From contig NZ_FNTD01000004.1 in NCBI RefSeq assembly GCF_900104815.1, positions 4,976,501 to 5,040,500 of the forward strand: a stretch of DNA of 64,000 bases. Reading direction: 5' to 3'. Below, piece by piece: positions 1 through 64,000 of the stretch. How positions within the stretch are numbered: the first letter of the stretch is position 1; the number at the start of each line of letters is the position of its first letter. The translations under genes were made by a program, and so were the position numbers. This DNA comes from Streptomyces misionensis (GTDB lineage: Bacteria; Actinomycetota; Actinomycetes; Streptomycetales; Streptomycetaceae). The notes under the pieces were generated by a model. It worked only from the letters and a program-made list of their open reading frames with translations. It was not told the origin of the DNA and did not search any database.

Positions 1-1071
1 CACCGCGAGGGCGCGGTAGACGGCGAACTCGGCCGCCGGATCGGCCGCCAGGGTCCAGGGCAGGGCGCCGACGTGACCGTCCACCCGTATCAGCTGGTGC
101 ATGGCCTCGGCCCAGCGCTCGGCGCGGACCAGGAAGAAGACCAGCATGTGGCGGACGTGCGGGAGCACCGGGTCGTCCGAGCGGGCCTCCTGCGCCGCGT
201 GCTGCGCGCCCAGGACGGCCTTGGCGACGACCTCGCCGCGGTACAGGCTCAGCACCAGGTTTACCTCGGGCAGGTGCTCGAAGACCGCGAACAGCGGCAG
301 CGCGGCCAGCAGCGAGCCCCGTGGGGCGCGGGCCGCGGCCGCCTCGGCGAAGGCGTACGCCTGCTCACGCGAGCCGTGCCACTTCTCGCACCAGTAGTGC
401 AGCGCGGCCAGGTGCGCGCCCATGTGGTGCGGGGCGCGGTCGAGGACCTTCAGCCACAGCCGTTCGAACTCCTCCCGGGAGCAGCCCAGCCCCCGGGCGA
501 CGGCCAGCTCGATGATGTGCGGCACCGGATCGGCGGGCGCCAGGGCGGCCGCCTGCCCGCACACCTCCCGGGCCTCCTCCATGACGAGCCGGAAGTCCTT
601 CGTACCGTCCGCCAGGGCCCGCCAGCCCTGCTGCACCAGGAACTCCGCGTGCACGGCGGCGCCGCCCGCGTCCTTCGGCCGCTCGGCCCGCCACACCCGC
701 AGCCACTGGCCGCCCGGCGTCTCGTGCACCCCGCCCGGCCGCTGCCGCAGCTCCAGCGCGGCCGCCCCGGCGAGGGCCTGCACCCGCTGCCAGCGCAGCT
801 CGCCGTCCGTCTCGGTGCCGGCCAGCAGCTGGGCCGCCGCCGTGTAGTCCTGGGTGCGCTGCACCAGTTCCAGCGCGTCCAGCAGGTCCTGGTCGGGGCC
901 GGGCAGGCGGATGTCCAGCTCCTCCTGGCGCAGGAAGCCGTAGGCCGCGGGGTCGGCGGCGTCCGGGTGGCCCGGGTGCACCTGCTCGATCATCCCGCGC
1001 CTGCGCCGCACGAGCGGGAGCACCACGAAGCTCAGCATGAGCAGCGCCATGAGCAGCCAGAGAATCGCCAT
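1..1071 (-). CDS. Membrane-anchored helical hypothetical protein, C-terminus cut by window edge
   Basis: An open frame of 357 codons starts at an ATG at 1071 and runs off the left edge without a stop, so the protein is partial. Residues about 2-20 (AILWLLMALLMLSFVVLPLV) form one hydrophobic segment, followed by an Arg-rich turn, which places the rest in the cytoplasm. The remainder is soluble and rich in Ala, Leu, Arg and Trp, resembling TPR-like helical repeats, with motifs such as LHYWCEKWHGSREQAYAFAE near residues 225-245. I do not recognise a catalytic site. It is divergent from metB across a 303-bp gap. Real gene very likely; function unknown. Confidence 0.75.
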   Translation of the reverse strand, partial: MAILWLLMALLMLSFVVLPLVRRRRGMIEQVHPGHPDAADPAAYGFLRQEELDIRLPGPDQDLLDALELVQRTQDYTAAAQLLAGTETDGELRWQRVQALAGAAALELRQRPGGVHETPGGQWLRVWRAERPKDAGGAAVHAEFLVQQGWRALADGTKDFRLVMEEAREVCGQAAALAPADPVPHIIELAVARGLGCSREEFERLWLKVLDRAPHHMGAHLAALHYWCEKWHGSREQAYAFAEAAAARAPRGSLLAALPLFAVFEHLPEVNLVLSLYRGEVVAKAVLGAQHAAQEARSDDPVLPHVRHMLVFFLVRAERWAEAMHQLIRVDGHVGALPWTLAADPAAEFAVYRALAV

Positions 1072-1374
1072 GCCCCAAGCGAACCAGACACGACCGACAA
1101 TTGACCAACCCCGCCCCGGGCCTGTGGACAACTCTGGTTCGGGCCATGACAGCCGACCGCGGCCCGGCCGACCGGCCCAGCTCAGCCCCACCGCCGGCGC
1201 CGTCCAGCCCCCACCGCCCGGCCCCCGGTCCCGACCCCGCCCCCACCGCGAGGTCCCGACCCCACCCCCACCCCCACCCCCGCCCCGGCGCCCACGCAGG
1301 GAAAACCCTCTCCCCGCCCCCCGCCGGGTCCGCCGGGCATCAGTATCCGGCCGGGCGCACTACGCTCGGTGCAC
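1072..1374. promoter_or_regulatory. Divergent intergenic region with a C-run/G-quadruplex tract upstream of metB
   Basis: This 303-bp gap separates the left-edge gene from metB and holds no convincing gene. At 1261-1286 the plus strand carries five C runs (CCC, CCCCC, CCCCC, CCCCC, CCCC) separated by single bases, so the minus strand is a strong G-quadruplex candidate about 90-115 bp upstream of the metB start. The rest is C-rich low-complexity sequence. The region must contain both divergent promoters. Only the metB -10 is readable. Confidence 0.6.
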
Positions 1375-1377
1375 ATG
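1361..1377 (+). promoter_or_regulatory. Leaderless promoter of metB
   Basis: TACGCT at 1361-1366 fits the actinobacterial -10 consensus TANNNT and lies 8 nt before ATG 1375. Transcription would start at or within a base or two of the ATG, giving a leaderless mRNA. There is no Shine-Dalgarno sequence and no clear -35. This favours ATG 1375 over GTG 1369. Confidence 0.55.
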
Positions 1378-2529
1378 AGCGACAGGCACATCAGTCAGCA
1401 CTTCGAGACCCTCGCGATCCACGCGGGCAACACCGCGGATCCCCTCACCGGCGCGGTCGTCCCGCCCATCTACCAGGTCTCGACCTACAAGCAGGACGGC
1501 GTCGGCGGGCTGCGCGGCGGCTACGAGTACAGCCGCAGCGCCAACCCGACCCGTACCGCCCTCGAGGAGAACCTCGCCGCGCTGGAGGGCGGCAGCCGCG
1601 GCCTCGCGTTCGCCTCCGGCCTCGCGGCCGAGGACACCCTGCTGCGCACGCTGCTCACCCCCGGCGACCACGTGGTGATCCCGAACGACGCCTACGGCGG
1701 CACCTTCCGGCTCTTCGCCAAGGTCGCCACCCGCTGGGGCGTGAAGTGGTCGGTCGCCGACACCAGCGACCCGGCCGCCGTACGGGCCGCGATCACCTCC
1801 AACACCAAGGCCGTCTGGGTGGAGACCCCCTCCAACCCGCTGCTCGGCATCACCGACATCGCCGCGGTCGCCCAGGTCGCCCACGACGCGGGCGCCAGGC
1901 TCGTCGTGGACAACACCTTCGCCACGCCCTACCTCCAGCAGCCGCTGTCGCTCGGGGCGGACGTCGTGGTGCACTCCCTGACCAAGTACATGGGCGGCCA
2001 CTCCGACGTGGTCGGCGGCGCCCTGATCGTCTCCGACCAGGCGCTCGGCGAGGAACTGGCCTACCACCAGAACGCGATGGGCGCCGTCGCCGGTCCCTTC
2101 GACTCGTGGCTGGTGCTGCGCGGCACCAAGACCCTCGCGGTGCGCATGGACCGGCACAGCGAGAACGCCGGCAAGGTCGCCGACATGCTCAGCCGCCACC
2201 CGCGCGTCACCAGCGTCCTCTACCCGGGCCTGCCCGACCACCCCGGGCACGAGGTCGCCGCCAAGCAGATGAGGGCCTTCGGCGGCATGGTCTCCTTCCG
2301 GGTCGAGGGCGGCGAGGAGGCGGCCGTCGAGGTCTGCAACCGCGCCAAGGTGTTCACCCTCGGCGAGTCCCTGGGCGGCGTCGAGTCCCTGATCGAGCAC
2401 CCGGGCCGGATGACGCACGCCTCCGCGGCCGGTTCGGCCCTGGAGGTCCCCGCCGACCTCGTCCGCCTGTCCGTCGGCATCGAGAACGCCGACGACCTGC
2501 TGGAGGACCTGCGCCAGGCCCTGGGCTAA
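1375..2529 (+). CDS. metB: Cystathionine gamma-synthase
   Basis: A 384-aa PLP enzyme of the Cys/Met metabolism family (fold type I). It condenses O-succinyl- or O-acetyl-homoserine with cysteine to cystathionine in methionine biosynthesis, in the cytosol. The PLP-binding lysine is K204 in VVHSLTKYMGGHSD. Other family marks are YEYSRSANPTR near residue 50, the SGLAAEDTLL segment, and the VDNTFATPYLQQP loop near 178-190. Length is normal. GTG 1369 is in frame, but ATG 1375 sits 8 nt after a -10 hexamer and is preferred. Family members also include gamma-lyases and sulfhydrylases, so the exact reaction is inferred; MetB is the usual assignment in Streptomyces. Confidence 0.9.
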   Translation: MSDRHISQHFETLAIHAGNTADPLTGAVVPPIYQVSTYKQDGVGGLRGGYEYSRSANPTRTALEENLAALEGGSRGLAFASGLAAEDTLLRTLLTPGDHVVIPNDAYGGTFRLFAKVATRWGVKWSVADTSDPAAVRAAITSNTKAVWVETPSNPLLGITDIAAVAQVAHDAGARLVVDNTFATPYLQQPLSLGADVVVHSLTKYMGGHSDVVGGALIVSDQALGEELAYHQNAMGAVAGPFDSWLVLRGTKTLAVRMDRHSENAGKVADMLSRHPRVTSVLYPGLPDHPGHEVAAKQMRAFGGMVSFRVEGGEEAAVEVCNRAKVFTLGESLGGVESLIEHPGRMTHASAAGSALEVPADLVRLSVGIENADDLLEDLRQALG

Positions 2530-2544
2530 AGGCACGGATCGGCG

Positions 2545-2569
2545 CCGGGCCGTTCCGGCGCCGGCCCGG
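2545..2569. terminator. Hairpin between convergent metB and small membrane-protein gene
   Basis: CCGGGCCG at 2545-2552 pairs with CGGCCCGG at 2562-2569 around a 9-nt loop, directly after metB and touching the stop of the convergent gene. No U-tract follows on either strand, so termination strength is uncertain. Confidence 0.45.
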
Positions 2570-2818
2570 TCACCAGCCGTCGACGGGTGGAGTCGTCTGC
2601 GAGGGCGGCTCCACCCAGGGGTGCGCGTACACCGCCCAGACGCCGAACGCCACGGCCGCCGCGCACGCCAGCACCCACAGCACCCGGCGCACCCGCCGCC
2701 CGCGCCGCAGCAGCCGCTCGCCGCGCCGCACCGCCTCCGGGTGCAGCTCCGGCGGCACCGGCACCGGCGGCTCGGTCAGCACCCGCCGCACGGCGGCCTC
2801 CCGCTCGGCCCGGTTCAC
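2570..2818 (-). CDS. Small single-pass membrane protein, possible anti-sigma partner
   Basis: An 82-aa protein starting at GTG 2818. The start is chosen because GGGGAGG lies 5 nt upstream; longer in-frame readings would overlap the sigma-like gene. Residues 1-50 are charged and probably cytoplasmic (VNRAEREAAVRRVLTEPPVP...), followed by an Arg-rich stretch, one transmembrane helix near residues 48-66 (VLWVLACAAAVAFGVWAVY) and a short Pro-rich extracellular tail ending in PPVDGW. It lies 160 bp downstream of, and on the same strand as, the sigma-like gene. A short cytoplasmic domain plus one membrane helix beside a sigma-like gene suggests an anti-sigma role. That is inference from position; no zinc or HATPase motif is visible. 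Confidence 0.65.
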   Translation of the reverse strand: MNRAEREAAVRRVLTEPPVPVPPELHPEAVRRGERLLRRGRRVRRVLWVLACAAAVAFGVWAVYAHPWVEPPSQTTPPVDGW

Positions 2819-2978
2819 ACCGACCTCCCCGGACGTGCCGTACCCCTCGCACGCGCCGTACCGGCCGGGCGCTGCGAACGCGACGCGCCCACTGCCTCCG
2901 CCGTACCGGCCGGGTCCGCCCCGCTCGCCGCACCGCACCCGCTCGCCGCGCGGGCCCGCTTCCCTGCTCCCGGGCGGC

Positions 2979-3482
2979 TCACGACGGTGCCACCTTCGCG
3001 CCCAGCGCGCGCGGACCGGCCGGGCGGGCCGGGTGCAGCACCGCGGAGACCGCACGGTCGCAGATCGTGTGCACGCGTTCCGGCGGGAACCCCAGCAGCG
3101 CCGCCGTCTGCTCCTCGGCGATCCCCTCGTACACCCGCAGCACCAGCACCAGCCGCTCCTGCGCGGTGAGCGCGGCGAGCGGACCGCGCGGACCCGGCCG
3201 GGTGCGGCCCGGCACCCAGGGCCGGTGCCAGGCGGTACGGGCGAAGCGGACGGCGAGGAACTGGCGCGCGCAGTCGTACGGGTCCTCGCCGCGCAGCCGG
3301 TGCCAGCGGGCGTAGGTGTGGCCGAGGGCCAGCGTCAGCAGGCGCCGGGCGCGCGGATTGTCGTCCGGGTCCTCCGCGGTGAGCAGCGTGGCCGCGCGCA
3401 GCAGCCGTCCGGCCGCGCCCGCGACGAACGACTCGAACTCCCGGGCCCGGCGGTCCTCCCGGAACACCTGCCGATCACGCAC
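2979..3482 (-). CDS. Sigma-70-like (SigE-type) regulatory protein
   Basis: A 167-aa protein with an N-terminal helical domain that looks like sigma region 2 (FESFVAGAAGRLLRAATLL near residues 16-34) and a C-terminal region-4-like helix-turn-helix (LAALTAQERLVLVLRVYEGIAEEQTAALLGFPPERVHTICDRA, about 100-145). The layout resembles actinobacterial SigE-family ECF proteins, but the region 2 aromatic/basic residues are weak, so it may be a divergent or non-canonical sigma. A good -35/-10 pair lies upstream (3567-3595). It is followed on the same strand by a small membrane protein, which fits a sigma/anti-sigma pair. Confidence 0.7.
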   Translation of the reverse strand: MRDRQVFREDRRAREFESFVAGAAGRLLRAATLLTAEDPDDNPRARRLLTLALGHTYARWHRLRGEDPYDCARQFLAVRFARTAWHRPWVPGRTRPGPRGPLAALTAQERLVLVLRVYEGIAEEQTAALLGFPPERVHTICDRAVSAVLHPARPAGPRALGAKVAPS

Positions 3483-3566
3483 CGCGCCTCCCCCCCCGTC
3501 GAGGGCCCCGTCCGGCCCGTCCCCTACGGGACAGGTGAATCGCGTACGACGTGGGGCCCGGGTCTC

Positions 3567-3595
3567 ATATGAGGCCAGCCGGGGCCCGGGGTCAA
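3567..3595 (-). promoter_or_regulatory. Vegetative-type promoter of the sigma-like gene
   Basis: On the minus strand TTGACC (3595-3590) is followed after exactly 17 bp by TCATAT (3572-3567), a good -35/-10 pair about 85-110 bp upstream of the start at 3482. Confidence 0.55.
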
Positions 3596-3626
3596 GACTC
3601 GGGGCACCACCCGTGGGCCGGGCCGG

Positions 3627-4151
3627 TCAGGACGCCGACGGCCGCTCCGCGGCGGCCGGTCCGCCCTGCGCCGTACGGGCCGACAGGGCGTGGTTGAACC
3701 GGGTCAGCAGAGTGCAGAACTGCTCGCGCTCCTCGGGCGCCCAGTCCTCGGTCAGCTCGGCCATCAGCCGGCGCCTGGAGGAACGCACCTCCGCCAGCCG
3801 GGCCGCGCCGCGCGGGGACAGCTGGAGCACCACCGCACGGCCGTCCTCCGGGTGCGAGGTGCGCTTGACCAGGCCGGTGTCGACCAGCGGGGCCACCTGC
3901 CGGGTGACCGTGGAGGAGTCGATGCCCATGCCCGAGGCGAGTGCCTTGACGCCCATCGGACCCTCGATGTCCAGCCGGTTGAGCAGCAGATAGGCGGCGC
4001 GGTCCATGGAGTTGCGCACCTGCCCGACACCGCCGAGGCGCGTCTGTTCGGCCCGGCGGGCGAACACCGCGACCTCGTGCTGGAGGGCGTCGAGAAGACC
4101 GGGGTCACCGACGGTCGTCATGTCCATCGACATTTCAGGTGTTGTGGGCAT
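3627..4151 (-). CDS. MarR-family transcriptional regulator
   Basis: A winged-helix regulator of 174 aa (fewer if an internal ATG in the MSMDMTT region is used). The MarR core is clear: a dimerisation helix in residues 20-45, LLLNRLDIEGPMGVKALASGM (about 55-75), the recognition helix in GIDSSTVTRQVAPLVDTGLVKRT, and the wing HPEDGRAVVLQLSPRGAARL with the DGRAV signature. It is divergent from ilvA with a 144-bp gap, so it may control itself and possibly ilvA. The ligand cannot be told from sequence. I see no strong ribosome binding site at the first ATG, so the start is uncertain by up to 10 codons. Confidence 0.85.
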   Translation of the reverse strand: MPTTPEMSMDMTTVGDPGLLDALQHEVAVFARRAEQTRLGGVGQVRNSMDRAAYLLLNRLDIEGPMGVKALASGMGIDSSTVTRQVAPLVDTGLVKRTSHPEDGRAVVLQLSPRGAARLAEVRSSRRRLMAELTEDWAPEEREQFCTLLTRFNHALSARTAQGGPAAAERPSAS

Positions 4152-4295
4152 GGCCGGAGGCTCGCTTCATGAAGGGCTGCAAGGTTGGGGGACAGGGTAC
4201 GCGGCCCGGCGCCGGACCGTACCGGCGCTGCGCAAACCCGTCCCGGAGCTTGGTCACGACCGCCGGGCGCCGACGTGAGCTGCGATGCTGGAGAC

Positions 4296-5525
4296 ATGAG
4301 TCACCGCACCGCCGCCGCCCTGCGTTCCGTCACCCTCGACGATGTGCGCGGAGCGCAGAAGATGCTCTCCGGTGTGGCACGGGCGACCGCGATGGAGGGC
4401 AGCCGGTACCTGTCCCAGCTGGTCGGCGCGCCGGTGCAGCTGAAGTGCGAGAACCTCCAGCGGACCGGCTCGTTCAAGCTGCGCGGTGCCTATGTGCGGA
4501 TCGCCGGGCTGCTGCCGGAGGAGCGGGCGGCCGGGGTGGTGGCCGCGAGCGCCGGCAACCACGCGCAGGGCGTGGCCCTCGCGTCCTCCCTGCTGGGCGT
4601 GCACGCCACCGTGTTCATGCCGCAGGGCGCCCCGCTGCCCAAGGTCAGCGCGACCCGCGAGTACGGTGCCGAGGTGCGGCTGACCGGCCAGGTGGTGGAC
4701 GAGACGCTGGCCGCCGCCCAGGACTACGCGGCGCGGACCGGCGCCGTCTTCATCCACCCCTTCGACCACCCGGACATCATCGCGGGCCAGGGCACGGTCG
4801 GCCTGGAGATCCTGGAGCAGTGCCCGCAGGTGCGCACCATCGTCGTCGGCATCGGCGGCGGCGGACTCGCGGCCGGGATCGCGGTCGCGGTGAAGGCCGT
4901 GCGGCCGGACGTGCGGATCATCGGCGTGCAGGCGGAGGGTGCCGCGGCCTACCCGCCCTCGCTGGCCCTCGGGCACCCGGTGGCCGTGGCGAACCCGGCG
5001 ACGATGGCCGACGGCATCAAGGTGGGCCGCCCGGGCGTGGTGCCGTTCGGCATCATCCGCGAGCTGGTGGACGAGGTGCGCACGGTCAGCGAGGACCAGC
5101 TGTCGGCGGCGCTGCTGCTGTGCCTGGAGCGGGCCAAGCTGGTGGTGGAACCGGCCGGGGCCAGCCCGGTCGCGGCGCTGCTCGCGGCCCCGGGCGACTT
5201 CGAGGGACCGGTCGTCGCGGTGCTGTCCGGCGGCAATGTGGACCCGGTGCTGTTGCAGCGGGTGCTGCGGCACGGCATGGCCGCGCAGGGCCGCTACCTG
5301 GCCGTACGGCTCCGGCTCACCGACCGGCCCGGCGCCCTGGCCACGCTCCTCGGGGTGCTGTCGGAGACGGACGCCAACGTCCTCGACGTCAGCCATGTCC
5401 GCACCGATCCCCGGCTGGGGCTCAGCGAGGCGGAGGTCGAGCTGCACCTGGAGACGAAGGGCCCCGCGCACTGCACCGAGGTCGGCCAGGCCCTGCGGGA
5501 GGCCGGCTACACGGTCATCTCCTGA
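4296..5525 (+). CDS. ilvA: Threonine dehydratase (short form with ACT domain)
   Basis: A 409-aa PLP enzyme converting threonine to 2-oxobutyrate, the first step of isoleucine synthesis. The PLP lysine is K61 in RTGSFKLRGAY, and the glycine loop binding the phosphate is GIGGGGLAAG near residue 190. A single C-terminal ACT domain (from about residue 335, RLRLTDRPGALATLLGVLSE) implies amino-acid feedback or stability control. It is the ~400-aa type rather than the 500-aa type with two ACT-like domains. ATG 4296 is preceded by GGAG only 2 nt away, an unusually tight spacing. Divergent from MarR; convergent with greA across a strong terminator. Confidence 0.92.
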   Translation: MSHRTAAALRSVTLDDVRGAQKMLSGVARATAMEGSRYLSQLVGAPVQLKCENLQRTGSFKLRGAYVRIAGLLPEERAAGVVAASAGNHAQGVALASSLLGVHATVFMPQGAPLPKVSATREYGAEVRLTGQVVDETLAAAQDYAARTGAVFIHPFDHPDIIAGQGTVGLEILEQCPQVRTIVVGIGGGGLAAGIAVAVKAVRPDVRIIGVQAEGAAAYPPSLALGHPVAVANPATMADGIKVGRPGVVPFGIIRELVDEVRTVSEDQLSAALLLCLERAKLVVEPAGASPVAALLAAPGDFEGPVVAVLSGGNVDPVLLQRVLRHGMAAQGRYLAVRLRLTDRPGALATLLGVLSETDANVLDVSHVRTDPRLGLSEAEVELHLETKGPAHCTEVGQALREAGYTVIS

Positions 5526-5565
5526 GCCCCCCGGCGCCCGCCCGAGCGCCGGTACGACACGACAG

Positions 5566-5598
5566 GGCCCCCGGCGCCCGCCCTGGGCGCCGGGGGCC
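5566..5598. terminator. Bidirectional hairpin terminator between ilvA and greA
   Basis: A perfect 14-bp stem (GGCCCCCGGCGCCC at 5566-5579 with its complement at 5585-5598) and a 5-nt loop sits between two convergent genes. There is no U-tract, as is common in Streptomyces. Confidence 0.75.
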
Positions 5599-5620
5599 TG
5601 GTCAGCGGACCGGGGCCGGC

Positions 5621-6121
5621 TCAGCCGTTGTAGGGCTCGGCCTTCAGGATCCGCACCGAGGCCTTCTTGCCGTTCGGCAGCTCGTACTCCGCGTCCTCGC
5701 CGACCTTGTGGCCGATGACACCGGCGCCCAGCGGGGACTGCGGCGAGTACGTCTCGACGTCGGCGCTCGCGTACTCGCGGGAGGCGAGCAGGAACGTCAG
5801 TGTGTCGTCTTCGTCACCGTCGAAGGCGATCGTGACGACCATGCCCGGCGCGACGGCGCCGTCGGCGGAGGCCGGGGCCTCACCCACCTTGGCGTTCTCG
5901 AGAAGCTGGGTCAGCTGCCGCACGCGCAGCTCCTGCTTGCCCTGCTCCTCCTTGGCCGCGTGGTACCCGCCGTTCTCGCGCAGGTCGCCCTCCTCGCGCG
6001 CGGCCGCGATCTTGGCGGCGATCTCCGTGCGCGCAGGACCAGTAAGGTACGCAAGCTCGTCCTTGAGCTTGTTGTACGCCTCCTGGGTCAGCCAGGTGAC
6101 GTTCTCGCTGGTCTGGGTCAC
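5621..6121 (-). CDS. greA: Transcription elongation factor GreA
   Basis: A 166-aa protein that rescues backtracked RNA polymerase by stimulating transcript cleavage through the secondary channel. The N-terminal coiled coil is residues about 10-80, with the acidic tip in AAREEGDLRENGGYHAAKEEQG; the C-terminal FKBP-like domain is about 85-166, with SPLGAGVIGHKVGE. GTG 6121 is chosen because GAGGAG lies 7 nt upstream and the longer reading (MLCIPSTDEE...) has no counterpart in the family. Length is typical. Convergent with ilvA. Confidence 0.95.
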   Translation of the reverse strand: MTQTSENVTWLTQEAYNKLKDELAYLTGPARTEIAAKIAAAREEGDLRENGGYHAAKEEQGKQELRVRQLTQLLENAKVGEAPASADGAVAPGMVVTIAFDGDEDDTLTFLLASREYASADVETYSPQSPLGAGVIGHKVGEDAEYELPNGKKASVRILKAEPYNG

Positions 6122-6354
6122 AGGGTGCTCCTCGTCGGTACTGGGAATACAAAGCATCGCCCTACCCAGAAGACTGTTCCCTCATGGATGGGCGAAACCA
6201 CGAGCCTAACAATTCATCCGCGGAAGGGGGAGGACATAAGCCCTCAGAATCACGTCAACGCAGGTGAGGTCCCGGACATTCCGGACGAGAACCGCGCGGC
6301 GCCCGGGCGTGCCGGACCGCGGCCCGCGACCGGCCGGGCGGCTCGATGCCCAGG

Positions 6355-6753
6355 TCAGCCCGCGTGGCAGCCCAGCAGCTCGGCCGTGGAGCCCTTGGCG
6401 GTCGTACGGAGCGTGACGACCTTGTCGATGCGGGTGGCCGAACCGGTGAAGCGGAAGTCGGCGCGGCCCACCTCGGTGCCGTCCGCCGCCTGCGAGCGCA
6501 GGGTGCAGTAGCCGTCCGTACCGGCGTCCTTGTGGACCTCCAGGTGCGCCTTCACCGCGTTGTCCGTGGCCTCGAAGGTGATGACCTGGGCGCTTATCTC
6601 GGTCTGCACGATGTAGTGGTAGGCGAAGTAGCCGACCAGCGCCAGCAGCGCCGCGCCGAGCACCACCGCGGCGACCTTGAGCTTGCGGTCGGCGCGCTCG
6701 TCCGAGGAGCGGCCGTAGCGGCCCGCGGGGAGCCCCGTGCTCGCCGTACTCAT
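6355..6753 (-). CDS. DUF4307 single-pass membrane protein
   Basis: A 132-aa protein with a cytoplasmic N-terminus (about 25 residues, charged), one transmembrane helix near 26-48 (LKVAAVVLGAALLALVGYFAYHYIV) and an extracellular beta-rich domain with two cysteines (YCTLRS and LLGCHAG) that could form a disulfide. This matches the actinobacterial DUF4307 family, often found next to mca as here (divergent, 102-bp gap). The role is unknown; the pairing suggests a link to thiol physiology, but that is inference from context only. Confidence 0.8.
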   Translation of the reverse strand: MSTASTGLPAGRYGRSSDERADRKLKVAAVVLGAALLALVGYFAYHYIVQTEISAQVITFEATDNAVKAHLEVHKDAGTDGYCTLRSQAADGTEVGRADFRFTGSATRIDKVVTLRTTAKGSTAELLGCHAG

Positions 6754-6855
6754 GATCGTCCTCTCCGCGGAATTAATCGCCCCCCGATTCGGTCACTATA
6801 GAAGCCCGCGATTGCGCCTTGACCCTTGGGGCGCCAACCTACCGAGGATTGAGTC

Positions 6856-7737
6856 TTGACTGATCAGTTGCGACTGATGGCCGTTCACGCGCACCCCGAC
6901 GACGAGTCGAGCAAGGGCGCGGCCACCATGGCGAAGTACGTGTCCGAGGGGGTGGACGTGCTGGTGGTGACCTGCACCGGCGGAGAGCGTGGCTCCATCC
7001 TCAACCCCAAGCTCCAGGGCGACCCGTACATCGAGGCGAACATCCACGAGGTGCGCCGCAAGGAGATGGACGAGGCCCGCGAGATCCTGGGCGTCAAGCA
7101 GGAGTGGCTCGGCTTCGTGGACTCCGGGCTGCCCGAGGGCGACCCGCTGCCCCCGCTGCCCGAGGGCTGCTTCGCCCTGGAGGACGTCGACAAGGCGGCC
7201 GGCGAGCTGGTGCGACAGATCCGCTCGTTCCGTCCGCAGGTGATCACCACCTACGACGAGAACGGCGGCTACCCGCACCCCGACCACATCATGACCCACA
7301 AGATCTCGATGGTGGCGTTCGAGGGCGCGGCGGACACCGAGAAGTACCCCGAGGACGAGTTCGGGCCCGCCTTCCAGCCGCTGAAGCTGTACTACAACCA
7401 GGGTTTCAACCGCCCGCGCACCGAGGCCCTGCACCAGGCGATGCTCGACCGCGGCCTGGAGTCGCCGTACGGGGAGTGGCTCAAGCGCTGGAGCGAGATG
7501 GAGCGCACCGAACGCACTCTGACCACGCACGTTCCGTGCGCGGACTTCTTCGAGGTGCGCGACAAGGCGCTGATCGCGCACGCCACGCAGATCGACCCGG
7601 ACGGCGGCTGGTTCCGGGTGCCGATGGAGCTCCAGAAGGAGGTCTGGCCGACGGAGGAGTACGAGCTCGCGAAGTCGCTCGTGGACACCTCCCTCCCCGA
7701 GGACGACCTCTTCGCGGGCATCCGCGACAATGCCTGA
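6856..7737 (+). CDS. mca: Mycothiol S-conjugate amidase
   Basis: A 293-aa zinc amidase of the LmbE/PIG-L family. It cleaves mycothiol conjugates of electrophiles and toxins, releasing the mercapturic acid for export and recycling GlcN-Ins. Zinc-ligand motif HPDDE is at residues 13-17 (AVHAHPDDESSKG) and the second motif HPDH at 141-144 (GGYPHPDHIM). Length and KQEWLGFVDSGLPEGDPLPPLP fit Mca rather than MshB. The start is a TTG at 6856, with GAGG 9 nt upstream. The stop overlaps or abuts the next small membrane-protein gene, so the two are probably cotranscribed. Confidence 0.93.
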   Translation: MTDQLRLMAVHAHPDDESSKGAATMAKYVSEGVDVLVVTCTGGERGSILNPKLQGDPYIEANIHEVRRKEMDEAREILGVKQEWLGFVDSGLPEGDPLPPLPEGCFALEDVDKAAGELVRQIRSFRPQVITTYDENGGYPHPDHIMTHKISMVAFEGAADTEKYPEDEFGPAFQPLKLYYNQGFNRPRTEALHQAMLDRGLESPYGEWLKRWSEMERTERTLTTHVPCADFFEVRDKALIAHATQIDPDGGWFRVPMELQKEVWPTEEYELAKSLVDTSLPEDDLFAGIRDNA

Positions 7738-7738
7738 T

Positions 7739-7972
7739 ATGAGCGCAAGCGTGAGCCTGGCAGCGACGGACCTCGTCTCCCTCGCCGATCTCGACCAGAA
7801 CAAGGTCACCCCCGGTGTCCTCGGCTTCATCGTGTTCGCGGTGATGGCCCTGGCGGTGTGGGGCCTGATGAAGTCGATGAACAAGCACATGCGGAAGGTC
7901 GACTTCAAGGAGCCCTCCGACGTGGACAGGGAGACCGGCCGCCCGGCCGACTCCGCGGCACCCCGGGGCTGA
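7739..7972 (+). CDS. Small membrane protein downstream of mca
   Basis: A 77-aa protein (80 aa if ATG 7730, overlapping the mca stop, is used). One transmembrane helix near residues 26-45 ([18 protein letters not shown]) is followed by a basic segment ([12 protein letters not shown]) and an acidic, disordered tail. It appears translationally coupled to mca and is closed by a hairpin at 7983-8020. No known domain. Function unknown. Confidence 0.75.
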
Positions 7973-7982
7973 CCCCGGGCCC

Positions 7983-8020
7983 TCCGGACCGCCACCCTCA
8001 TCCGGGTGTGGCGGTCCGGA
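7983..8020 (+). terminator. Terminator of the mca operon
   Basis: A perfect 13-bp stem (TCCGGACCGCCAC at 7983-7995 with its complement at 8008-8020) and a 12-nt loop lies 10 bp after the small membrane-protein gene. No U-tract follows. Confidence 0.7.
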
Positions 8021-8177
8021 CGCATGCCCCGGCCTCTGCGCGAGCGGCCGGCGTGCGCCGCCGCCGAGGAGCGGACCCGGGACCCGGCGGGCTCTGGAGG
8101 CCCGGTGGACACACCGGGTCCCGGGACCCGGCCCCCGACGCATGGGGAGATGCCCGGGCTCATGGGAGAGTGGAACG

Positions 8178-10208
8178 GTGAACCGACTGGCCCATGAGAC
8201 GTCGCCGTATCTGCTCCAGCACGCCGCCAACCCCGTCGACTGGTGGCCCTGGTCGGCCGAGGCCTTCGAGGAGGCGCGCCGCAGCGGCAGACCGGTGCTG
8301 CTCAGCGTGGGGTACAGCAGCTGTCACTGGTGCCACGTCATGGCACACGAGTCCTTCGAGGACCAGGAGACCGCCGACTACCTCAACGAGCACTTCGTCA
8401 GTGTCAAGGTCGACCGTGAGGAGCGGCCGGACGTCGACGCCGTCTACATGGAGGCCGTACAGGCCGCCACCGGCCAGGGCGGCTGGCCGATGACCGTCTT
8501 CCTCACCCCGGACGCCGAGCCCTTCTACTTCGGCACCTACTTCCCGCCCGAGCCCCGGCACGGCATGCCCTCCTTCCGGCAGGTGCTGGAGGGCGTCCAG
8601 CAGGCGTGGAGCACGCGGCGCGAGGAGGTCGGCGAGGTCGCCGGGAAGATCGTCCGGGACCTGGCGCAGCGGGAGATCGCGCACGAGGGCACCCGGCCGC
8701 CGGGGGAGCAGGAACTGGCGCAGGCGCTGCTCGGGCTGACCCGTGAGTACGACCCGCAGCGCGGCGGATTCGGCGGCGCGCCCAAGTTCCCGCCGTCCAT
8801 GGTGCTGGAGTTCCTGCTGCGCCACCACGCGCGCACCGGGGCCGAGGGCGCGCTCCAGATGGCGCGGGACACCTGTGAGCGGATGGCCCGCGGCGGCCTC
8901 TACGACCAGCTCGGCGGCGGGTTCGCCCGCTACTCCGTCGACCGGGACTGGACGGTGCCGCACTTCGAGAAGATGCTGTACGACAACGCCCTGCTGTGCC
9001 GGGTGTACGCACACCTGTGGCGGGTGACCGGGTCCGGTCTCGCCCGCCGGGTCGCCCTGGAGACCGCCGACTTCCTCGTCCGGGAACTGCGCACGAACGA
9101 GGGAGGGTTCGCCTCCGCGCTCGACGCGGACAGCGACGACGGCAGCGGGCGGCACGTGGAGGGCGCGTACTACGTGTGGACGCCCGAGCAGCTCCGCGAC
9201 GTCCTCGGCGACGACGCCGAGGTCGCCGCCCGGTTCTTCGGGGTGACCGAGGAAGGCACCTTCGAGGAGGGCCAGTCCGTCCTGCGACTCCCGCAGGACG
9301 AGGGCGTGTTCGACGCCGAGCGGATCGCCTCCGTCAAGAGCCGGCTGCTGGCGGCCCGCGCCCGGCGGCCCGCGCCCGGCCGGGACGACAAGATCGTCGC
9401 CGCCTGGAACGGCCTCGCCATCGCCGCGCTCGCCGAGACCGGCGCCTACTTCGACCGCCCCGACCTGGTCGAGGCCGCGCTCGGCGCCGCGGACCTGCTG
9501 GTGCGGGTGCACCTGGACGAGCACGCCCGGCTCGCCCGCACCAGCAAGGACGGCCGCGTCGGGCCCAACTCCGGTGTCCTGGAGGACTACGCCGACGTCG
9601 CCGAGGGCTTCCTGGCGCTCGCCTCCGTGACCGGCGAGGGTGTCTGGCTGGACTTCGCCGGGCTGCTCCTCGGCCATGTGCTCGCCCGCTTCACCGACCC
9701 CGGCTCCGGCGCGCTCTACGACACCGCCGCCGACGCCGAGCGGCTCATCCGCCGCCCCCAGGACCCCACCGACAACGCCACCCCGTCCGGCTGGTCGGCC
9801 GCCGCGGGCGCCCTGCTGAGCTACGCCGCGCACACCGGCTCCGAGGTCCATCGCACGGCCGCCGAGCGGGCGTTGGGCATCGTGGGGGCGCTCGGGCCGC
9901 GGGTGCCCCGGTTCATCGGCTGGGGGCTCGCCGTCGCCGAGGCGCTGCTCGACGGGCCACGGGAGGTCGCGGTCGTCGGCCCGTCCCTCACCGACGAGGC
10001 GACGACGACCCTGCACCGGACGGCGCTCCAGGGCACCGCGCCGGGCGCGGTCGTCGCCGTGGGCACGCCGGACGGCGACGAGTTCCCGCTGCTCGCCGAC
10101 CGTCCGCTGGTCTCCGGCGCGGCGGCGGCCTACGTCTGCCGCGGCTTCACCTGCGACGCCCCGACCACCGACCCGGACCGGCTGCGCAGCACCCTCGGCG
10201 GCCGCTGA
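8178..10208 (+). CDS. Thioredoxin-domain protein of the YyaL/SSP411 (DUF255) family
   Basis: A 676-aa cytosolic protein. The N-terminal thioredoxin-like domain (about 1-160) begins with [20 protein letters not shown] and has a CHWC redox motif at C49-C52 ([17 protein letters not shown]). The C-terminal two thirds look like an (alpha/alpha)6 barrel related to N-acylglucosamine 2-epimerases and cellobiose epimerase, with [19 protein letters not shown] and [12 protein letters not shown]. The physiological substrate of the family is not known. GTG 8178 is used because the conserved N-terminus [12 protein letters not shown] starts there and GGGAGAG lies upstream. Confidence 0.88.
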
Positions 10209-10216
10209 GCAGCACG

Positions 10217-10561
10217 TCAGGCGCCGTCGAGGATCATCGCCCCGAGGACGAGCTGCGCGCCCCACTGGAGGAAGACGGTCGTGGCCCTGGCGTACGTCGC
10301 CGTGCCCCTGGGCCAGGCCAGGGCCGCGACGCCGGCGCCGAGGGCCAGGAAGAAGGCGAGGTAGAGGGCCGAGCCGGGAATCGTCGAGCACTGCTCGCCG
10401 TACGTCAGGCACCGGCTGCCGCGATCGCCGGAGAGCACCACCATCCAGGACAGGACGACGATCGGCAGCAGCAGGAGGATCCCGGCGAGGGACCAGCCGG
10501 TGATGAAGCGGTCCTTCTGGCGCTGGGTGAGGGTGACCGGCTGCGAAGTCATCGTGTTCAT
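10217..10561 (-). CDS. Hypothetical integral membrane protein
   Basis: A 114-aa protein starting at ATG 10561 (or the internal ATG 10552). Three hydrophobic segments are visible: GWSLAGILLLLPIVVLSWMVVL (about 22-43), ALYLAFFLALGAGVAALAW (about 65-83) and TTVFLQWGAQLVLGAMIL (about 94-111). The first loop contains two cysteines (RCLTYGEQC). It lies just upstream of a Mut7-C RNase gene reading in from the same side and is convergent with the thioredoxin-domain gene, 8 bp away. No function recognised. Confidence 0.7.
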   Translation of the reverse strand: MNTMTSQPVTLTQRQKDRFITGWSLAGILLLLPIVVLSWMVVLSGDRGSRCLTYGEQCSTIPGSALYLAFFLALGAGVAALAWPRGTATYARATTVFLQWGAQLVLGAMILDGA

Positions 10562-10608
10562 GCCCCCATCCCACCGCGCCGCCCGGCCCCCGGCACCGGG
10601 CCGCCTAC

Positions 10609-11340
10609 TCAACTCCCCTGAGTACGCGTGCTCAACGCCCGCTCCACGACCGCCTCCAGCTGTTCGTGGTGGGCGCCCTTCCAGTAGGCGCGGCCGCAGC
10701 CGGTGCACTGGGCGAAGACGTCGTACGACCGCTGGGTGCCGCCCTTGAGCTGGTCGGCGACCTCCTCCTTGGTGGCCTGTCTGAGCAGGCCGTTGCAGGC
10801 GGTGCAGCGGGTCCAGGGGCGCAGTTCGGGGGCGAACCGGTCGAGGACGTCCTGGAGTTGGTCGTCGGGCCGGGTGCTGTAGACGTACGCCCCGGCCCAC
10901 AGTTCGCGGCGGCGCAGCAGTCCCCGGTCGCGGCTGAGCATGACCCGCTGTTCGGCCGCCGAGCGCGCGGCCAGCGCCGGGTCGCCGATGTCGGTGGCCT
11001 CGTACGCGGTGTCCACGCCGAGCAGCCGCAGCCGGCGGGCCAGGGTGCCGAGGTGCACGTCGAGGAGGAAGCGGAGCGGGGCGCCGGGCACGTGCTGCGG
11101 CCGGGCGACGGGGCGCACGGTCACCGACTCGCCCGCCCGCGGGACGTGCGAGACCGGCACCTCGCGGCCGTCCACGACCAGCGCGCCGACCTCGGTCAGC
11201 GGGACGCCGAGGGACTCGATGACATGGCCGAGCGTGGAGACGCCGTCGGTGCCGAGCGCGGTGGCGCCCGCGCGCCGGGCGGCGGGAACGAACAGGTGCA
11301 GCTCGGGGGCGACTTCGACGCGGATCTCGGTTCCGTTCAC
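10609..11340 (-). CDS. Mut7-C RNase domain protein with ubiquitin-like N-terminus
   Basis: A 243-aa cytosolic protein. Residues about 1-82 form a beta-grasp (Mut7-C ubiquitin/ThiS-like) domain. Residues 88-165 match the Mut7-C PIN-like RNase fold, with candidate acidic metal ligands D94 (FLLDVHLG) and D138 (LSRDRGLLRRR). A four-cysteine zinc ribbon follows, C179/C182 (RCTACNG) and C212/C215 (QCTGCGRAYWKG). The architecture is that of the bacterial Mut7-C family; the RNA substrate is unknown. It stands alone between an unknown membrane protein and a TetR gene, with a 33-bp gap to the latter. Confidence 0.82.
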   Translation of the reverse strand: MNGTEIRVEVAPELHLFVPAARRAGATALGTDGVSTLGHVIESLGVPLTEVGALVVDGREVPVSHVPRAGESVTVRPVARPQHVPGAPLRFLLDVHLGTLARRLRLLGVDTAYEATDIGDPALAARSAAEQRVMLSRDRGLLRRRELWAGAYVYSTRPDDQLQDVLDRFAPELRPWTRCTACNGLLRQATKEEVADQLKGGTQRSYDVFAQCTGCGRAYWKGAHHEQLEAVVERALSTRTQGS

Positions 11341-11373
11341 CTCGTCAGCATCGCACGGGGAGCGGGCCGGGTC

Positions 11374-12024
11374 TCAGCGGTTTCCGGTGCCGGGCAGGCC
11401 GTGCTCCATGACGTCGAGGGTGCGGTCGACGAGGTCGCGCGGGTCGTCCCGGTGGCCGTGCTCGGCCCAGTACACGCCGGTCTCCAGCAGGCCGCCGATC
11501 AGCGACATGGCGTAGACCCGTACCTCCAGGTCGTCGGGGTCGTGGCCGGTGCGCTCGGCGATGACCCGGCACAGCGTGCGACCGGTCGCCGACATGCTCT
11601 CCATCATCCGCGAGCGCACCGCCGGGACCTGGGCCATCAGATGGGTGCGCAGCCTGGAGACGCACGGGTCCTCCTCCAGCCCGGACCGGGCGGCACTGCG
11701 CAGCACGTACCGGAGGGTGTCGGGCCAGGGCTCCTCGGCGGGCCGCCGCCTGATCTCCTCCAGGACGACCGCGTCGAACTCGTCGGTGAGGACGATGTCC
11801 TCCTTGGTCGGGAAGTACCGGAAGACGGTCGACGGCGACACCTCCGCCCGGTCGGCGATCTGGTCGATCGTCGTGGCGTCGTAGCCCTGCTCCTCGATGA
11901 GGGCGTACGTCGCCCCGCGGATCGCCTCCCGCGTCTTGATCTTCTTGCGTTCCCGCAGGCCGGGACGGGCGCCTTCCGAGGGGGCGCGGTGGGGGGCGGG
12001 GCTGGTGGGTCGTGCGGCCGTCAT
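11374..12024 (-). CDS. TetR-family transcriptional regulator
   Basis: A 216-aa regulator. The helix-turn-helix lies near residues 27-75: LRERKKIKTREAIRGATYAL, then IDQIADRAEVSPSTVFRYFPTKEDIV. The C-terminal helical domain binds an unknown ligand. ATG 12024 is preferred because GACAAT lies 7 nt upstream, suggesting a leaderless mRNA; ATG 12033 is the alternative. A 14-bp palindrome (12055-12068) upstream is a candidate self-operator. No obvious divergent target, so the regulon is unknown. Confidence 0.88.
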   Translation of the reverse strand: MTAARPTSPAPHRAPSEGARPGLRERKKIKTREAIRGATYALIEEQGYDATTIDQIADRAEVSPSTVFRYFPTKEDIVLTDEFDAVVLEEIRRRPAEEPWPDTLRYVLRSAARSGLEEDPCVSRLRTHLMAQVPAVRSRMMESMSATGRTLCRVIAERTGHDPDDLEVRVYAMSLIGGLLETGVYWAEHGHRDDPRDLVDRTLDVMEHGLPGTGNR

Positions 12025-12031
12025 GGGGCTC

Positions 12032-12068
12032 ATTGTCCGGCATCGACGGCGGGACCGGCCATGGCCGG
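12032..12068 (-). promoter_or_regulatory. TetR gene promoter and candidate operator palindrome
   Basis: GACAAT (12037-12032 on minus) lies 7 nt before ATG 12024. CCGGCCATGGCCGG at 12055-12068 is a perfect 14-bp palindrome about 18 bp upstream of that hexamer, in the -35 region, suitable for autorepression. Such GC palindromes also arise by chance here. Confidence 0.4.
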
Positions 12069-12101
12069 GAACGGCCTCGGTCCGGCGCGGAGCACGCAAA
12101 A

Positions 12102-12127
12102 GGCCACGGCTCGCGGGAGCCGTGGCC
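12102..12127 (-). terminator. Terminator downstream of hemolysin-III gene
   Basis: GGCCACGGCT (12102-12111) pairs perfectly with AGCCGTGGCC (12118-12127) around a 6-nt loop. Read on the minus strand it is followed by TTTTGCG, so it acts for the hemolysin-III gene ending at 12146. Confidence 0.75.
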
Positions 12128-12145
12128 GTGGTGGCGGGGGAGGGG

Positions 12146-12859
12146 TCACGCGTGCTGGTAGGCGACCAGTGAGATGCCCACGTAGTGGACGACGAACGCC
12201 GCCAGGGTCAAGGAGTGGAAGACCTCGTGGAAGCCGAACCAGCGCGGTGACGGGTTGGGCCGCTTGATGCCGTAGACGACTCCGCCGGCGCTGTAGAGCA
12301 GGCCGCCGACGATCACCAGGGTCAGCACGGCTATGCCGCCGGTGCGCAGGAAGTCCGGCAGGAAGAAGACGGCCGCCCAGCCCATCGCGATGTAGCAGGG
12401 CGTGTAGAGCCAGCGCGGGGCGCCGACCCAGAAGACGCGGAAGACTATCCCGGCCGCGGCCGCGGCCCAGATGCCCCACAGCAGCCACTGGCCCTTCGCG
12501 CCCGGCAGGAGCAGCAGGGTCAGCGGGGTGTACGTGCCCGCGATGATCAGGAAGATGTTGGCGTGGTCGAGGCGGCGCAGCACGCCGTCCATCCGCGGGC
12601 CCCAGTTGCCCCGGTGGTACAGCGCGCTGACGCCGAACAGCAGACAGGCCGTGAGGACGTAGATCCCGCAGGCGACCCGGCCTCTGGTCGAGTCGGCGAG
12701 GGCGGTGAGCACGAGGCCCGCGATGAGTACGGCCGGGAACATGCCGAGGTGCAGCCAGCCACGCAACCTGGGCTTGACCGGATGCGGCAAGGAGAGCGCC
12801 CTGGGTTCGCGGCTGCCGGCCGGCGTGTCCATGGGCGCGTCGGGGACGGACGCAGTCAT
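12146..12859 (-). CDS. Hemolysin III (PAQR/TrhA) family membrane protein
   Basis: A 237-aa integral membrane protein with about seven hydrophobic helices. Family signatures are HLGMFPAVLIAGLVL (near 37-51), SALYHRGNWGP (His in helix 2-3), RLDHANIFLIIAGTYTPLTLL (near 94-115) and FHEVFHSLTLAAFVVHYVG at the C-terminus; the Ser, Asp and His residues are the putative metal-site ligands of PAQR-type proteins. Bacterial members (YqfA/TrhA) are linked to membrane energetics and fluidity rather than haemolysis. ATG 12859 is preferred over the one three codons upstream. The gene ends in a good terminator. Confidence 0.88.
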   Translation of the reverse strand: MTASVPDAPMDTPAGSREPRALSLPHPVKPRLRGWLHLGMFPAVLIAGLVLTALADSTRGRVACGIYVLTACLLFGVSALYHRGNWGPRMDGVLRRLDHANIFLIIAGTYTPLTLLLLPGAKGQWLLWGIWAAAAAGIVFRVFWVGAPRWLYTPCYIAMGWAAVFFLPDFLRTGGIAVLTLVIVGGLLYSAGGVVYGIKRPNPSPRWFGFHEVFHSLTLAAFVVHYVGISLVAYQHA

Positions 12860-13147
12860 GCGCCGCATGGTACCTACGCCGCCGTAAGTCAGGTGTGAGG
12901 GGCGTCCGTCGGTCGGGTGGATGCAAAAAAACCGTCAGTCGAAATCCAGACGAACGTAAAGGAAATGCAAACGCCCCTGGAACCGTGGTCGACCTCACGT
13001 CGCTCACCTGTGAGACCCCCTGGACAGATGGGCACTACAGGCGGATGATCAAATGAGTGCAGTCGGCACCGGATGAGCGATGGCGAAGCGTCCGGGTCGC
13101 AGCCCCCACGGGGCAACAAGGACAAAATCCCTCACTTAGGAGCAACC
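12860..13147. promoter_or_regulatory. Regulatory region between hemolysin-III gene and pckA
   Basis: This 288-bp divergent gap is relatively A/T-rich for the window (an A7 run near 12925; many AA/TA steps to 12970). It carries an imperfect palindrome CTCAC-CT-GTGAG at 13003-13014. AGGAG at 13138-13142 is the pckA ribosome binding site. I cannot place the -10 boxes with confidence. Confidence 0.4.
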
Positions 13148-14968
13148 GTGGCGCGCGACAACTCGGCTACCAGCGTTCCCACCAACCACCAGGAACTGAT
13201 CTCGTGGGTCAATGAGATCGCCGAACTGACGCAGCCGGACAGCGTGGTCTGGTGCGACGGCTCCGAGGCCGAGTACGAGCGGCTGGCCGAGGAGCTCGTG
13301 ACCAAGGGCACCTTCAAGAAGCTCGACCCGGTCAAGCGCCCGCACTCCTACTACGCCGCCTCCGACCCGACCGACGTCGCGCGCGTCGAGGACCGCACCT
13401 TCATCTGCTCCGAGAAGGAGGAGGACGCGGGCCCGACCAACAACTGGAAGGCCCCCGCCGAGATGCGGGAGATCTTCACCGGCGAGCAGGGCCTGTTCCG
13501 CGGCTCGATGCGCGGCCGCACCATGTACGTCGTCCCGTTCTGCATGGGCCCGCTCGGCTCCCCGCTCTCCGCGCTCGGCGTGGAGATCACCGACTCCGCC
13601 TACGTCGCCGTCTCCATGCGCACGATGACGCGCATGGGCCAGGCCGTCCTCGACGAGCTGGGCGACGACGGCTTCTTCGTCAAGGCCGTGCACACCGTGG
13701 GCGCCCCGCTGGAGCCGGGCCAGGCGGACGTGCCGTGGCCGTGCAGCCAGACCAAGTACATCTCCCACTTCCCCGAGTCGCGCGAGATCTGGTCCTACGG
13801 CTCCGGCTACGGCGGCAACGCCCTGCTCGGCAAGAAGTGCTACGCGCTGCGGATCGCCTCCGTGATGGCGCGCGACGAGGGCTGGCTCGCCGAGCACATG
13901 CTGATCCTCAAGCTCACCCCGCCGCAGGGCGAGGCCAAGTACGTCGCCGCCGCGTTCCCGAGCGCCTGCGGCAAGACCAACCTCGCCATGCTGGAGCCCA
14001 CGGTCTCCGGCTGGACCGTGGAGACCATCGGCGACGACATCGCCTGGATGCGCTTCGGCGAGGACGGCCGCCTGTACGCGATCAACCCCGAGGCCGGCTT
14101 CTTCGGCGTGGCGCCCGGCACGGGCGAGCACACCAACGCCAACGCGATGAAGACCCTGTGGGGCAACGCGGTCTTCACCAACGTCGCGCTCACCGACGAC
14201 GGCGACGTCTGGTGGGAGGGCATGACGCCGGAGGCGCCGGCCCACCTGACCGACTGGAAGGGCAACGACTGGACGCCGGCCTCCGGGACCCCGGCCGCCC
14301 ACCCCAACGCCCGCTTCACCGTGCCGGCTTCGCAGTGCCCGATCATCGCGCCCGAGTGGGAGGACCCCAAGGGCGTGCCGATCTCGGCGATCCTCTTCGG
14401 CGGCCGGCGCGCCAGCGCGGTGCCGCTGGTGACCGAGTCCTTCGACTGGGACCACGGCGTCTTCCTCGGCGCCAACGTGGCCTCCGAGAAGACCGCCGCC
14501 GCCGAGGGCAAGGTCGGCGAGCTGCGCCGCGACCCGTTCGCCATGCTGCCGTTCTGCGGCTACAACATGGGCGACTACATGGCGCACTGGATCAACGTGG
14601 CCAAGGACAAGGACCAGTCCAAGCTGCCGAAGATCTACTACGTCAACTGGTTCCGCAAGAACGACGAGGGCAAGTTCGTCTGGCCCGGCTTCGGCGAGAA
14701 CTCCCGGGTCCTGAAGTGGATCGTGGAGCGCCTGGACGGCAAGGCCGAGGGCGTCGAGACCCCGATCGGCATCCTGCCGGCGAAGTCGGCCCTGGACACG
14801 AACGGCCTCGAACTCTCCGACGCGGAGCTGGACTTCCTGCTCACGGTCGACAAGGAGGTCTGGCGCGAGGAGGCCGCGCTGGTCCCCGAGCACCTCGACA
14901 CCTTCGGCGACCACACCCCGAAGGAGCTGTGGGACCAGTACCACGCGCTCGTCGAGCGCCTGGGCTGA
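13148..14968 (+). CDS. pckA: Phosphoenolpyruvate carboxykinase (GTP)
   Basis: A 606-aa gluconeogenic enzyme converting oxaloacetate and GTP to phosphoenolpyruvate, CO2 and GDP. The GTP-dependent family is shown by the hyper-reactive cysteine/P-loop [13 protein letters not shown] (C274, K276), the [21 protein letters not shown] segment, the metal-binding region and the C-terminal [20 protein letters not shown] 13148 is chosen because AGGAG lies 5 nt upstream and [10 protein letters not shown] aligns with actinobacterial N-termini; the longer reading from 13073 lacks support. Monocistronic: divergent promoter region upstream, big hairpin downstream. Confidence 0.95.
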
Positions 14969-15046
14969 GCCCCCGAGAACTCCGCGGCCGGTCCGACTAG
15001 CCCTGACCAGCAATAGTCGTCACGAAGGCCGGCCGCGGAACCGCAA

Positions 15047-15107
15047 CGCACCGGGCCGGGGCCCGCACCGTACAACGGCGTACGGCGAAGGGCCCCGGCC
15101 CGGTGCG
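15047..15107. terminator. Long nested hairpin terminator after pckA
   Basis: An 18-bp perfect stem (15047-15064 with 15090-15107) encloses a 25-nt loop that itself contains a 6-bp hairpin (CCGTAC at 15068-15073 with GTACGG at 15080-15085). It lies between convergent pckA and the 15222 gene. A second weaker repeat, TCCGCGGCC (14981-14989) with GGCCGCGGA (15031-15039), precedes it. Confidence 0.75.
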
Positions 15108-15221
15108 CGCATGTGTCCGCGTCGGTGGACAGCCGGTTCTGAGGCACCCGGTCCGCGCGTCGCTGCGGGTGCGCGCGGACCGGGGCCGGTCGGTGGGGGC
15201 CCCGGCGGGGTCCGATGGGGG

Positions 15222-15641
15222 TCAGCCGGCGGTGGTGAGTTCCCTCGGGTCGGCCAGGGCGGCCGTGTGGGCGTCCATGCGCTCGGCGGACAGGATCGCC
15301 GCCGACGTGTCGGCGCGCGAGGCGGCGACCACGAGCGCCCGCCCGGCCAGGGCGTGCGCCCGCCGGTGCAGCGCCACGGGGTCGCCGTCGTCGGCGGCGG
15401 GCGCCGCGCGCAGCGGCGTACCGCCCCGCAGCCGGCTCACCTCGCCGGCCAGCCGCTGCGCGGCCGCGTCCAGGTCGGCGGAGGGCGTCAGCGCCCGCAG
15501 CTCGTCGGTGACCGCGAGCAGCGCGGCGAGATGCCCGGCGAGCTGGATGTCCAGCTCCTCCTCGCGCGAACGGTGGGGGAAGTCGCAGGGGGTGCCGGCC
15601 ATCGTGCTGTGGACCGACTTGGTGCGGATCGGTTCGTACAT
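15222..15641 (-). CDS. Hypothetical cytosolic protein
   Basis: A 139-aa soluble, largely helical protein starting MYEPIRTKSVHSTMAGTPCD, with a good AGGAGG 8 nt upstream. The N-terminal 30 residues are the most distinctive; the rest is Ala/Leu/Arg-rich helix ([34 protein letters not shown]). No catalytic motif or known domain. Candidate -10 TAGGAT (15679-15674) lies upstream. Codon bias is normal for the window, so the gene is real; function unknown. Confidence 0.75.
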   Translation of the reverse strand: MYEPIRTKSVHSTMAGTPCDFPHRSREEELDIQLAGHLAALLAVTDELRALTPSADLDAAAQRLAGEVSRLRGGTPLRAAPAADDGDPVALHRRAHALAGRALVVAASRADTSAAILSAERMDAHTAALADPRELTTAG

Positions 15642-15756
15642 GGGGATGGCCTCCTGTGCTCTGACAGGAAACCATCCTAGCTTGGATTTCGTCTAAAGTT
15701 GAGTCGGGTCACGGACTGAAGCCCGTCGACTACGAAGGGCTCGCCGTCGTCCCAGG

Positions 15757-16968
15757 TCAGGGCTGGACGTAGCCCTCCAGGAAGGTCCCGATCCGGGTCA
15801 CCGCGTCCTTCAGGTCCCCGACGGTCGGCAGGGTGACCACCCGGAAGTGGTCCGGCTCGGGCCAGTTGAAGCCGGTGCCCTGCACCACCATGATCTTCTC
15901 CTGGCGCAGCAGGTCGAGGACCATCCGCCGGTCGTCCCGGATCTTGTAGACCTGCGGGTCCAGGCGCGGGAAGAGGTAGAGCGCGCCCTTCGGCCGGACA
16001 CAGCTCACACCCGGGATCTGCGTCAGCAACTCGTACGCCGTGTCCATCTGCTCCTTCAGCCGCCCGCCGGGCAGCACCAGGTCCTGGATCGACTGGCGTC
16101 CGCCGAGCGCGGCGACCACGCCGTGCTGGCCCGGCATGTTGGCGCACAGCCGCATGTTCGCCAGGATCGTCAGGCCCTCGATGTAGGAGTCGGCGTGGGC
16201 GCGCGGGCCGGAGATCGACATCCAGCCCACCCGGTACCCGGCCACCCGGTACGCCTTCGACATGCCGTTGAAGGTCAGCGTCAGCAGGTCGGGGGCGACC
16301 TTGGCCGTCGGGGTGTGCGTGGCGCCGTCGTAGAGGATCTTGTCGTAGATCTCGTCGGAGCAGACCAGCAGGTTGTGCCGGCGGGCGATGTCCGTCAGCC
16401 CCTTGAGCACCGTCTCGTCGTAGACCGCGCCCGTGGGGTTGTTCGGGTTGATGATGACGATCGCCTTGGTGCGGTCGCCGACCTTGCTCTCGATGTCGGC
16501 GAGGTCGGGCATCCAGTCGGACTGCTCGTCGCAGCGGTAGTGCACCGCCGTGCCGCCGGACAGCGAGACCGCGGCCGTCCACAGCGGGTAGTCCGGTGCC
16601 GGTACGAGGACCTCGTCGCCGTCGTCCAGCAGGCCCTGCATGGCCATCACGATCAGCTCGGAGACGCCGTTGCCGATGAAGACGTGCTCGACGTCGGTCT
16701 CGATGCCGAGGGTCTGGTTGTGCATGACGACCGCGCGGCGGGCGGCCAGCAGGCCCTTGGCGTCGCCGTAGCCGTGCGCCGTGGAGACGTTGCGGAGGAT
16801 GTCCTCCAGGATCTCCGGGGGGCACTCGAAGCCGAACGCGGCCGGGTTGCCGGTGTTGAGCTTGAGGATGCGGTGGCCCGCCGCCTCAAGCCGCATGGCC
16901 TCCTCGAGAACCGGACCCCGGATCTCGTAACAGACGTTGGCGAGCTTGGTCGACTGGATCACCTGCAT
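15757..16968 (-). CDS. AlaA-like pyridoxal-phosphate aminotransferase
   Basis: A 403-aa class I/II aminotransferase. The PLP lysine is K238 in TFNGMSKAYRVAGYRVGW; the NPNNPTG motif is at 174-180 and the PLP-contact YPLW at 127-130. It resembles E. coli AlaA (alanine transaminase: pyruvate + glutamate to alanine + 2-oxoglutarate), including GHRILKLNTGNPAAFGF and HGYGDAKG near the N-terminus. ATG 16968 is preferred over 17028 because TAAGCT lies 7 nt before it (leaderless) and family members begin MQVIQSTKLA. The exact substrate is inferred. Confidence 0.88.
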   Translation of the reverse strand: MQVIQSTKLANVCYEIRGPVLEEAMRLEAAGHRILKLNTGNPAAFGFECPPEILEDILRNVSTAHGYGDAKGLLAARRAVVMHNQTLGIETDVEHVFIGNGVSELIVMAMQGLLDDGDEVLVPAPDYPLWTAAVSLSGGTAVHYRCDEQSDWMPDLADIESKVGDRTKAIVIINPNNPTGAVYDETVLKGLTDIARRHNLLVCSDEIYDKILYDGATHTPTAKVAPDLLTLTFNGMSKAYRVAGYRVGWMSISGPRAHADSYIEGLTILANMRLCANMPGQHGVVAALGGRQSIQDLVLPGGRLKEQMDTAYELLTQIPGVSCVRPKGALYLFPRLDPQVYKIRDDRRMVLDLLRQEKIMVVQGTGFNWPEPDHFRVVTLPTVGDLKDAVTRIGTFLEGYVQP

Positions 16969-16981
16969 ACGCGTGAGCTTA
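16966..16981 (-). promoter_or_regulatory. Leaderless promoter of the aminotransferase gene
   Basis: TAAGCT (16981-16976) is followed by exactly 7 nt and then ATG at 16968, so transcription should start on the A of the start codon. No Shine-Dalgarno sequence is present and no clear -35 is seen. Confidence 0.6.
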
Positions 16982-17078
16982 GGGCCCGGCCTTGTGCCAT
17001 GGGTGGTGTTTTCCGCCACGTGAGACATGGATTTGCCCGGAATGCCCCTGCGGCTGTCTCGGTGCTGCCCCGCCTCCC

Positions 17079-17095
17079 TAGAATCCGCTGTCGTG
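17079..17095 (+). promoter_or_regulatory. Leaderless promoter of the 17093 gene
   Basis: TAGAAT at 17079-17084 lies 8 nt before GTG 17093, matching the TANNNT pattern for leaderless mRNAs. No ribosome binding site is present. Confidence 0.55.
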
Positions 17096-17755
17096 TCCAG
17101 CGAACGCGAGTACGAGTCGGAGCCGCCCAGAGCCGAGGAAGGGGCCGTCCCTCCGCCCGTGTTCCTCCCGCGGCCGGGTCCCGCTCCCTCCTATGAGGAG
17201 TACGCCGACCCCGCTGCCGCCCACGGCTGGCAGAACGCCTACGACGAGACCCGCGAGCTGCCCCCGGTCACCGGCTTCGACGCGCCCGGTCCCGGTGCGT
17301 CCGCTCCCGGTGAGGGCCGTGCCGGGCGGCGGGAGCGGCGGCGCAGGGCGGGCCGCCGCCGGCTCGCGGCCGTCGCCGGAGCGCTCGGCGTCGCCGGCGC
17401 CGTCGCGCTGATCGCGGGCGTGGCCGGCGGCTCGGACGACCCCGCCGCGTCCCGCCCCAAGGGGGGCGGGCGGGCCGGCGCCTCCGAGAGCGCGCCCGCC
17501 GACGCCGTGGCCCCGGTGACCTCCGCTCCCGCCTCCGGCGGCGCCTCCAGCGGCGCGGCCGTCTTGACGACGTCCGCCCCGGCCGCGCCCCGGACCACGC
17601 CGGCCAGGACCGTCACCCCCGCCACCACCGCCCCGGCACCCACCCGGACCAGTGCCGCGCCCTCGCCCCCACCCACCTCCCAGCCCCCGATGACCACCGC
17701 CCCCACCTGGTCCGCCCCCGCTTGGCGCCACGGCCACGGCAGGCACTTCCACTGA
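17093..17755 (+). CDS. Single-pass membrane protein with Thr/Pro-rich extracellular tail
   Basis: A 220-aa protein. The N-terminal about 90 residues are acidic, Pro-rich and cytoplasmic (SSEREYESEPPRAEEG; SYEEYADPAAAHGWQNAYDE). A run of arginines then leads into one transmembrane helix (LAAVAGALGVAGAVALIAGVAGG, near 97-119). The remaining about 100 residues are low-complexity Ala/Pro/Thr/Ser, ending in a His/Trp tail (WRHGHGRHF). It looks like a wall-spanning, disordered extracellular domain. No enzymatic motif. Divergent from the aminotransferase; GTG 17093 follows a leaderless -10. Confidence 0.72.
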   Translation: MSSEREYESEPPRAEEGAVPPPVFLPRPGPAPSYEEYADPAAAHGWQNAYDETRELPPVTGFDAPGPGASAPGEGRAGRRERRRRAGRRRLAAVAGALGVAGAVALIAGVAGGSDDPAASRPKGGGRAGASESAPADAVAPVTSAPASGGASSGAAVLTTSAPAAPRTTPARTVTPATTAPAPTRTSAAPSPPPTSQPPMTTAPTWSAPAWRHGHGRHFH

Positions 17756-17927
17756 GTCAAGTGCCGCGCGCGCGACCCGAGTTGATCACAGGTGTCACAC
17801 AGGGAAACCCCTATGTCCTGATCCCGCTTCTTGTTCCCGTTCCCTCGCTGCGCTGAGAATGCGCATGACAAAGATTGGGCGACCGGCACTCCCTCCGGTC
17901 GCCCCCGTCGTACGAGGGGACCCCCAC

Positions 17928-18782
17928 ATGAACAAGCCTCTCCTTGCCGCGCTGTCCGCCCTGGCCCTGGCCGGGCTGGGCGCGGCTCCCGCGGTGGCCG
18001 CCCCGCTCACCGCCGCACCCGCCCCGCACCAGGTCAAGCCGTCCGCGGTCACCGTGAACTTCGCGGGCACCGTCTCGCTCAGCGACTGCTCCGGATCGAT
18101 CATCCGCTTCGCGGGCTCCGCCGACAGCGACCCCGCGCTGGTGCTCACCAACGGCCACTGCCTGGAGACCGGCTTCCCGGATCCCGGCCAGGTCATCACC
18201 GGCCAGTCCTCCAGCCGCACCTTCGGTCTGCTGAACGCCTCCGGCAGCAAGATCGCCACGCTGCGCGCCAACCAGGTCGTCTACTCGACGATGACGGACA
18301 CGGACGTCACCATCTACCGCCTCACCAGCACCTACGCGCAGATCAAGAGCAGCTACGGCATCAACGCGCTCACCGTGAGCGACACCCACCCCACCGCCGG
18401 CACCGCCATCAAGGTGGTCTCCGGGTACTGGAAGACGACCTACAGCTGCAACATCGACGGCTTCGTCTACCGGCTGAAGGAAGGCGACTGGACCTGGAAG
18501 GACTCGATCCGCTACACCTCCAGCTGCAACACCATCGGCGGCACCTCCGGCTCCCCGGTGATCGACACCACCACCGGCAAGGTCATAGCCGTCAACAACA
18601 CCGGCAACGAGGACGGCCAGCGCTGCACGGTCAACAACCCGTGCGAGGTGGACGCCAGTGGCAACGTCACCGTCCGCCAGGGCATCAACTACGCCGAGGA
18701 GACCTACCAGATCCCGGCCTGCTTCACCACGGGCAACAAGCTCGACCTCGGCGCGGCGGCCTGCGTCCTGCCCAAGCCGTAA
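17928..18782 (+). CDS. Secreted trypsin-fold serine protease
   Basis: A 284-aa preprotein. A Sec signal peptide spans residues 1-25 (hydrophobic core LLAALSALALAGLGAAPAVA, cleavage after AVA-A). The mature chymotrypsin-fold domain has a recognisable triad: H77 in LTNGHCLE, D126 in TDTDVTIYRL and S207 in GGTSGSPV. Eight cysteines (for example C54/C78, C174/C200) suggest disulfides, as expected outside the cell. ATG 17928 is supported by GAGGGGA about 8 nt upstream. Substrate unknown. It stands alone. Confidence 0.88.
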   Translation: MNKPLLAALSALALAGLGAAPAVAAPLTAAPAPHQVKPSAVTVNFAGTVSLSDCSGSIIRFAGSADSDPALVLTNGHCLETGFPDPGQVITGQSSSRTFGLLNASGSKIATLRANQVVYSTMTDTDVTIYRLTSTYAQIKSSYGINALTVSDTHPTAGTAIKVVSGYWKTTYSCNIDGFVYRLKEGDWTWKDSIRYTSSCNTIGGTSGSPVIDTTTGKVIAVNNTGNEDGQRCTVNNPCEVDASGNVTVRQGINYAEETYQIPACFTTGNKLDLGAAACVLPKP

Positions 18783-18788
18783 CGGTCC

Positions 18789-20414
18789 TCACACGGGCGT
18801 ACGGCGGACGGAGCGGCCCGCGAGCACATCCGTCCGCCGGCCGTCCTCGACGGCGAAGCGGCCGTCGACCAGCACATGGGGAATGCCGGCCGGCAGCGCC
18901 CGGGGCGCGGCGAAGGTGGCACCGGACGCGACCGTCTCCGGGTCGAACAGCACCAGGTCCGCCCGGTAGCCCTCGCGCACCAGCCCCCGGTCCGGCAGCC
19001 GCAGCCGGGCCGCGGGCCGCGAGGTCAGATGGGCGACGCACTCCTCCAGCGACAGCACCCCCGACTCCCGCACGTAGTGCCCCAGGTAGCGCGGGAAGGT
19101 GCCGTAGGCCCGCGGATGCGGCTTCGCGCCCCGCAGGATGCCGTCCGAGCCGCCGGTGTGGGCGCGGTGGCGCATGACGGCGCGGACGTTCTCCTCGTGG
19201 CCGACGTGCTGGAGGACCGTCGTGCCGAGCCGGTCCTCGACCAGCAGCCGGCGGGCCGCCTCCCACGGCTCCTCGCCGCGCTCCTCGGCCAGCTCCCGCA
19301 CGGTACGGCCCACATGGGCGCCGAGTGCCGGATCGGCCACCCCGGACACCTCGATGGTGTCCCACTCGACCGGCACCCCGTGGCAGCCGTCGGAGCCGGT
19401 CACCTCCAGCTCCCGCCGGATCCGCCCGGCCGTCGCCGGGTCGGCGAGCCGGGCCAGGACCCGCTCCGGGCCGCCCTCGCCCGCCCAGCTCGGCAGCAGC
19501 GCGGCGAGGGTGGTGCAGCCCGGGGTGTAGGGGTAGGTGTCCAGGGTGATGTCCGCGCCCGCGTCCAGGGCGTGGTCGAGGAGGTCCAGCAGCTCGCCCG
19601 CGCGCCCCGCGTTCACCCCGAAGTTCATCGTCGCGTGCGCCAGGTGCAGCGGACAGCCCGCGCGCCCGGCCAGCTCCACCATCTCGGCGTAGGCCTCCAG
19701 CGCGCCGGCGCCGTAGGACCGGTGGTGCGGGCAGTAGTAACCGCCGTACGAGGCGACGACCCGGCACAGCTCGGTCAGCTCGGCGTCACCGGCGTACATC
19801 CCCGGGGTGTAGGTGAGCCCCGAGGACAGCCCCACCGCGCCCTGCTCCAGCCCCCGCGCCACCAACTCCCGCATGCGGGCCAGCTCCTCGGGGCTCGCCG
19901 GGCGGTCCTCCCAGCCCATGACCAGCGCCCGGACCGTGCCCTGCGGGATCAGATACGCCGCGTTCACGGCGATCCCGCGCCCGTCGAACCCGCGGTCCAG
20001 CCGGTCGAGGTACTCGCCGACCGTGCGCCAGTCGAAGTCGATGTCCTCGCCGTACCCGTTCCACCCGGTGATCGCCCGGCGCACCTCCTCCAGCGTGCGC
20101 TCGTCCACCGGGGCGTACGACAGCCCGTCCTGGCCGATCACTTCGAGGGTGACCCCCTGCGCGACCTTCGCACTGTGGTCGGGGTCGCGCAGCAGGGCGA
20201 GATCGGAGTGGGCGTGCATGTCGATGAAGCCGGGGCACAGGACCAGCCCCTCCGCGTCCAGCTCCCGCATCGCGCTCGGCCGTTGGCAGCCGGCCGCCGC
20301 GGCCTCCTTCACGATCGAGACGATCCGGCCGCCGTCCACCACCACATCGGCCCGGTACGACGGCTCGCCACTGCCGTCGACCACCTCGGCGTCCCGTACG
20401 ACCAGATCCTCCAT
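18789..20414 (-). CDS. N-acyl-D-amino-acid deacylase (D-aminoacylase)
   Basis: A 541-aa amidohydrolase-superfamily enzyme. The metal-binding HxH is H67/H69 in CPGFIDMHAHSDLALL; later signatures are GLSSGLTYTPGMYA, YYCPHHRSYG, LHLAHATMNFG and GSDGILRGAKPHPRAYGTFPRYLGHYVRE (metal Asp and substrate-binding segment). The family hydrolyses N-acyl-D-amino acids to free D-amino acids. It lies 28 bp downstream of the D-serine-dehydratase-like gene on the same strand, so its product can feed that enzyme. Substrate side-chain preference is not deducible. Confidence 0.88.
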   Translation of the reverse strand: MEDLVVRDAEVVDGSGEPSYRADVVVDGGRIVSIVKEAAAAGCQRPSAMRELDAEGLVLCPGFIDMHAHSDLALLRDPDHSAKVAQGVTLEVIGQDGLSYAPVDERTLEEVRRAITGWNGYGEDIDFDWRTVGEYLDRLDRGFDGRGIAVNAAYLIPQGTVRALVMGWEDRPASPEELARMRELVARGLEQGAVGLSSGLTYTPGMYAGDAELTELCRVVASYGGYYCPHHRSYGAGALEAYAEMVELAGRAGCPLHLAHATMNFGVNAGRAGELLDLLDHALDAGADITLDTYPYTPGCTTLAALLPSWAGEGGPERVLARLADPATAGRIRRELEVTGSDGCHGVPVEWDTIEVSGVADPALGAHVGRTVRELAEERGEEPWEAARRLLVEDRLGTTVLQHVGHEENVRAVMRHRAHTGGSDGILRGAKPHPRAYGTFPRYLGHYVRESGVLSLEECVAHLTSRPAARLRLPDRGLVREGYRADLVLFDPETVASGATFAAPRALPAGIPHVLVDGRFAVEDGRRTDVLAGRSVRRTPV

Positions 20415-20442
20415 GCCGGCCCCTCCGAATGTCCGTGTGCGG

Positions 20443-21717
20443 TCAGAAGTAGGTGCGGATGTAGTCGACCACCGTGCCGTCCGCCTCGGCCACCGGGATC
20501 AGCTGCCACTTGTCGAAGACCGTGCACGGGTGGGACAGCCCGAAGCCGACCCAGTCGCCCACCTGGAGACCGGCGTCGGATGCGGTGCGCAGCCACAGGT
20601 GCTGGTCCGACAGCGCGGTCACCTCGATCCCGGCCGCCGGCCGCTCGGTGCCGTCGTCCCCGCGCACCACCTGCGCCACCGGCGGATCGAGGTCGTAGGC
20701 GGCGTCCCGCTTGCCCGCGTTGACGAACGCCTCCGTCGGCGAGGGCCGCGAGACCACCTGCGCCCAGAGCCGGAAGGCGGGCTCCAGCGCCCCTTCCTCG
20801 GGCACCCGGTTGAACGGCGTGAGCCGCCGGTAGTGCACATCGTCGTGCGAGACGTACGCGCCGGAGCGCAGCAGCTTCAGCACGGGCAGGGAGAGCGCGG
20901 GCACCTCGGCGAACACCTCGGCGACGGCGTCGAACCACTCGCTCCCGCCGGCGCTCACGACGATCTCCCCGGCGCCCGCGAACCGCCCGTCCTCGTCGAA
21001 CTCGGCCGCCAGCGCGACCAGGTGACGCAGCCACGCGCGCACCCGCGCCGGATCGGCGTCCGGCACCTGGGCCTCGTACCCCGCCACGCCGACGAGCCGG
21101 AGCGTGTCCGTGCGCCCCACCGCCTCGGCCACGGCCCGGGCGTCCGCCGTCGACCGCACGCCGGTCCGCGCGCCCTCGCCCGCGCCCAGCTCCACAACGA
21201 CGTCCACCGGACGTGCGGCGCCCCGCAGCGCGGCGTCCATCAGCTCGACCCCGCGCACGGAGTCGACGTAGCAGACGAAGCGGAAACCGGGGTCGGCCGC
21301 GAGTTCCGCCGCGATCCAGCGCAGGGCCGGGGCGTCCACCAGCTCATTGGCGAGGAACACCCGCTGGACGCCGAACTCCCGTGCCACCCGCACCTGGTGG
21401 GGCACCGCCAGCGTGATGCCCCACGCGCCGTGCTCGATCTGGCGGTGGAAGAGCTGCGGCGCCATGGAGGTCTTGCCGTGCGGGGCGAAGGCGAGGCCGT
21501 GGCGGGCCGTGTACGACTCCATGAGCGCGAGGTTGTGCGCGAGCCGCTCGGCGGACAGGACGAGGAGGGGCGTGGTGAAGCCGCCCTCCGCGGCGAACAG
21601 ATTGCGGCGCTGGGCGGCCAGTTCGCGCACTGTACGGCCGTGGGCGTCCGGCGGGAGCCCCTTGAAGCGGTGGTCGACCCGTTCCTCGGCCAGACGGCCG
21701 AGCGCCTCGGTACCCAT
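20443..21717 (-). CDS. D-serine dehydratase/D-threonine aldolase-like PLP enzyme (DSD1 type)
   Basis: A 424-aa fold-type III PLP protein. The alanine-racemase-like TIM barrel has the PLP lysine K82 in FAPHGKTSMAPQLF. The C-terminal D-serine-dehydratase-like domain ends with the zinc-site pattern HPC (H396, C398) in GFGLSHPCTVFDKW, typical of eukaryotic-type D-serine dehydratases, which release pyruvate and ammonia through 2-aminoacrylate. D-threonine aldolase activity is the main alternative. ATG 21717 is chosen because GAGAGGGG lies 5 nt upstream. Encoded with the deacylase and divergent from kinase-iclR-ridA-gntP; RidA would clear the aminoacrylate. Confidence 0.85.
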   Translation of the reverse strand: MGTEALGRLAEERVDHRFKGLPPDAHGRTVRELAAQRRNLFAAEGGFTTPLLVLSAERLAHNLALMESYTARHGLAFAPHGKTSMAPQLFHRQIEHGAWGITLAVPHQVRVAREFGVQRVFLANELVDAPALRWIAAELAADPGFRFVCYVDSVRGVELMDAALRGAARPVDVVVELGAGEGARTGVRSTADARAVAEAVGRTDTLRLVGVAGYEAQVPDADPARVRAWLRHLVALAAEFDEDGRFAGAGEIVVSAGGSEWFDAVAEVFAEVPALSLPVLKLLRSGAYVSHDDVHYRRLTPFNRVPEEGALEPAFRLWAQVVSRPSPTEAFVNAGKRDAAYDLDPPVAQVVRGDDGTERPAAGIEVTALSDQHLWLRTASDAGLQVGDWVGFGLSHPCTVFDKWQLIPVAEADGTVVDYIRTYF

Positions 21718-21734
21718 GCGAGCCCCTCTCTGCC

Positions 21735-21766
21735 GTTGCAATATGTGCAACGTCCATTGCATGCAG
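21735..21766. promoter_or_regulatory. Twin palindromes in the divergent D-amino-acid promoter; candidate IclR operator
   Basis: GTTGCA-ATATG-TGCAAC at 21735-21751 is a perfect inverted repeat with 5-bp spacer, and TGCATGCA at 21758-21765 is a second palindrome built from the same TGCA core. Both sit 18-50 bp upstream of the minus-strand start at 21717, between two divergent operons one of which encodes an IclR regulator. A role as its operator is inferred from position and symmetry. Confidence 0.55.
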
Positions 21767-21860
21767 TGCTCCTGCTGTCTAGCATCTCGCCGACACCCGG
21801 TCAACGGAGCCGCCACCCCGGACATCGACAGGAGCCATCATCGACGACGCTGCTTACAAG

Positions 21861-22973
21861 GTGGAGTACGTGGATGTCGTCGCGCTCGGCGAGTCCATGG
21901 TCACCTTCGTGCCCACCCGCCCGGGGCGGCTCGCGGACGTGCCGTCCTTCGACCGCGCGATCGGCGGCGCGGAGTCCAACGTGGCCTGCGCGCTGGCCGC
22001 CCTCGGCCATGCCACGCGGTGGGTGAGCCGGGTGGGCGCGGACGGCTTCGGCGACCATCTGCTGGCCCGGATCGCCGACCACGGCGTCGACGTCTCCGCC
22101 GTCCACCGCGACCCCGTCCGTCCCACCGGCATCTACTTCCGCACCGGGGCGGACCGCGCCACGGGCGCGCACGAGGTGGCGTACTACCGGGCGGGCTCGG
22201 CGGCGTCCGCCATGTCCGCGGCCGACGTGGACACAGCGGCGGTACGGGCGTGCCGGGTGCTGCATCTGTCCGGGATCACGGCGGCGTTGTCGCCGGAGTG
22301 CCGCGAGCTGCTGTGGCAGCTGACGGCCCCGCGCGCCGGCGGCCCGCTGATCTCCTTCGACGTGAACTTCCGTCCCGCGCTGTGGCCGGAGCGGGCCGAG
22401 GCGGCGGTGTTGCTGGAGCTGGCGCGGCGCGCCGACATCGTCTTCGTCGGCGCGGACGAGGCGGCGGAGGCATGGGGCGTCACGGGCGGCGCGGAGGCGA
22501 TCAGGCAGGTGCTGCCCGAGCCGGAAGTGCTGGTGGTGAAGGAGGGGGAGAGGGGAGCGACGGCGTTCGCCCGGGGCCCGCTGGAGGGCGCGGGCGCGAG
22601 TACGGACGCGGTCACGGCCCCGAAGCCGCCCACGCGTGGCCCCTCGGCGGCCCGGCCCGCCGACGCCGCGGCGCGGCGCGCCTTCGAACCCGCCCCCCGC
22701 GTCCAGGTCGTGTCCACCATCGGTGCCGGCGACGCCTTCGCCGCGGGCTTTCTCTCCGCCACCCTGCGCGGGCTTCCGGTACGGCAACGGCTGCGCTACG
22801 GCCACCTCGTCGCCGCCGCGGCCCTCACCACGCCCACCGACCTCGCCGCACCCCCCGGCCCGGGCCACGCCGACCGCCTCGTCGCCCTGGACGCGCCGGC
22901 ATGGGGGAGACTTCGACTCGCCCCCGGCTGGACGCAGGCCGAGCGGGCACCGGAGGAGGCGAACCCCACATGA
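21861..22973 (+). CDS. PfkB-family sugar kinase (2-dehydro-3-deoxygluconokinase-like)
   Basis: A 370-aa ribokinase-fold kinase. N-terminal VVALGESMVTFVP, the IGGAESNVACALAALGHATRWVSRVGADGFG substrate motif, and the C-terminal TIGAGDAFAAGFLSA with catalytic Asp define it. FDVNFRPALWP and KEGERGATAF suggest KDG or a related sugar acid as substrate. About 50 residues of Ala/Pro-rich insert (near 235-275) make it longer than usual. The start is uncertain: GTG 21861 has no good ribosome binding site, GTG 21870 follows GGAG by 3 nt, and a fine AGGAG at 21830-21834 precedes only an ATC. Its stop overlaps the iclR ATG by 4 bp. Confidence 0.82.
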   Translation: MEYVDVVALGESMVTFVPTRPGRLADVPSFDRAIGGAESNVACALAALGHATRWVSRVGADGFGDHLLARIADHGVDVSAVHRDPVRPTGIYFRTGADRATGAHEVAYYRAGSAASAMSAADVDTAAVRACRVLHLSGITAALSPECRELLWQLTAPRAGGPLISFDVNFRPALWPERAEAAVLLELARRADIVFVGADEAAEAWGVTGGAEAIRQVLPEPEVLVVKEGERGATAFARGPLEGAGASTDAVTAPKPPTRGPSAARPADAAARRAFEPAPRVQVVSTIGAGDAFAAGFLSATLRGLPVRQRLRYGHLVAAAALTTPTDLAAPPGPGHADRLVALDAPAWGRLRLAPGWTQAERAPEEANPT

Positions 22974-23758
22974 GTCAGACCGTCGACCGCGCCCTGAGCA
23001 TCCTGCCGCTGCTCGCCGAGGGCCCCGCCGACCTCGGCCAGGTCGCCGACCGGCTCGGCGTCCACAAGTCCACGGCCCTGCGGCTCCTGCGCACCCTGCA
23101 CGAACACGGCCTGGTCTACCGCCAGTCCGACCAGCACTACCGCCTCGGCGCCCGCCTCTTCGCCCTCGCCCAGGAGGCGATGGAGAACCTCGACGTCCGC
23201 GAGATCGCCCACCCCCACCTCGTACGGCTGAACGAACAGTGCGGTCACACCGTCCACCTGGCCGTCTACGAGGAACACGAGGTCCTCTACATCGACAAGG
23301 TGGACAGCCGCTACCCGGTCCGCATGTACTCCCGGATCGGCAAGCCCGTCGCCATCACCGTCGCCGCCGTCGCCAAGCTCCTCCTCGCCGATCTCCCCGA
23401 ACCCGAACGCCGAGACCTCGCCGAAAAGCTGGACTACCCCTCGTACACCCCTCGTTCCACCCCCAACGCCGAAGCCTTCCTCCGCGAGCTGGCCAAGGTC
23501 CGCGACCAGGGCTGGGCCACCGACCTCGGCGGGCACGAGGAGTCCATCAACTGCGTCGCCGCGCCGATCCGCGGCGCCGACGGCCGGGTGGCCGCCGCGA
23601 TGTCGGTCTCCGCCCCCAATGTCGTCGTCACCGCCGACGAACTGCTCGCGCTCCTCCCGCTGGTCCGCCGCACCGCGGACGCCATCAGCGCCGAATTCTC
23701 CGGCAGACCTCCCGTCACGGAACAACCATCGCAGAACGCCCGTAAGGATCACGTATGA
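22970..23758 (+). CDS. IclR-family transcriptional regulator
   Basis: A 262-aa regulator. The winged helix is residues about 5-65 (RALSILPLLAEGPADLGQVA; DRLGVHKSTALRLLRTLHEHGLV), and the GAF-like effector domain about 80-250 includes IAHPHLVRLNEQCGHTVHLAVY and the conserved SINCVAAPIRG. It overlaps the kinase stop (ATGA) and the ridA start (ATGA), so it is cotranscribed and coupled. It most likely controls this divergent D-amino-acid cluster through the palindromes at 21735-21766, with a pathway metabolite as effector; this is inferred. Confidence 0.92.
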   Translation: MSQTVDRALSILPLLAEGPADLGQVADRLGVHKSTALRLLRTLHEHGLVYRQSDQHYRLGARLFALAQEAMENLDVREIAHPHLVRLNEQCGHTVHLAVYEEHEVLYIDKVDSRYPVRMYSRIGKPVAITVAAVAKLLLADLPEPERRDLAEKLDYPSYTPRSTPNAEAFLRELAKVRDQGWATDLGGHEESINCVAAPIRGADGRVAAAMSVSAPNVVVTADELLALLPLVRRTADAISAEFSGRPPVTEQPSQNARKDHV

Positions 23759-24165
23759 CCGAAAAGATCGCACTCACCCCCAAGACCCACACCACCCCGC
23801 CCGCGAAGTTCTCGCACGGCGTGCGCAAGGGCAACATCCTCCAGGTCGCCGGCCAGGTCGGCTTTCTGCCCGCCGAGGAGGGCAAGCCCCCGACCCCGGC
23901 CGGCCCCACCCTGCGCGAGCAGACGCTCCAGACCCTCGCCAACGTCAAGGCGATCCTCGAAGAGGGCGGCGCGAGCTGGGACGACGTGATGATGATCCGC
24001 GTCTATCTCACCGACGTGGACCACTTCGCCGAGATGAACGACATCTACAACGCCTACTTCGAGGGCCAGGCCCTCACCCAGCCGCCGGCCGCCCGGACCA
24101 CGGTCTACGTCGGCCTCCCGCCCGGCCTCCTGATCGAGATCGACGCACTCGCCGTCCTCGGCTGA
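23755..24165 (+). CDS. ridA: RidA-family enamine/imine deaminase
   Basis: A 136-aa trimeric Rid-family protein that hydrolyses reactive 2-aminoacrylate and related imines to 2-oxo acids. The conserved substrate-binding arginine is R114 in QPPAARTTVYVGLP, with E128 in LLIEIDALA. Other family features are the VAGQVGFLP segment and VKAILEEGGASWDDVMMIRVYLTD. Its ATG overlaps the iclR stop. Presence beside a DSD1-type dehydratase, which makes aminoacrylate, gives it a clear local job. Confidence 0.9.
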   Translation: MTEKIALTPKTHTTPPAKFSHGVRKGNILQVAGQVGFLPAEEGKPPTPAGPTLREQTLQTLANVKAILEEGGASWDDVMMIRVYLTDVDHFAEMNDIYNAYFEGQALTQPPAARTTVYVGLPPGLLIEIDALAVLG

Positions 24166-24269
24166 TCCCCACCCCCCTGTACGACGCACACGGCACGGCA
24201 CCCTCCGGGGCGCCGTGCCGCGCTCCCCCCTGCCCGAAAGCACCATGACCCCACGAAGAGGACCCCCGC

Positions 24270-25760
24270 ATGTCCTTTTTCCCACCGGCGTTCACGCTCG
24301 CGGCCCCCGCCCCCGCCGCCCCGCCGCACACCGGCGGCCTGCTCCTTCTCATGGACGGCACCCCCGGCCTCCTCACCATCGCCGCCCTCGGCATAGCCCT
24401 GCTGCTCTTCCTGATCATCAAGGCGCGCCTGCAGCCCTTCGTCGCGCTGCTCGCCGTCTCCATAGCCGTCGGCCTGCTGTCCGGCCTGTCGGTCACCGAA
24501 CTCTTCGGCACCGTCCAGAGTTCGAGCGCCGTCTCCACCATCGAGTCCGGCATGGGCGGCATCCTCGGCCACATCGCGATCATCATCGGTCTCGGCACGA
24601 TGCTCGGCGCGATCCTCGAAGTCAGCGGCGGCGCCCAGGTGCTGGCCCAGCGCCTGCTGTCCCTCTTCGGCGAGCGGCGCGCCCCGCTGGCCATGGGCCT
24701 GACCGGCCTGATCTTCGGCATACCCGTCTTCTTCGACGTGGGCATCTTCGTCCTCGCCCCGCTCGTCTACGCGGCGGCCAGGCGCGGCGGCAAGTCGATC
24801 GTCCTCTACTGCCTGCCCCTCCTCGCGGGTCTGTCCATGACCCACGCCTTCCTGCCCCCGCACCCCGGGCCGGTCGCGGCCGCGGGCCTGCTGCACGTCC
24901 AGCTCGGCTGGATCATCCTCATGGGCGTCGTCTGCGGACTGCCCGCCGTCGCCGCGGCCTGGGCGTACGCGGCCTGGATCGGCAAGCGGGTCTTCGTCGC
25001 CGTACCGCAGGACATGGTGGAGGCGGCCGAGGAGGCGAAGCGCGCGGTGCGGGCCGAGCAGCGCGCCCAGGGTGTGCCGGCGCAGGAACGCCCGGTGCCC
25101 CTCGCCACCGTCCTGGCCATCATCGGCACGCCGCTGATCCTGATCCTCGCGGCCACCTTCTCCTCGATCGCGCTGGACCCCTCCCCGTTCCGCTCCTTCC
25201 TGCAGTTCCTGGGCCACCCCTTCGTCGCCCTCACCGCGGCCCTGTTCCTGTCGTACTACCTGCTGGGCATCCGGCGCGGCTGGTCCTACAAGTCCCTGGA
25301 GACGGTGTCCACTTCCTCGCTGAAGCCGGTGGGCAACATTCTGCTGGTGGTGGGCGCGGGCGGGGTCTTCGGTGCCGTGCTGAAGGCGAGCGGCGTGGCC
25401 CAGGCCCTGTCGGACACCTTCCATGGCGTGGGCCTGCCGGTGATCGTCCTGTCGTACCTGATCTCGCTGGTCCTGCGGGTGGCGCAGGGCTCGGCGACGG
25501 TCGCGATCGTGACGACGGCGGGCATCGTGGCCCCGCTGCTCGCCGGGGACCACACCTCGCAGCCCTTCACCGCCCTGGTCATCATGGCCATCTCGGCGGG
25601 CTCCATCTTCGCCTCGCACGTCAACGACGGCGGTTTCTGGATGGTGGCCAAGTACTTCGGCATCAGCGAACGCGACACGCTGCGGACGTGGACCGTCCTG
25701 GAGTCGGTGCTGTCCGTGTCCGGTTTCGCCGTGGCCGGGGTCGTAAGCCTGTTTGTGTGA
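24270..25760 (+). CDS. GntP-family gluconate/sugar-acid permease
   Basis: A 496-aa integral membrane protein with about 12-14 helices. Signatures of the gluconate:H+ symporter family are GMGGILGHIAIIIGLGTMLGAILEVSGGAQVLA, GIPVFFDVGIFVLAPLVY, HAFLPPHPGPVAAAGLL, RVAQGSATVAIVTTAGI and ASHVNDGGFWMVAKYFGISERDT. GAGGA lies upstream of ATG 24270. It closes the kinase-iclR-ridA operon after a 104-bp gap. GntP relatives include the D-serine transporter DsdX, so both a sugar acid and a D-amino acid are possible substrates here. Confidence 0.9.
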   Translation: MSFFPPAFTLAAPAPAAPPHTGGLLLLMDGTPGLLTIAALGIALLLFLIIKARLQPFVALLAVSIAVGLLSGLSVTELFGTVQSSSAVSTIESGMGGILGHIAIIIGLGTMLGAILEVSGGAQVLAQRLLSLFGERRAPLAMGLTGLIFGIPVFFDVGIFVLAPLVYAAARRGGKSIVLYCLPLLAGLSMTHAFLPPHPGPVAAAGLLHVQLGWIILMGVVCGLPAVAAAWAYAAWIGKRVFVAVPQDMVEAAEEAKRAVRAEQRAQGVPAQERPVPLATVLAIIGTPLILILAATFSSIALDPSPFRSFLQFLGHPFVALTAALFLSYYLLGIRRGWSYKSLETVSTSSLKPVGNILLVVGAGGVFGAVLKASGVAQALSDTFHGVGLPVIVLSYLISLVLRVAQGSATVAIVTTAGIVAPLLAGDHTSQPFTALVIMAISAGSIFASHVNDGGFWMVAKYFGISERDTLRTWTVLESVLSVSGFAVAGVVSLFV

Positions 25761-25831
25761 GGGACATAAGTTGCCGACGCGACGCGCGGGCTGACTGGTT
25801 CCGGCACAGGGAAGTCGTCCATACTGCCGCC

Positions 25832-26395
25832 GTGGAGCAGCGCATAGGATCGAGCAGCAATCCGTTGAACACCGAAGCGTTGAAGGCGGAAGCGGTGACG
25901 AGCGAGCCCGTGACGGGCGCCGGGTTCGACCCGGCCTTCATCCCGGGGATCACGGGGCCGGCGTCGCCGTCGGAGCCGAAGTCCTCCCCGGAGCAGGAGT
26001 CGGAGCCGGAGGCCGACGCGGCCTCTGCCGAGCAGACGACAACGGACGAGGCCGGGGCCTCCGAAACCCCGGACGAGGACACCCCGTCCTCGTCCGACGA
26101 CACCTCGTCCGACGGTCCGGTCTTCGAGGCCGCCGACCGGCGCGCCAGGATAGTGGCCGACCACAAGGGCGTCCGGCTCAGCCTGGACGAGGAGGCCTGC
26201 GAGTTCGGCTGGGACGAGATCGCCGCGGTCGAGTCGGAGACCCCGCGCTTCGGCAAGCGCTACACGATCACGGTGCACACCCCGGAGCGGCGCTGGTACC
26301 CGATCGAGATCGAGGCCCCGTCCCGGTCCCGCTTCAAGGAGTGGGACGAGCAACTGGACGCGGTCCTGGACGCGTACTTCGAGGACGGCGACTGA
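25832..26395 (+). CDS. Hypothetical protein with acidic disordered region and C-terminal PH-like domain
   Basis: A 187-aa cytosolic protein from GTG 25832. Residues about 35-100 are a low-complexity Ser/Glu/Asp/Pro/Thr stretch (SPSEPKSSPEQESEPEADAA...), strongly acidic and surely disordered. The C-terminal about 85 residues form a compact beta-rich domain (ARIVADHKGVRLSLDEEACEFGWDEIAAVE ... YTITVHTPERRWYPIEIEA) resembling a PH-like fold, then a helix WDEQLDAVLDAYFEDGD. No enzyme motif. It ends in a strong terminator. Function unknown. Confidence 0.75.
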   Translation: MEQRIGSSSNPLNTEALKAEAVTSEPVTGAGFDPAFIPGITGPASPSEPKSSPEQESEPEADAASAEQTTTDEAGASETPDEDTPSSSDDTSSDGPVFEAADRRARIVADHKGVRLSLDEEACEFGWDEIAAVESETPRFGKRYTITVHTPERRWYPIEIEAPSRSRFKEWDEQLDAVLDAYFEDGD

Positions 26396-26414
26396 GCCAC
26401 CCCTCCGCTGCCCA

Positions 26415-26442
26415 CGAGCCGGCTCCTCGGGGAGCCGGCTCG
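26415..26442 (+). terminator. Terminator after the 25832 gene
   Basis: A perfect 12-bp stem (CGAGCCGGCTCC at 26415-26426 with 26431-26442) and a tight TCGG loop lies 19 bp after the stop. It marks the left edge of a lower-GC patch. Confidence 0.75.
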
Positions 26443-26563
26443 CCGACTCGTGCCTCCCGAACCGGCCGGTACCGCATCCGTTCCGGAGACCGGACGGCGG
26501 CCCCGGCCGTCCTCGGACCGACTCGACGACTCCATCGTGCTTGAGTCCCTCGAAAGGCACCCG

Positions 26564-27001
26564 ATGCTCTCGGCCTCCATCAGCAAAGACAAGTCGATCG
26601 AGGAACTCGAAGGGCGCCGCTGGCCCGCTCCCCCCGAAGGCAGCACATCCCTGGTCCGCGGCGTTCACGCATTGAGACGCCGAGCGATCGAGGACCTGTC
26701 CGTCGAAGACCTACGACGACTGATCGGCCAGGACGTCGGCCTTCAGTGGCTCCTTCCCGTCGCCTTGGATCTTTTCCGAGCCACGGCGCCGCAGGAAGCG
26801 GAGACCGGCTGGTTCGACGACGACTTGCTCTCGGCGGTATTGACGAGGAATGCGGACACCTGGAGAAGTGCGCCCCGACTCGCACGTCACCTGAATGAAA
26901 CGGTCGGCATGCTGACCGACCTTTCACCGCACCTCCGGGAAGAGGTACGGGCCTTCCGATCCGCTTCGTCGGACGCACTCCAGGGACGCACCGGGCCATG
27001 A
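26564..27001 (+). CDS. CdiI-like contact-dependent inhibition immunity protein (orphan)
   Basis: A 145-aa protein whose N-terminus (KDKSIEELEGRRWPAPPEGSTSLVRGVHALRRRAIEDLSVEDLRRLIGQDVGLQWLLPVALDLF) matches the CDI immunity family found beside polymorphic toxins: the S-I-E-x-L-E-x-x-x-W-P start, then LSVEDLR and IGQ. The C-terminal half is helical. ATG 26564 is chosen because GAAAGG lies 6 nt upstream. An in-frame ATG at 26450 would add 38 poorly conserved residues. G+C and third-position bias are lower than the neighbours. No toxin gene is in the window, so it is an orphan or acts in another role. Confidence 0.72.
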   Translation: MLSASISKDKSIEELEGRRWPAPPEGSTSLVRGVHALRRRAIEDLSVEDLRRLIGQDVGLQWLLPVALDLFRATAPQEAETGWFDDDLLSAVLTRNADTWRSAPRLARHLNETVGMLTDLSPHLREEVRAFRSASSDALQGRTGP

Positions 27002-27014
27002 CCGGCTCGCCGAC

Positions 27015-27857
27015 TCATGTCCTCGTGACCGGCCGACGCCGCTCCACCCGGTCGAGGTCGTCGGCCAGCAGATGCCGGTGTTCGATTCCGAAGTCGCCGT
27101 TGGCCAGCGTGGGTTGGTCATCGCCGTAGTAGCGGCCCACGACCCTGTCGGGCAAGAATTCCGACAACTGGTGCCGCATCCGCTCCGGGTACTCGACGGC
27201 CGTGCCCCACTCGTCCCCCGCTTCGTCGCTGGAGAACAGGACCCAGTGGTCCACGGCCACGCGGGCATCCAGGTCCGGGGCCCCTCCGGTGTGGCTGTCG
27301 AGCGCGGGCACCGTCAGCTGGTCTGGGTCGTTCGGGTGGTACCAGACGAGGAGCGGCTTGGCCTGCCGCGCGTCGGCGTTGTCGAAGCAGCACAGCGCGA
27401 TCGCGTGATCCGGGAAGTGCTCGGCGTAGAAGACGAGCAGCTCCGGCTCGATGCGCGGCCTGCGTTTCCAGGGCACGCGGTGGAGCGCGGTGTGGATCAG
27501 CGTGGGGTCGTCGGCGAGCAGCACGGTGTACACGTCGTGCTCGAAGACCCGCACCACGGGTTCGGGCTCGGCACCCAACCAGTCCATGGCCGCCATACCG
27601 TCGGCCTCCACGGGCGGAGCGGCGACGGCGTCGACCATCCGCCGCAGCACGTCCCCGTGCCGCCCGACCGACACGAACTGCTCCGGCACGAGCCGGCGGG
27701 TCGGCAGATGCAGCAGCATCGCGTTCGGCCCGTCCGCCAGGTTCGCCACGGTGTTCTGATAGCCGAGCACATGAACGAGCCCGTGCTCGGGATGCCGCCG
27801 GCGCCCGCAGTAGAGCACCGTCCCGGAGAAGACGGCCTCACCGGTCGAGATGCACAT
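27015..27857 (-). CDS. Hypothetical protein with conserved-looking Cys2 N-terminus
   Basis: A 280-aa soluble protein from ATG 27857, supported by GAGAGAGGGG upstream. It begins MCISTGEAVFSGTVLYCGRR; a cysteine at position 2 would become N-terminal after Met removal. Then come VHVLGYQNTVANLADGPNAMLLHLPTRRL, a central acidic domain and PRIEPELLVFYAEHFPDHAIALCCF. I do not recognise the family with certainty. An N-terminal-nucleophile hydrolase is one speculative idea based only on Cys2. It faces the CdiI-like gene tail to tail across 13 bp, in the same lower-GC patch. Confidence 0.65.
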   Translation of the reverse strand: MCISTGEAVFSGTVLYCGRRRHPEHGLVHVLGYQNTVANLADGPNAMLLHLPTRRLVPEQFVSVGRHGDVLRRMVDAVAAPPVEADGMAAMDWLGAEPEPVVRVFEHDVYTVLLADDPTLIHTALHRVPWKRRPRIEPELLVFYAEHFPDHAIALCCFDNADARQAKPLLVWYHPNDPDQLTVPALDSHTGGAPDLDARVAVDHWVLFSSDEAGDEWGTAVEYPERMRHQLSEFLPDRVVGRYYGDDQPTLANGDFGIEHRHLLADDLDRVERRRPVTRT

Positions 27858-28130
27858 GCGAACCCCTCTCTCGGCGGGCCGATCCACCGCTCCGTGCATC
27901 GGTAGGCCACCGGACGGCCGTCATCGTATTTCTGGGACCTGCACCTTCTCCAGTCGTTCGATGATGAGATCGACATCCGCGAGTGCTTTGCGGCAGCCGA
28001 GTGGGCATGGAGATCCGATCGCTTGGATTCATCCAGCTCCCCTGACCCATTACGCCCGGGAGCATCACACCGCCGCCTCGCCGCCCGCAACGCGAATCGG
28101 GCGGGACTGGCCGAAAACGTGCACACGCGT
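27858..28130. other. Lower-GC gap with a possible gene remnant on the plus strand
   Basis: No complete gene is visible. One plus-strand frame from 27906 reads protein-like sequence (SYFWDLHLLQSFDDEIDIRE, then CFAAAEWAWRSDRLDSS) after a TAG at 27903-27905, with no start codon and lower-GC codons. It could be the 3' remnant of a decayed gene. The upstream sequence of the 27857 gene is also here. I see no insertion-sequence ends. Confidence 0.3.
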
Positions 28131-28166
28131 CGGCGCCCGGACCCTCGTCGAGGAGTCCGGGCGCCG
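28131..28166 (-). terminator. Terminator downstream of the chitinase gene
   Basis: A perfect 12-bp stem (CGGCGCCCGGAC at 28131-28142 with 28155-28166) and a 12-nt loop lies 21 bp after the chitinase stop. Confidence 0.7.
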
Positions 28167-28186
28167 CAGGTCGAACAGGTGTCACC

Positions 28187-29929
28187 TCACGGCATCGCGT
28201 GCACGTGCGGGCCCACCGCGTTCGACCAGGCGTTGCCCGAGGTCGCGTCCCAGTTGGTGGACCAGGTCATCGCGCCGCGGAGGTCGGGGTAGGTCTTCGA
28301 CGGCTTGAAGGTGCCGCAGTTGGTGCCGGCGCTCAGGCAGTCGAGGGCGTTGTTCACGACCGAGGGGGAGACGTAGCCGCTGCCCGCCGCGCTGGTGGAG
28401 GCGGGGACGCCGAGGCCCACCTGGGAGGGGGCGAGGCCGCCCTGGAGCTGGATGCAGGCGAGGGCCGTCAGGAAGTCGACCGTGCCCTGGCTGTAGACCT
28501 TGCCGTCGCAGCCGAGCATCGAACCGCTGTTGTAGAACTGCGTGTTGACGACGGTGAGGATGTCCTTGATGTTCAGCGCCGTCTGGAAGTAGGAGGCGGA
28601 CGTGGACTGCATGTCGATCGTCTGCGGGGCCATCGTGATGACGAGGGAGGGGCCCGCCTTCGCCGACAGGGCGCGCAGCGCCTGCGTCATGTACGTCGCG
28701 TTCAGGCCGTTCTCCAGGTCGATGTCGACGCCGTCGAAGCCGTACGTCTGCATCAGGGAGTAGACGGAGTTCGCGAAGTTCGTCGCCGAGGCCGAGTCGC
28801 TCACCGACACCGTGCCGTTCTGGCCGCCGATGGAGACGATGACCTTCTTGCCCGCCGCCTGCTTGGCCTTGATGTCGGCCTTGAACTGGTCGACCGTGTA
28901 GCCGCCGAGGCCGGCCGAGTCCAGGTTGAAGGTGACCGCGCCCGGCGTCGTGGTCGCGTCCGCGAAGGCCACCGCGATGATGTCGTACGCGGAGGGGACG
29001 TCCGAGATCTTCTGCACCTTGGCGCCGTTGTTGAAGTTCTGCCAGTAGCCGGTCACGGCGTGCTTCGGAAGCGAACCGCCCGTGCCGCCACCGCCGGTTC
29101 CGGAGGAGTCGGTCGTCGCCGTCACCGCGGCCGACTTCTGCGACTCGCCCGCCGCGTTCGTCGCCGTCACCTGGAAGCTGTACGAGGTGGCCGGGGACAG
29201 GCCGGTCACGGTCGCCGACGTGCCGGTCGTGGAGCTGACCTTCGCGCCGTTCTCGTACACGTTGTAGCCCGTCGCGCCCGAGGACGTGGACCAGGTGAGG
29301 GTCGCCGAGGAGGAGGTCTTGGCGGAGACCGCGAGGCCCGTGGGGGCGGCCGGGACGGTGGGGGGCGGCGTGGTGCCGCCGCCGGTGCCGCCGCCGTCGG
29401 GGCCGTAGAGGGAGACGTCGTCGGCGTAGTAGGCGGCCTGGCCGTACCACCCGTGCGTGTAGACGGTGACCGACGTGGTCGACGCGCCCGTGGTGAAGGA
29501 CGTCGACAGCTGCTTCCAGGTGGTCGTGTCGGGGGTCCACGTGGAGACGTCCGTCGTGCCCGTGCCCGTCACGCCCAGGTAGGTGTAGCCGCCCTGGACC
29601 CAGGCGCTCAGCGTGTACGACGAGTTGGGCTTGACCGCGACCGTCTGCGTGCACTGGGCGTTGTCCTGCCCGGCCGGCGTCGCCTTCAGGGCGCCGGTGC
29701 CGGAGTGCACCGGGGAGGAGACCGTCGTACCGCTGCCCGCGCTGCACGTCCAGTTGGACAGGCCCGACTCGAAGCCGGCGTTGACGACGTTGTTGACGTC
29801 CGCCGCGGCGGCCGGGGCGGCGGTGGCGGCGAGGCCCGCGGCCGCGAGGGCGAGGGTGGTGGCGGCGGCCCATGCCGCCGGCCGGCGTCGGCTGCGAAGT
29901 GGTCTGGGGGTGCCTGGTGCGCGGTCCAC
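28187..29929 (-). CDS. Secreted GH18 chitinase (CBM - FnIII - GH18)
   Basis: A 580-aa exported enzyme hydrolysing beta-1,4-GlcNAc chains. A twin-Arg-like signal (LRSRRRPAAWAAATTLALAAAG) ends near residue 43. Then come a carbohydrate-binding beta-sandwich (about 44-180, NAGFESGLSNWTC), a Gly/Thr/Pro linker, an FnIII domain (about 192-275) and the GH18 barrel (about 290-575). The catalytic DxxDxDxE is FDGVDIDLEN with acid Glu near residue 405. GTG 29929 follows GGAGG by 5 nt. The upstream region has two DasR-type sites, so it is likely induced by chito-oligomers through GlcN-6-P. Confidence 0.93.
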   Translation of the reverse strand: MDRAPGTPRPLRSRRRPAAWAAATTLALAAAGLAATAAPAAAADVNNVVNAGFESGLSNWTCSAGSGTTVSSPVHSGTGALKATPAGQDNAQCTQTVAVKPNSSYTLSAWVQGGYTYLGVTGTGTTDVSTWTPDTTTWKQLSTSFTTGASTTSVTVYTHGWYGQAAYYADDVSLYGPDGGGTGGGTTPPPTVPAAPTGLAVSAKTSSSATLTWSTSSGATGYNVYENGAKVSSTTGTSATVTGLSPATSYSFQVTATNAAGESQKSAAVTATTDSSGTGGGGTGGSLPKHAVTGYWQNFNNGAKVQKISDVPSAYDIIAVAFADATTTPGAVTFNLDSAGLGGYTVDQFKADIKAKQAAGKKVIVSIGGQNGTVSVSDSASATNFANSVYSLMQTYGFDGVDIDLENGLNATYMTQALRALSAKAGPSLVITMAPQTIDMQSTSASYFQTALNIKDILTVVNTQFYNSGSMLGCDGKVYSQGTVDFLTALACIQLQGGLAPSQVGLGVPASTSAAGSGYVSPSVVNNALDCLSAGTNCGTFKPSKTYPDLRGAMTWSTNWDATSGNAWSNAVGPHVHAMP

Positions 29930-29999
29930 GGGGACCTCCGGGGAGTCGTGGGGAAGTTGCGGGGTGGGGAGTGGAACCGGTGGCCATCGGTGCACACAC

Positions 30000-30041
30000 A
30001 AGTTGGTCCAGACCAATTGCGCTGTCAAGAGGTCCAGACCA
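30000..30041 (-). promoter_or_regulatory. Chitinase promoter with two DasR-responsive elements
   Basis: TTGGTCCAGACCAA (30003-30016) and AGGTCCAGACCA (30030-30041) match the TGGTCTAGACCA element bound by DasR and long known as the chitinase-promoter repeat. On the minus strand TTGACA (30028-30023) lies between them and CAACTT (30005-30000) follows after 17 bp. DasR bound at either copy would block RNA polymerase. Confidence 0.8.
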
Positions 30042-30194
30042 AAACCGTCTGCGGTCGTCCGCTCGTGCCCGCCCCCGTCGTGCGCCGGAGCCTCCCCCGG
30101 TCGACCGGTCGACTTGCCCCTGTTTGCAGCGACTTGGCGTGTCGACTTCCACACCGGCTCCACCGACGCTGTTCTCCGGCCACACACCCGTGGA

Positions 30195-30228
30195 TACAGT
30201 GCTCGGGTAGTCACGCAGTGAAGTCACC
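30195..30228 (+). promoter_or_regulatory. Candidate promoter and BldD-like box upstream of the Tad locus
   Basis: TACAGT (30195-30200) is a plausible -10. Just downstream TCAC-GCA-GTGA (30211-30221) overlaps AGTGA-AG-TCACC (30217-30228), which has both half-sites of the older BldD consensus AGTGA(n)TCACC. It does not fit the later ACNCNGNGT spacing exactly, so BldD binding is only a suggestion. Confidence 0.35.
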
Positions 30229-30240
30229 GGGGAGCGGCGC

Positions 30241-31101
30241 GTGCCAACAGCCATTGCCGTGACCAGTGCCGACCTGGCACTGCCGCCACAGGACGAACGC
30301 ACCATGCCCGCCGTCGTGCTGGACGGCCTCGACGGGCACCCGCTCGACCACGCGCTCACCGAACTGCACGCCCTCGTCGAGCGGTACGGGCATGTCGTCG
30401 TCGTGTGCTCCGCGGCCACCCCGGAACCCGTCGTGCGCCGCCTGTACACCCTGCGCTCGCTGCTGGAGAGCGACCGCATCGCCCTGTTCCGGCCCGACCT
30501 GCCGCCCCTCGGAGTCGCCGTGCTCGCCCGCCAGTTACGGCAGCTCGCCTCCTGCGACCTCAGTCCCGGGGTGCTCGCCTCCGCCGGGCGGCTGCTCGCC
30601 CACTACATCCACGCCGGCGCCGTCCTCGGCTCCGTCGCCCGGCTGGACCGGGTGCCGGTCGGGCTGAGGGCGCACGCCAAGTCCTGGATGCCCGGCACCC
30701 GGTTCGCCGTACTCGCCCACCCCGAACCCCAGCTCGTCAAGGCCGTGCCCGGCGCCACCCTCAAGGGCCCCGAATTCCCCGCCTGGCTGCTCCTCGCCAA
30801 GGGACAGCTGCCCGCCGACTGGGCCGCCGGGCTCGGCGCCCAGTGGCAGGCCCAGGGCGTGCGCGAGACCCCGCTGCCCGCCGAATCCCGCACCTGGTGG
30901 GGCACCGGCCGCCTGATCGAGTTCTGCGGCCACCTGGACGACCTCTCCGTCCTGTACCAACTGGTCACCTCGGTGCGGCAGTCCACCTGTCACTGGTGCG
31001 GACTCGACGTCATCGGCGACCGCTGCGTCTTCTGCTCCGCCGTCCCGCCCGCCCACGAGCCCGCGACGCCCCGCGCCCTCGAACCACGCACGCCCGCCTG
31101 A
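30241..31101 (+). CDS. Unknown zinc-ribbon protein at the head of the Tad locus, with TTA codon
   Basis: A 286-aa protein from GTG 30241 (GGGGAG upstream). The N-terminal half is an alpha/beta domain (MPAVVLDGLDGHPLDHALTE; YGHVVVVCSAATPEPVVRRL), the middle is helical, and the C-terminus has a zinc ribbon, CHWCGLDVIGDRCVFC. I do not recognise the family. It is the first gene of the pilus run and contains a TTA leucine codon at 30535-30537 (codon 99), which would need the bldA tRNA. It lies 57 bp before cpaB, so it is probably cotranscribed. Confidence 0.7.
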   Translation: MPTAIAVTSADLALPPQDERTMPAVVLDGLDGHPLDHALTELHALVERYGHVVVVCSAATPEPVVRRLYTLRSLLESDRIALFRPDLPPLGVAVLARQLRQLASCDLSPGVLASAGRLLAHYIHAGAVLGSVARLDRVPVGLRAHAKSWMPGTRFAVLAHPEPQLVKAVPGATLKGPEFPAWLLLAKGQLPADWAAGLGAQWQAQGVRETPLPAESRTWWGTGRLIEFCGHLDDLSVLYQLVTSVRQSTCHWCGLDVIGDRCVFCSAVPPAHEPATPRALEPRTPA

Positions 31102-31158
31102 CCCGAGCACACGTCCACATCCCGAACGACCGATTCCCCCAATGAGGTTGCACGGTTC

Positions 31159-31869
31159 ATGAACTCCCGTCAGCGCCGCGGCGTGATACTGCTGATCCTG
31201 TCGGTCCTGTGCGCTCTCGGCGCGTTCGCCGGCGTGCTGTCCGTCGTCCACGACGTGGACTCCAAGGTCGGCCCCGAGGTCACCGCCTACCGGGTGCGCT
31301 CCGACGTCAAGCCGTACACCGCCCTGGACGCGGGGCAGTTCGAGAAGGTCCGGATGCCCAAGCGGTGGCTGTCCGGGACCGCCGTCACCGACCTGCGGCA
31401 GATCCAGGGCAAGACCGCCGTCACCACGCTGCACGCCGGGTCGCTGCTGCAGAGCGACATGATCGTGGACCAGCCCGCCCTCCAGCCGGGGCAGCAAGAG
31501 GTCGCCATCATGATCGACGCGGCGACCGGCGTGGCCGGGAAGATCACCCCCGGGTCGCGGGTCAACGTCTATGCCACCTTCGCCGGGAAGAAGGACGGCG
31601 ACCCGGACCAGTCGAAGATCATCGTGACCGACGCGCGCGTCCTCGACGTCGGCCGGATCACCGCCCTCGACCCCGACGCCGCCAAGAACGGCCCGCAGCA
31701 GCCCAGCGAGGCCGTGCCCATCACCTTCGCGCTGTCCACCCTCGACGCCCAGCGCGTCACCTACGCCGAGTCCTTCGCCCAGCGCGTCCGGCTCGCGCTG
31801 GTCGCGCCCGGCGGCGAGAGCGGCGTGCCGGACAAGGACCGCACCTACGAACTCGCCACGGACAAGTGA
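31159..31869 (+). CDS. cpaB: CpaB/RcpC-like pilus assembly protein (SAF domain)
   Basis: A 236-aa protein with one N-terminal membrane helix (GVILLILSVLCALGAFAGVLSVV, about 8-30) and an extracytoplasmic SAF domain (ITAYRVRSDVKPYTALDAGQ-type sequence, then GKTAVTTLHAGSLLQSDMI). A C-terminal RcpC-like domain carries AIMIDAATGVAGKITPGSRVNVYATF. In Tad systems CpaB/RcpC supports pilus passage and modification. It sits directly before the CpaE-like ATPase (12-bp gap). Confidence 0.85.
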   Translation: MNSRQRRGVILLILSVLCALGAFAGVLSVVHDVDSKVGPEVTAYRVRSDVKPYTALDAGQFEKVRMPKRWLSGTAVTDLRQIQGKTAVTTLHAGSLLQSDMIVDQPALQPGQQEVAIMIDAATGVAGKITPGSRVNVYATFAGKKDGDPDQSKIIVTDARVLDVGRITALDPDAAKNGPQQPSEAVPITFALSTLDAQRVTYAESFAQRVRLALVAPGGESGVPDKDRTYELATDK

Positions 31870-31881
31870 GAGGCGGCCCGC

Positions 31882-33114
31882 ATGCCGACCAGGATCCTCC
31901 CGGCGGGCGCCGACCCGGACGCCGTCCGCTCCCTCGTCACCCTGCTCAGCCAGCTGCCCGATGCCGAGCCGCAGCCGCCGCTGACCGACTCCACCCAGCT
32001 GGTCGACGCCCTCGCCCGGCTCGCCGCGGAGTCCGTGGACGAACTCCCCGAGGTGCTCGTCGTCCACGAACGCATCGGCCCGGTACCGGCGTTGGAGCTG
32101 ATCCGGGAGATCGCCCTGCGCTTCCCGGCCGTCGGCGTCATCCTCGTCACCAGTGACGCGAGCCCCGGCCTGTTCGCCGCCGCCATGGACTCCGGCGCCC
32201 GGGGACTGGTCGCGCTCCCGCTGTCGTACGACGAACTGGCCGGCCGGGTGCAGGCCGTCGCCCAGTGGTCCACGGAGGTACGACGCCACCTCGGGCACGG
32301 CGGGGAGGCGGTGGCCGGCGGCGGGGGCACCGTCGTCACCGTCAGCGGCGCCAAGGGCGGGGTGGGGGCCACGCTCATGGCCGTGCAGCTGGCGCTCGCC
32401 GCACAGGCCTCGGGGCGGCCCACCGCCCTGGTCGACCTCGACCTCCAGTCCGGCGACGTCGCCTCCTACCTGGACATCCAGTTCCGCCGGTCGGTGGCCG
32501 ACCTCGCGGCGATCACCGACATCTCCCCGCGCGTCCTCGCCGACGCCGTCTTCCGCCACGACACCGGGCTGTCCCTGCTGCTCGCGCCCGCCGAGGGCGA
32601 ACGCGGCGAGGAGGTCACCGACCGGGCCGTCCGGCAGATCGTGCGCGCCCTGCGCTCGCGCTACGAGGTCGTCGTCATCGACTGCGGCGCCCAGCTCGGC
32701 GGGGCCGGCGCCGCCGCGGTCGAGACGGCGGACACCGCGCTGCTGGTCACCACGCCGGACGTGATCGCGGTACGCGCCGCCAAGCGGACCGTCCGGATGT
32801 GGGACCGGCTCCAGATCCGCAAGGCCGAGGAGACCACCGCCGTCGTCAACCGGCACAGCCGGCACACCGAGATCCAGCCCGCGCTGGTGCAGCGGATCAC
32901 CGGCACGGGACTCGCGCGCACCGCCGTACCCGCCAACTTCAAGGAGCTCCAGGCGGTGGTGGACGCCGGGCGGGTGCACGAACTCGACGGCCGCAGCACC
33001 GTGAAACAGGCCCTGTGGGCGCTCGCGGGGGAGCTGGGGCTCGCACGGGCGGCCGAGGGCGCGCACCGGGGCCCGGCGCGCGCGGCCGGCGGATTCCGGC
33101 GGCGGAAGGAGTGA
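31882..33114 (+). CDS. CpaE/TadZ-like MinD-family ATPase
   Basis: A 410-aa cytosolic protein. Residues about 1-130 resemble an atypical receiver domain (VLVVHERIGPVPALELIREI), as in TadZ. The deviant Walker A is SGAKGGVGATLMA (K158-T163), followed by DLDLQSGDVASYLDIQFRRSVADL and DCGAQLGGAGA. TadZ/CpaE proteins localise the Tad machine. Gap to the next gene is only 4 bp, so the operon is tight. Confidence 0.87.
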   Translation: MPTRILPAGADPDAVRSLVTLLSQLPDAEPQPPLTDSTQLVDALARLAAESVDELPEVLVVHERIGPVPALELIREIALRFPAVGVILVTSDASPGLFAAAMDSGARGLVALPLSYDELAGRVQAVAQWSTEVRRHLGHGGEAVAGGGGTVVTVSGAKGGVGATLMAVQLALAAQASGRPTALVDLDLQSGDVASYLDIQFRRSVADLAAITDISPRVLADAVFRHDTGLSLLLAPAEGERGEEVTDRAVRQIVRALRSRYEVVVIDCGAQLGGAGAAAVETADTALLVTTPDVIAVRAAKRTVRMWDRLQIRKAEETTAVVNRHSRHTEIQPALVQRITGTGLARTAVPANFKELQAVVDAGRVHELDGRSTVKQALWALAGELGLARAAEGAHRGPARAAGGFRRRKE

Positions 33115-33118
33115 ACCG

Positions 33119-33499
33119 ATGACGCGGCGGGGCGCGGACGAGGGCCAGGTGAGCATCGAGTTCCTCGGGATGACACCGCTGATCCTCCTGACGCTGGTGC
33201 TGATGTGGCAGGCCGTGCTGGTGGGGTACACCTTCACGCTCGCCGGGAACGCCGCCGACGAGGCGGTACGGGCGGGTACGGCGGCGGCGCCGGGCGGTGC
33301 CCGCGAGGCGGCCTGCTCGGCGGCCGGGCGCAAGGACCTGTCGGCGGCGTGGCGCGGGAACGCGGCGGTGCGCTGCGGCGGCTCCGGCTATGTGACGGCC
33401 GATGTCTCCCTCAAGGTCCCGGTGCTCTTCCCCGGCCTGGCCTCCTTCCCCTTCACGGTGCACGGCCACGCGGGCGCGGTGGAAGAGGTGAAGGACTGA
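33119..33499 (+). CDS. TadE-like pseudopilin 1
   Basis: A 126-aa protein with a short N-terminus (TRRGADEGQVSIEFLGMTPL) bearing the TadE pattern G-Q-V-x-x-E-F-L, a transmembrane helix (LGMTPLILLTLVLMWQAVLVGYTF, about 18-41) and an extracytoplasmic domain with cysteines at CSAAGRK and RCGG. GAAGGAG lies 5-10 nt upstream of ATG 33119. It is followed by a second TadE-like gene with a 1-bp gap. Confidence 0.85.
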   Translation: MTRRGADEGQVSIEFLGMTPLILLTLVLMWQAVLVGYTFTLAGNAADEAVRAGTAAAPGGAREAACSAAGRKDLSAAWRGNAAVRCGGSGYVTADVSLKVPVLFPGLASFPFTVHGHAGAVEEVKD

Positions 33500-33500
33500 G

Positions 33501-33842
33501 ATGGCGCACAGGAGAGAACGCGACCGGGGACAAGTCGCCCTGGAATACCTAGGGTTCGTGCCCGTCCTGCTGATCGTGGCGCTCGCCGGCATCCAGCTCG
33601 GAGCCGTCGCCTACGCCGCCGAGCAGGCCGGTACGGCGGCCCGGGCCGGGGCGCGCGCCGCGTCGCTGCGGCAGGACGCCCAGCAGGCGTGCGCCGCGGC
33701 GGTCAGCAGCGGGATCGACGTGCGCTGCTCGGCCGGCGGCGGGGGCGGCGCCGTGACCGTGACCGCCACCGTCCGCATCCCGAAGATCGTCTGGAGCTTC
33801 GGCGACGCCACCAAGTCCGCCACCATGCCGCTCGACCACTGA
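33501..33842 (+). CDS. TadE-like pseudopilin 2
   Basis: A 113-aa relative of the preceding gene. The N-terminus reads RRERDRGQVALEYLGFVPVLLIVALAGIQLGAVAY, with GQVALEYLGF resembling TadE and Flp processing regions, then a short extracellular part with a cysteine pair (QQACAAAV; VRCSAGGG). Two tandem TadE-like proteins suggest a minor-pilin pair. It contains a rare CTA codon (E-Y-L-G). Spacing to tadA is 13 bp. Confidence 0.83.
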   Translation: MAHRRERDRGQVALEYLGFVPVLLIVALAGIQLGAVAYAAEQAGTAARAGARAASLRQDAQQACAAAVSSGIDVRCSAGGGGGAVTVTATVRIPKIVWSFGDATKSATMPLDH

Positions 33843-33855
33843 GGAGCAGGGGACC

Positions 33856-35193
33856 ATGAGCCTGCGGGCACGCATCAGCACTCCGGAGGAGCACGGCAGC
33901 CGGGGCGAGGACGGGCACCTGGTCGCCGCCTACCGGGCCAAGCTGCTGGAGGAGATCGACCTCGCGGAGATGGGCTCGCTGGCCGCCGCCGACCGGCGCA
34001 GCCGGCTGGAGCGGGTGCTCGGCCACATCATCAGCCGCGAGGGACCGGTGCTGTCGACAGTCGAGCGCTCCCAGCTGATCCGGCGGGTGGTGGACGAGGC
34101 GCTGGGCCTCGGCATCCTCGAACCCCTGCTGGAGGACGCCTCGATCACCGAGATCATGGTCAACGGCCCCAACGCCGTCTTCGTGGAGCGGTCCGGCCGG
34201 GTGGAGCAGCTGCCGCTGCGGTTCGTCTCCACCGACCAGCTGATGCAGACCATCGAGCGGATCGTGTCGACCGTCAACCGCCGGGTGGACGAGTCGAATC
34301 CGATGGTCGACGCCCGGCTGCCGTCCGGCGAGCGCGTCAACGTCATCATCCCGCCGCTGTCGCTGACCGGTCCCGTCCTCACCATCCGCCGCTTCCCGCG
34401 CTCCTTCACCCTCCAGGAGCTGATCGGGCTGGGCTCGCTGGCCGAGCCGATGGTGTACCTGATGGCGGGGCTGGTGCGGGCGAAGTTCAACATCATCGTC
34501 TCCGGCGCGACCGGCACCGGCAAGACCACCCTCCTCAACGCCCTGTCCGGGCTCATCCCGCCGCACGAGCGCATCATCACCATCGAGGACTCCGCCGAAC
34601 TCCAGCTCCAGCAGAGCCATGTGGTCCGGCTGGAGTCCCGGCCGCCCAACGTCGAGGGCAAGGGCCAGGTCACCATCCGCGACCTGGTCCGCAACTCGCT
34701 GCGGATGCGGCCCGACCGGATCGTGGTCGGCGAGGTACGCGGCGGCGAGTCCCTCGACATGCTCCAGGCGATGTCCACCGGCCACGACGGCTCGCTGGCC
34801 ACCGTGCACGCCAACAGCGCCGAGGACGCCCTCACCCGGTTGCAGACCCTCGCCTCCATGTCCGACGTGGAGGTGCCCTTCGTCGCCCTGCACGACCAGA
34901 TCAACAGCGCGGTCGACGTGATCGTCCAGCTCACCCGGTTCGCCGACGGCGCCCGCCGCATCACCGAGATCGCACTGCTCGACAGCCACGGCGGGGAGCC
35001 GTACCGGCTGGCCACCGTCGCCCGCTTCGACGCCCGGCCGATGACCGCGGACGGCCGGGTGTACGGCGACTTCGCCTACTTCCCGCTGCCCCGCCGCACC
35101 GCCGACCGCCTCCACATGGCGAGCCAGCCCGTCCCCCAGGCCTTCGGCGTCGCCCGCACCGCCGACCAGCTCGCCACCCGAGAAGCCAGGTAG
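33856..35193 (+). CDS. tadA: TadA/CpaF secretion ATPase
   Basis: A 445-aa hexameric motor of the type II/IV secretion superfamily that powers Flp pilus assembly. The N-terminal domain includes LLEDASITEIMVNGPNAVFVER (about 91-112). Walker A is GATGTGKT at 217-224, the Asp box is in the ITIEDSAELQL segment, His boxes are in TGHDGSLATVHANSAEDALTRL, and Walker B-like sequence is RPDRIVVGEVRGGE. All catalytic motifs are intact and the length is normal. It is 8 bp before tadB. Confidence 0.95.
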   Translation: MSLRARISTPEEHGSRGEDGHLVAAYRAKLLEEIDLAEMGSLAAADRRSRLERVLGHIISREGPVLSTVERSQLIRRVVDEALGLGILEPLLEDASITEIMVNGPNAVFVERSGRVEQLPLRFVSTDQLMQTIERIVSTVNRRVDESNPMVDARLPSGERVNVIIPPLSLTGPVLTIRRFPRSFTLQELIGLGSLAEPMVYLMAGLVRAKFNIIVSGATGTGKTTLLNALSGLIPPHERIITIEDSAELQLQQSHVVRLESRPPNVEGKGQVTIRDLVRNSLRMRPDRIVVGEVRGGESLDMLQAMSTGHDGSLATVHANSAEDALTRLQTLASMSDVEVPFVALHDQINSAVDVIVQLTRFADGARRITEIALLDSHGGEPYRLATVARFDARPMTADGRVYGDFAYFPLPRRTADRLHMASQPVPQAFGVARTADQLATREAR

Positions 35194-35201
35194 GCCCCCA
35201 C

Positions 35202-36149
35202 ATGGAACTCCACACCCTCGTCCAGCTCACCCTCGGGGCGACGCTGCTGAGCTGCGTCCTCGCGGTGGCCGGCGTGCACAGCCACGCCCGGGGCCGGGCC
35301 CGGCGCGCCGCCCTCGTGGACCGCCTCTCGCATACCGGCCCGCCCCCCGCCGCCCCCGGCCGCAGGCGGTACTTCCGCGACCTCGACCGGCGGCTGCGCC
35401 GTACCCGCCCCGGCCGCAGGCTCGAACGGCGCCTGGCCACCACCGGACTGGACGTCACACCGGGCGAGTTCTTCGTCGCCATGCTGGTCACGGTCGCCGC
35501 GCTCTGGCTGATCGGGCAGGCCGCGCTCGCCCCCTTCTTCGGGCCGATCGCCGGGCTGCTGGGCGTGTGGGCGGCGGTGCAGTTCCTCAACTGGCAGCGG
35601 CAGCGCCGCATCGAGCGGTTCATCGGCCAGCTCCCCGAACTCGCCCGCATCCTGGCCAACGCCACCCAGGCCGGGCTCGCCCTGCGCACCGCGATCGGGA
35701 TGGCCGCCGAGGAACTGGAGGCCCCGGCCGGCGAGGAACTGGCCAAGGTCGCCGACCAGTTGTCCGTCGGACACTCCCTGGACGACGCCCTCGGCGAACT
35801 CGCCGACCGGCTGCCCTCGCGCGAGCTGGTCGTCCTCGTCACCACGCTGGTCCTCGCGAACCGGGCCGGCGGCCAGGTCGTCTCCGCCCTGCGCAACCTC
35901 ACCGAGACCCTGGAGGAACGCAAGGAGACCCGGCGCGAGATCCGCACCCAGCTGTCCCAGGTGACCATGACGTCGTACGCCGTGCCCGCGCTCGGCGTCG
36001 GCGCGCTGTTCCTGATGAACGGCGTCCGCGGCGGCGCCCTGGCCCGGATGACCGGCTCCCCGGCCGGCCAGATCTGCGTGCTGATCGCCTTCGCGCTGTA
36101 CGCCGTCGGATTCGTCCTCATCCGCCGGCTCAGCCGCATCGACGTCTGA
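35202..36149 (+). CDS. tadB: TadB-like inner-membrane platform protein
   Basis: A 315-aa protein with a T2SSF domain. An N-terminal helix (VQLTLGATLLSCVLAVAGV) and a central helical pair (EFFVAMLVTVAALWLIGQAAL) precede the cytosolic platform region (IERFIGQLPELARILANATQAGLALRTAIGMAAEEL). The C-terminal helices are YAVPALGVGALFLMN and ICVLIAFALYAVGFVLI. It works with TadC as the platform on which TadA acts. Confidence 0.9.
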   Translation: MELHTLVQLTLGATLLSCVLAVAGVHSHARGRARRAALVDRLSHTGPPPAAPGRRRYFRDLDRRLRRTRPGRRLERRLATTGLDVTPGEFFVAMLVTVAALWLIGQAALAPFFGPIAGLLGVWAAVQFLNWQRQRRIERFIGQLPELARILANATQAGLALRTAIGMAAEELEAPAGEELAKVADQLSVGHSLDDALGELADRLPSRELVVLVTTLVLANRAGGQVVSALRNLTETLEERKETRREIRTQLSQVTMTSYAVPALGVGALFLMNGVRGGALARMTGSPAGQICVLIAFALYAVGFVLIRRLSRIDV

Positions 36150-36160
36150 GGAGACACGCC

Positions 36161-37048
36161 ATGGCCCTGCTGCTCGCGCTGCTGGCGGGCGTCGCCGTCT
36201 GGGGGATCTTCACCGGCGTGCGCATGTACCGCGCCGACGCCAAGCTCCCCGGCGACCTCGCCATCGCCCTGGAGGTGGGCGCCACCCGCACCGGCGCCGT
36301 GGGCTCCGTCATCGACCGCATGGGCATGCGCTACGCCCCGCTGGTGCTGCGCCTGATGGGCCCCCGCCTGGTCGCCAGGTACCGGCGCCGGATCGACCTC
36401 GCGGGCAACCCCGGCGGCCTGACCATCGACCGCTACGCCGCCCGCCGCGCGGTCTACGGCGTCCTCGGCGGGGTCGGCTGCCTGGTGTTCCTGCTGCGCG
36501 GCCAGTGGTTCGTGGCCGTACTGCTGCTGCTCTTCGGCGCGTTCTGGACCGAGGTCGGCATCTGGTCGGCGATCCGGGTGCGCAAGGACGTCATCGAGCG
36601 GACCCTGCCCGACTTCCTGGACGTGCTGGCGGTCGTGGTCAGCGCCGGGCTCGGCTTCCGGCAGGCCCTGGACCGTGTCGCCTCCCGCTACGAGGGTCCC
36701 TGGGCCGACGAACTGCGCATCACCCTGCGCCAGATGGACCTCGGCATGAGCCGCCGCCAGGCCTTCGCGGAGCTGCGCCGGCGTAACGACTCCGAGCAGG
36801 TCGCCATGTTCGTCACCGCGCTCCAGCAGGGCGAGGAACTGGGTGCGCCGATCGTGGACACCCTCGTGTCGCTGGCCAAGGACATGCGCCGCACCGACGC
36901 GCAGAACGCCCGCCGCAAGGCCGCCCGCGCGGTGCCCAAGGCCACGCTGATGATCACCACGTTCATGGTCCCGGCGACGATGCTGCTGCTGGGCGCGGGA
37001 CTGCTGCTGGGTTCCGGGGTGGACTTCGGATCGCTCACGGGGAAGTGA
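36161..37048 (+). CDS. tadC: TadC-like inner-membrane platform protein
   Basis: A 295-aa partner of TadB with the same T2SSF fold. Membrane segments are LLALLAGVAVWGIFTGV (N-terminus), VLGGVGCLVFLLRGQWFVAVLLLLF (about 105-130) and ATLMITTFMVPATMLLLGAGLLL (C-terminus), with the platform signature IERTLPDFLDVLAVVVSAGLGFRQALDRVA. ATG 36161 is used, with GAGGAG 9 nt upstream. Its stop overlaps the next gene's GTG by 4 bp, so the histidine kinase is translationally coupled to the pilus genes. Confidence 0.9.
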   Translation: MALLLALLAGVAVWGIFTGVRMYRADAKLPGDLAIALEVGATRTGAVGSVIDRMGMRYAPLVLRLMGPRLVARYRRRIDLAGNPGGLTIDRYAARRAVYGVLGGVGCLVFLLRGQWFVAVLLLLFGAFWTEVGIWSAIRVRKDVIERTLPDFLDVLAVVVSAGLGFRQALDRVASRYEGPWADELRITLRQMDLGMSRRQAFAELRRRNDSEQVAMFVTALQQGEELGAPIVDTLVSLAKDMRRTDAQNARRKAARAVPKATLMITTFMVPATMLLLGAGLLLGSGVDFGSLTGK

Positions 37049-38382
37049 AGGGCGTGACGGCCGGGCGCGTCGAGCGGTTGAGGGGGGTGACGAGGAGGTG
37101 TGTCACGGGACTTCTGGGACCGGCGGGGCGGGCGGACGAGCCGCCGTCGGAGCGATTGCAGGTCCGGGCGTTGCAGGCGCTGTGCCGGCAGGTGTTCGGC
37201 TTCCGGCTGGCGATGATCGTGGTGGCGGCCCCCGCGGCCCTGCTGAACGCCGCGCCCGGCCTGGGCGTCCGGCTGGTCGGTGCGGCCGTGATCGTCACCT
37301 TCATGGTGTCCTACGTCCTCTTCCGCGACTGGGAGCGCTTCGGCCCCCTGCTGCTGCGCCACCCCGGCCTGCTGGCCGCCGACACCCTCTTCGGCTCCCT
37401 CCTGCTGGTCTCGGCGGGCCCGGACACCACCCTCGCCTACGTCGGCGTCTGCACCCCGCTGCTGGCCGGCCTGCTCTACAGCTGGCGCGGGGCGGCCTGC
37501 TTCGCCTCCCTCCAGGCGCTGATCCTGTTCGTCGTCCACCTCACCCTGAAGGCCGGCCGCGGCGCCTCCGTGGCCGAGGCCCTGCTGCTGCCCGGCCTGT
37601 GCGTCGTCGCCGGTGCCATGGGCTCGACCCTGCGCAAACTGATGCTCCGCTTCGGTGCCGCCACCGAGGCGCTGACGGCGGTACGGGCGCGGCTCGCGGC
37701 GGCGGAGGCGGTGAGCGCCGAACGGGCCCGCCTCGCCCGGGAGATGCACGACTCCTTGGCCAAGACCCTGTACGGGGTCGCGCTCGCCGCCGACGGCCTC
37801 GCGGCCACCGCCTCGGCCGCCGACCCCGACCCGGACCGGCTGCGGGAACAGGCCGAACTGGTCTCCCGTTCGGCCCGCCGGGCGGCGGCGGAGTCCCGGG
37901 AACTGCTGACGGACCTGCGCCGCGAACCGGCCGGCTCGGCCCCGCCCTTCTGGTCGGAACTGGCGGGCGTGGTGAGCGACTTCGCCGCCCGTACGACCCT
38001 CAAGGTGACCTGCGCCTGCCCGGACCCCCCGGCCACCCTGCCCCCGCTGTCCGCCGACCGCTCCCGCGCCCTGCTGTCCATCGCCACGGAGGCCCTGGAG
38101 AACGCCCAGCGGCACGCGGAGGCGACCCAGGTGGACGTGCGGGTCGCCGTCGACGGCGGGTTGCTGTGCCTGACCGTCCACGACGACGGCCGCGGCCTCC
38201 CGCCCGGCACCACGCTCGAACACCTGCGTTCCTCCGGCCACTTCGGCCTGCTCGGCATGGTCGAACGGGCCGCCCAGGCGGGCGCCCGCATCCGTGTCGG
38301 CCGCGGCACCCACACCCGGGGCACGGAGGTACGCGTCGAACTCCCCCTGCCCGCCGCCCCGCCCCTGAAGGCCAGCCCCTGA
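37045..38382 (+). CDS. NarL-type sensor histidine kinase in the Tad locus
   Basis: A 445-aa kinase. Five or six N-terminal membrane helices (about 53-195) form a membrane-embedded sensor with hardly any extracellular loop. The HisKA_3 box has phospho-acceptor H235 in RLAREMHDSLAKTLYGVALAADGL. The HATPase_c domain carries the N box EALENAQRHAEATQV, G1 HDDGRGLPPG and G2 FGLLGMVERA. All motifs are intact. GTG 37045 overlaps the tadC stop. The cognate regulator follows by 13 bp. The signal is unknown; membrane or envelope state is plausible. Confidence 0.9.
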   Translation: MKGVTAGRVERLRGVTRRCVTGLLGPAGRADEPPSERLQVRALQALCRQVFGFRLAMIVVAAPAALLNAAPGLGVRLVGAAVIVTFMVSYVLFRDWERFGPLLLRHPGLLAADTLFGSLLLVSAGPDTTLAYVGVCTPLLAGLLYSWRGAACFASLQALILFVVHLTLKAGRGASVAEALLLPGLCVVAGAMGSTLRKLMLRFGAATEALTAVRARLAAAEAVSAERARLAREMHDSLAKTLYGVALAADGLAATASAADPDPDRLREQAELVSRSARRAAAESRELLTDLRREPAGSAPPFWSELAGVVSDFAARTTLKVTCACPDPPATLPPLSADRSRALLSIATEALENAQRHAEATQVDVRVAVDGGLLCLTVHDDGRGLPPGTTLEHLRSSGHFGLLGMVERAAQAGARIRVGRGTHTRGTEVRVELPLPAAPPLKASP

Positions 38383-38395
38383 AAGGAGGCACACC

Positions 38396-39130
38396 ATGCG
38401 CCGGCACGTGTTCCCGCCACCGGCCCGGCTGCGGCTGCTGGTGGCCGACGACAACCCCGTGGTCCGCGCGGGCCTGACCGCGCTGCTCGCGGACCGCGCG
38501 GACACCACCGTGGTGGCGGAGGCGGTGGACGGCCGCGAGGCGTACGAGGCCGCGCTGCGGCACCGCCCGGACGTCGTCCTCCTCGACGTCCGCATGCCCG
38601 GGGTCGACGGCCTGGCGGCTCTGCCGCACCTGCTGCGCCTCGCGCCCGTCATGATGCTCACCTACAGCCATGACTCGCGGACGGTGCGGGAGGCGCTGCG
38701 CCTGGGGGCGGGGGGATACCTGGTGCACGGCGAGTTCACCACCGAGCAGCTGGTACGGGCCGTACGGGACGTCCACGAGGGCAGGCCGCACGTCACGCCG
38801 GGGGCCGCCAGGGCGTTACTCGACGAACTGCGGGGGAGTGCACCTGCACACACGGAACCTCAACTCCCCGCAATCGACGTCCAAAATACACTCCCTCCTC
38901 CTTCACAATTGCAATCCACTATGGGACAGTCGTCCCGGTCACGGTTCCGGCTGAGTGTCAGGGAGGCGGAGATCATGGACCTCATCGCGTCCGGCATGAC
39001 CAACCAGCAGATCGCCGCCGCCTGCTTCATCAGCGAGAAGACGGTCAAGAACCACATCAACCGCATCTTCGCCAAGCTCCAGGCCACGACCAGATCCCAG
39101 GCCGCCGCGAAATGGCTGGGGGTGGCCTGA
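38396..39130 (+). CDS. NarL/LuxR-type response regulator with TTA codon
   Basis: A 244-aa regulator. The receiver domain (about 12-125) has acidic pocket D18/D19 and phospho-acceptor D64 (VVLLDVRMPGVDG). The LuxR-type helix-turn-helix is about 180-240 (LSVREAEIMDLIASGMTNQQ, then EKTVKNHINRIFAKL). The linker is unusually long and encoded by A/T-rich DNA (about 38840-38930). A TTA codon at 38816-38818 (codon 141, ARALLDEL) makes translation depend on the bldA leucyl-tRNA. AAGGAGG lies upstream of ATG 38396. Likely target: the pilus promoters. Confidence 0.92.
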   Translation: MRRHVFPPPARLRLLVADDNPVVRAGLTALLADRADTTVVAEAVDGREAYEAALRHRPDVVLLDVRMPGVDGLAALPHLLRLAPVMMLTYSHDSRTVREALRLGAGGYLVHGEFTTEQLVRAVRDVHEGRPHVTPGAARALLDELRGSAPAHTEPQLPAIDVQNTLPPPSQLQSTMGQSSRSRFRLSVREAEIMDLIASGMTNQQIAAACFISEKTVKNHINRIFAKLQATTRSQAAAKWLGVA

Positions 39131-39163
39131 GATGCCCGCCCGCGCCGACGCCGACGCCGCGCG

Positions 39164-39185
39164 CTGGGCCCACGGTTGGGCCCAG
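39164..39185 (+). terminator. Hairpin between response regulator and flp gene
   Basis: CTGGGCCCA (39164-39172) pairs perfectly with TGGGCCCAG (39177-39185) around CGGT, in the 125-bp gap between the response regulator and flp. With no U-tract it may attenuate, stabilise or process the transcript rather than fully end it, setting pilin level apart from the machine genes. Confidence 0.45.
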
Positions 39186-39255
39186 GGACCCTCGGCCCGC
39201 CGGCCCACCCCGCCGTACGGTGCCGGGATCGGAGGCGAAGCTGGAGGGGACAACC

Positions 39256-39453
39256 GTGAGCAGATGGTTCAACACCACCGTGACGTATCTGATGACCCGC
39301 GCCGCCCGCGGCGACAGGGGGCAGACGGCGGTGGAGTACCTCGGCATCATCGCGGTGGTCGTGGCGATCGTGCTGGCGATCACCGGGACGAGCATCGGGC
39401 AGACGATCTACGACGCGATCACCTCGAAGATCTCCGAGGTCACCGGCGGCTGA
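39256..39453 (+). CDS. Flp-type major pilin
   Basis: A 65-aa prepilin from GTG 39256, with GGAGGGG 6 nt upstream. The type IV-like N-terminus is SRWFNTTVTYLMTRAARGDR, then GQTAVEYLGIIAVVVAIVLAI. The Gly before Q is the expected cleavage site, followed by the E-Y pair of Flp pilins and the hydrophobic helix. The C-terminal stub (TSIGQTIYDAITSKISEVTGG) is short, as in Flp pilins. Small size, own ribosome site and the preceding hairpin fit a highly expressed subunit. No prepilin peptidase gene is in the window. Confidence 0.85.
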   Translation: MSRWFNTTVTYLMTRAARGDRGQTAVEYLGIIAVVVAIVLAITGTSIGQTIYDAITSKISEVTGG

Positions 39454-40043
39454 CCCGGCCGGGCCGGGACGCAGGGCAGGCCTTCCCCATCTATCTCACG
39501 GTGGTGGCGGGCCTGCTCTTTCTCGCGTTCGCCTACCTCGCGGTCGGCCAGGCCGCGGTGAACCGGGGCGGCGCCCAGACGGCCGCCGACGCCTCGGCGC
39601 TCGCGGCGGCCCAGGACGTGCGGGACCAACTCGCGGGCCAGTGGCTGAAGGTGCTGCGGGACCCGGCGAAGTGGCAGGACGTCTTCGACGGCCGGACGCC
39701 GGTCCTCGGCGACCCCTGCGCCCGGGCCGGGGAACTCGCGGCCCGCAACGACGCCCGGCTGACCGCGTGCTCCCCGCCGGGCCCGCTGGAGTACCGGACC
39801 GAGGTGCGCACGGACAAGTCCGTCGGCCGCTCGGTCGTGCCCGGGACCGAGAAGTTCAGGTCGACCGCCTCCGCCACCGCCGAGATCGAACCGCTGTGCA
39901 CCTTCGAGCTCCCGGCCGAGGGCGCCGCCAAGGCTCCGCTGCCCCGGCTCACCTGCAAGGACAGGGTGTGGGACCTCGAACCGGACGATCCGTCGGGACT
40001 CCCCGGGCCCGACGACCTCTTCGACGTCCATCTGGCCGACTGA
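39450..40043 (+). CDS. TadG-like pilus protein, apparently started by CTG
   Basis: A 197-aa protein with an N-terminal membrane helix (AGQAFPIYLTVVAGLLFLAFAYLAVGQAAVNRGGAQTAADAAA-like, helix about 11-33) and the TadG/TadE pattern GGAQTAADASALAAAQD. The extracytoplasmic part has cysteines (GDPCARAG; LTACSPPG; PLCTFEL; LTCKD). No ATG, GTG or TTG lies between the flp gene and the membrane helix in this frame. The CTG at 39450 overlapping the flp stop as CTGA is the best start, implying coupled translation. Related genes usually begin with GTG at this spot. Confidence 0.75.
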   Translation: MTRPGRDAGQAFPIYLTVVAGLLFLAFAYLAVGQAAVNRGGAQTAADASALAAAQDVRDQLAGQWLKVLRDPAKWQDVFDGRTPVLGDPCARAGELAARNDARLTACSPPGPLEYRTEVRTDKSVGRSVVPGTEKFRSTASATAEIEPLCTFELPAEGAAKAPLPRLTCKDRVWDLEPDDPSGLPGPDDLFDVHLAD

Positions 40044-40073
40044 CAAGCGAACGACGAGCGACGAAGGAAGCGG

Positions 40074-40652
40074 ATGATGAGCATGCGGTTCACCGCGAGA
40101 GCCCGCAGAGGGACGGCCGTACTGGCCGTCGTGGCCGCTCTGGCCGTCGGCGCGGCCGGCTGCGGCGGCGGTGGCGACGACGGCAAGCGGCCGGACCACT
40201 CGGCATCCGCCTCCACGACGACCGGGTCGGACCCCGGCACCCAGGAGGGCCGGTCGGACCAGCCGCTGGCCGAACTGCGGGGCTCCGACGGGCTCGGCCT
40301 CCAGATCACTTCCGCGCAGCGGGACTCCGGCGGATTCGTCACCGTCGACGGCACCCTGAAGAACGACGGCTCCCAGAGCGTCGTCATCCCCTCCGCGCTG
40401 AGCGGCAACGAGACCGAGATCGTCAAGAACGGCCGGTCACTGGGCGGGGCCACCCTGGTCGACCCGAAGGGCAAGAAGCGGTACTACGTGCTGCGGGACA
40501 CCGAGGGCCGGCCGCTGACCACCACCGGCTTCTCGACCCTGCGGGCCGGTGACACCCTCGCCGTCTTCATGCAGTTCCCGGCGCCACCCGTGGACGAGGT
40601 GGAGTTCCAGCTGCCCACCTTCTCCTCCGCCACCCTCCACATCTCCGGTTGA
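40074..40652 (+). CDS. Lipoprotein of the Tad locus
   Basis: A 192-aa (or 189-aa from ATG 40083) secreted lipoprotein. The signal peptide ends in the lipobox AVGAAGC (Cys near residue 30), then a Ser/Thr-rich linker and a beta-sandwich domain (LGLQITSAQRDSGGFVTVDGTLKNDGSQSVVIP ... LRAGDTLAVFMQF) resembling DUF4352-like immunoglobulin folds. It follows the TadG-like gene by 30 bp and precedes the OmpA-domain gene by 9 bp. Possibly an envelope anchor or chaperone for the pilus; inferred from position. Confidence 0.78.
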   Translation: MMSMRFTARARRGTAVLAVVAALAVGAAGCGGGGDDGKRPDHSASASTTTGSDPGTQEGRSDQPLAELRGSDGLGLQITSAQRDSGGFVTVDGTLKNDGSQSVVIPSALSGNETEIVKNGRSLGGATLVDPKGKKRYYVLRDTEGRPLTTTGFSTLRAGDTLAVFMQFPAPPVDEVEFQLPTFSSATLHISG

Positions 40653-40661
40653 GGGGCCGCC

Positions 40662-41285
40662 GTGACCACCCGACCCCGTCTCGCGCTCGTCCTCGCGGCC
40701 GCGGCCCTCCTGCTCGGCGCGGTGCCCCCTTCCGCGCAGGCCACCGGCACGGACCCCACCGAGCCCCCCGACACCGCGCCGTCGGCCGCCGCCCCGGTGA
40801 GGATCGACCCCCACGACCCGGACCTGAAGCTCCCGGAGGGCGCCACGCTGGCCACGCCCAAGGTGCTGGACATCAAGTCGGTGGTGGAGGACCAGAGCGG
40901 GGACGAACGCCGTGAGGACACCAACGCGGACGTCACCTTCGCCCTCCAGGCCGAAGTCCTCTTCGGCAAGGACAGCTCGTCGCTCGGCGCCGACGCCAAG
41001 GCCCGCATCGCCGCGATCGCCGACGAGATCCGCAGAGAGCACGCCACCCAGGTCCGCGTCTTCGGCTTCACCGACGACCTCGGCTCCTCGGCCCACGGCA
41101 TCCTGCTCTCCCGGCAGCGCGCCAACACCGTCCAGTCGGTCCTCGCCCAGGACCTCGGCAGCCCCGACATCACCTTCGAGGTCCGCGGCTACGGCGAGCA
41201 GTACCCGATCGCCGACAACTCCACGGAGGAGGGCCGCCGCAAGAACCGCCGGGTGGAGGTGTCCTTCCCGCGCACCGCGCGGTGA
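40662..41285 (+). CDS. Secreted OmpA-domain protein of the Tad locus
   Basis: A 207-aa exported protein. Signal peptide is residues 1-27 (LALVLAAAALLLGAVPPSAQA). After a Pro/Thr linker comes an OmpA-like domain (about 90-205): ALQAEVLFGKDSSSLGADAK, VRVFGFTDDLGSSAHGILLSRQRANTVQSVLA, VRGYGEQYPIADNSTEEGRRKNRRVEVSF, with the Asp and Arg positions that bind diaminopimelate of peptidoglycan. In a monoderm this implies wall attachment. It ends the pilus run. GTG 40662. Confidence 0.87.
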   Translation: MTTRPRLALVLAAAALLLGAVPPSAQATGTDPTEPPDTAPSAAAPVRIDPHDPDLKLPEGATLATPKVLDIKSVVEDQSGDERREDTNADVTFALQAEVLFGKDSSSLGADAKARIAAIADEIRREHATQVRVFGFTDDLGSSAHGILLSRQRANTVQSVLAQDLGSPDITFEVRGYGEQYPIADNSTEEGRRKNRRVEVSFPRTAR

Positions 41286-41290
41286 GCGCG

Positions 41291-41668
41291 TCACCCGTTC
41301 GCCGTCAGCTCCACCCGCACCCCGGCCCGCACACCCCACCCCGCCATCGCGCCCGCCTCCGCCTCCAGCACGTGCCGGGCGCGCGGGCGGGGCAGGCCCA
41401 GGCGACCGGGGCGCATGGTGCGGACCGACAGGACGGTCAGGCGGCGGTCGAGGTAGGCGACGTCGATGGGGATGCGCATGCCGAAGGTGTGCACCGAGTT
41501 CGCCGGGGACAGCAGCATGGCGCCGTCGAGGGAGGTGCGGCCCAGCAGGCCCCGGGTGCGGGCGCGGTAGGAGGCGGCGATCTCCAGCGGGACGGTCGTA
41601 CCCCGGGCACCGGTCCCGCCGGGCACGCCCAGCGTGCCCCGGCCGTCCCGCCAGCGTCGTCGTGCCAT
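41291..41668 (-). CDS. DUF192 family protein
   Basis: A 125-aa protein from ATG 41668 with GGAGG 4 nt upstream. The DUF192 core is VPLEIAASYRARTRGLLGRTSLDGAMLL, HTFGMRIPIDVAYLDRRLTVLSV and MRPGRLGLPRPRARHVLEAEAGAMAGWGV. Members are small barrel-like proteins of unknown role. There is no clear signal peptide. It is convergent with the OmpA gene, only 5 bp apart. Confidence 0.8.
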   Translation of the reverse strand: MARRRWRDGRGTLGVPGGTGARGTTVPLEIAASYRARTRGLLGRTSLDGAMLLSPANSVHTFGMRIPIDVAYLDRRLTVLSVRTMRPGRLGLPRPRARHVLEAEAGAMAGWGVRAGVRVELTANG

Positions 41669-41742
41669 GTTTCCTCCGCGGTCAACGAGCGTGCCCCGTA
41701 AAGCGTTTGTCCCCACACGTTCTCCCCGCTAGGAAGACCTTC

Positions 41743-42612
41743 ATGACTGGACTCGGAGTTGTGTTCCGGCCCCAGCTGCCGCCCGAGCGGCTGCGGGCCT
41801 TCGCCCGGACGGTGGAAGGGTCGGGGCTCGACGAACTGTGGCTGTGGGAGGACTGCTTCCTGGAGGGCGGCGTCTCCACGGCCGCCGCCGCGCTGGCCTG
41901 GACGGAGCGGCTGCGCGTCGGCGTCGGACTGCTCCCGGTGCCGCTGCGGAACGTGGCCGTGACCGCGATGGAGACCGCCGCCCTGCACCGGATGTTCCCC
42001 GGCCGCGCGAGCGTCGTCGTGGGTCACGGCGTGCAGGACTGGATGGGCCAGGTCGGCGCCCGCGCCGCCTCGCCGCTCACCCTCCTCGGGGAGCATCTCG
42101 ACGCCCTGCGCGGCCTGCTGCGCGGGGAGAAGCTGACCGTCCGAGGGCGGTACGTCACCCTCGACGGCGTCGCCCTCGACTGGCCGCCGTCGCAGCCGGT
42201 GCCCGTGCTCACCGGCGCCACCGGCCCCCGCACCCTGCGTCTGTCCGGTGCCAAGGCCGACGGCACCCTGCTCACCTGCGCCACCTCCCCGGACGGCGTA
42301 CGGCGGGCCCGCCGGCTCATCGAGGAGGGGCGGGCGCAGGCCGGGCGCGACGCGGGGCCGCACCGGGTGGTCGTCTATCTGCTCGCCGCCACCGGGGCCG
42401 GCGCCGCCGAGCGGGTCCGCGCCGACCTGGCCGCCGAGGGGGCGCAGCCCGGCGCGGGCGTCGCCGGGGACGCGGCCGCCGTGGCCGACGCCGTGCGGCG
42501 GCTGACCGAGGCCGGCGCCGACACCGTCGTCCTGCAACCGACGTCCAACGAGCCCGACCCGGAGGGCTTCGTTCGCTTCGCCGCGGACCGGGTCAGGCCG
42601 TTGCTCCCCTAG
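41743..42612 (+). CDS. LLM-class F420-dependent oxidoreductase
   Basis: A 289-aa TIM-barrel protein of the luciferase-like monooxygenase superfamily, in its F420-binding branch. It starts TGLGVVFRPQLPPERLRAFA, with WLWEDCFLEGG, TERLRVGVGLLPVPLRNVAVTAMETAALHRMFPGR and GHGVQDWMGQVGARAASPLTLLGEHLDALRGLL, all typical. AGGAAG lies 7 nt upstream of ATG 41743. The substrate is not deducible. It stands alone between DUF192 and a methyltransferase gene. Confidence 0.87.
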   Translation: MTGLGVVFRPQLPPERLRAFARTVEGSGLDELWLWEDCFLEGGVSTAAAALAWTERLRVGVGLLPVPLRNVAVTAMETAALHRMFPGRASVVVGHGVQDWMGQVGARAASPLTLLGEHLDALRGLLRGEKLTVRGRYVTLDGVALDWPPSQPVPVLTGATGPRTLRLSGAKADGTLLTCATSPDGVRRARRLIEEGRAQAGRDAGPHRVVVYLLAATGAGAAERVRADLAAEGAQPGAGVAGDAAAVADAVRRLTEAGADTVVLQPTSNEPDPEGFVRFAADRVRPLLP

Positions 42613-42660
42613 GAAAAACCGGAAGCCCCGGCCGCTCGTGCTCTGCCATCATCGGTGCCC

Positions 42661-43443
42661 ATGACAGAAAAGCCGTCGTTCGCCGAGCTCGTGGCCGAGG
42701 GGGCCGCCGTGCCCACCGAGGGGTGGGACTTCTCCTGGTTCGAGGGGCGGGCCACCGAGGCCCGGCCCTCATGGGGGTACGCCCGGTCGGCGGGGGAGCG
42801 GCTGGGCCGCGCCGAGGCCGCGCTGGACGTCCAGACCGGCGGCGGCGAGGTGCTGGCCTTCGCCCTCGACTCGGCCGCCCCGGCCCGGCCGGCGCTGATC
42901 GCCGCCACGGAGGGCTGGGCGCCGAACGCGGCCAAGGCCACCGCCCTGCTGCGGCCGCGCGGTGTGGTGGTCGTCACCGCCCCGGACGACGCGCCGCTGC
43001 CGTTCGCCGACGAGGCCTTCGACCTGGTGCTCAGCCGGCACCCGGTGACGCCCCACTGGGCCGAGATCGCACGGGTGCTGCGGCCCGGCGGCACGTACTT
43101 CGCCCAGCACGTCGGGCCCGCCAGCGTCTTCGAACTGGTCGAGTACTTCCTCGGGCCGCAGCCGGAGTCCGCGCGCGGCGCCCGTGACCCGGAGCGGGAG
43201 CGGGCCGCGGCCGAGGCGGCGGGCCTGGAGATCGTGGGGCTGCGGGCGGAGCGGCTGCGGATGGAATTCCATGACATCGCCGCCGTTGTCCACTTCCTGC
43301 GCAAGGTCGTCTGGATGGTGCCCGGGTTCACCGTCGAGGCGTACGAGCCCCAACTGCGGTCGCTGCACGAGCGGATCGAGCGGGAGGGCCCGTTCGTCGC
43401 GCACAGCGCGCGGCATCTCGTGGACGCCCGCAAGCCCCGTTAG
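42661..43443 (+). CDS. Class I SAM-dependent methyltransferase
   Basis: A 260-aa protein from ATG 42661. The post-motif region LRPRGVVVVTAPDDAPLPFADEAFDLVLSRHPVTPHWAEIARVLRPGGTYFAQHVG fits the Methyltransf_11 type. However, motif I, normally D/E-x-G-x-G-x-G, is poorly preserved (ALDVQTGGGEVL), so SAM binding may be altered. The C-terminus has a helical region with HFLRKVVWMVPGF. Substrate unknown. No Shine-Dalgarno sequence is evident. Confidence 0.82.
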   Translation: MTEKPSFAELVAEGAAVPTEGWDFSWFEGRATEARPSWGYARSAGERLGRAEAALDVQTGGGEVLAFALDSAAPARPALIAATEGWAPNAAKATALLRPRGVVVVTAPDDAPLPFADEAFDLVLSRHPVTPHWAEIARVLRPGGTYFAQHVGPASVFELVEYFLGPQPESARGARDPERERAAAEAAGLEIVGLRAERLRMEFHDIAAVVHFLRKVVWMVPGFTVEAYEPQLRSLHERIEREGPFVAHSARHLVDARKPR

Positions 43444-43555
43444 GCCCTCCGTCAGGGGTGCGGTGTCCACATCGTTATCGGACACTGTTCACATCAGCCC
43501 CACCCGTCACGTAGGTTCAGACCAACGCAATTCGCGCCCGCAAAGCAGCGCGAGG

Positions 43556-43588
43556 GGTACCGCGCAGTGGAGGGGGCTGCGCGGTGCC
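43556..43588 (+). ncRNA. Hairpin with a Shine-Dalgarno-like loop in the 43.5-43.9 kb unit
   Basis: GGTACCGCGCAG (43556-43567) pairs with CTGCGCGGTGCC (43577-43588) with one G/A-type mismatch; the 9-nt loop is TGGAGGGGG. The loop is a strong ribosome binding site for GTG 43584, which lies in the right arm, so folding would hide the start while showing the SD. Structure is visible; its function is inferred. Confidence 0.45.
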
Positions 43589-43772
43589 GTGGCGCCCGGT
43601 GATCGCCTTCCCGGTGCGCGGGGGAGTCGTCAAGGCGTCGTTCGCTGACCGGGTAGCCCATCGGAGGGAACCTCGGGCAACACGCCGATGTGGCCACAAG
43701 ATGGTGCAATCTCTTCGGATTCATTCGCATCCGGCCGGTTTCCCCTGGGATTCTGTCGTCAGATGGCCGTGA
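43584..43772 (+). CDS. Doubtful 62-aa small protein
   Basis: GTG 43584 opens a 62-codon frame 7 nt after GGAGGGGG. The product is basic (PWRPVIAFPVRGGVVKASFA, then DRVAHRREPRATRRCGHKMV) with no known domain. The first 20 codons have the usual G/C third bases but the last 40 do not (about two thirds G/C overall, well below real genes here). The frame ends about 120 bp before a strong terminator. It may be a real small protein, a leader peptide or chance. Confidence 0.25.
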   Translation: MPWRPVIAFPVRGGVVKASFADRVAHRREPRATRRCGHKMVQSLRIHSHPAGFPWDSVVRWP

Positions 43773-43894
43773 GGGCCCTCGGAATCCGTCGTTCCGTGAC
43801 CATCAGGGCGTCCCCGGGTGACTGCGGAGAGTAGTTCTGGCCCGCCGATGCCCCCATTCGCCCTCACGAAGGGTTATGGTGGAAACCCCCCCTC

Positions 43895-43937
43895 GGGCCG
43901 GTCCGTCTCCCCCCCACGGACCGGCCCGTTTTTTCTT
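43895..43937 (+). terminator. Strong intrinsic terminator with C7 loop
   Basis: GGGCCGGTCCGT (43895-43906) pairs perfectly with ACGGACCGGCCC (43916-43927), loop CTCCCCCCC, followed by GTTTTTTCTT: the best U-tract terminator in the window. A second C7 run (43886-43892) lies just upstream. Two C-rich single-stranded runs recall actinobacterial 6C RNAs, though I cannot fold the first conserved hairpin convincingly. Confidence 0.85.
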
Positions 43938-44102
43938 GTCCGCGTACGGGAACCGCCAGGCGCCCGACGCGCGTCCCAAGGTCGAGGCCCGGCGTCCCGA
44001 TACCCGCCCACCCCCCAGGCCCCTGGCCGGACCAGGCCCCTGGCAGCGGTAGGCTCGACGGGCCCGGCACCGTACCCCGCGCCAAACCCTCCGGAGGGCC
44101 AC

Positions 44103-44876
44103 GTGAACCTGCGCGACAAACTGCGCGGCCTGCTGGTCAGGCTCTACGCACGCCGGGTGGAGGGCCACCTCGACCACGCTCAGGTGCCCAAGCACATCGG
44201 CGTCATCATGGACGGCAACCGCCGCTGGGCGAAGGCCTCCGGCTCCACCACCGTCCACGGCCACCGGGCCGGTGCCGACAAGATCGAGGAGTTCCTCGGC
44301 TGGTGCACCGAGACCGATGTCGAGGTCGTCACCCTGTGGCTGCTGTCCACGGACAACTTCGACCGTCCGCAGGAGGAACTCGTCCCCCTGCTCGGCATCA
44401 TCGAGGACGTCGTGCGCACCCTCGCCGCCGACGGCCGCTGGCGGGTGCACCACGTGGGCGCCATGGACCTGCTCCCCGCGGGCATGCAGGCCACCCTGAA
44501 GGAGGCCGAGGAGGCCACCGCCCACATCAAGGGGATAGTGGTCAACGTGGCCATCGGCTACGGCGGCCGGCAGGAGATCGCCGACGCCGTGCGCTCCATG
44601 CTCTTCGACGCCCACGACAAGGGCGTCGCGATGGAGGACCTCGCCGAGTCCGTCGACATCGACATGATCGGCCGTCACCTCTACACCAGCGACCAGCCCG
44701 ACCCCGACCTCGTCATCCGCACCAGCGGCGAGCAGCGGTTGTCCGGATTCATGCTCTGGCAGACCGCCCACTCCGAGTACCACTTCTGTGACGTCTACTG
44801 GCCGGCCTTCCGCAAGGTCGACTTCCTGCGCGCGCTGCGCGACTACGCCGCACGTCACCGCCGGTACGGCGGCTGA
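44103..44876 (+). CDS. uppS: Isoprenyl (undecaprenyl-type) diphosphate synthase
   Basis: A 257-aa cis-prenyltransferase extending farnesyl diphosphate with isopentenyl units to make the lipid carrier for wall synthesis. Catalytic D37 is in KHIGVIMDGNRRWAK. Further signatures are VTLWLLSTDNFDRP, NVAIGYGGRQEI and the C-terminal DLVIRTSGEQRLSGFMLWQTAHSEYHFCDVYWPAF. GTG 44103 follows GGAGG by 5 nt. Chain length cannot be told from sequence. It ends in a strong hairpin. Confidence 0.93.
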   Translation: MNLRDKLRGLLVRLYARRVEGHLDHAQVPKHIGVIMDGNRRWAKASGSTTVHGHRAGADKIEEFLGWCTETDVEVVTLWLLSTDNFDRPQEELVPLLGIIEDVVRTLAADGRWRVHHVGAMDLLPAGMQATLKEAEEATAHIKGIVVNVAIGYGGRQEIADAVRSMLFDAHDKGVAMEDLAESVDIDMIGRHLYTSDQPDPDLVIRTSGEQRLSGFMLWQTAHSEYHFCDVYWPAFRKVDFLRALRDYAARHRRYGG

Positions 44877-44886
44877 GCCTCGGACC

Positions 44887-44920
44887 TGGGCCCCGCCGGT
44901 CACCCGACCGGCGGGGCCCA
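44887..44920 (+). terminator. Terminator after uppS
   Basis: A 15-bp perfect stem (44887-44901 with 44906-44920) with the tetraloop ACCC, 10 bp after the uppS stop. Confidence 0.78.
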
Positions 44921-45247
44921 TGTGTACCCGGCTTCGGGCGGACGTAACGAGGAGTTCACCGTCGTGCCGGTGGCCGCTTTTGCATGGCGGCGCCTGTTCG
45001 AGGGCATAGAGCAAGCAGGTCGATGCCCGACCCGGGCGTCGGATCTCAGCGGGCGGCACGGGGTCGTCCGCCCGGGAGGCCCCTTGCACCAGCCCGACCG
45101 TGCGATACCGGCACGGAAGCAGCCGCGGAGGTCCGGCTCCCGGCCCGCCGCGCGCACGGGCCGCCGACCGGCCCGGTCTTTCCCGCCCTCCCGGCCCGGC
45201 TTCCACTTCGTCGCTCCCCGACCTCATCCGAGGGGGTACGTCCTTCC
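44921..45247 (+). promoter_or_regulatory. Long leader of the PhoH-family gene
   Basis: This 327-bp stretch before the PIN-PhoH gene holds no supported gene. GAGGGGG at 45228-45234 is the nearest ribosome binding site, 13 nt from GTG 45248, an over-long spacing. I see no convincing -10/-35 pair. Confidence 0.35.
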
Positions 45248-46573
45248 GTGGTGACCAGCACAAAGCGCCACAAGCCAGACCGGCGCACCTATGTTCTCGA
45301 CACCAGCGTCCTGCTGGCCGACCCGAACGCCCTGATCCGCTTCGAGGAGCACGAGGTGGTGCTCCCCGTCGTGGTGGTCACGGAGCTGGAGGCCAAGCGG
45401 CACCATCCCGAACTCGGGTACTTCGCCCGCCAGGCGCTGCGCCTGCTGGACGAGTACCGGGTGCGGCACGGCCGCCTGGACGCCCCCATCCCGATCGGGG
45501 AACTCGGCGGGACCATGCGTGTCGAGCTCAACCACTCGGACCCCAGCGTGCTGCCCACCGGCTACCGCCTGGGGGACAACGACTCGCGCATCCTCGCGGT
45601 GGCCCGCAATCTGCAGGCCGAGGGGTTCGACGTCACCGTCGTCTCGAAGGACCTGCCGCTGCGCATCAAGGCGTCGTCCGTGGGCCTGCTCGCCGAGGAG
45701 TACCGGGCCGAGCTGGCCATCACGGAGAACTCCGGCTGGACCGGGATGAGCGAACTGTCGCTCCCCGGCGAGCAGGTGGACATCCTCTTCGAGGAGGGAC
45801 ACCTCTATGTTCCGGAGGCCTCCGGCCTTCCCGTGCACACCGGCCTGACCATCCAATCGGAGCGCGGCAAGGCGCTCGGACGCGTCACCGCGGAGGGCAA
45901 CGTCCGGCTGGTGCGCGGCGACCGGGAGGCGTTCGGCATCAAGGGCCGCAGCGCCGAGCAGCGCATCGCCCTGGATCTGCTGCTCGACCCGGACGTCGGG
46001 ATCGTCTCCATGGGCGGCCGGGCCGGCACCGGCAAGTCGGCGCTGGCGCTGTGCGCGGGTCTGGAGGCGGTGCTGGAGCGCCGGCAGCACCAGAAGGTCA
46101 TGGTGTTCCGGCCGCTGTACGCGGTCGGCGGGCAGGAGTTGGGCTATCTGCCGGGCACCGAGGCGGAGAAGATGAGCCCCTGGGCGCAGGCCGTCTTCGA
46201 CACGCTGTCGGCGGTCACCAGCCGGGAGGTCATCGAGGAGGTCACCGCGCGCGGCATGCTGGAGGTGCTGCCGCTCACCCACATCCGCGGCCGCTCGCTG
46301 CACGACGCGTTCGTCATCGTGGACGAGGCGCAGTCGCTGGAGCGGAACGTGCTGCTGACGGTGCTGTCCCGGATCGGCGCCAACTCCCGGGTGGTCCTCA
46401 CCCATGACGTGGCGCAGCGGGACAACCTGCGGGTCGGCCGCTACGACGGCGTCGTCGCCGTGGTGGAGAAGCTGAAGGGGCATCCGCTCTTCGCGCACGT
46501 CACGCTGACCCGCTCGGAGAGGTCGCAGATCGCCGCCCTGGTGACCGAAATGCTCGAAGACGGCCATATCTGA
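45248..46573 (+). CDS. PIN domain - PhoH ATPase fusion (PhoH2 type)
   Basis: A 441-aa cytosolic protein. The N-terminal PIN nuclease domain (about 14-150) starts [20 protein letters not shown] with acidic residues ([30 protein letters not shown]). The C-terminal PhoH ATPase has Walker [14 protein letters not shown] (near 256-268), [36 protein letters not shown] Walker B and a [12 protein letters not shown] end. The fusion matches PhoH2 proteins, which act as sequence-specific RNA unwinding nucleases in mycobacteria. GTG 45248 or 45251 may be the start. Alone between two hairpins. Confidence 0.9.
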
Positions 46574-46589
46574 GCCGATAGCACCCGTT

Positions 46590-46631
46590 GACGCCGCCCG
46601 GCAAAGGCATCAGAGCCTAGCGGGCGGCGTC
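46590..46631 (+). terminator. Terminator after PIN-PhoH gene
   Basis: GACGCCGCCCG (46590-46600) pairs with CGGGCGGCGTC (46621-46631) across a 20-nt loop, then TTCG, 16 bp after the stop. Confidence 0.65.
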
Positions 46632-46967
46632 TTCGTGCGTGGAGCTTTCCGGAATTCCCTTGGGCCAAACGGGATGTGAGCTTTCACACTCAACTCGGAA
46701 TTGCCACTCGGCGTCCGGTTACGGCAGAGTCTCAGTCCTGTCAGGCCCCGCATACGACACAGCCGTACCCCCAGCGGTCCGGCACCACAAACGCACCAAC
46801 TCCATAGAGTTCGTCGTATGCCGCCCGAGCACCACGCGGCGCTCCCCGCAGGGGGAGTTGCCCACCGGGCCCGCGCCTCCCGTGACCCCGCAGTTGGGAG
46901 GCCAGTGCCAGGGGCACGATTGCGTCCGCCAGGGTCACCGAAGCGGGCGATGCTGGAAGGAAACCGT
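46632..46967 (+). promoter_or_regulatory. Leader region of the SLT transglycosylase gene
   Basis: This 336-bp leader contains TAGAGT at 46805-46810, exactly 7 nt before ATG 46818, which is in frame with the downstream gene. It either starts a leaderless longer reading (50 extra residues) or is just the promoter with a 150-nt leader. Small hairpins CTCCCC-gca-GGGGAG-like (near 46850) and GTGCC-AGG-GGCAC (near 46905) follow. Wall-hydrolase leaders in actinobacteria often hold c-di-AMP riboswitches, but I do not find that motif here. Confidence 0.4.
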
Positions 46968-47663
46968 GTGAGCCGGATTTCGGTCCGGGGATTCGCAGTG
47001 GCCTCGGCCACCGCGGTCACCGCCGTCGGAAGCGTCGTCGGAGTTGCCTCGGGCAGCGTCGCGCAGAACAACGACGCCGCGGAGCCGACGGCAGCAGCCG
47101 ACACCACGCTCCTCGCGGACATACCGACGGGTCAGCAGGCCCAGGTCCAGTCCGCGACCCTGTCGCAGCAGGCCGACTCGCAGGCCATCGCCGCGGACGC
47201 GAGCGCCAAGAAGGACGCCGAGGAGGCGGCCCGCAAGGCCGCCGCCGAGACCGCGATCGCGAAGAAGGCCGCCGCCGAGAAGGCGGCCGAGGAAGCCAAG
47301 CAGCGCGCGGAGACCAAGGCCGCCGCCAGCCGTGGCGACATCAACGCCAGCTTCCCGGTGCAGGGCTCCTACACCATCGCCCAGATCCAGGCCATGGCCC
47401 GTCAGATCGTGCCGTCCGGCCAGTTCCAGTGCTTCAGCAACATCGTGAACCACGAGTCCAGCTGGAACTACCGCGCGGTCAACCCCTCGTCGGGTGCCTA
47501 CGGCCTCGTCCAGGCCCTGCCCGGCGGCAAGATGGCCTCCGCGGGTGCCGACTGGCAGACCAACCCGGCCACGCAGATCAAGTGGGGCCTGAACTACATG
47601 AACCAGCGTTACGGCAGCCCCTGTGACGCCTGGACCTACTGGCAGGCCAACGGGAACTACTGA
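46968..47663 (+). CDS. Secreted SLT-type lytic transglycosylase
   Basis: A 231-aa exported wall hydrolase. Signal peptide is residues about 1-33 (ISVRGFAVASATAVTAVGSVVGVASGSVAQ). Residues 55-120 form an Ala/Lys/Glu-rich charged helix, likely coiled coil (AEEAARKAAAETAIAKKAAAEKAAEEAKQR). The C-terminal SLT domain (about 125-231) has catalytic E163 in SNIVNHESSWNYRAVNPSSGAYGLVQALP and ends NYMNQRYGSPCDAWTYWQANGNY. GTG 46968 follows GGAAGGA; ATG 46950 or 46818 are alternatives. It cleaves peptidoglycan glycan strands. Confidence 0.9.
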   Translation: MSRISVRGFAVASATAVTAVGSVVGVASGSVAQNNDAAEPTAAADTTLLADIPTGQQAQVQSATLSQQADSQAIAADASAKKDAEEAARKAAAETAIAKKAAAEKAAEEAKQRAETKAAASRGDINASFPVQGSYTIAQIQAMARQIVPSGQFQCFSNIVNHESSWNYRAVNPSSGAYGLVQALPGGKMASAGADWQTNPATQIKWGLNYMNQRYGSPCDAWTYWQANGNY

Positions 47664-47692
47664 GTTCCGTCCCGCCACGCTCAACCTCGCGC

Positions 47693-47721
47693 AGCCCCTT
47701 CCCGTCCTCTGGGAAGGGGCT
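47693..47721 (+). terminator. Terminator after SLT gene
   Basis: AGCCCCTTCCC (47693-47703) pairs perfectly with GGGAAGGGGCT (47711-47721) over a 7-nt loop, then TTCG. Confidence 0.8.
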
Positions 47722-47795
47722 TTCGCCCTGTACGGTCGTAACCGCACGACTCCATGGGGGGAGTGGTGGCGAGAAGCGGGGGAAGAGGACGGATC

Positions 47796-49211
47796 ATGTC
47801 GCGAGTACCAGGGTGGCTCGGCAAGCTGGGCGCCGGTCTCACCGAGATGAGCGAACGGCTGGACGCCCGCCGCGTGGAGGCTGAGCAGGAGGACGCGGTC
47901 CCCGGGCCGCCGTCCGCGCCCGCACCGGCCCGTGCGCAGCAGGCGGTGACCGATGGGGCGGCCGACGCGGTGCCGCACGCCCGCCGCCCCGTGCCGTCGG
48001 TGCCCGTCGCCCGCCCCGATCCCGCGCAGGCCGTGCCCTGGGGGGTGCGGGTCGCGGCCGAGGCCGGCTGGCGGCTGCTGGTGCTGGCGGGCACCGTCTG
48101 GGTGCTGATGCGGGTCATCAGCGCCATCCAGCTGGTGGTGTTCGCCTTCGTCATCGCGCTGCTGGTCACCGCGTTGCTGCAACCGACCGTCGCCCGGCTC
48201 ACCCGCCGCGGGGTGCCGCGCGGCCCGGCCACCGCGCTCACCGCGATCAGCGGCTTCGTCGTCATCGGCCTGATGGGCTGGTTCGTGACCTGGCAGGTCA
48301 TGGAGAACATCGACACGCTCTCCACCCAGATCCAGTCCGGCATCGACGATCTGCGCAACTGGCTGCTGAAGAGCCCCTTCCACGTCACCGACAAGCAGAT
48401 CAACCAGATCGCCAAGAACCTGCGCGAGGCGATCGGCGCCAACGCCGACCAGATAACGTCCGCGGGTCTGGAAGGCGTTCAGGTCATCGTGGAGGCCCTC
48501 ACCGGCATCCTGCTGGTGTTCTTCTCCACGCTCTTCCTGCTCTACGACGGCAAGCGCATCTGGCAGTGGTTCCTGAAGCTGGTGCCCTCCGCCGCCCGGG
48601 AGGGCGTGGCCGGCGCCGGTCCGCGCGCCTGGCGCACCCTGACCGCGTATGTGCGCGGCACGGTCCTGGTCGCCCTGATCGACGCGATCTTCATCGGCAT
48701 CGGCATCTACTTCCTCGATGTGCCGATGGCGGTCCCGCTGGCCGTCTTCATCTTCCTGTTCTCGTTCATCCCGCTGGTCGGCGCGGTCGCCTCCGGGGCG
48801 CTCGCGGTGATCGTGGCCCTGGTGACCCAGGGTGTCTTCACCGCCGTCATGACCCTGGTCGTGGTCCTCGCCGTGCAGCAGATCGAGGGCCATGTGCTGC
48901 AGCCCTTCATCCTGGGCCGCGCGGTGCGGGTGCACCCCCTCGCGGTCGTGCTGACCGTGGCGGCCGGCGGCATGGTGGCCGGTATCGGCGGCGCGGTGGT
49001 GGCCGTACCGCTGGTGGCGGTGACCAACACGGTGGTGGGCTATCTGCGCCAGTACTCGGCGGAACTCCACGGGCCCGAGCCGGAACACGGGCCCGAGCCG
49101 GAACACGGGCCCGAGCCGGAACGCGGACCCGAGCCGGAACCGGTCGCGGCCCCCGCCGAGCCCGCGGCGCGGGAGCAGCCGAACGCCGAGGACCCCGCTC
49201 ACCAGGGGTGA
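47796..49211 (+). CDS. AI-2E family (UPF0118) membrane protein
   Basis: A 471-aa integral membrane protein. A cytoplasmic N-terminus of about 85 residues precedes paired helices (GWRLLVLAGTVWVLMRVISAIQLVVFAFVIALLVTALLQPTVARL), a soluble middle (MENIDTLSTQIQSGIDDLRNWLL) and the family's hallmark C-terminal block (IGIYFLDVPMAVPLAVFIFLFSFIPLVGAVASG; VQQIEGHVLQPFILGRAVRVHPLAVVLTVAAGG). Members include TqsA and Na+/H+ antiporters, so the substrate is open. The tail has four GPEPEH-like repeats. ATG 47796 follows GAAGAGGA. Confidence 0.87.
   Translation: MSRVPGWLGKLGAGLTEMSERLDARRVEAEQEDAVPGPPSAPAPARAQQAVTDGAADAVPHARRPVPSVPVARPDPAQAVPWGVRVAAEAGWRLLVLAGTVWVLMRVISAIQLVVFAFVIALLVTALLQPTVARLTRRGVPRGPATALTAISGFVVIGLMGWFVTWQVMENIDTLSTQIQSGIDDLRNWLLKSPFHVTDKQINQIAKNLREAIGANADQITSAGLEGVQVIVEALTGILLVFFSTLFLLYDGKRIWQWFLKLVPSAAREGVAGAGPRAWRTLTAYVRGTVLVALIDAIFIGIGIYFLDVPMAVPLAVFIFLFSFIPLVGAVASGALAVIVALVTQGVFTAVMTLVVVLAVQQIEGHVLQPFILGRAVRVHPLAVVLTVAAGGMVAGIGGAVVAVPLVAVTNTVVGYLRQYSAELHGPEPEHGPEPEHGPEPERGPEPEPVAAPAEPAAREQPNAEDPAHQG
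49071..49142 (+). repeat. Four 18-bp tandem repeats in the AI-2E-family gene
   Basis: GGGCCCGAGCCGGAACAC is repeated at 49071, 49089, 49107 and 49125, the last two units diverging. Each encodes GPEPEH/R-type hexapeptides in the cytoplasmic tail. In-phase units of this kind expand and contract by slippage. Confidence 0.9.
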
Positions 49212-49236
49212 ACGGGGTCCGGGGAACAACGGTGAC

Positions 49237-49770
49237 CTACTCGGCCAGGACGGCCTCGGCCTCCAGGGTGGCGCCGACCGCCTGCACGACGGCGGCGATC
49301 TTGAAGGCCTCCTGGATGGTGTCCCGCTCCATGCCGGCCTTGCGCAGCACCTGCTCGTGCGAGTCCAGGCACATGCCGCAGCCGTTGATCGCGGAGACCG
49401 CGAACGACCACAGCTCGAAGTCGACCTTCTCCACGCCCGGGTTGCCGATGACGTTCATCCGCAGGCCCGCGCGCAGGGTGCCGTACTCATGGTCCGACAG
49501 CAGGTGCCGGGTGCGGTAGAAGACGTTGTTCATCGCCATGATGGCGGCCGCGGACTTGGCCGCGGTGTACGCCTCCGGCGAGAGGTTCGCCTTCGCCTCC
49601 GGCTCCAGCTCGCGCAGCACGATCGGGGAGCGCGAGGCGATGGCCGTGGCCAGCACCGTGCCCCACAGCTGCTGCGCCGGCAGGTCGGAGTTGCCGATGA
49701 CCGAGCCCAGGTTGAGCTTGAGGTCCTTGGCGTAGTCCGGGATCCGGGACTTCAGCGAGTCGAGCGACAT
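49237..49770 (-). CDS. ahpD: Alkyl hydroperoxidase AhpD
   Basis: A 177-aa peroxidase/reductase partner of AhpC. The active-site CxxC is C131/C134, with H138, in [22 protein letters not shown]119 is in [11 protein letters not shown]. The fold is all-helical and the length is standard. It lies just after ahpC on the same strand (3-bp gap), so it is the second gene of a peroxide operon, opposite oxyR. Confidence 0.95.
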
Positions 49771-49773
49771 GGG

Positions 49774-50328
49774 TCACTCACCAGCCAGCAGCGCGACCGG
49801 GTCGAGGGTCTCGTCGCCCTTGCTCCAGTTGCAGGGGCACAGCTCGTCGGTCTGGAGCGCGTCCAGGACCCGCAGGACCTCCTTGGGGTTACGGCCCACG
49901 GAACCGGCGGTGACCATCGTGAACTGGATCTCGTGGTTCGGGTCCACGATGAACACGGCGCGCTGCGCGAAGCCGTCCTCGCCCTCGATGCCCAGGTCAC
50001 GCATGAGCTCGTGCTTGGAGTCGGCCATCATCGGGAAGGGCAGCTCGGTCAGGTCCGGGTGGTCCTTGCGCCAGGCGTGGTGCACGAACTCGGAGTCACC
50101 GGAGAAGCCGAGGATCTGGGCGTCGCGGTCGGCGAACTCGTCGTTCAGCTTGCCGAACGCGGCGATCTCGGTCGGGCAGACGAAGGTGAAGTCCTTCGGC
50201 CAGGCGAACACGACCAGCCACTTGCCCTCGTAGGACTTGTGGTTGATCTGCTCGAACTCCTTGCCCTTCTCCAGCGAGACGCAGGCGGTCAGATCGAACT
50301 CGGGGAACTTGTCACCGACAGTGAGCAC
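49774..50328 (-). CDS. ahpC: Alkyl hydroperoxide reductase AhpC
   Basis: A 184-aa 2-Cys peroxiredoxin. Peroxidatic C51 is in KDFTFVCPTEIAAFG; the C-terminal DELCPCNWSKG has C164 and C166 (resolving). It reduces peroxides with electrons from AhpD. GTG 50328 is chosen because AAGGAG lies 5 nt upstream; the longer frame is not supported. Divergent from oxyR, its expected activator. Confidence 0.95.
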   Translation of the reverse strand: MLTVGDKFPEFDLTACVSLEKGKEFEQINHKSYEGKWLVVFAWPKDFTFVCPTEIAAFGKLNDEFADRDAQILGFSGDSEFVHHAWRKDHPDLTELPFPMMADSKHELMRDLGIEGEDGFAQRAVFIVDPNHEIQFTMVTAGSVGRNPKEVLRVLDALQTDELCPCNWSKGDETLDPVALLAGE

Positions 50329-50461
50329 ACGCTCTCCTTGCAGCGAAGAAACACCCCTTTTGAGGGTGATTCCCATGGGTTGGACTCTGACGATGTTGGC
50401 ACAGGGTGCATTGATTAGGGAAATAGCTACACTCGGTCGTGTTGATCGGAGGTATCTATCA
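50329..50461. promoter_or_regulatory. Divergent ahpC-oxyR control region
   Basis: A 133-bp gap between oxyR and ahpC. Between 50410 and 50460 it is A/T-rich, with ATAG (50423-50426) and CTAT (50456-50459) half-sites resembling pieces of OxyR boxes. OxyR self-control and ahpC activation are the known arrangement in Streptomyces; I cannot place the -35/-10 with confidence. Confidence 0.55.
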
Positions 50462-51412
50462 GTGACTATGGGTAACGGCAAGCGGAGGCAGCCCAGCCTC
50501 GCACAGCTACGGGCCTTCGCCGCCGTGGCGGAGCACCTGCACTTCAGGGACGCGGCGGCGGCCATCGGGATGAGCCAGCCCGCCCTGTCCGGCGCGGTCT
50601 CGGCGCTGGAGGAGACACTCGGCGTGACCCTCCTCGAGCGTACGACGCGCAAGGTACTGCTCTCGCCCGCGGGGGAGCGCCTCGCCGTGCGGGCCAGGGC
50701 CGTGCTGGACGCCGTCGGCACCCTCCTGGAGGAGGCGGAGGCGGTCCGGGCGCCGTTCACCGGGGCGCTCCGGCTCGGCGTGATCCCGACCGTGGCACCG
50801 TATCTGCTGCCGACCGTGCTGCGGCTCGTGCACGAACGCTATCCGGACCTGGACCTCCAGGTGCACGAGGAGCAGACCGCGAGCCTCGTCGACGGACTGA
50901 GCACCGGCCGGCTCGACCTGCTGCTGCTCGCGGTCCCGCTCGGGGTGCCCGGCATAGCCGAACTGCCCCTGTTCGACGAGGACTTCGTGCTCGTCACCCC
51001 GCTCGACCACTGGCTCGGCGGCCGCGAGGGCATCGGGCGCGAGGCGCTGAAGGAACTCAATCTGCTGCTCCTGGACGAGGGGCACTGCCTGCGCGACCAG
51101 GCCCTGGACATCTGCCGCGAGGCGGGCCGCGCCGACGCCCCGGTCACCACCACCGCCGCCGGGCTGTCCACGCTGGTCCAGCTGGTCGCCGGCGGTCTCG
51201 GCTGCACCCTGCTGCCGCGCACCGCGCTCAAGCTGGAGACCACCCGCAGCAGCCAGTTGCTCACCGGCTACTTCGCCGATCCCGCCCCGAGCCGCCGGAT
51301 CGCCCTGGCGATGCGCGCGGGAGCGGCACGCGGTGCCGAGTACGAGGAACTGGCGGCGGCCCTGCGCGAGGCGATGCGGGCACTGCCGGTACGCGTCCTC
51401 GGCGACGGCTGA
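50462..51412 (+). CDS. oxyR: OxyR, LysR-family peroxide sensor
   Basis: A 316-aa regulator. The HTH is residues about 12-68 (PSLAQLRAFAAVAEHLHFRDAAAAIGMSQPALSGAVSALE). The redox cysteines are C209 and C218 in DEGHCLRDQALDICREAG, the arrangement of OxyR. GTG 50462 follows GGAGG by about 8 nt; ATG 50468 is possible. It senses H2O2 by disulfide formation and switches on ahpCD and probably itself. Confidence 0.94.
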   Translation: MTMGNGKRRQPSLAQLRAFAAVAEHLHFRDAAAAIGMSQPALSGAVSALEETLGVTLLERTTRKVLLSPAGERLAVRARAVLDAVGTLLEEAEAVRAPFTGALRLGVIPTVAPYLLPTVLRLVHERYPDLDLQVHEEQTASLVDGLSTGRLDLLLLAVPLGVPGIAELPLFDEDFVLVTPLDHWLGGREGIGREALKELNLLLLDEGHCLRDQALDICREAGRADAPVTTTAAGLSTLVQLVAGGLGCTLLPRTALKLETTRSSQLLTGYFADPAPSRRIALAMRAGAARGAEYEELAAALREAMRALPVRVLGDG

Positions 51413-51455
51413 GGGCCCCTCCCCGACGGGGGAGAGGCCCTGTGGCGCACGGGGG

Positions 51456-53798
51456 TCACTCGGTCCGCAGCCCCTCCGGCCGCATCAGCCGCAGCAGCGG
51501 CGGCAGGCTCAGCAGGGTGACCACGAGGACCACCCCCGCGCCCGCGCCGGTCATCGTCAGCACGCTCGGCCAGTCCACGCCCAGCGGCGAGCCCACCATC
51601 TTCAGCAGCACCCCGCCCAGCGTCAGTCCGACGGCCGCCGCGAGCAGCAGACCGAGCGCGACCGGGATCGCGGTCTGCCACAGCACCGACAGGCCCAGGG
51701 TGCGCCGCCGGGTGCCGAAGGCCATCAGCGACGACAGCAGCTTCCTGCGCTCGCGCAGCTGTTCCAGCTGGGTGACCAGCAGGCTCGCGCCGATCAGGGC
51801 CAGCACACAGATCGCGCCCGCGTACAGGCCGGTGCGGATGGAGGTGAACTTCTTGGACTCCTCCGTCGCCGACCACTCGATCGCCTCGGCGAACGGGTCC
51901 ACCTTCGCCGCCGTGTTGCGGATGTACTCGGACACCTCGGGCACCCGCGGGTCGAGCATGACGTACACCGCCCCGTTCAGCACCCGGTCCACCCGGTCGG
52001 GCAGCGCGGACCGGGTCACCAGGACGGCGCTGTCCGTGGTGCCGTTGGGGCTGGTGATCGCGCGGGCCGGCTTCAGGCCCGCCGGTACGGTCCAGCGCAC
52101 GTCGGGGCCGCGGCCGGTGCCGTTGGCCGTGTCGATGTGCAAGACCCGGCCCGGCCGGGTGAGCTTCGCGATGGCGGCGTCGTCGTCCTGCTCCCCGCCC
52201 GTCGAGAGGAAGGCGTCCCCGTCGTGGCAGGAGGGCAGCCGGGCCACCTCGCGCAGGGAGGCGCAGGTGCCGGCGACCATCAGCACCGTGCTGTCGGGCC
52301 CGGTGTGCCAGTCCTTGTCCCCGAGCGAAGTGCTGCCCAGCGAGACCGCCTTGCGTACGCCCTTGGTCGTGGCGAACCGGTCGGCGGCCGTGTGGAAGGG
52401 GGTGCCGTGGGACAGGTTGACCTGCATCTGGGCCCGGCCGAGGTCCTTCCCGGTGTCCTTGGTGTAGTCGCCCTCGACGCCCGCGAACAGCATCTGGAGC
52501 GCCACCGCCCCGGCCACCGCGACGGCGATGCCGTTCACCATGCGGGCCGCCGAGCCGCTGCTCAACTGGAGCCGCCGCACCGCCAGTTGCCAGGCCACCG
52601 TGCCGCGGTGCAGCCGGGCCACCACCGCCTCCACGGCCCACGGCAGCAGCGTGGTGACGCCGACGAGCAGCAGCAGTACGCCGCCGGTCACCATGTACTG
52701 GTTGAACTCCCCGTCCGCGCGGCCCTTGCCGATCATCGGGGAGAGCAGGGCGAGGCCGCCCAGCGGCAGCAGCAGCCGCCACCACAGCCGGCGGCGCGCG
52801 GGCCTGGCCGTCCGCATCACGCCCAGCGGCTCGATGACGACACCGCGCAGTGCGAACAGGGTGACCAGCACCGCCGCCGCGGGGACGGCGAGGGCGACCA
52901 GCGCGGCCAGCGCGGGCGAAGGATTGAGGTAGTCGGGGAACACGCTGATGCCCACGACCTCCACCGAGCCCGCGAACCGGCGGCCCAGCAGGAAGAAGAC
53001 GGTGCCGAAGGCCAGCCCGACCAGCGATCCGGCCAGCGCCTCGCCCGCCGCGATCCGGCGGGTCATCCGGCTGTCGGAGCCCACCAGGCGCAGCGCGGCC
53101 AGTCTGCGGTCGCGCCGCTCGCCGCCGAACCGCACGGCGGTCGCGATGAACACGCCGACCGGCATCAGCAGCACCAGGAACACGAGCAGCACCAGCAGGA
53201 GCAGCACCGGGTCCGTCCGGTTCGCCGGGGGCTTGTTCGGCGAGCCGTAGGTGCTGATCCGGGCGGTCTGGAAGCCGTTGATCTTCGGGGCCAGGTTCTT
53301 CGCCCCCGCGTAGTAGGCGAGTTCCTGCGAGCCCACCAGCCCGCTCTCGCCGATGGTGCCGGTGATCCGGTACGGCAGCCGCTCGCGCAGCAGCTTGCCC
53401 TCGCCCGAGCCGAGCAGCTCCTTCAGCGCGGGGGAGACCACCATCTCGCCCGGCGCCGGGTACGCCGACAGGCCCGGCGCGACGGGCGCCTTCGGTCCCT
53501 CCGGCTCGACCAGCCGGCCGCGCACTTCGCGACCGCGGAACTCGGTGTCGGTGTCGGCGATCACCAGGGTGTTCGCGGCCTTCGGCCGGACCGGGCCGTA
53601 CGTGTAGTCCGCGCGGGCCTGGTCCCGTTCGTGCCGTACCGCCAGCGCGTTCGGGATCGCGGTCGTCAGCAGCAGCAGGGCCACGCCCAGGCCGACCCCG
53701 ACGGCCGTCAGCAGCACCCGGGTCCAGCCCTCGCGGCCCCCGGTGAAGGCGAACCGGAAGCCGAGACCGAGGTCCCTGCCCCACTGGCGTGCGCTCAT
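51456..53798 (-). CDS. FtsX-type ABC transporter permease
   Basis: A 780-aa permease with a two-repeat MacB/FtsX-like layout: an N-terminal helix (FAFTGGREGWTRVLLTAVGVGLGVALLLLTT), a large extracellular domain, three-helix cores (LLLLVLLVFLVLLMPVGVFIATAVRFG ...) and a second repeat ending in VLTMTGAGAGVVLVVTLLSLPPLLRL. Members export lipids, peptides or drugs, or act as mechanotransmission proteins. The start overlaps the ATPase stop by 4 bp (ATGA). With PadR it forms a three-gene operon. Confidence 0.87.
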   Translation of the reverse strand: MSARQWGRDLGLGFRFAFTGGREGWTRVLLTAVGVGLGVALLLLTTAIPNALAVRHERDQARADYTYGPVRPKAANTLVIADTDTEFRGREVRGRLVEPEGPKAPVAPGLSAYPAPGEMVVSPALKELLGSGEGKLLRERLPYRITGTIGESGLVGSQELAYYAGAKNLAPKINGFQTARISTYGSPNKPPANRTDPVLLLLVLLVFLVLLMPVGVFIATAVRFGGERRDRRLAALRLVGSDSRMTRRIAAGEALAGSLVGLAFGTVFFLLGRRFAGSVEVVGISVFPDYLNPSPALAALVALAVPAAAVLVTLFALRGVVIEPLGVMRTARPARRRLWWRLLLPLGGLALLSPMIGKGRADGEFNQYMVTGGVLLLLVGVTTLLPWAVEAVVARLHRGTVAWQLAVRRLQLSSGSAARMVNGIAVAVAGAVALQMLFAGVEGDYTKDTGKDLGRAQMQVNLSHGTPFHTAADRFATTKGVRKAVSLGSTSLGDKDWHTGPDSTVLMVAGTCASLREVARLPSCHDGDAFLSTGGEQDDDAAIAKLTRPGRVLHIDTANGTGRGPDVRWTVPAGLKPARAITSPNGTTDSAVLVTRSALPDRVDRVLNGAVYVMLDPRVPEVSEYIRNTAAKVDPFAEAIEWSATEESKKFTSIRTGLYAGAICVLALIGASLLVTQLEQLRERRKLLSSLMAFGTRRRTLGLSVLWQTAIPVALGLLLAAAVGLTLGGVLLKMVGSPLGVDWPSVLTMTGAGAGVVLVVTLLSLPPLLRLMRPEGLRTE

Positions 53799-54484
53799 AT
53801 GGCGCGCTCCATGTCCCGGGACCTGCCGTCGCGTACGACGATCTCCCGGTCGGAGTAGGCGGCGACCCTGGGCTCGTGGGTGACCAGGACGACGGCCGCG
53901 TTGGTGGAGCGGGCCGCGTCGGTCAGCAGCTCCATCACGCGTTCGCCGTTGAGCGAGTCGAGGGCGCCGGTCGGCTCGTCCGCGAAGACCACCCGGGGAC
54001 CGGTGACCAGCGCCCGCGCCACCGCGACGCGCTGCCCCTGGCCGCCGGAGACCTCGCCGGGCCGCTTGTCCTTGAGGCCGTCCACCTCCAGCCGCCGCAT
54101 CCAGTCGAGGGCGGCCCGCTCGGCCTCCTTGCGGGAGGTGCCGTTCAGCCGCAGCGGCAGGGCCACGTTCTCCACGCAGGTCAGTTCGGGCACCAGCTGG
54201 CCGAACTGGAAGACGAAGCCGAACTCGCTGCGGCGCAGCGCGCTGCGCTCGGCGTCGTTCATGCCGGCCAGTTCGCGCCCGGCGTAGGTGATGGAGCCCG
54301 AGTCGGGCGGCACGATGCCGGCGAGGCAGTGCAGCAGCGTCGACTTGCCGGAGCCGGAGGGGCCCATGACGGCGACGACCTCGCCGGGGTGGATGGAGAA
54401 CTCGGCGCCGTCGAGGGCGACCGTGGGGCCGTACGCCTTGCGCAGGTCGTGCGCGGCCAGCAGGGAACCGGGGGGAGGGGTCAC
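53795..54484 (-). CDS. ABC transporter ATP-binding protein (MacB/LolD type)
   Basis: A 229-aa ATPase. Walker A is GPSGSGKSTLL (about 41-51), the Q-loop is FQFGQLVPELTCVEN, the signature VSGGQGQRVAVARAL is near 145-158, Walker B is RVVFADEPTGALDS and the H-loop is VVLVTHEPRVAAY. Length and motifs match LolD/MacB-like partners of FtsX-type permeases. Its start overlaps the padR stop by 4 bp. Confidence 0.94.
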   Translation of the reverse strand: MTPPPGSLLAAHDLRKAYGPTVALDGAEFSIHPGEVVAVMGPSGSGKSTLLHCLAGIVPPDSGSITYAGRELAGMNDAERSALRRSEFGFVFQFGQLVPELTCVENVALPLRLNGTSRKEAERAALDWMRRLEVDGLKDKRPGEVSGGQGQRVAVARALVTGPRVVFADEPTGALDSLNGERVMELLTDAARSTNAAVVLVTHEPRVAAYSDREIVVRDGRSRDMERAI

Positions 54485-55005
54485 GAGGCGACCTCCGCCC
54501 GCAGCTTGTCCAGACGCGCGGCGGTCAGTTCCAGCCAGCGCAGGTCGGCCTCCAGGTGGAACAGGGCGTGGTCGCAGATCAGCTGGTCGGCGAGGTCGCC
54601 CTTGCGCTTGCGGTCGGTCAGGATGCGCATGCTGCGCAGGTGCTCGGCGCGCTGGACGTCCAGGATGACGGAGGCGTCGCGGTGGGTGAGCAGCGCGAGG
54701 ACGACCTTGGTGTAGAGGGTCGACTGGAGGTACTCCTCCGGCTTCTCCGGGGTGGCGAGCCAGCGCTGGACGTCGGTGACGCCGGCCTCGGTGATGGCGT
54801 ACCGCTTGCGTTCGGGACCGCCGCCCGCCTCGATGCCGTCGACTTCGACGAGGCCGTGCTTCAGCAGCCGGGACATCGTGGAGTAGACCTGGCCGTAGTG
54901 CAGGGGCCGGTCCTGACCGAACTTCTCGTCGAAGGCCCGTTTGAGGTCGTAGCCGTGGCGCGGGCCGGACTCCAGGAGCCCTAGGAGGGTGTGACCGATG
55001 GACAT
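54481..55005 (-). CDS. PadR-family transcriptional repressor
   Basis: A 174-aa regulator from ATG 55005. The winged helix is residues about 1-80 (MSIGHTLLGLLESGPRHGYDLKRAFDEKFG; YGQVYSTMSRLLKHGLVEVDGIEAGGGPERKRYAITEAG). A helical C-terminal dimerisation domain follows. The -10 TAGAGT is 7 nt before the ATG (leaderless), and a GTGTATAC-N7-GTATACAC operator covers the -35 region. It probably represses its own operon with the ABC exporter until a drug or metabolite binds. Confidence 0.93.
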   Translation of the reverse strand: MSIGHTLLGLLESGPRHGYDLKRAFDEKFGQDRPLHYGQVYSTMSRLLKHGLVEVDGIEAGGGPERKRYAITEAGVTDVQRWLATPEKPEEYLQSTLYTKVVLALLTHRDASVILDVQRAEHLRSMRILTDRKRKGDLADQLICDHALFHLEADLRWLELTAARLDKLRAEVAS

Positions 55006-55308
55006 GGGGAGCACTCTACACACCGTGTATACGCGGTAGGTATACACCGCATGTGCAGAGCACCGCGGAGGGTGCGACCTCGCAGGTGAGAGCCCTTTGT
55101 CACGGTTTCACGACAGGCCGTCGCGCCGGGGCCGCGGCCCGAAGACTTCGGGTGGAGGGGCAACCCTGGGCCCCTTGTAACCGTCGGTTCCTTTGGGGTG
55201 GGTGCTGATTCTCACGTCCGTAAAAGAGCGGATCGGTTGCCCTTTGTCATATAGGCGGGTGTTAGCTTTCGGAGCTGACCAACGAGACGGAAGCGGAGCG
55301 GTAGACCC
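55006..55308. promoter_or_regulatory. Divergent padR and penicillin-binding protein control region
   Basis: This 303-bp gap has the padR promoter at its left end, then no gene. For the plus-strand gene, TTGCCC (55237-55242) with TGTTAG (55260-55265) after 17 bp is a candidate promoter. The ribosome site of ATG 55309 is only GGAAGCGGAG-like (about 55289-55298). Confidence 0.4.
55013..55047 (-). promoter_or_regulatory. padR promoter with near-perfect operator
   Basis: GTGTATAC (55025-55032) and GTATACAC (55040-55047) form an inverted repeat with a 7-bp spacer, a PadR-type site. TAGAGT (55018-55013 on minus) is the -10, 7 nt before ATG 55005, so the operator lies over the spacer/-35. Clear case for autorepression. 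Confidence 0.7.
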
Positions 55309-57702
55309 ATGGGACGAGCGGAAGAGAGACGAGCGCGACAGCGCGGCGGCCACCGCGCGGCGCCCCAGCGTCGCCGCTCGGCACCCGAGACCGGCAATCG
55401 CTCGGCAGGGCCGGCCGCCGGGGGAGCGCCCCGCAAGAGCCTCCTGCGCCGGATCTTCTCCTGGAAGAAGATCCTCGGCACGTTCTTCGGGATATGCCTG
55501 CTGGGCATAGCCGGCTTCGCCGTGCTGTACATGGTGGTGGACGTGCCCGAGGGCAACGCGCTCGCCACCCAGGAGAGCAACGTCTACAAGTACAGCGACG
55601 GCACGCTGCTCGCCCGCGTCGGCGAGACCAACCGCGAGAGCGTGGACCTGGACAAGGTCCCGAAGGACGTGCAGCACACCTTCGTCGCCGCGGAGAACAA
55701 GACCTTCTACACGGACTCCGGCATCGACCTCAGGGGTCTGGCCCGCGGTCTGTACAACACGGCGATGGGCCGGGGCACCCAGGGCGGCTCCACCATCACC
55801 CAGCAGTACGTCAAGAACTACTACCTGAGCCAGGACCAGACGGTCACCCGCAAGCTCAAGGAGATGGTCATCTCCTTGAAGGTCGACCAGAAGAAATCCA
55901 AGGACGACATCCTCGCGGGCTACATCAACACCAGCTACTACGGCCGCGGCGCCTACGGCATCCAGGCCGCCGCCCAGGCCTACTACCGCACCGACGCCCA
56001 GAACCTCACGGTCGAACAGGGCGCGTACCTCGCCGCCCTGCTCCAGGCGCCGAGCCAGTACGACTGGGCGGTGGCGACCCCCGCCGGCAAGAAGCTGGTG
56101 AAGGCGCGCTGGAACTACGTCCTGGACAACATGGTCAAGCAGCACTGGCTGGACCCGGCCAAGCGGCAGGCCATGAACTTCCCCGTGCCGAAGGAGCCCA
56201 AGGGCACCCCCGGCGAGGAGGGCGAGAAGGGCTACCTGGTCGAGCTGGCCAACCAGCAGCTGGAGGACCAGCTGATGTCCGAGGAGGGCATCAGCCACCA
56301 GGACGCCGTGCAGCAGGTGGTCAACCGCGGCTGGACCATCACCCTCAACGTCGACAAGAAGAAGCAGGCCGCGCTGGAACGGGCCGTCAAGGAGCAGCTG
56401 ACCGGCAGGCTCGACCCCAAGCAGCGCAAGGTCGACGGCGACGTGCAGGCCGGCGCGGTCTCGGTGGACCCCAAGACGGGGAAGATCGTCGCCATGTACG
56501 GCGGCACGGACCACTTCAAGCACTGGACCAACAACGCCACCCGCAAGGACTACCAGCCCGCCTCCACCTTCAAGCCGGTGATCCTCGCCGCGGCGCTCCA
56601 GCAGGGCTCCGTCACCCAGGACGGCAAGCCGATCAACGCCGACACGGTGTACGACGGCACCAGCGGCCGCCAGGTCGTGGACCACGGCGCCAGGGTCGGC
56701 TTCGGCCCGCCCAACGAGGACGACGTGAACTACGGTCCGATCACCGTCCAGAAGGCCATGAACGACTCGGTCAACTCCGTCTTCGCGCAGATGGGCGTCG
56801 ACGTGGGCATGAGCAAGGTGATGAGCACGGCCAAGCAGCTCGGCATGGACACCGAGGGCATGCAGCCCGTCCCCGCCCAGACGCTCGGCTCGATGGGTGC
56901 GAGCCCGCTGGAGATGGCCGGGATCTACGCCACCCTCGACAACCACGGCAACAAGGTCACGCCGACCATCGTCAAGGACGCCGAGCAGAAGGACCGCAAG
57001 GTCACCATGCCGAACCCGATCGGCGGCCCGGTGATCAGCCGTACCGCCGCCGACAGCGTGACCTCGGTGCTGACCGGCGTGGTCGACGACGGCACCGCCA
57101 GCCGCAGTGTGGCGAACAACCCGCTGCGGGCCGGCCAGCAGGTGGCGGGCAAGACCGGTACCTCCGACTGCGACCTCTCGGCCTGGTTCACCGGCTACAC
57201 CCCGGACCTGGTCACCTCCGTCGGCCTGTTCGGCGAGGCCGGCAAGGCGGGCGGCACCGGCTGCAACGGCGCGCCGGTCAAGAAGCAGGACCACGTGCCC
57301 CTGACGGGCGCCCTGGGCGGCGGCCGCGTCAACGGCGGTGGCCCCCCGGCCGAGATCTGGGCGGCCTACACCTTCGGGGTGACGCACGCGGCCAAGTTCG
57401 ACCTGGACACCTCGCAGGGCGCGGCCGTCGAGACGCCGACCCCCTCGATGAGCAGCCAGAGCCCGTCCCAGTCGCCGTCGCAGTCGCCGTCCGGCACCCC
57501 GACGTCGTCCGGCTCGCCGTCCCAGTCGCCGTCGCAGTCGCCGAGCCAGTCGCCGTCGCAGTCGCCGTCGCAGTCGCCGTCCGAGTCGCCGACCACCGGC
57601 GCGCCGACGACCGACCCCACGGACGAGAACCCGCTGGGACAGCTCGGTGGAGACCGGGAGCAGCTGCAACAGCAGCAGCAACGGCACCAGCGACAGCAGT
57701 AG
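55309..57702 (+). CDS. Class A penicillin-binding protein (bifunctional transglycosylase-transpeptidase)
   Basis: A 797-aa membrane enzyme that polymerises and cross-links peptidoglycan. A basic N-terminus and one helix (ILGTFFGICLLGIAGFAVLYMVV, about 55-77) precede the GT51 domain: E129 in VAAENKTFYTD (usually AED; here AEN), then GGSTITQQYVKNYYLS. The transpeptidase has S419 in ASTFK, S487-V-N and K615-T-G-T. All catalytic residues are present. The tail is Ser/Pro/Gln-rich repeats and acidic, then Gln-rich. It ends in a strong terminator. Confidence 0.95.
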   Translation: MGRAEERRARQRGGHRAAPQRRRSAPETGNRSAGPAAGGAPRKSLLRRIFSWKKILGTFFGICLLGIAGFAVLYMVVDVPEGNALATQESNVYKYSDGTLLARVGETNRESVDLDKVPKDVQHTFVAAENKTFYTDSGIDLRGLARGLYNTAMGRGTQGGSTITQQYVKNYYLSQDQTVTRKLKEMVISLKVDQKKSKDDILAGYINTSYYGRGAYGIQAAAQAYYRTDAQNLTVEQGAYLAALLQAPSQYDWAVATPAGKKLVKARWNYVLDNMVKQHWLDPAKRQAMNFPVPKEPKGTPGEEGEKGYLVELANQQLEDQLMSEEGISHQDAVQQVVNRGWTITLNVDKKKQAALERAVKEQLTGRLDPKQRKVDGDVQAGAVSVDPKTGKIVAMYGGTDHFKHWTNNATRKDYQPASTFKPVILAAALQQGSVTQDGKPINADTVYDGTSGRQVVDHGARVGFGPPNEDDVNYGPITVQKAMNDSVNSVFAQMGVDVGMSKVMSTAKQLGMDTEGMQPVPAQTLGSMGASPLEMAGIYATLDNHGNKVTPTIVKDAEQKDRKVTMPNPIGGPVISRTAADSVTSVLTGVVDDGTASRSVANNPLRAGQQVAGKTGTSDCDLSAWFTGYTPDLVTSVGLFGEAGKAGGTGCNGAPVKKQDHVPLTGALGGGRVNGGGPPAEIWAAYTFGVTHAAKFDLDTSQGAAVETPTPSMSSQSPSQSPSQSPSGTPTSSGSPSQSPSQSPSQSPSQSPSQSPSESPTTGAPTTDPTDENPLGQLGGDREQLQQQQQRHQRQQ
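57460..57592 (+). repeat. SPSQ-encoding tandem repeats in the penicillin-binding protein tail
   Basis: CAGTCGCCGTCG (QSPS) units recur with small changes from 57460 to 57592, broken once by a GTPTSSG insert. They encode a flexible wall-spanning tail and are prone to length change. Not a CRISPR: units adjoin with no spacers. Confidence 0.9.
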
Positions 57703-57709
57703 ACGGAAC

Positions 57710-57753
57710 AAGAGGGAGGGGCGCCCGGTACACACCGGGCGCCCCTCCCTCTT
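57710..57753. terminator. Bidirectional terminator between PBP and phosphatase genes
   Basis: A perfect 20-bp stem (57710-57729 with 57734-57753) and ACAC loop, then TTT on the plus strand. It sits between convergent genes and serves both. Confidence 0.88.
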
Positions 57754-57759
57754 TCCGGC

Positions 57760-59871
57760 TCAGCCGCGGTGCAGCTCGAACCAGACCACCTTGCCGGTGC
57801 TCAGCCGGGTCGCGCCCCAGCGCCGGGCCATCTTGTTGACCAGGTACAGGCCCCGGCCGCCCTCGTCCGTGGCGCGGGCCTGCCGCAGCCGGGGCAGCTG
57901 CGGCACGTCGTCACCGACCTCGCAGCGCAGCACATGGGTGCGCAGCAGCCGCAGCGTCACCGGCCGGGACGCGTACCGCACGGCGTTCGTCACGACCTCG
58001 CTGACCAGCAGCTCCACCGAGTCGGTGAGGTCCTCCATGTCCCAGCGGGCGAGCGCGCGCCGGGCCAGCCGGCGGGCCTGGCCGGGGGCCGTCTCCTCCG
58101 GCTCCAGCGTCCAGTACGCCACATCGCTCGGCGCGATCCCGTCGAAACGGGCGGCGAGCAGCGCGATGTCGTCGTCCCGGTCGCCCGGGCCGAGCATGTC
58201 GAGGACCTCGTCGCACAGGGCCTCCAGCGGCGGCGGATGGTCCGGGCCGGTCAGCTGCGCGGTGGCGGCGAGCCGTTCGCGCAGCTGCTCTATGCCCGTC
58301 CACACGTCCCGCAGCCGGGACTCCACCAGGCCGTCGGTGTACAGCAGCAGCGTGGCCCCGGCGGGCGCGTCCAGCTCGACCGCCTCGAAGTCCACCCCGC
58401 CGACGCCGATCGGCGCGCCCGGCGGCACCCGCAGCACCTCGGCCCGCCCGCCCAGGTGCAGCAGCACGGGCGGCGGATGGCCGGCGTTGGCGATGGTGAT
58501 GCGGTGCGTGACCGGGTCGTAGACCGCGTACAGACACGTCGCCATGCGGTCGGTGCCGAGCCGCTGCGCCTGCTCGTCCAGGTGGTGCAGGACCTCCTGC
58601 GGCGGCAGATCGAGACCGGCCAGGGTCTGCGCGGTGGTGCGCAGCTGGCCCATGATGGCGGCCGAGGTCATGGAGTGGCCCATGACGTCGCCGACCACCA
58701 GCGCGACCCGGCTGCCGGGCAGCGGGATCGCGTCGTACCAGTCGCCGCCCACCCGCGCGGTCTCCGCCGCGGGCAGGTACCGCGAGGCGAGCCGCACGCC
58801 CGTCGGGCGGGGCAGGGTCTCGGGCAGCATGGTGCGCTGCAACTCGTCGGCGATGTAGGCCTCACGGCCGTACAGCACCGCCTTGTCGATGCCGAGCGCG
58901 CTGTGCGTGGCCAGCTGGGCCGCCACCAGCAGGTCGTCCGTCTCGAACGCCGGCCGCTCGGGGCGGCGCAGGAACAGGGCCGCGCCGATCACCCGGCGCC
59001 GGCCGCGCAGCGGCGCGAGGATCGCGTGCTGCCCGGACGGTACGAGCGCCTCCGCGCCCTCGCCCAGCAGCTCGGGCAGCGCGGCCCGGGCGGCCGGCGC
59101 GTCCGCGAACACCGGGCGCACCCCGCGCAGCACCTCGTTGAGCGCGTCGCCGGGCCGCACCTCGCACAGCTCCAGCGTCAGCGACGACAGCTCCGCCAGC
59201 GCGATCGGCTCCGGCTCCGGCTCGAACGCCTGGGGCAGCAGGACCCCGTCGGTGTCCCGCTCCTCCGGGATGCGGTCGGTACGGCGCAGCCGCAGCACCA
59301 CCGGTCCGGTGGGCCGTTCGTCGCCGACCGGCAGCGGGTCGCGCAGATAGACCAGGATCGCGTCCGAGAAGGTCGGCACCGTGGCCCGGCACAGACCCAT
59401 CACGATCTCGTCCAGGTCCAGACCGCGGGCGATCCGCCGGGTGGCCGCGCCCACGAACCTGAGCCGGTCCCCGTCACGCCGCATCGGCATGGGCCGCCCC
59501 GGCGGCAGGCCCCGCCCGGTACGGCGCTCCGGGCCGCCCGGCGCCCGCTCCTGGTCGGCGCCGGGCTGCGGCGGAATGGCCTCCGGTGCGGGGCGCGGCC
59601 GATGGGCCGCGCCGGCGTCCGCGGTGGCGGGCTGGGAGTGCTCCGGGCCGTTGACTGGGGGCTCCTTCCCCTTGCCGTCCTTTGCCTGGCCACAGGGGGT
59701 GGCCGTCCCCGGTCCCGAGGGCGTCCCGTCGGCCCGTGCCTGCACGGGTAAGGCGGGGGTGCCGACCGGTTCCGGGGCACGCACAAGCGCCCCGCGGCCC
59801 TCCGCGGGGTCGGCGCCCGGCTGAGGGCGCTCGAAGGAGGTGGGCTGCTCCGTCACGCGTGTCGCATCCAT
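57760..59871 (-). CDS. GAF - SpoIIE phosphatase - anti-sigma kinase-like protein
   Basis: A 703-aa signalling protein. After a disordered Pro-rich N-terminus (about 1-130) comes a GAF-like sensor (about 135-330, RRIARGLDLDEIVMGLC), the PP2C/SpoIIE phosphatase (about 350-555: VGGDWYDAIPLPGSRVALVVGDVMGHSMTSA; LLLYTDGLVESR; GDRDDDIALL) and a HATPase_c domain (about 580-700: LLVSEVVTNAVRYA; GGRGLYLVNKMARRWG). Such proteins control partner-switching of sigma factors via anti-anti-sigma proteins; no partner is in the window. The ATG 59871 ribosome site is weak. Confidence 0.92.
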   Translation of the reverse strand: MDATRVTEQPTSFERPQPGADPAEGRGALVRAPEPVGTPALPVQARADGTPSGPGTATPCGQAKDGKGKEPPVNGPEHSQPATADAGAAHRPRPAPEAIPPQPGADQERAPGGPERRTGRGLPPGRPMPMRRDGDRLRFVGAATRRIARGLDLDEIVMGLCRATVPTFSDAILVYLRDPLPVGDERPTGPVVLRLRRTDRIPEERDTDGVLLPQAFEPEPEPIALAELSSLTLELCEVRPGDALNEVLRGVRPVFADAPAARAALPELLGEGAEALVPSGQHAILAPLRGRRRVIGAALFLRRPERPAFETDDLLVAAQLATHSALGIDKAVLYGREAYIADELQRTMLPETLPRPTGVRLASRYLPAAETARVGGDWYDAIPLPGSRVALVVGDVMGHSMTSAAIMGQLRTTAQTLAGLDLPPQEVLHHLDEQAQRLGTDRMATCLYAVYDPVTHRITIANAGHPPPVLLHLGGRAEVLRVPPGAPIGVGGVDFEAVELDAPAGATLLLYTDGLVESRLRDVWTGIEQLRERLAATAQLTGPDHPPPLEALCDEVLDMLGPGDRDDDIALLAARFDGIAPSDVAYWTLEPEETAPGQARRLARRALARWDMEDLTDSVELLVSEVVTNAVRYASRPVTLRLLRTHVLRCEVGDDVPQLPRLRQARATDEGGRGLYLVNKMARRWGATRLSTGKVVWFELHRG

Positions 59872-60149
59872 CCGTCCGGGGCTGCGCGCCGGGCGCGCAG
59901 TTGGTCCCGCAGAAGTCCCGATACCCGCAATACGTGTCCCGGGAACGGATTTTCCGCGTGCCCGGAGGATGTTCCCGTGCCACCGGCGAGCCCTGCGCGG
60001 CCGGTGCTGCCCTGATACCCCTCGTTCACGTCCTTGCCGCCCCTCGGTGACGATCGGTCAAGCCCGGCGCACACCCCGGAAGTTGTCGCTCCGAAGCGCC
60101 CTTGCGGAGGACGATCCTACGTTTCTTGCCCGGGGGCGCATCAAGAGTC
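59872..60149. promoter_or_regulatory. Gap between DUF402 gene and phosphatase gene
   Basis: 278 bp with no supported gene. It includes an A/T-richer stretch near 59925-59965 likely to hold the promoter of the phosphatase gene. Nothing more definite is visible. Confidence 0.3.
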
Positions 60150-60839
60150 TCATGAGGACACGTGCGCGGGCGTGCGGTCCCAGTCCTCGGGAAGTGACGG
60201 TACCGCCCAGGAGTCGTCAGGTCGCCACCCCGGCCAGCCGTCCGAGAACGGCGGCCCCCATTCCTCGATCGCCGCGACCGCCGCCCGCCCGGCCGCCCGG
60301 ACCCGCTCGGCGGTCCGCGCGGACATCAGGCCGTCCCGCTGGGCCTGCGCGAACTCGTCCTCGTCGCGCCAGTGCCAACTGCGGTCCGGGCGTACGTCGA
60401 TGTCCAGGAAGTGATCCTCGGAGTCCACCCCGCCCGCCCAGCGGACCAGCGGTTCCTCCAGATTGACGTACCAGTTCTTGAACCGCCAGCCCGGCTCCCA
60501 GAACAGCCACACCGACCAGGGCACACCGGGCTGGGCCAGCTTCAGCACCCCGGTGCCCAGCCAGCGGCCGCGGCGCACCGTGCGCGGCTTGGTGTAGCGG
60601 GACTCCAGCGGCTCGCGGTGCACCGGGGTGCCGTCGGCCAGGGCCGGCTTCACGCACTCGGTGCCGGGGGCCAGCCAGACCGCGAGGAGTTCGGCGTCGT
60701 CGCGTACGACGGTGACGGGCCGGGCGATGTGGAACCGCTCGCCGCCGTTCTCCCGGTAACGCCACAGGATCGGGGTCCCCGGCGCCCAGTACGCCGCGGG
60801 ACCCGCCGCCGCTCGTCGCATCGTCGCGTCGTCCGTCAT
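60150..60839 (-). CDS. DUF402 (FomD-like) phosphohydrolase-type protein
   Basis: A 229-aa cytosolic protein. The DUF402 core is LWRYRENGGERFHIARPVTVV, WLAPGTECVKPALADGTPV, VLKLAQPGVPWSVWLFWEPGWRFKNWYVNLEEPLVRW, then DSEDHFLDIDVRPDRSWHWRDEDEFAQAQRDGLMS, with the acidic metal-binding run (D-H-x-x-D-I-D). Members such as FomD hydrolyse nucleotide phosphonate or phosphate bonds. Its substrate is unknown here. Confidence 0.87.
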   Translation of the reverse strand: MTDDATMRRAAAGPAAYWAPGTPILWRYRENGGERFHIARPVTVVRDDAELLAVWLAPGTECVKPALADGTPVHREPLESRYTKPRTVRRGRWLGTGVLKLAQPGVPWSVWLFWEPGWRFKNWYVNLEEPLVRWAGGVDSEDHFLDIDVRPDRSWHWRDEDEFAQAQRDGLMSARTAERVRAAGRAAVAAIEEWGPPFSDGWPGWRPDDSWAVPSLPEDWDRTPAHVSS

Positions 60840-60922
60840 GGACAGATATTAGGTGCCGCGCGGACGCGGCGCTGCGGCGCGGGTCACGGTCGCCGCGGGT
60901 GGCCGGAAAGCTTCGCTCGCGG

Positions 60923-62308
60923 TTACGGACGCGTCATCCGCAGCACGTCCAGCGCCTCGTCCAGCTGCGCCTCGGTCAGCTCGCCGCGCTCCACGTAGCC
61001 TTCCTCCAGGACGACCTGACGGATCGTCCTGCGTTCCGCGAGGGCCTTCTTGGCCACCTTGGCGGCCTCCTCGTACCCGATGTACCGGTTCAGCGGGGTC
61101 ACCACGGACGGCGACGACTCGGCGTACTCGCGGGCGCGTTCGCGGTCGGCGGTGATGCCGTCGACGGTCCGGTCGGCCAGCAGCCGCGAGACGTTGGCGA
61201 GCAGCCGGATCGATTCCAGGACGTTCTTGGCGATGACCGGGAGCATCACGTTCAGCTCGAAGTTCCCGGCGGCACCGGCGGTGGTGATGGTGGCGTCGTT
61301 CCCGACCACCTGCGCGGCGACCATCAGCACGGCCTCCGGCACCACCGGGTTGACCTTGCCCGGCATGATCGAGGAGCCCGGCTGGAGGTCGGGGAGCCGG
61401 ATCTCGGCGAGCCCGGTGCGCGGCCCGGACGCCATCCAGCGCAGATCGTTGGCGATCTTCGTCAGTCCGACCGCGATGGTCCGCAGCTGCCCGCTGGTCT
61501 CCACGATGCCGTCCCGGGCGCCCTGCGCCTCGAAGTGGTCGCGGGCCTCGGTCAGCGGCAGCCCGGTGACGCGGGCGACCTCCTCGATGACGGCGGCGGA
61601 GAAACCGGGCGGGGTGTTGATGCCGGTACCCACCGCGGTACCGCCCAGCGGCAGTTCGGCCAGCCGCGGCAGCGAGGCGCGCAGCCGCTCGACGCCGTAC
61701 CGCACCTGGGCCGCGTACCCGCCGAACTCCTGGCCCAGCGTCACGGGCGTGGCGTCCATCAGATGCGTGCGCCCCGACTTCACCACGTCGGCGAACTCCG
61801 CGCTCTTGCGTTCGAAGGCGGCGGCGAGGTGCTCCAGCGCCGGGACCAGGTCGCGGGTGACGGCGGCGGTGGCCGCGATGTGGATGGAGGAGGGGAAGAC
61901 GTCGTTGGACGACTGCGAGGCGTTGACGTGGTCGTTCGGGTGCACGTCCCGGCCGAGCCGCTCGCCGGCGAGGGTGGCGATCACCTCGTTGGTGTTCATG
62001 TTGGACGAGGTGCCCGAACCGGTCTGGAAGACGTCGACGGGGAAGTGCTCGTCCCAGTCCCCCCGCGCGACCTCCTCGGCCGCCTCCTGGATCGCCCGGG
62101 CCACGTCCTCGTCCAGCACGCCGAGTTCGGCGTTCACCTTCGCCGCGGCGCCCTTGATCCGCGCCAGCGCCTCGATGTGCGCACGCTCGATGTGCTGCCC
62201 GGACACCGGGAAGTTCTCGACGGCGCGCTGCGTCTGCGCCCGCCACTTGGCGTGCGCCGGAACCCGGACCTCACCCATGGAGTCGTGCTCGATGCGGTAT
62301 TCGCTCAT
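60923..62308 (-). CDS. fumC: Fumarate hydratase class II
   Basis: A 461-aa oxygen-stable TCA-cycle fumarase (fumarate to L-malate). Signature loop is [11 protein letters not shown] with S312/S313 and M315; [16 protein letters not shown] (about 95-110), [17 protein letters not shown] and GTGINTPPG are the other active-site segments. ATG 62308. It is followed 84 bp upstream on the genome by a class I fumarase, separated by a hairpin. Confidence 0.95.
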
Positions 62309-62344
62309 ACCGGGTACAGCGGTCCGGGACGCGGCGTTGTTCCG

Positions 62345-62384
62345 CGGGTTGGGCCGTCCGGAGCAGTACGGACGGCCCGACCCG
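62345..62384 (-). terminator. Terminator between the two fumarase genes
   Basis: GGGCCGTCCG (62351-62360) pairs with CGGACGGCCC (62369-62378); the stem extends outward with one wobble to 62345 and 62384. It is just downstream of the class I gene on the minus strand, so fumC needs its own promoter, in the short gap to 62308. Confidence 0.7.
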
Positions 62385-62393
62385 CCCGGTGGG

Positions 62394-64000
<1,607 letters not shown>

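Follow-up and report, generated by a model that had tools for sequence, protein, structure and literature searches.

The Tad pilus locus of Streptomyces misionensis carries two in-frame TTA codons, one of which, codon 99 of the first gene of the locus (hereafter the head gene), ranks first among the leucine positions compared across related loci in the number of inferred TTA gains. Such repeated gains at one spot in the head gene suggest selection. We consider the chances about even that codon 99 acts as a recurrent bldA gate, with the response regulator gated as well in this strain and the genes of the pilus machine kept free of TTA, so that the pilus would follow development.

TTA codons in the Tad locus

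We analyzed a stretch of 64,000 nucleotides (the window) in which genes for the TadA ATPase, TadB/TadC, TadZ, CpaB and TadE are found together and identify a Tad/Flp pilus locus (Table 1). Like other Tad/Flp (type IVc) loci, it contains CpaB, TadZ, TadE, TadA, TadB, TadC, Flp-like and TadG-like genes arranged in a single array, but it differs from them by the additional head gene, a two-component pair, and the lipoprotein and OmpA genes.

Table 1. Features of the Tad locus and related sites in the window
Feature	Position	Strand	Remarks
Head gene	30241..31101	+	286 aa, GTG start, alternative ATG 30304; four conserved Cys toward the C-terminal end
TTA codon 99 of the head gene	30535..30537	+	Recurrent TTA site
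CpaB/RcpC	31159..31869	+	PF16976 4.3e-22; TIGR03177
TadZ/CpaE-like ATPase	31882..33114	+	CpaE_hom_Actino E 5.5e-23, below its cut-off
TadE-like protein	33119..33499	+	PF07811
Second TadE-like protein	33501..33842	+	PF07811
TadA/CpaF ATPase	33856..35193	+	PF00437 3.1e-75
TadB-like membrane protein	35202..36149	+	PF00482
TadC-like membrane protein	36161..37048	+	PF00482, PF19359
Sensor histidine kinase, start uncertain	37045..38382	+	HisKA_3, HATPase_c
NarL-type response regulator	38396..39130	+	Response_reg 15-123, GerE 186-237
TTA codon 141, regulator interdomain linker	38816..38818	+	In frame
Flp-type pilin	39256..39453	+	PF04964 1.7e-5, score 25.0, below curated cut-off 32.2
TadE/G-like pilus protein, start uncertain	39453..40043	+	PF13400
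Probable lipoprotein, locus end	40074..40652	+	From sequence; no Pfam match
OmpA-family protein, locus end	40662..41285	+	PF00691
Two DasR-type (dre-like) sites	30003..30042	.	Between divergent chitinase gene and head gene
Third TTA, phosphatase codon 41	59749..59751	-	Outside the Tad locus

All 44 TTA trinucleotides of the window, on both strands, were placed against genes. The original prediction had named the TTA codons of the head gene and the response regulator as the only two in the window, and their positions, frames and codon numbers (99 and 141) proved correct, both lying within real genes; if the head gene started at ATG 30304 instead of GTG 30241, its TTA would become codon 78 and still be internal. 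The count of two has to be corrected, as codon-model gene calling yielded 61 genes in the window, three of them with TTA, the third being a SpoIIE-family phosphatase gene (ORF 57760-59871, minus strand). With this one other TTA gene, the abundance of further TTA codons nearby that had been named as speaking against the prediction was not found. Two candidates were rejected as coding, namely the TTA at 13136, which lies within a TTAGGAG upstream of the likely start of a PEP carboxykinase gene (GTG 13148), and the TTA at 46719, which precedes an SLT-domain protein with a called start at 46998.

As background, twenty 20-kb stretches of the same chromosome were sampled, in which six of 340 called genes (1.8%) bear TTA. 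On this basis the chance of at least two TTA genes among 14 is P = 0.025 and that of at least three among the window's 61 is P = 0.09, and the clustering of TTA in the locus of a single genome is weak evidence. It is the orthologue survey described below, and not this count, that marks the pattern as more than chance. UUA is read well by the bldA tRNA only, and a tRNA-Leu(UAA) gene is present in this genome.

A profile search assigned the head protein to no Pfam or NCBIfam family, and a sequence search found no solved relative. Its fold model has a mean pLDDT of 71, and a fold search of the PDB gave as the best match a DegV-type protein (E 0.022, TM-score 0.38), with none at E ≤0.001. Since the matches are this weak, no fold is assigned. 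The head gene occurs in 102 of 104 genomes of the genus (its own included) and in none of 15 others of the order; that its product is a Streptomyces-specific factor for pilus assembly or control would be our guess.

Distribution of TTA among orthologous loci

A head-gene match was found in 196 other genomes, of which the survey took in the best 149 without the 47 weaker ones; some of the surveyed loci end at contig ends. The head gene contains TTA in 38 of these 149 Streptomyces loci, whereby counting over whole reading frames may pick up a few codons that lie beyond the true gene. Codon 99 itself is TTA in 26 of the 149 head genes, which is an enrichment beyond expectation even though TTA is absent from this position in the remaining 123 (83%). 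Among further genomes, codon 99 is TTA in five of the 24 best-scoring new ones; a set of 80 named loci, which may overlap the 149, has it in 12. The regulator has a TTA anywhere in 16 of 109 cases and at codon 141 in four of the 102 that could be aligned. For the seven pilus-machine genes, TTA is found in 0–3.5% of the orthologues of each. Expressed per leucine codon, TTA amounts to 11/32,559 in the machine genes, 19/2752 in the regulator and 13/5720 in the head gene excluding codon 99. At least one TTA is present in the head gene, kinase or regulator in 40 of the 104 loci having all three, and in one of the seven machine genes in 9 of the 140 loci having all seven.

The predicted placement of TTA at the operon head and in the regulator therefore stands insofar as TTA is concentrated there in relatives, but at both sites it is the minority state. 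Its absence from nearly all orthologues had been named as what would count against the idea; this does not describe codon 99, while it comes close for codon 141, where 98 of 102 regulators lack TTA. The proposal that both ends of the locus are under bldA is not a general design, because the kinase-regulator pair is missing in 30 of the 139 loci that reach past TadC. TTA at codon 99 also shows no association with this pair, being present in 18 of the 109 loci that have the regulator and 6 of the 30 that lack it.

Inferred repeated gain of TTA at codon 99

When inferred TTA gains were ranked over 480 leucine columns, codon 99 came first and codon 141 second, while 462 columns had no inferred gain. 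The TTA at codon 141 is limited to one clade, where one gain and four losses to TTG, or up to five gains, come at equal cost. For codon 99, a tree built from five Tad proteins gave 12 gains and the tree of the head gene itself gave 16, each count representing one traced parsimony reconstruction that includes the window's own tip, where equally short alternatives may swap gains for losses and the root state is ambiguous. At codon 99, TTA:TTG is 26:53 compared to 53:1426 elsewhere (Fisher p 2e-16, a test that ignores relatedness, which the parsimony counts address).

Two trivial sources of this pattern were rejected. A column that is merely rich in TTG does not produce TTA, as judged from the control columns tadB 187 (48 TTG), head gene 102 (39 of 149) and cpaF 119 (28), all with 0 TTA. 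Likewise, a preceding CAG raises TTG to 9.6% of leucine codons with TTA at 0/2413, whereas at codon 99, recognized by the QLRQL motif, 26 of 144 cases are TTA. Since codon 99 is the top column for TTA gain and TTG-rich controls are free of TTA, it looks like a recurrent bldA gate.

Such a gate would act as follows. The UUA in the head gene would delay full-length translation until the bldA tRNA becomes available, the second UUA would gate the response regulator as well in this strain, and, with the machine genes free of TTA, control would fall on the lead protein and on the regulator. Within the genus, TTA at codon 99 would have been gained many times and lost via its one-step neighbor TTG. 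That the codon thereby serves as an on/off switch, with bldA gating of the pilus repeatedly gained and lost through exchange of TTA with TTG or CTG and the regulator as a second, lineage-specific gate, is a possible extension which we advance tentatively. Developmental timing of the pilus is plausible. If correct, the Tad pilus would join the list of bldA-gated processes, related species differing by one synonymous codon would offer a compact natural experiment, and surveys that require TTA in half or more of the species would overlook positions where it comes and goes repeatedly.

Alternative explanations

The TTA codons might be incidental and developmental control exerted by AdpA, by other regulators, or by DasR at the promoter region shared with the chitinase gene, which we regard as rather unlikely. 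In published S. coelicolor data, the SCO5013 transcript is lower in a bldA mutant, and SCO5006 and SCO5008 are raised in differentiated mycelium, for the most part in liquid culture; judged from gene order, these genes probably belong to this locus, and the data fit bldA gating loosely, being suggestive at best. If SCO5013 does belong here, its bldA dependence would be indirect, because a close relative, taken to be S. rubrogriseus, has a locus without TTA (TTG at codon 99) and without the kinase-regulator pair. Binding of DasR at SCO5003-SCO5004 in vivo is reported in PMC4398421, and dre-like sites are present in 95 of the 149 sequences upstream of the head gene (window included) compared to 6 of 1687 control stretches. 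On the other hand, AdpA-consensus matches in the window are at chance level (7 found, 7.8 expected), and incidental codons would leave the recurrence at codon 99 unexplained. A scan for promoters and terminators found none. By the same gene order SCO5008 would be a TadE-like gene, at odds with its label in PMC3897704 as a putative septum site-determining protein. SCO4994, which would lie outside the locus by that gene order, is also lower in the bldA mutant.

A second possibility, which we judge unlikely, is that the head gene and the regulator are expressed late or weakly and tolerate TTA at random without selection. This would suit codon 141, whose TTA falls in a loose linker where codon choice is relaxed. 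In this linker, whose bounds are approximate, GC3 is 0.71 compared to 0.91 in the domains, and 16 of the 19 regulator TTAs fall there. Regulatory genes are moreover a class often enriched in TTA according to PMC10327506. However, the machine genes are probably co-transcribed and would be equally free to drift, yet they hardly contain TTA, and the TadG-like and lipoprotein genes keep TTA at ≤0.1% of their leucine codons despite being rich in TTG (8% and 12%). Random drift is also a poor account of 12 gains at a single codon with none in 462 of 480 columns.

We give little credence to the notion that codon 99 favors any slow or rare leucine codon, for instance as a folding pause with bldA timing as a by-product: the leucine is invariant in a 38-protein alignment, codon 102 nearby is TTG-rich too, TTG (53), TTA (26) and CTA (7) among 148 codons far exceed the pooled other columns and CTA:CTG is likewise raised (7:42), but CTT, which is also rare, is found 0 times in 148, the TTA:TTG ratio is peculiar to codon 99 with codon 102 lacking TTA, and the halo of TTG and CTA is also expected from TTA loss because both are one step from TTA.

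Relation to known TTA-containing genes

A recurrent gate at codon 99 would resemble adpA (bldH) and other bldA-controlled genes in having an in-frame TTA within a gene of auxiliary or regulatory role (PMC4255298). As described there, the adpA TTA lies between two domain-coding segments, as does regulator codon 141, but is present in all streptomycetes analyzed, whereas the two Tad-locus codons are TTA in the minorities given above. A locus-linked TTA regulator is also known from SCO4263, a LuxR-family protein which makes the neighboring SCO4251-4253 operon bldA-dependent (PMC2000904). That case was demonstrated by deletion, S1 mapping and proteomics, while the Tad locus is known from sequence; the latter differs further in having TTA in the head gene as well.

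PMC10327506 describes 11 TTA codons that are kept by half or more of the Streptomyces species having the gene, a threshold below which both Tad-locus codons fall here; the words 'pilus' and 'Tad' are absent from its main text. A SpoIIE-family phosphatase is among the 11, with TTA at codon 43 compared to codon 41 here, and the phosphatase TTA of the window is probably this published one, matched by gene type and near codon number only. We read the phosphatase in the 30 loci obtained out of 41 genomes, 29 besides that of the window. For 18 of these 29 the alignment begins at residue 1 or 2, and TTA is kept at the same motif in 15 of the 18; the phosphatase TTA is better conserved than the two in the Tad locus.

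TTA codons and gene content of the Tad pilus locus

The original prediction had placed the only two TTA codons of the window in a Tad pilus locus, in its first gene (hereafter head gene) and in its response regulator gene, and proposed control by bldA, the gene of the tRNA that reads UUA. Both codons lie in frame in these genes. The count of two proved wrong: once the 44 TTA trinucleotides on the two strands had all been located and genes had been called by a codon model that scored TTA as zero, TTA occurred in three of the 61 called genes, the third encoding a SpoIIE-family phosphatase. Two further in-frame TTAs were rejected as coding since they lie upstream of the likely gene starts. One of them, TTA 13136–13138, overlaps the apparent ribosome-binding site (TTAGGAG) of the PEP carboxykinase gene; a start call at 13073 would falsely yield a TTA gene there.

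The Tad array spans the genes between and just past the two TTA-bearing genes. From 30241 to 39130 the genes are spaced by at most 57 bases, with one overlap, and a gap of 125 bases precedes the pilin gene; because of this short spacing, the head gene and the genes up to the regulator likely form a single operon. The head gene had no match in Pfam or NCBIfam. Its family occurs in 102 of 104 same-genus genomes versus none of 15 others of the order and, judged from these sequences, was found only in Streptomyces within this sample. The head protein carries four conserved C-terminal cysteines, which look like a metal site.

Features of the window and number of surveyed orthologous loci in which each Tad gene carries any TTA
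Feature	Position	Strand	Remark	Loci with TTA
DasR-type site	30003–30016		between divergent chitinase and head gene	
DasR-type site	30029–30042		between divergent chitinase and head gene	
Head gene	30241–31101	+		38/149
TTA	30535–30537	+	head gene codon 99	
CpaB			Tad array	1/145
TadZ-like ATPase			Tad array	2/145
TadE-like proteins, two			Tad array	TadE 5/143; second TadE 2/143
TadA/CpaF			Tad array	0/140
T2SSF-domain proteins, two			Tad array	TadB 0/140; TadC 2/140
Sensor kinase			Tad array; with regulator 37045–39130	6/104
NarL-type regulator	38396–39130	+	Tad array	16/109
TTA	38816–38818	+	regulator codon 141	
Flp-like pilin			Tad array	0/125
TadG-like protein			Tad array	2/136
Probable lipoprotein			Tad array	2/135
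OmpA protein			Tad array	0/124
SpoIIE-family phosphatase	57760–59871	-		
TTA	59749–59751	-	phosphatase codon 41	

In the same chromosome, six of 340 genes in twenty 20-kb stretches contain TTA, which gives P = 0.025 for at least two TTA genes in the 14-gene locus and P = 0.09 for at least three among 61; coming from one genome, these figures are not worth much when taken alone.

Recurrence of TTA at codon 99 of the head gene

The head gene is present in 197 of 199 Streptomyces genomes, including that of the window. In the 149 other loci used as orthologue set, which leave the window's own sequence out, codon 99 is TTA in 26, TTG in 53, CTG in 46, CTC in 16, CTA in 7 and ATG in 1. When the 481 leucine columns containing 30 or more Leu codons are compared, codon 99 ranks first in TTA share (26/148) and regulator codon 141 second (4/85), and all remaining aligned positions together hold 39 TTAs in about 52,600 Leu codons. 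TTA at codon 99 was also found in five of 24 new genomes (best-scoring loci of a second sample) and in 12 of 80 named loci, which possibly overlap with the 149-locus set. With the tree built on five Tad proteins, codon 99 gained TTA 12 times and lost it 5–7 times in one traced reconstruction, whichever of the four possible root states was set, and on the tree of the head gene without this codon one traced reconstruction yielded 16 gains. Over 480 columns, no gain was obtained in 462 and one in 14, a ranking that is slightly biased since the window was picked for having these codons and is itself a tip in the trees.

The one-step neighbours of TTA, namely TTG and CTA, each occur frequently at codon 99, which fits a decay of TTA; a general preference for rare codons at this position fits as well and is kept as a rival. 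Part of the TTG excess arises because the preceding CAG raises TTG, as in the Tad genes of the 149 loci TTG accounts for 226 of 2352 Leu codons after CAG (9.6%) versus 1125 of 48,530 (2.3%) in other contexts. This roughly fourfold rise would be compatible with avoidance or mutability of CAGCTG. The CAG context as cause of TTA at codon 99 was rejected, since TTA is found in none of 2413 CAG-Leu pairs elsewhere, including 61 with CGN as the next codon, and the TTG-rich control columns tadB 187, cpaF 119 and head-gene codon 102 (48, 28 and 39 TTG) contain no TTA.

The case for the regulator codon is weaker than that for the head gene. Codon 141 is TTA in four of 102 alignable regulators, five gains or, equally short, one gain and four losses to TTG explain its distribution, and 30 of the 139 loci extending past TadC have no kinase-regulator pair. 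Sixteen of 19 regulator TTAs fall in the linker from receiver to DNA-binding domain (approximate bounds), which has a GC3 of 0.71 versus 0.91 in the domains and a higher TTA:TTG ratio than both the domains (Fisher p 0.003) and four locus-end genes (3 TTA : 495 TTG).

Possible control by bldA and DasR

Querying the genome with what we take to be the bldA anticodon arm gave one exact match among nine with at most three mismatches, and ARAGORN called a tRNA-Leu(UAA) at this exact match. Translation of UUA requires the bldA tRNA (PMC4255298, PMC2000904), and a TTA-bearing regulator can confer bldA dependence on neighbouring genes, SCO4263 being an example (PMC2000904). By analogy, the head protein would appear late, gated by this tRNA, as would the regulator in the S. 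misionensis clade.

Every link to S. coelicolor data is made by inferred gene assignment. A GH18 chitinase gene is divergent from the head gene in the window and chiA is SCO5003, with DasR bound at SCO5003-SCO5004 (PMC4398421); therefore, SCO5004 is the expected counterpart of the head gene. Listed as an orphan among response regulators and as having ATPase output, SCO5006, near which the cited table shows no kinase-regulator pair (PMC9739842), fits TadZ in a pair-less locus like that of a relative taken for S. rubrogriseus. SCO5013-5015, three secreted proteins said to be absent from S. lividans (PMC3017869), fit the TadG-like, lipoprotein and OmpA genes. In a bldA mutant, the level of the SCO5013 transcript is reduced (p 0.048; PMC2000904). 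SCO5006 and SCO5008 are up in differentiated mycelium, with log2 values of 0.4 and 0.6 on solid medium and of 1.3 and 2.0 in liquid medium (PMC3897704). Because the locus of the presumed S. rubrogriseus has TTG at codon 99 and lacks TTA throughout, bldA dependence of SCO5013 would be indirect.

Among the matches listed from open-licence literature, none linked bldA or TTA to the Streptomyces Tad pilus, and in the single match with Streptomyces, bldA and pili together, the pertinent part mentions pili just in general terms (PMC4391728). TTA gating of an auxiliary gene is already well known; the Tad locus as a TTA case seems to be new, as does the repeated appearance of TTA at one codon.

Dre-like sites lie ahead of the head gene in 95 of the 149 sequences compared, the window being one of these, versus six of 1687 control stretches, and the pilus may thus also be controlled by chitin/GlcNAc sensing.

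The third TTA gene

The phosphatase was surveyed in 30 loci, including the window's own, from 41 genomes searched. In 18 of the 29 other loci the alignment begins at residue 1 or 2; among these, TTA is located at the same GALPVQAR-type motif in 15 (one assigned by eye in a shifted alignment) and absent in three. The remaining 11 possess different or unaligned N-termini with no TTA at that place, some having TTA elsewhere. The 11 conserved sites of a 213-species survey (PMC10327506) include a SpoIIE-family phosphatase TTA at nucleotides 127–129 (codon 43), which is probably the same site as codon 41 in the window.
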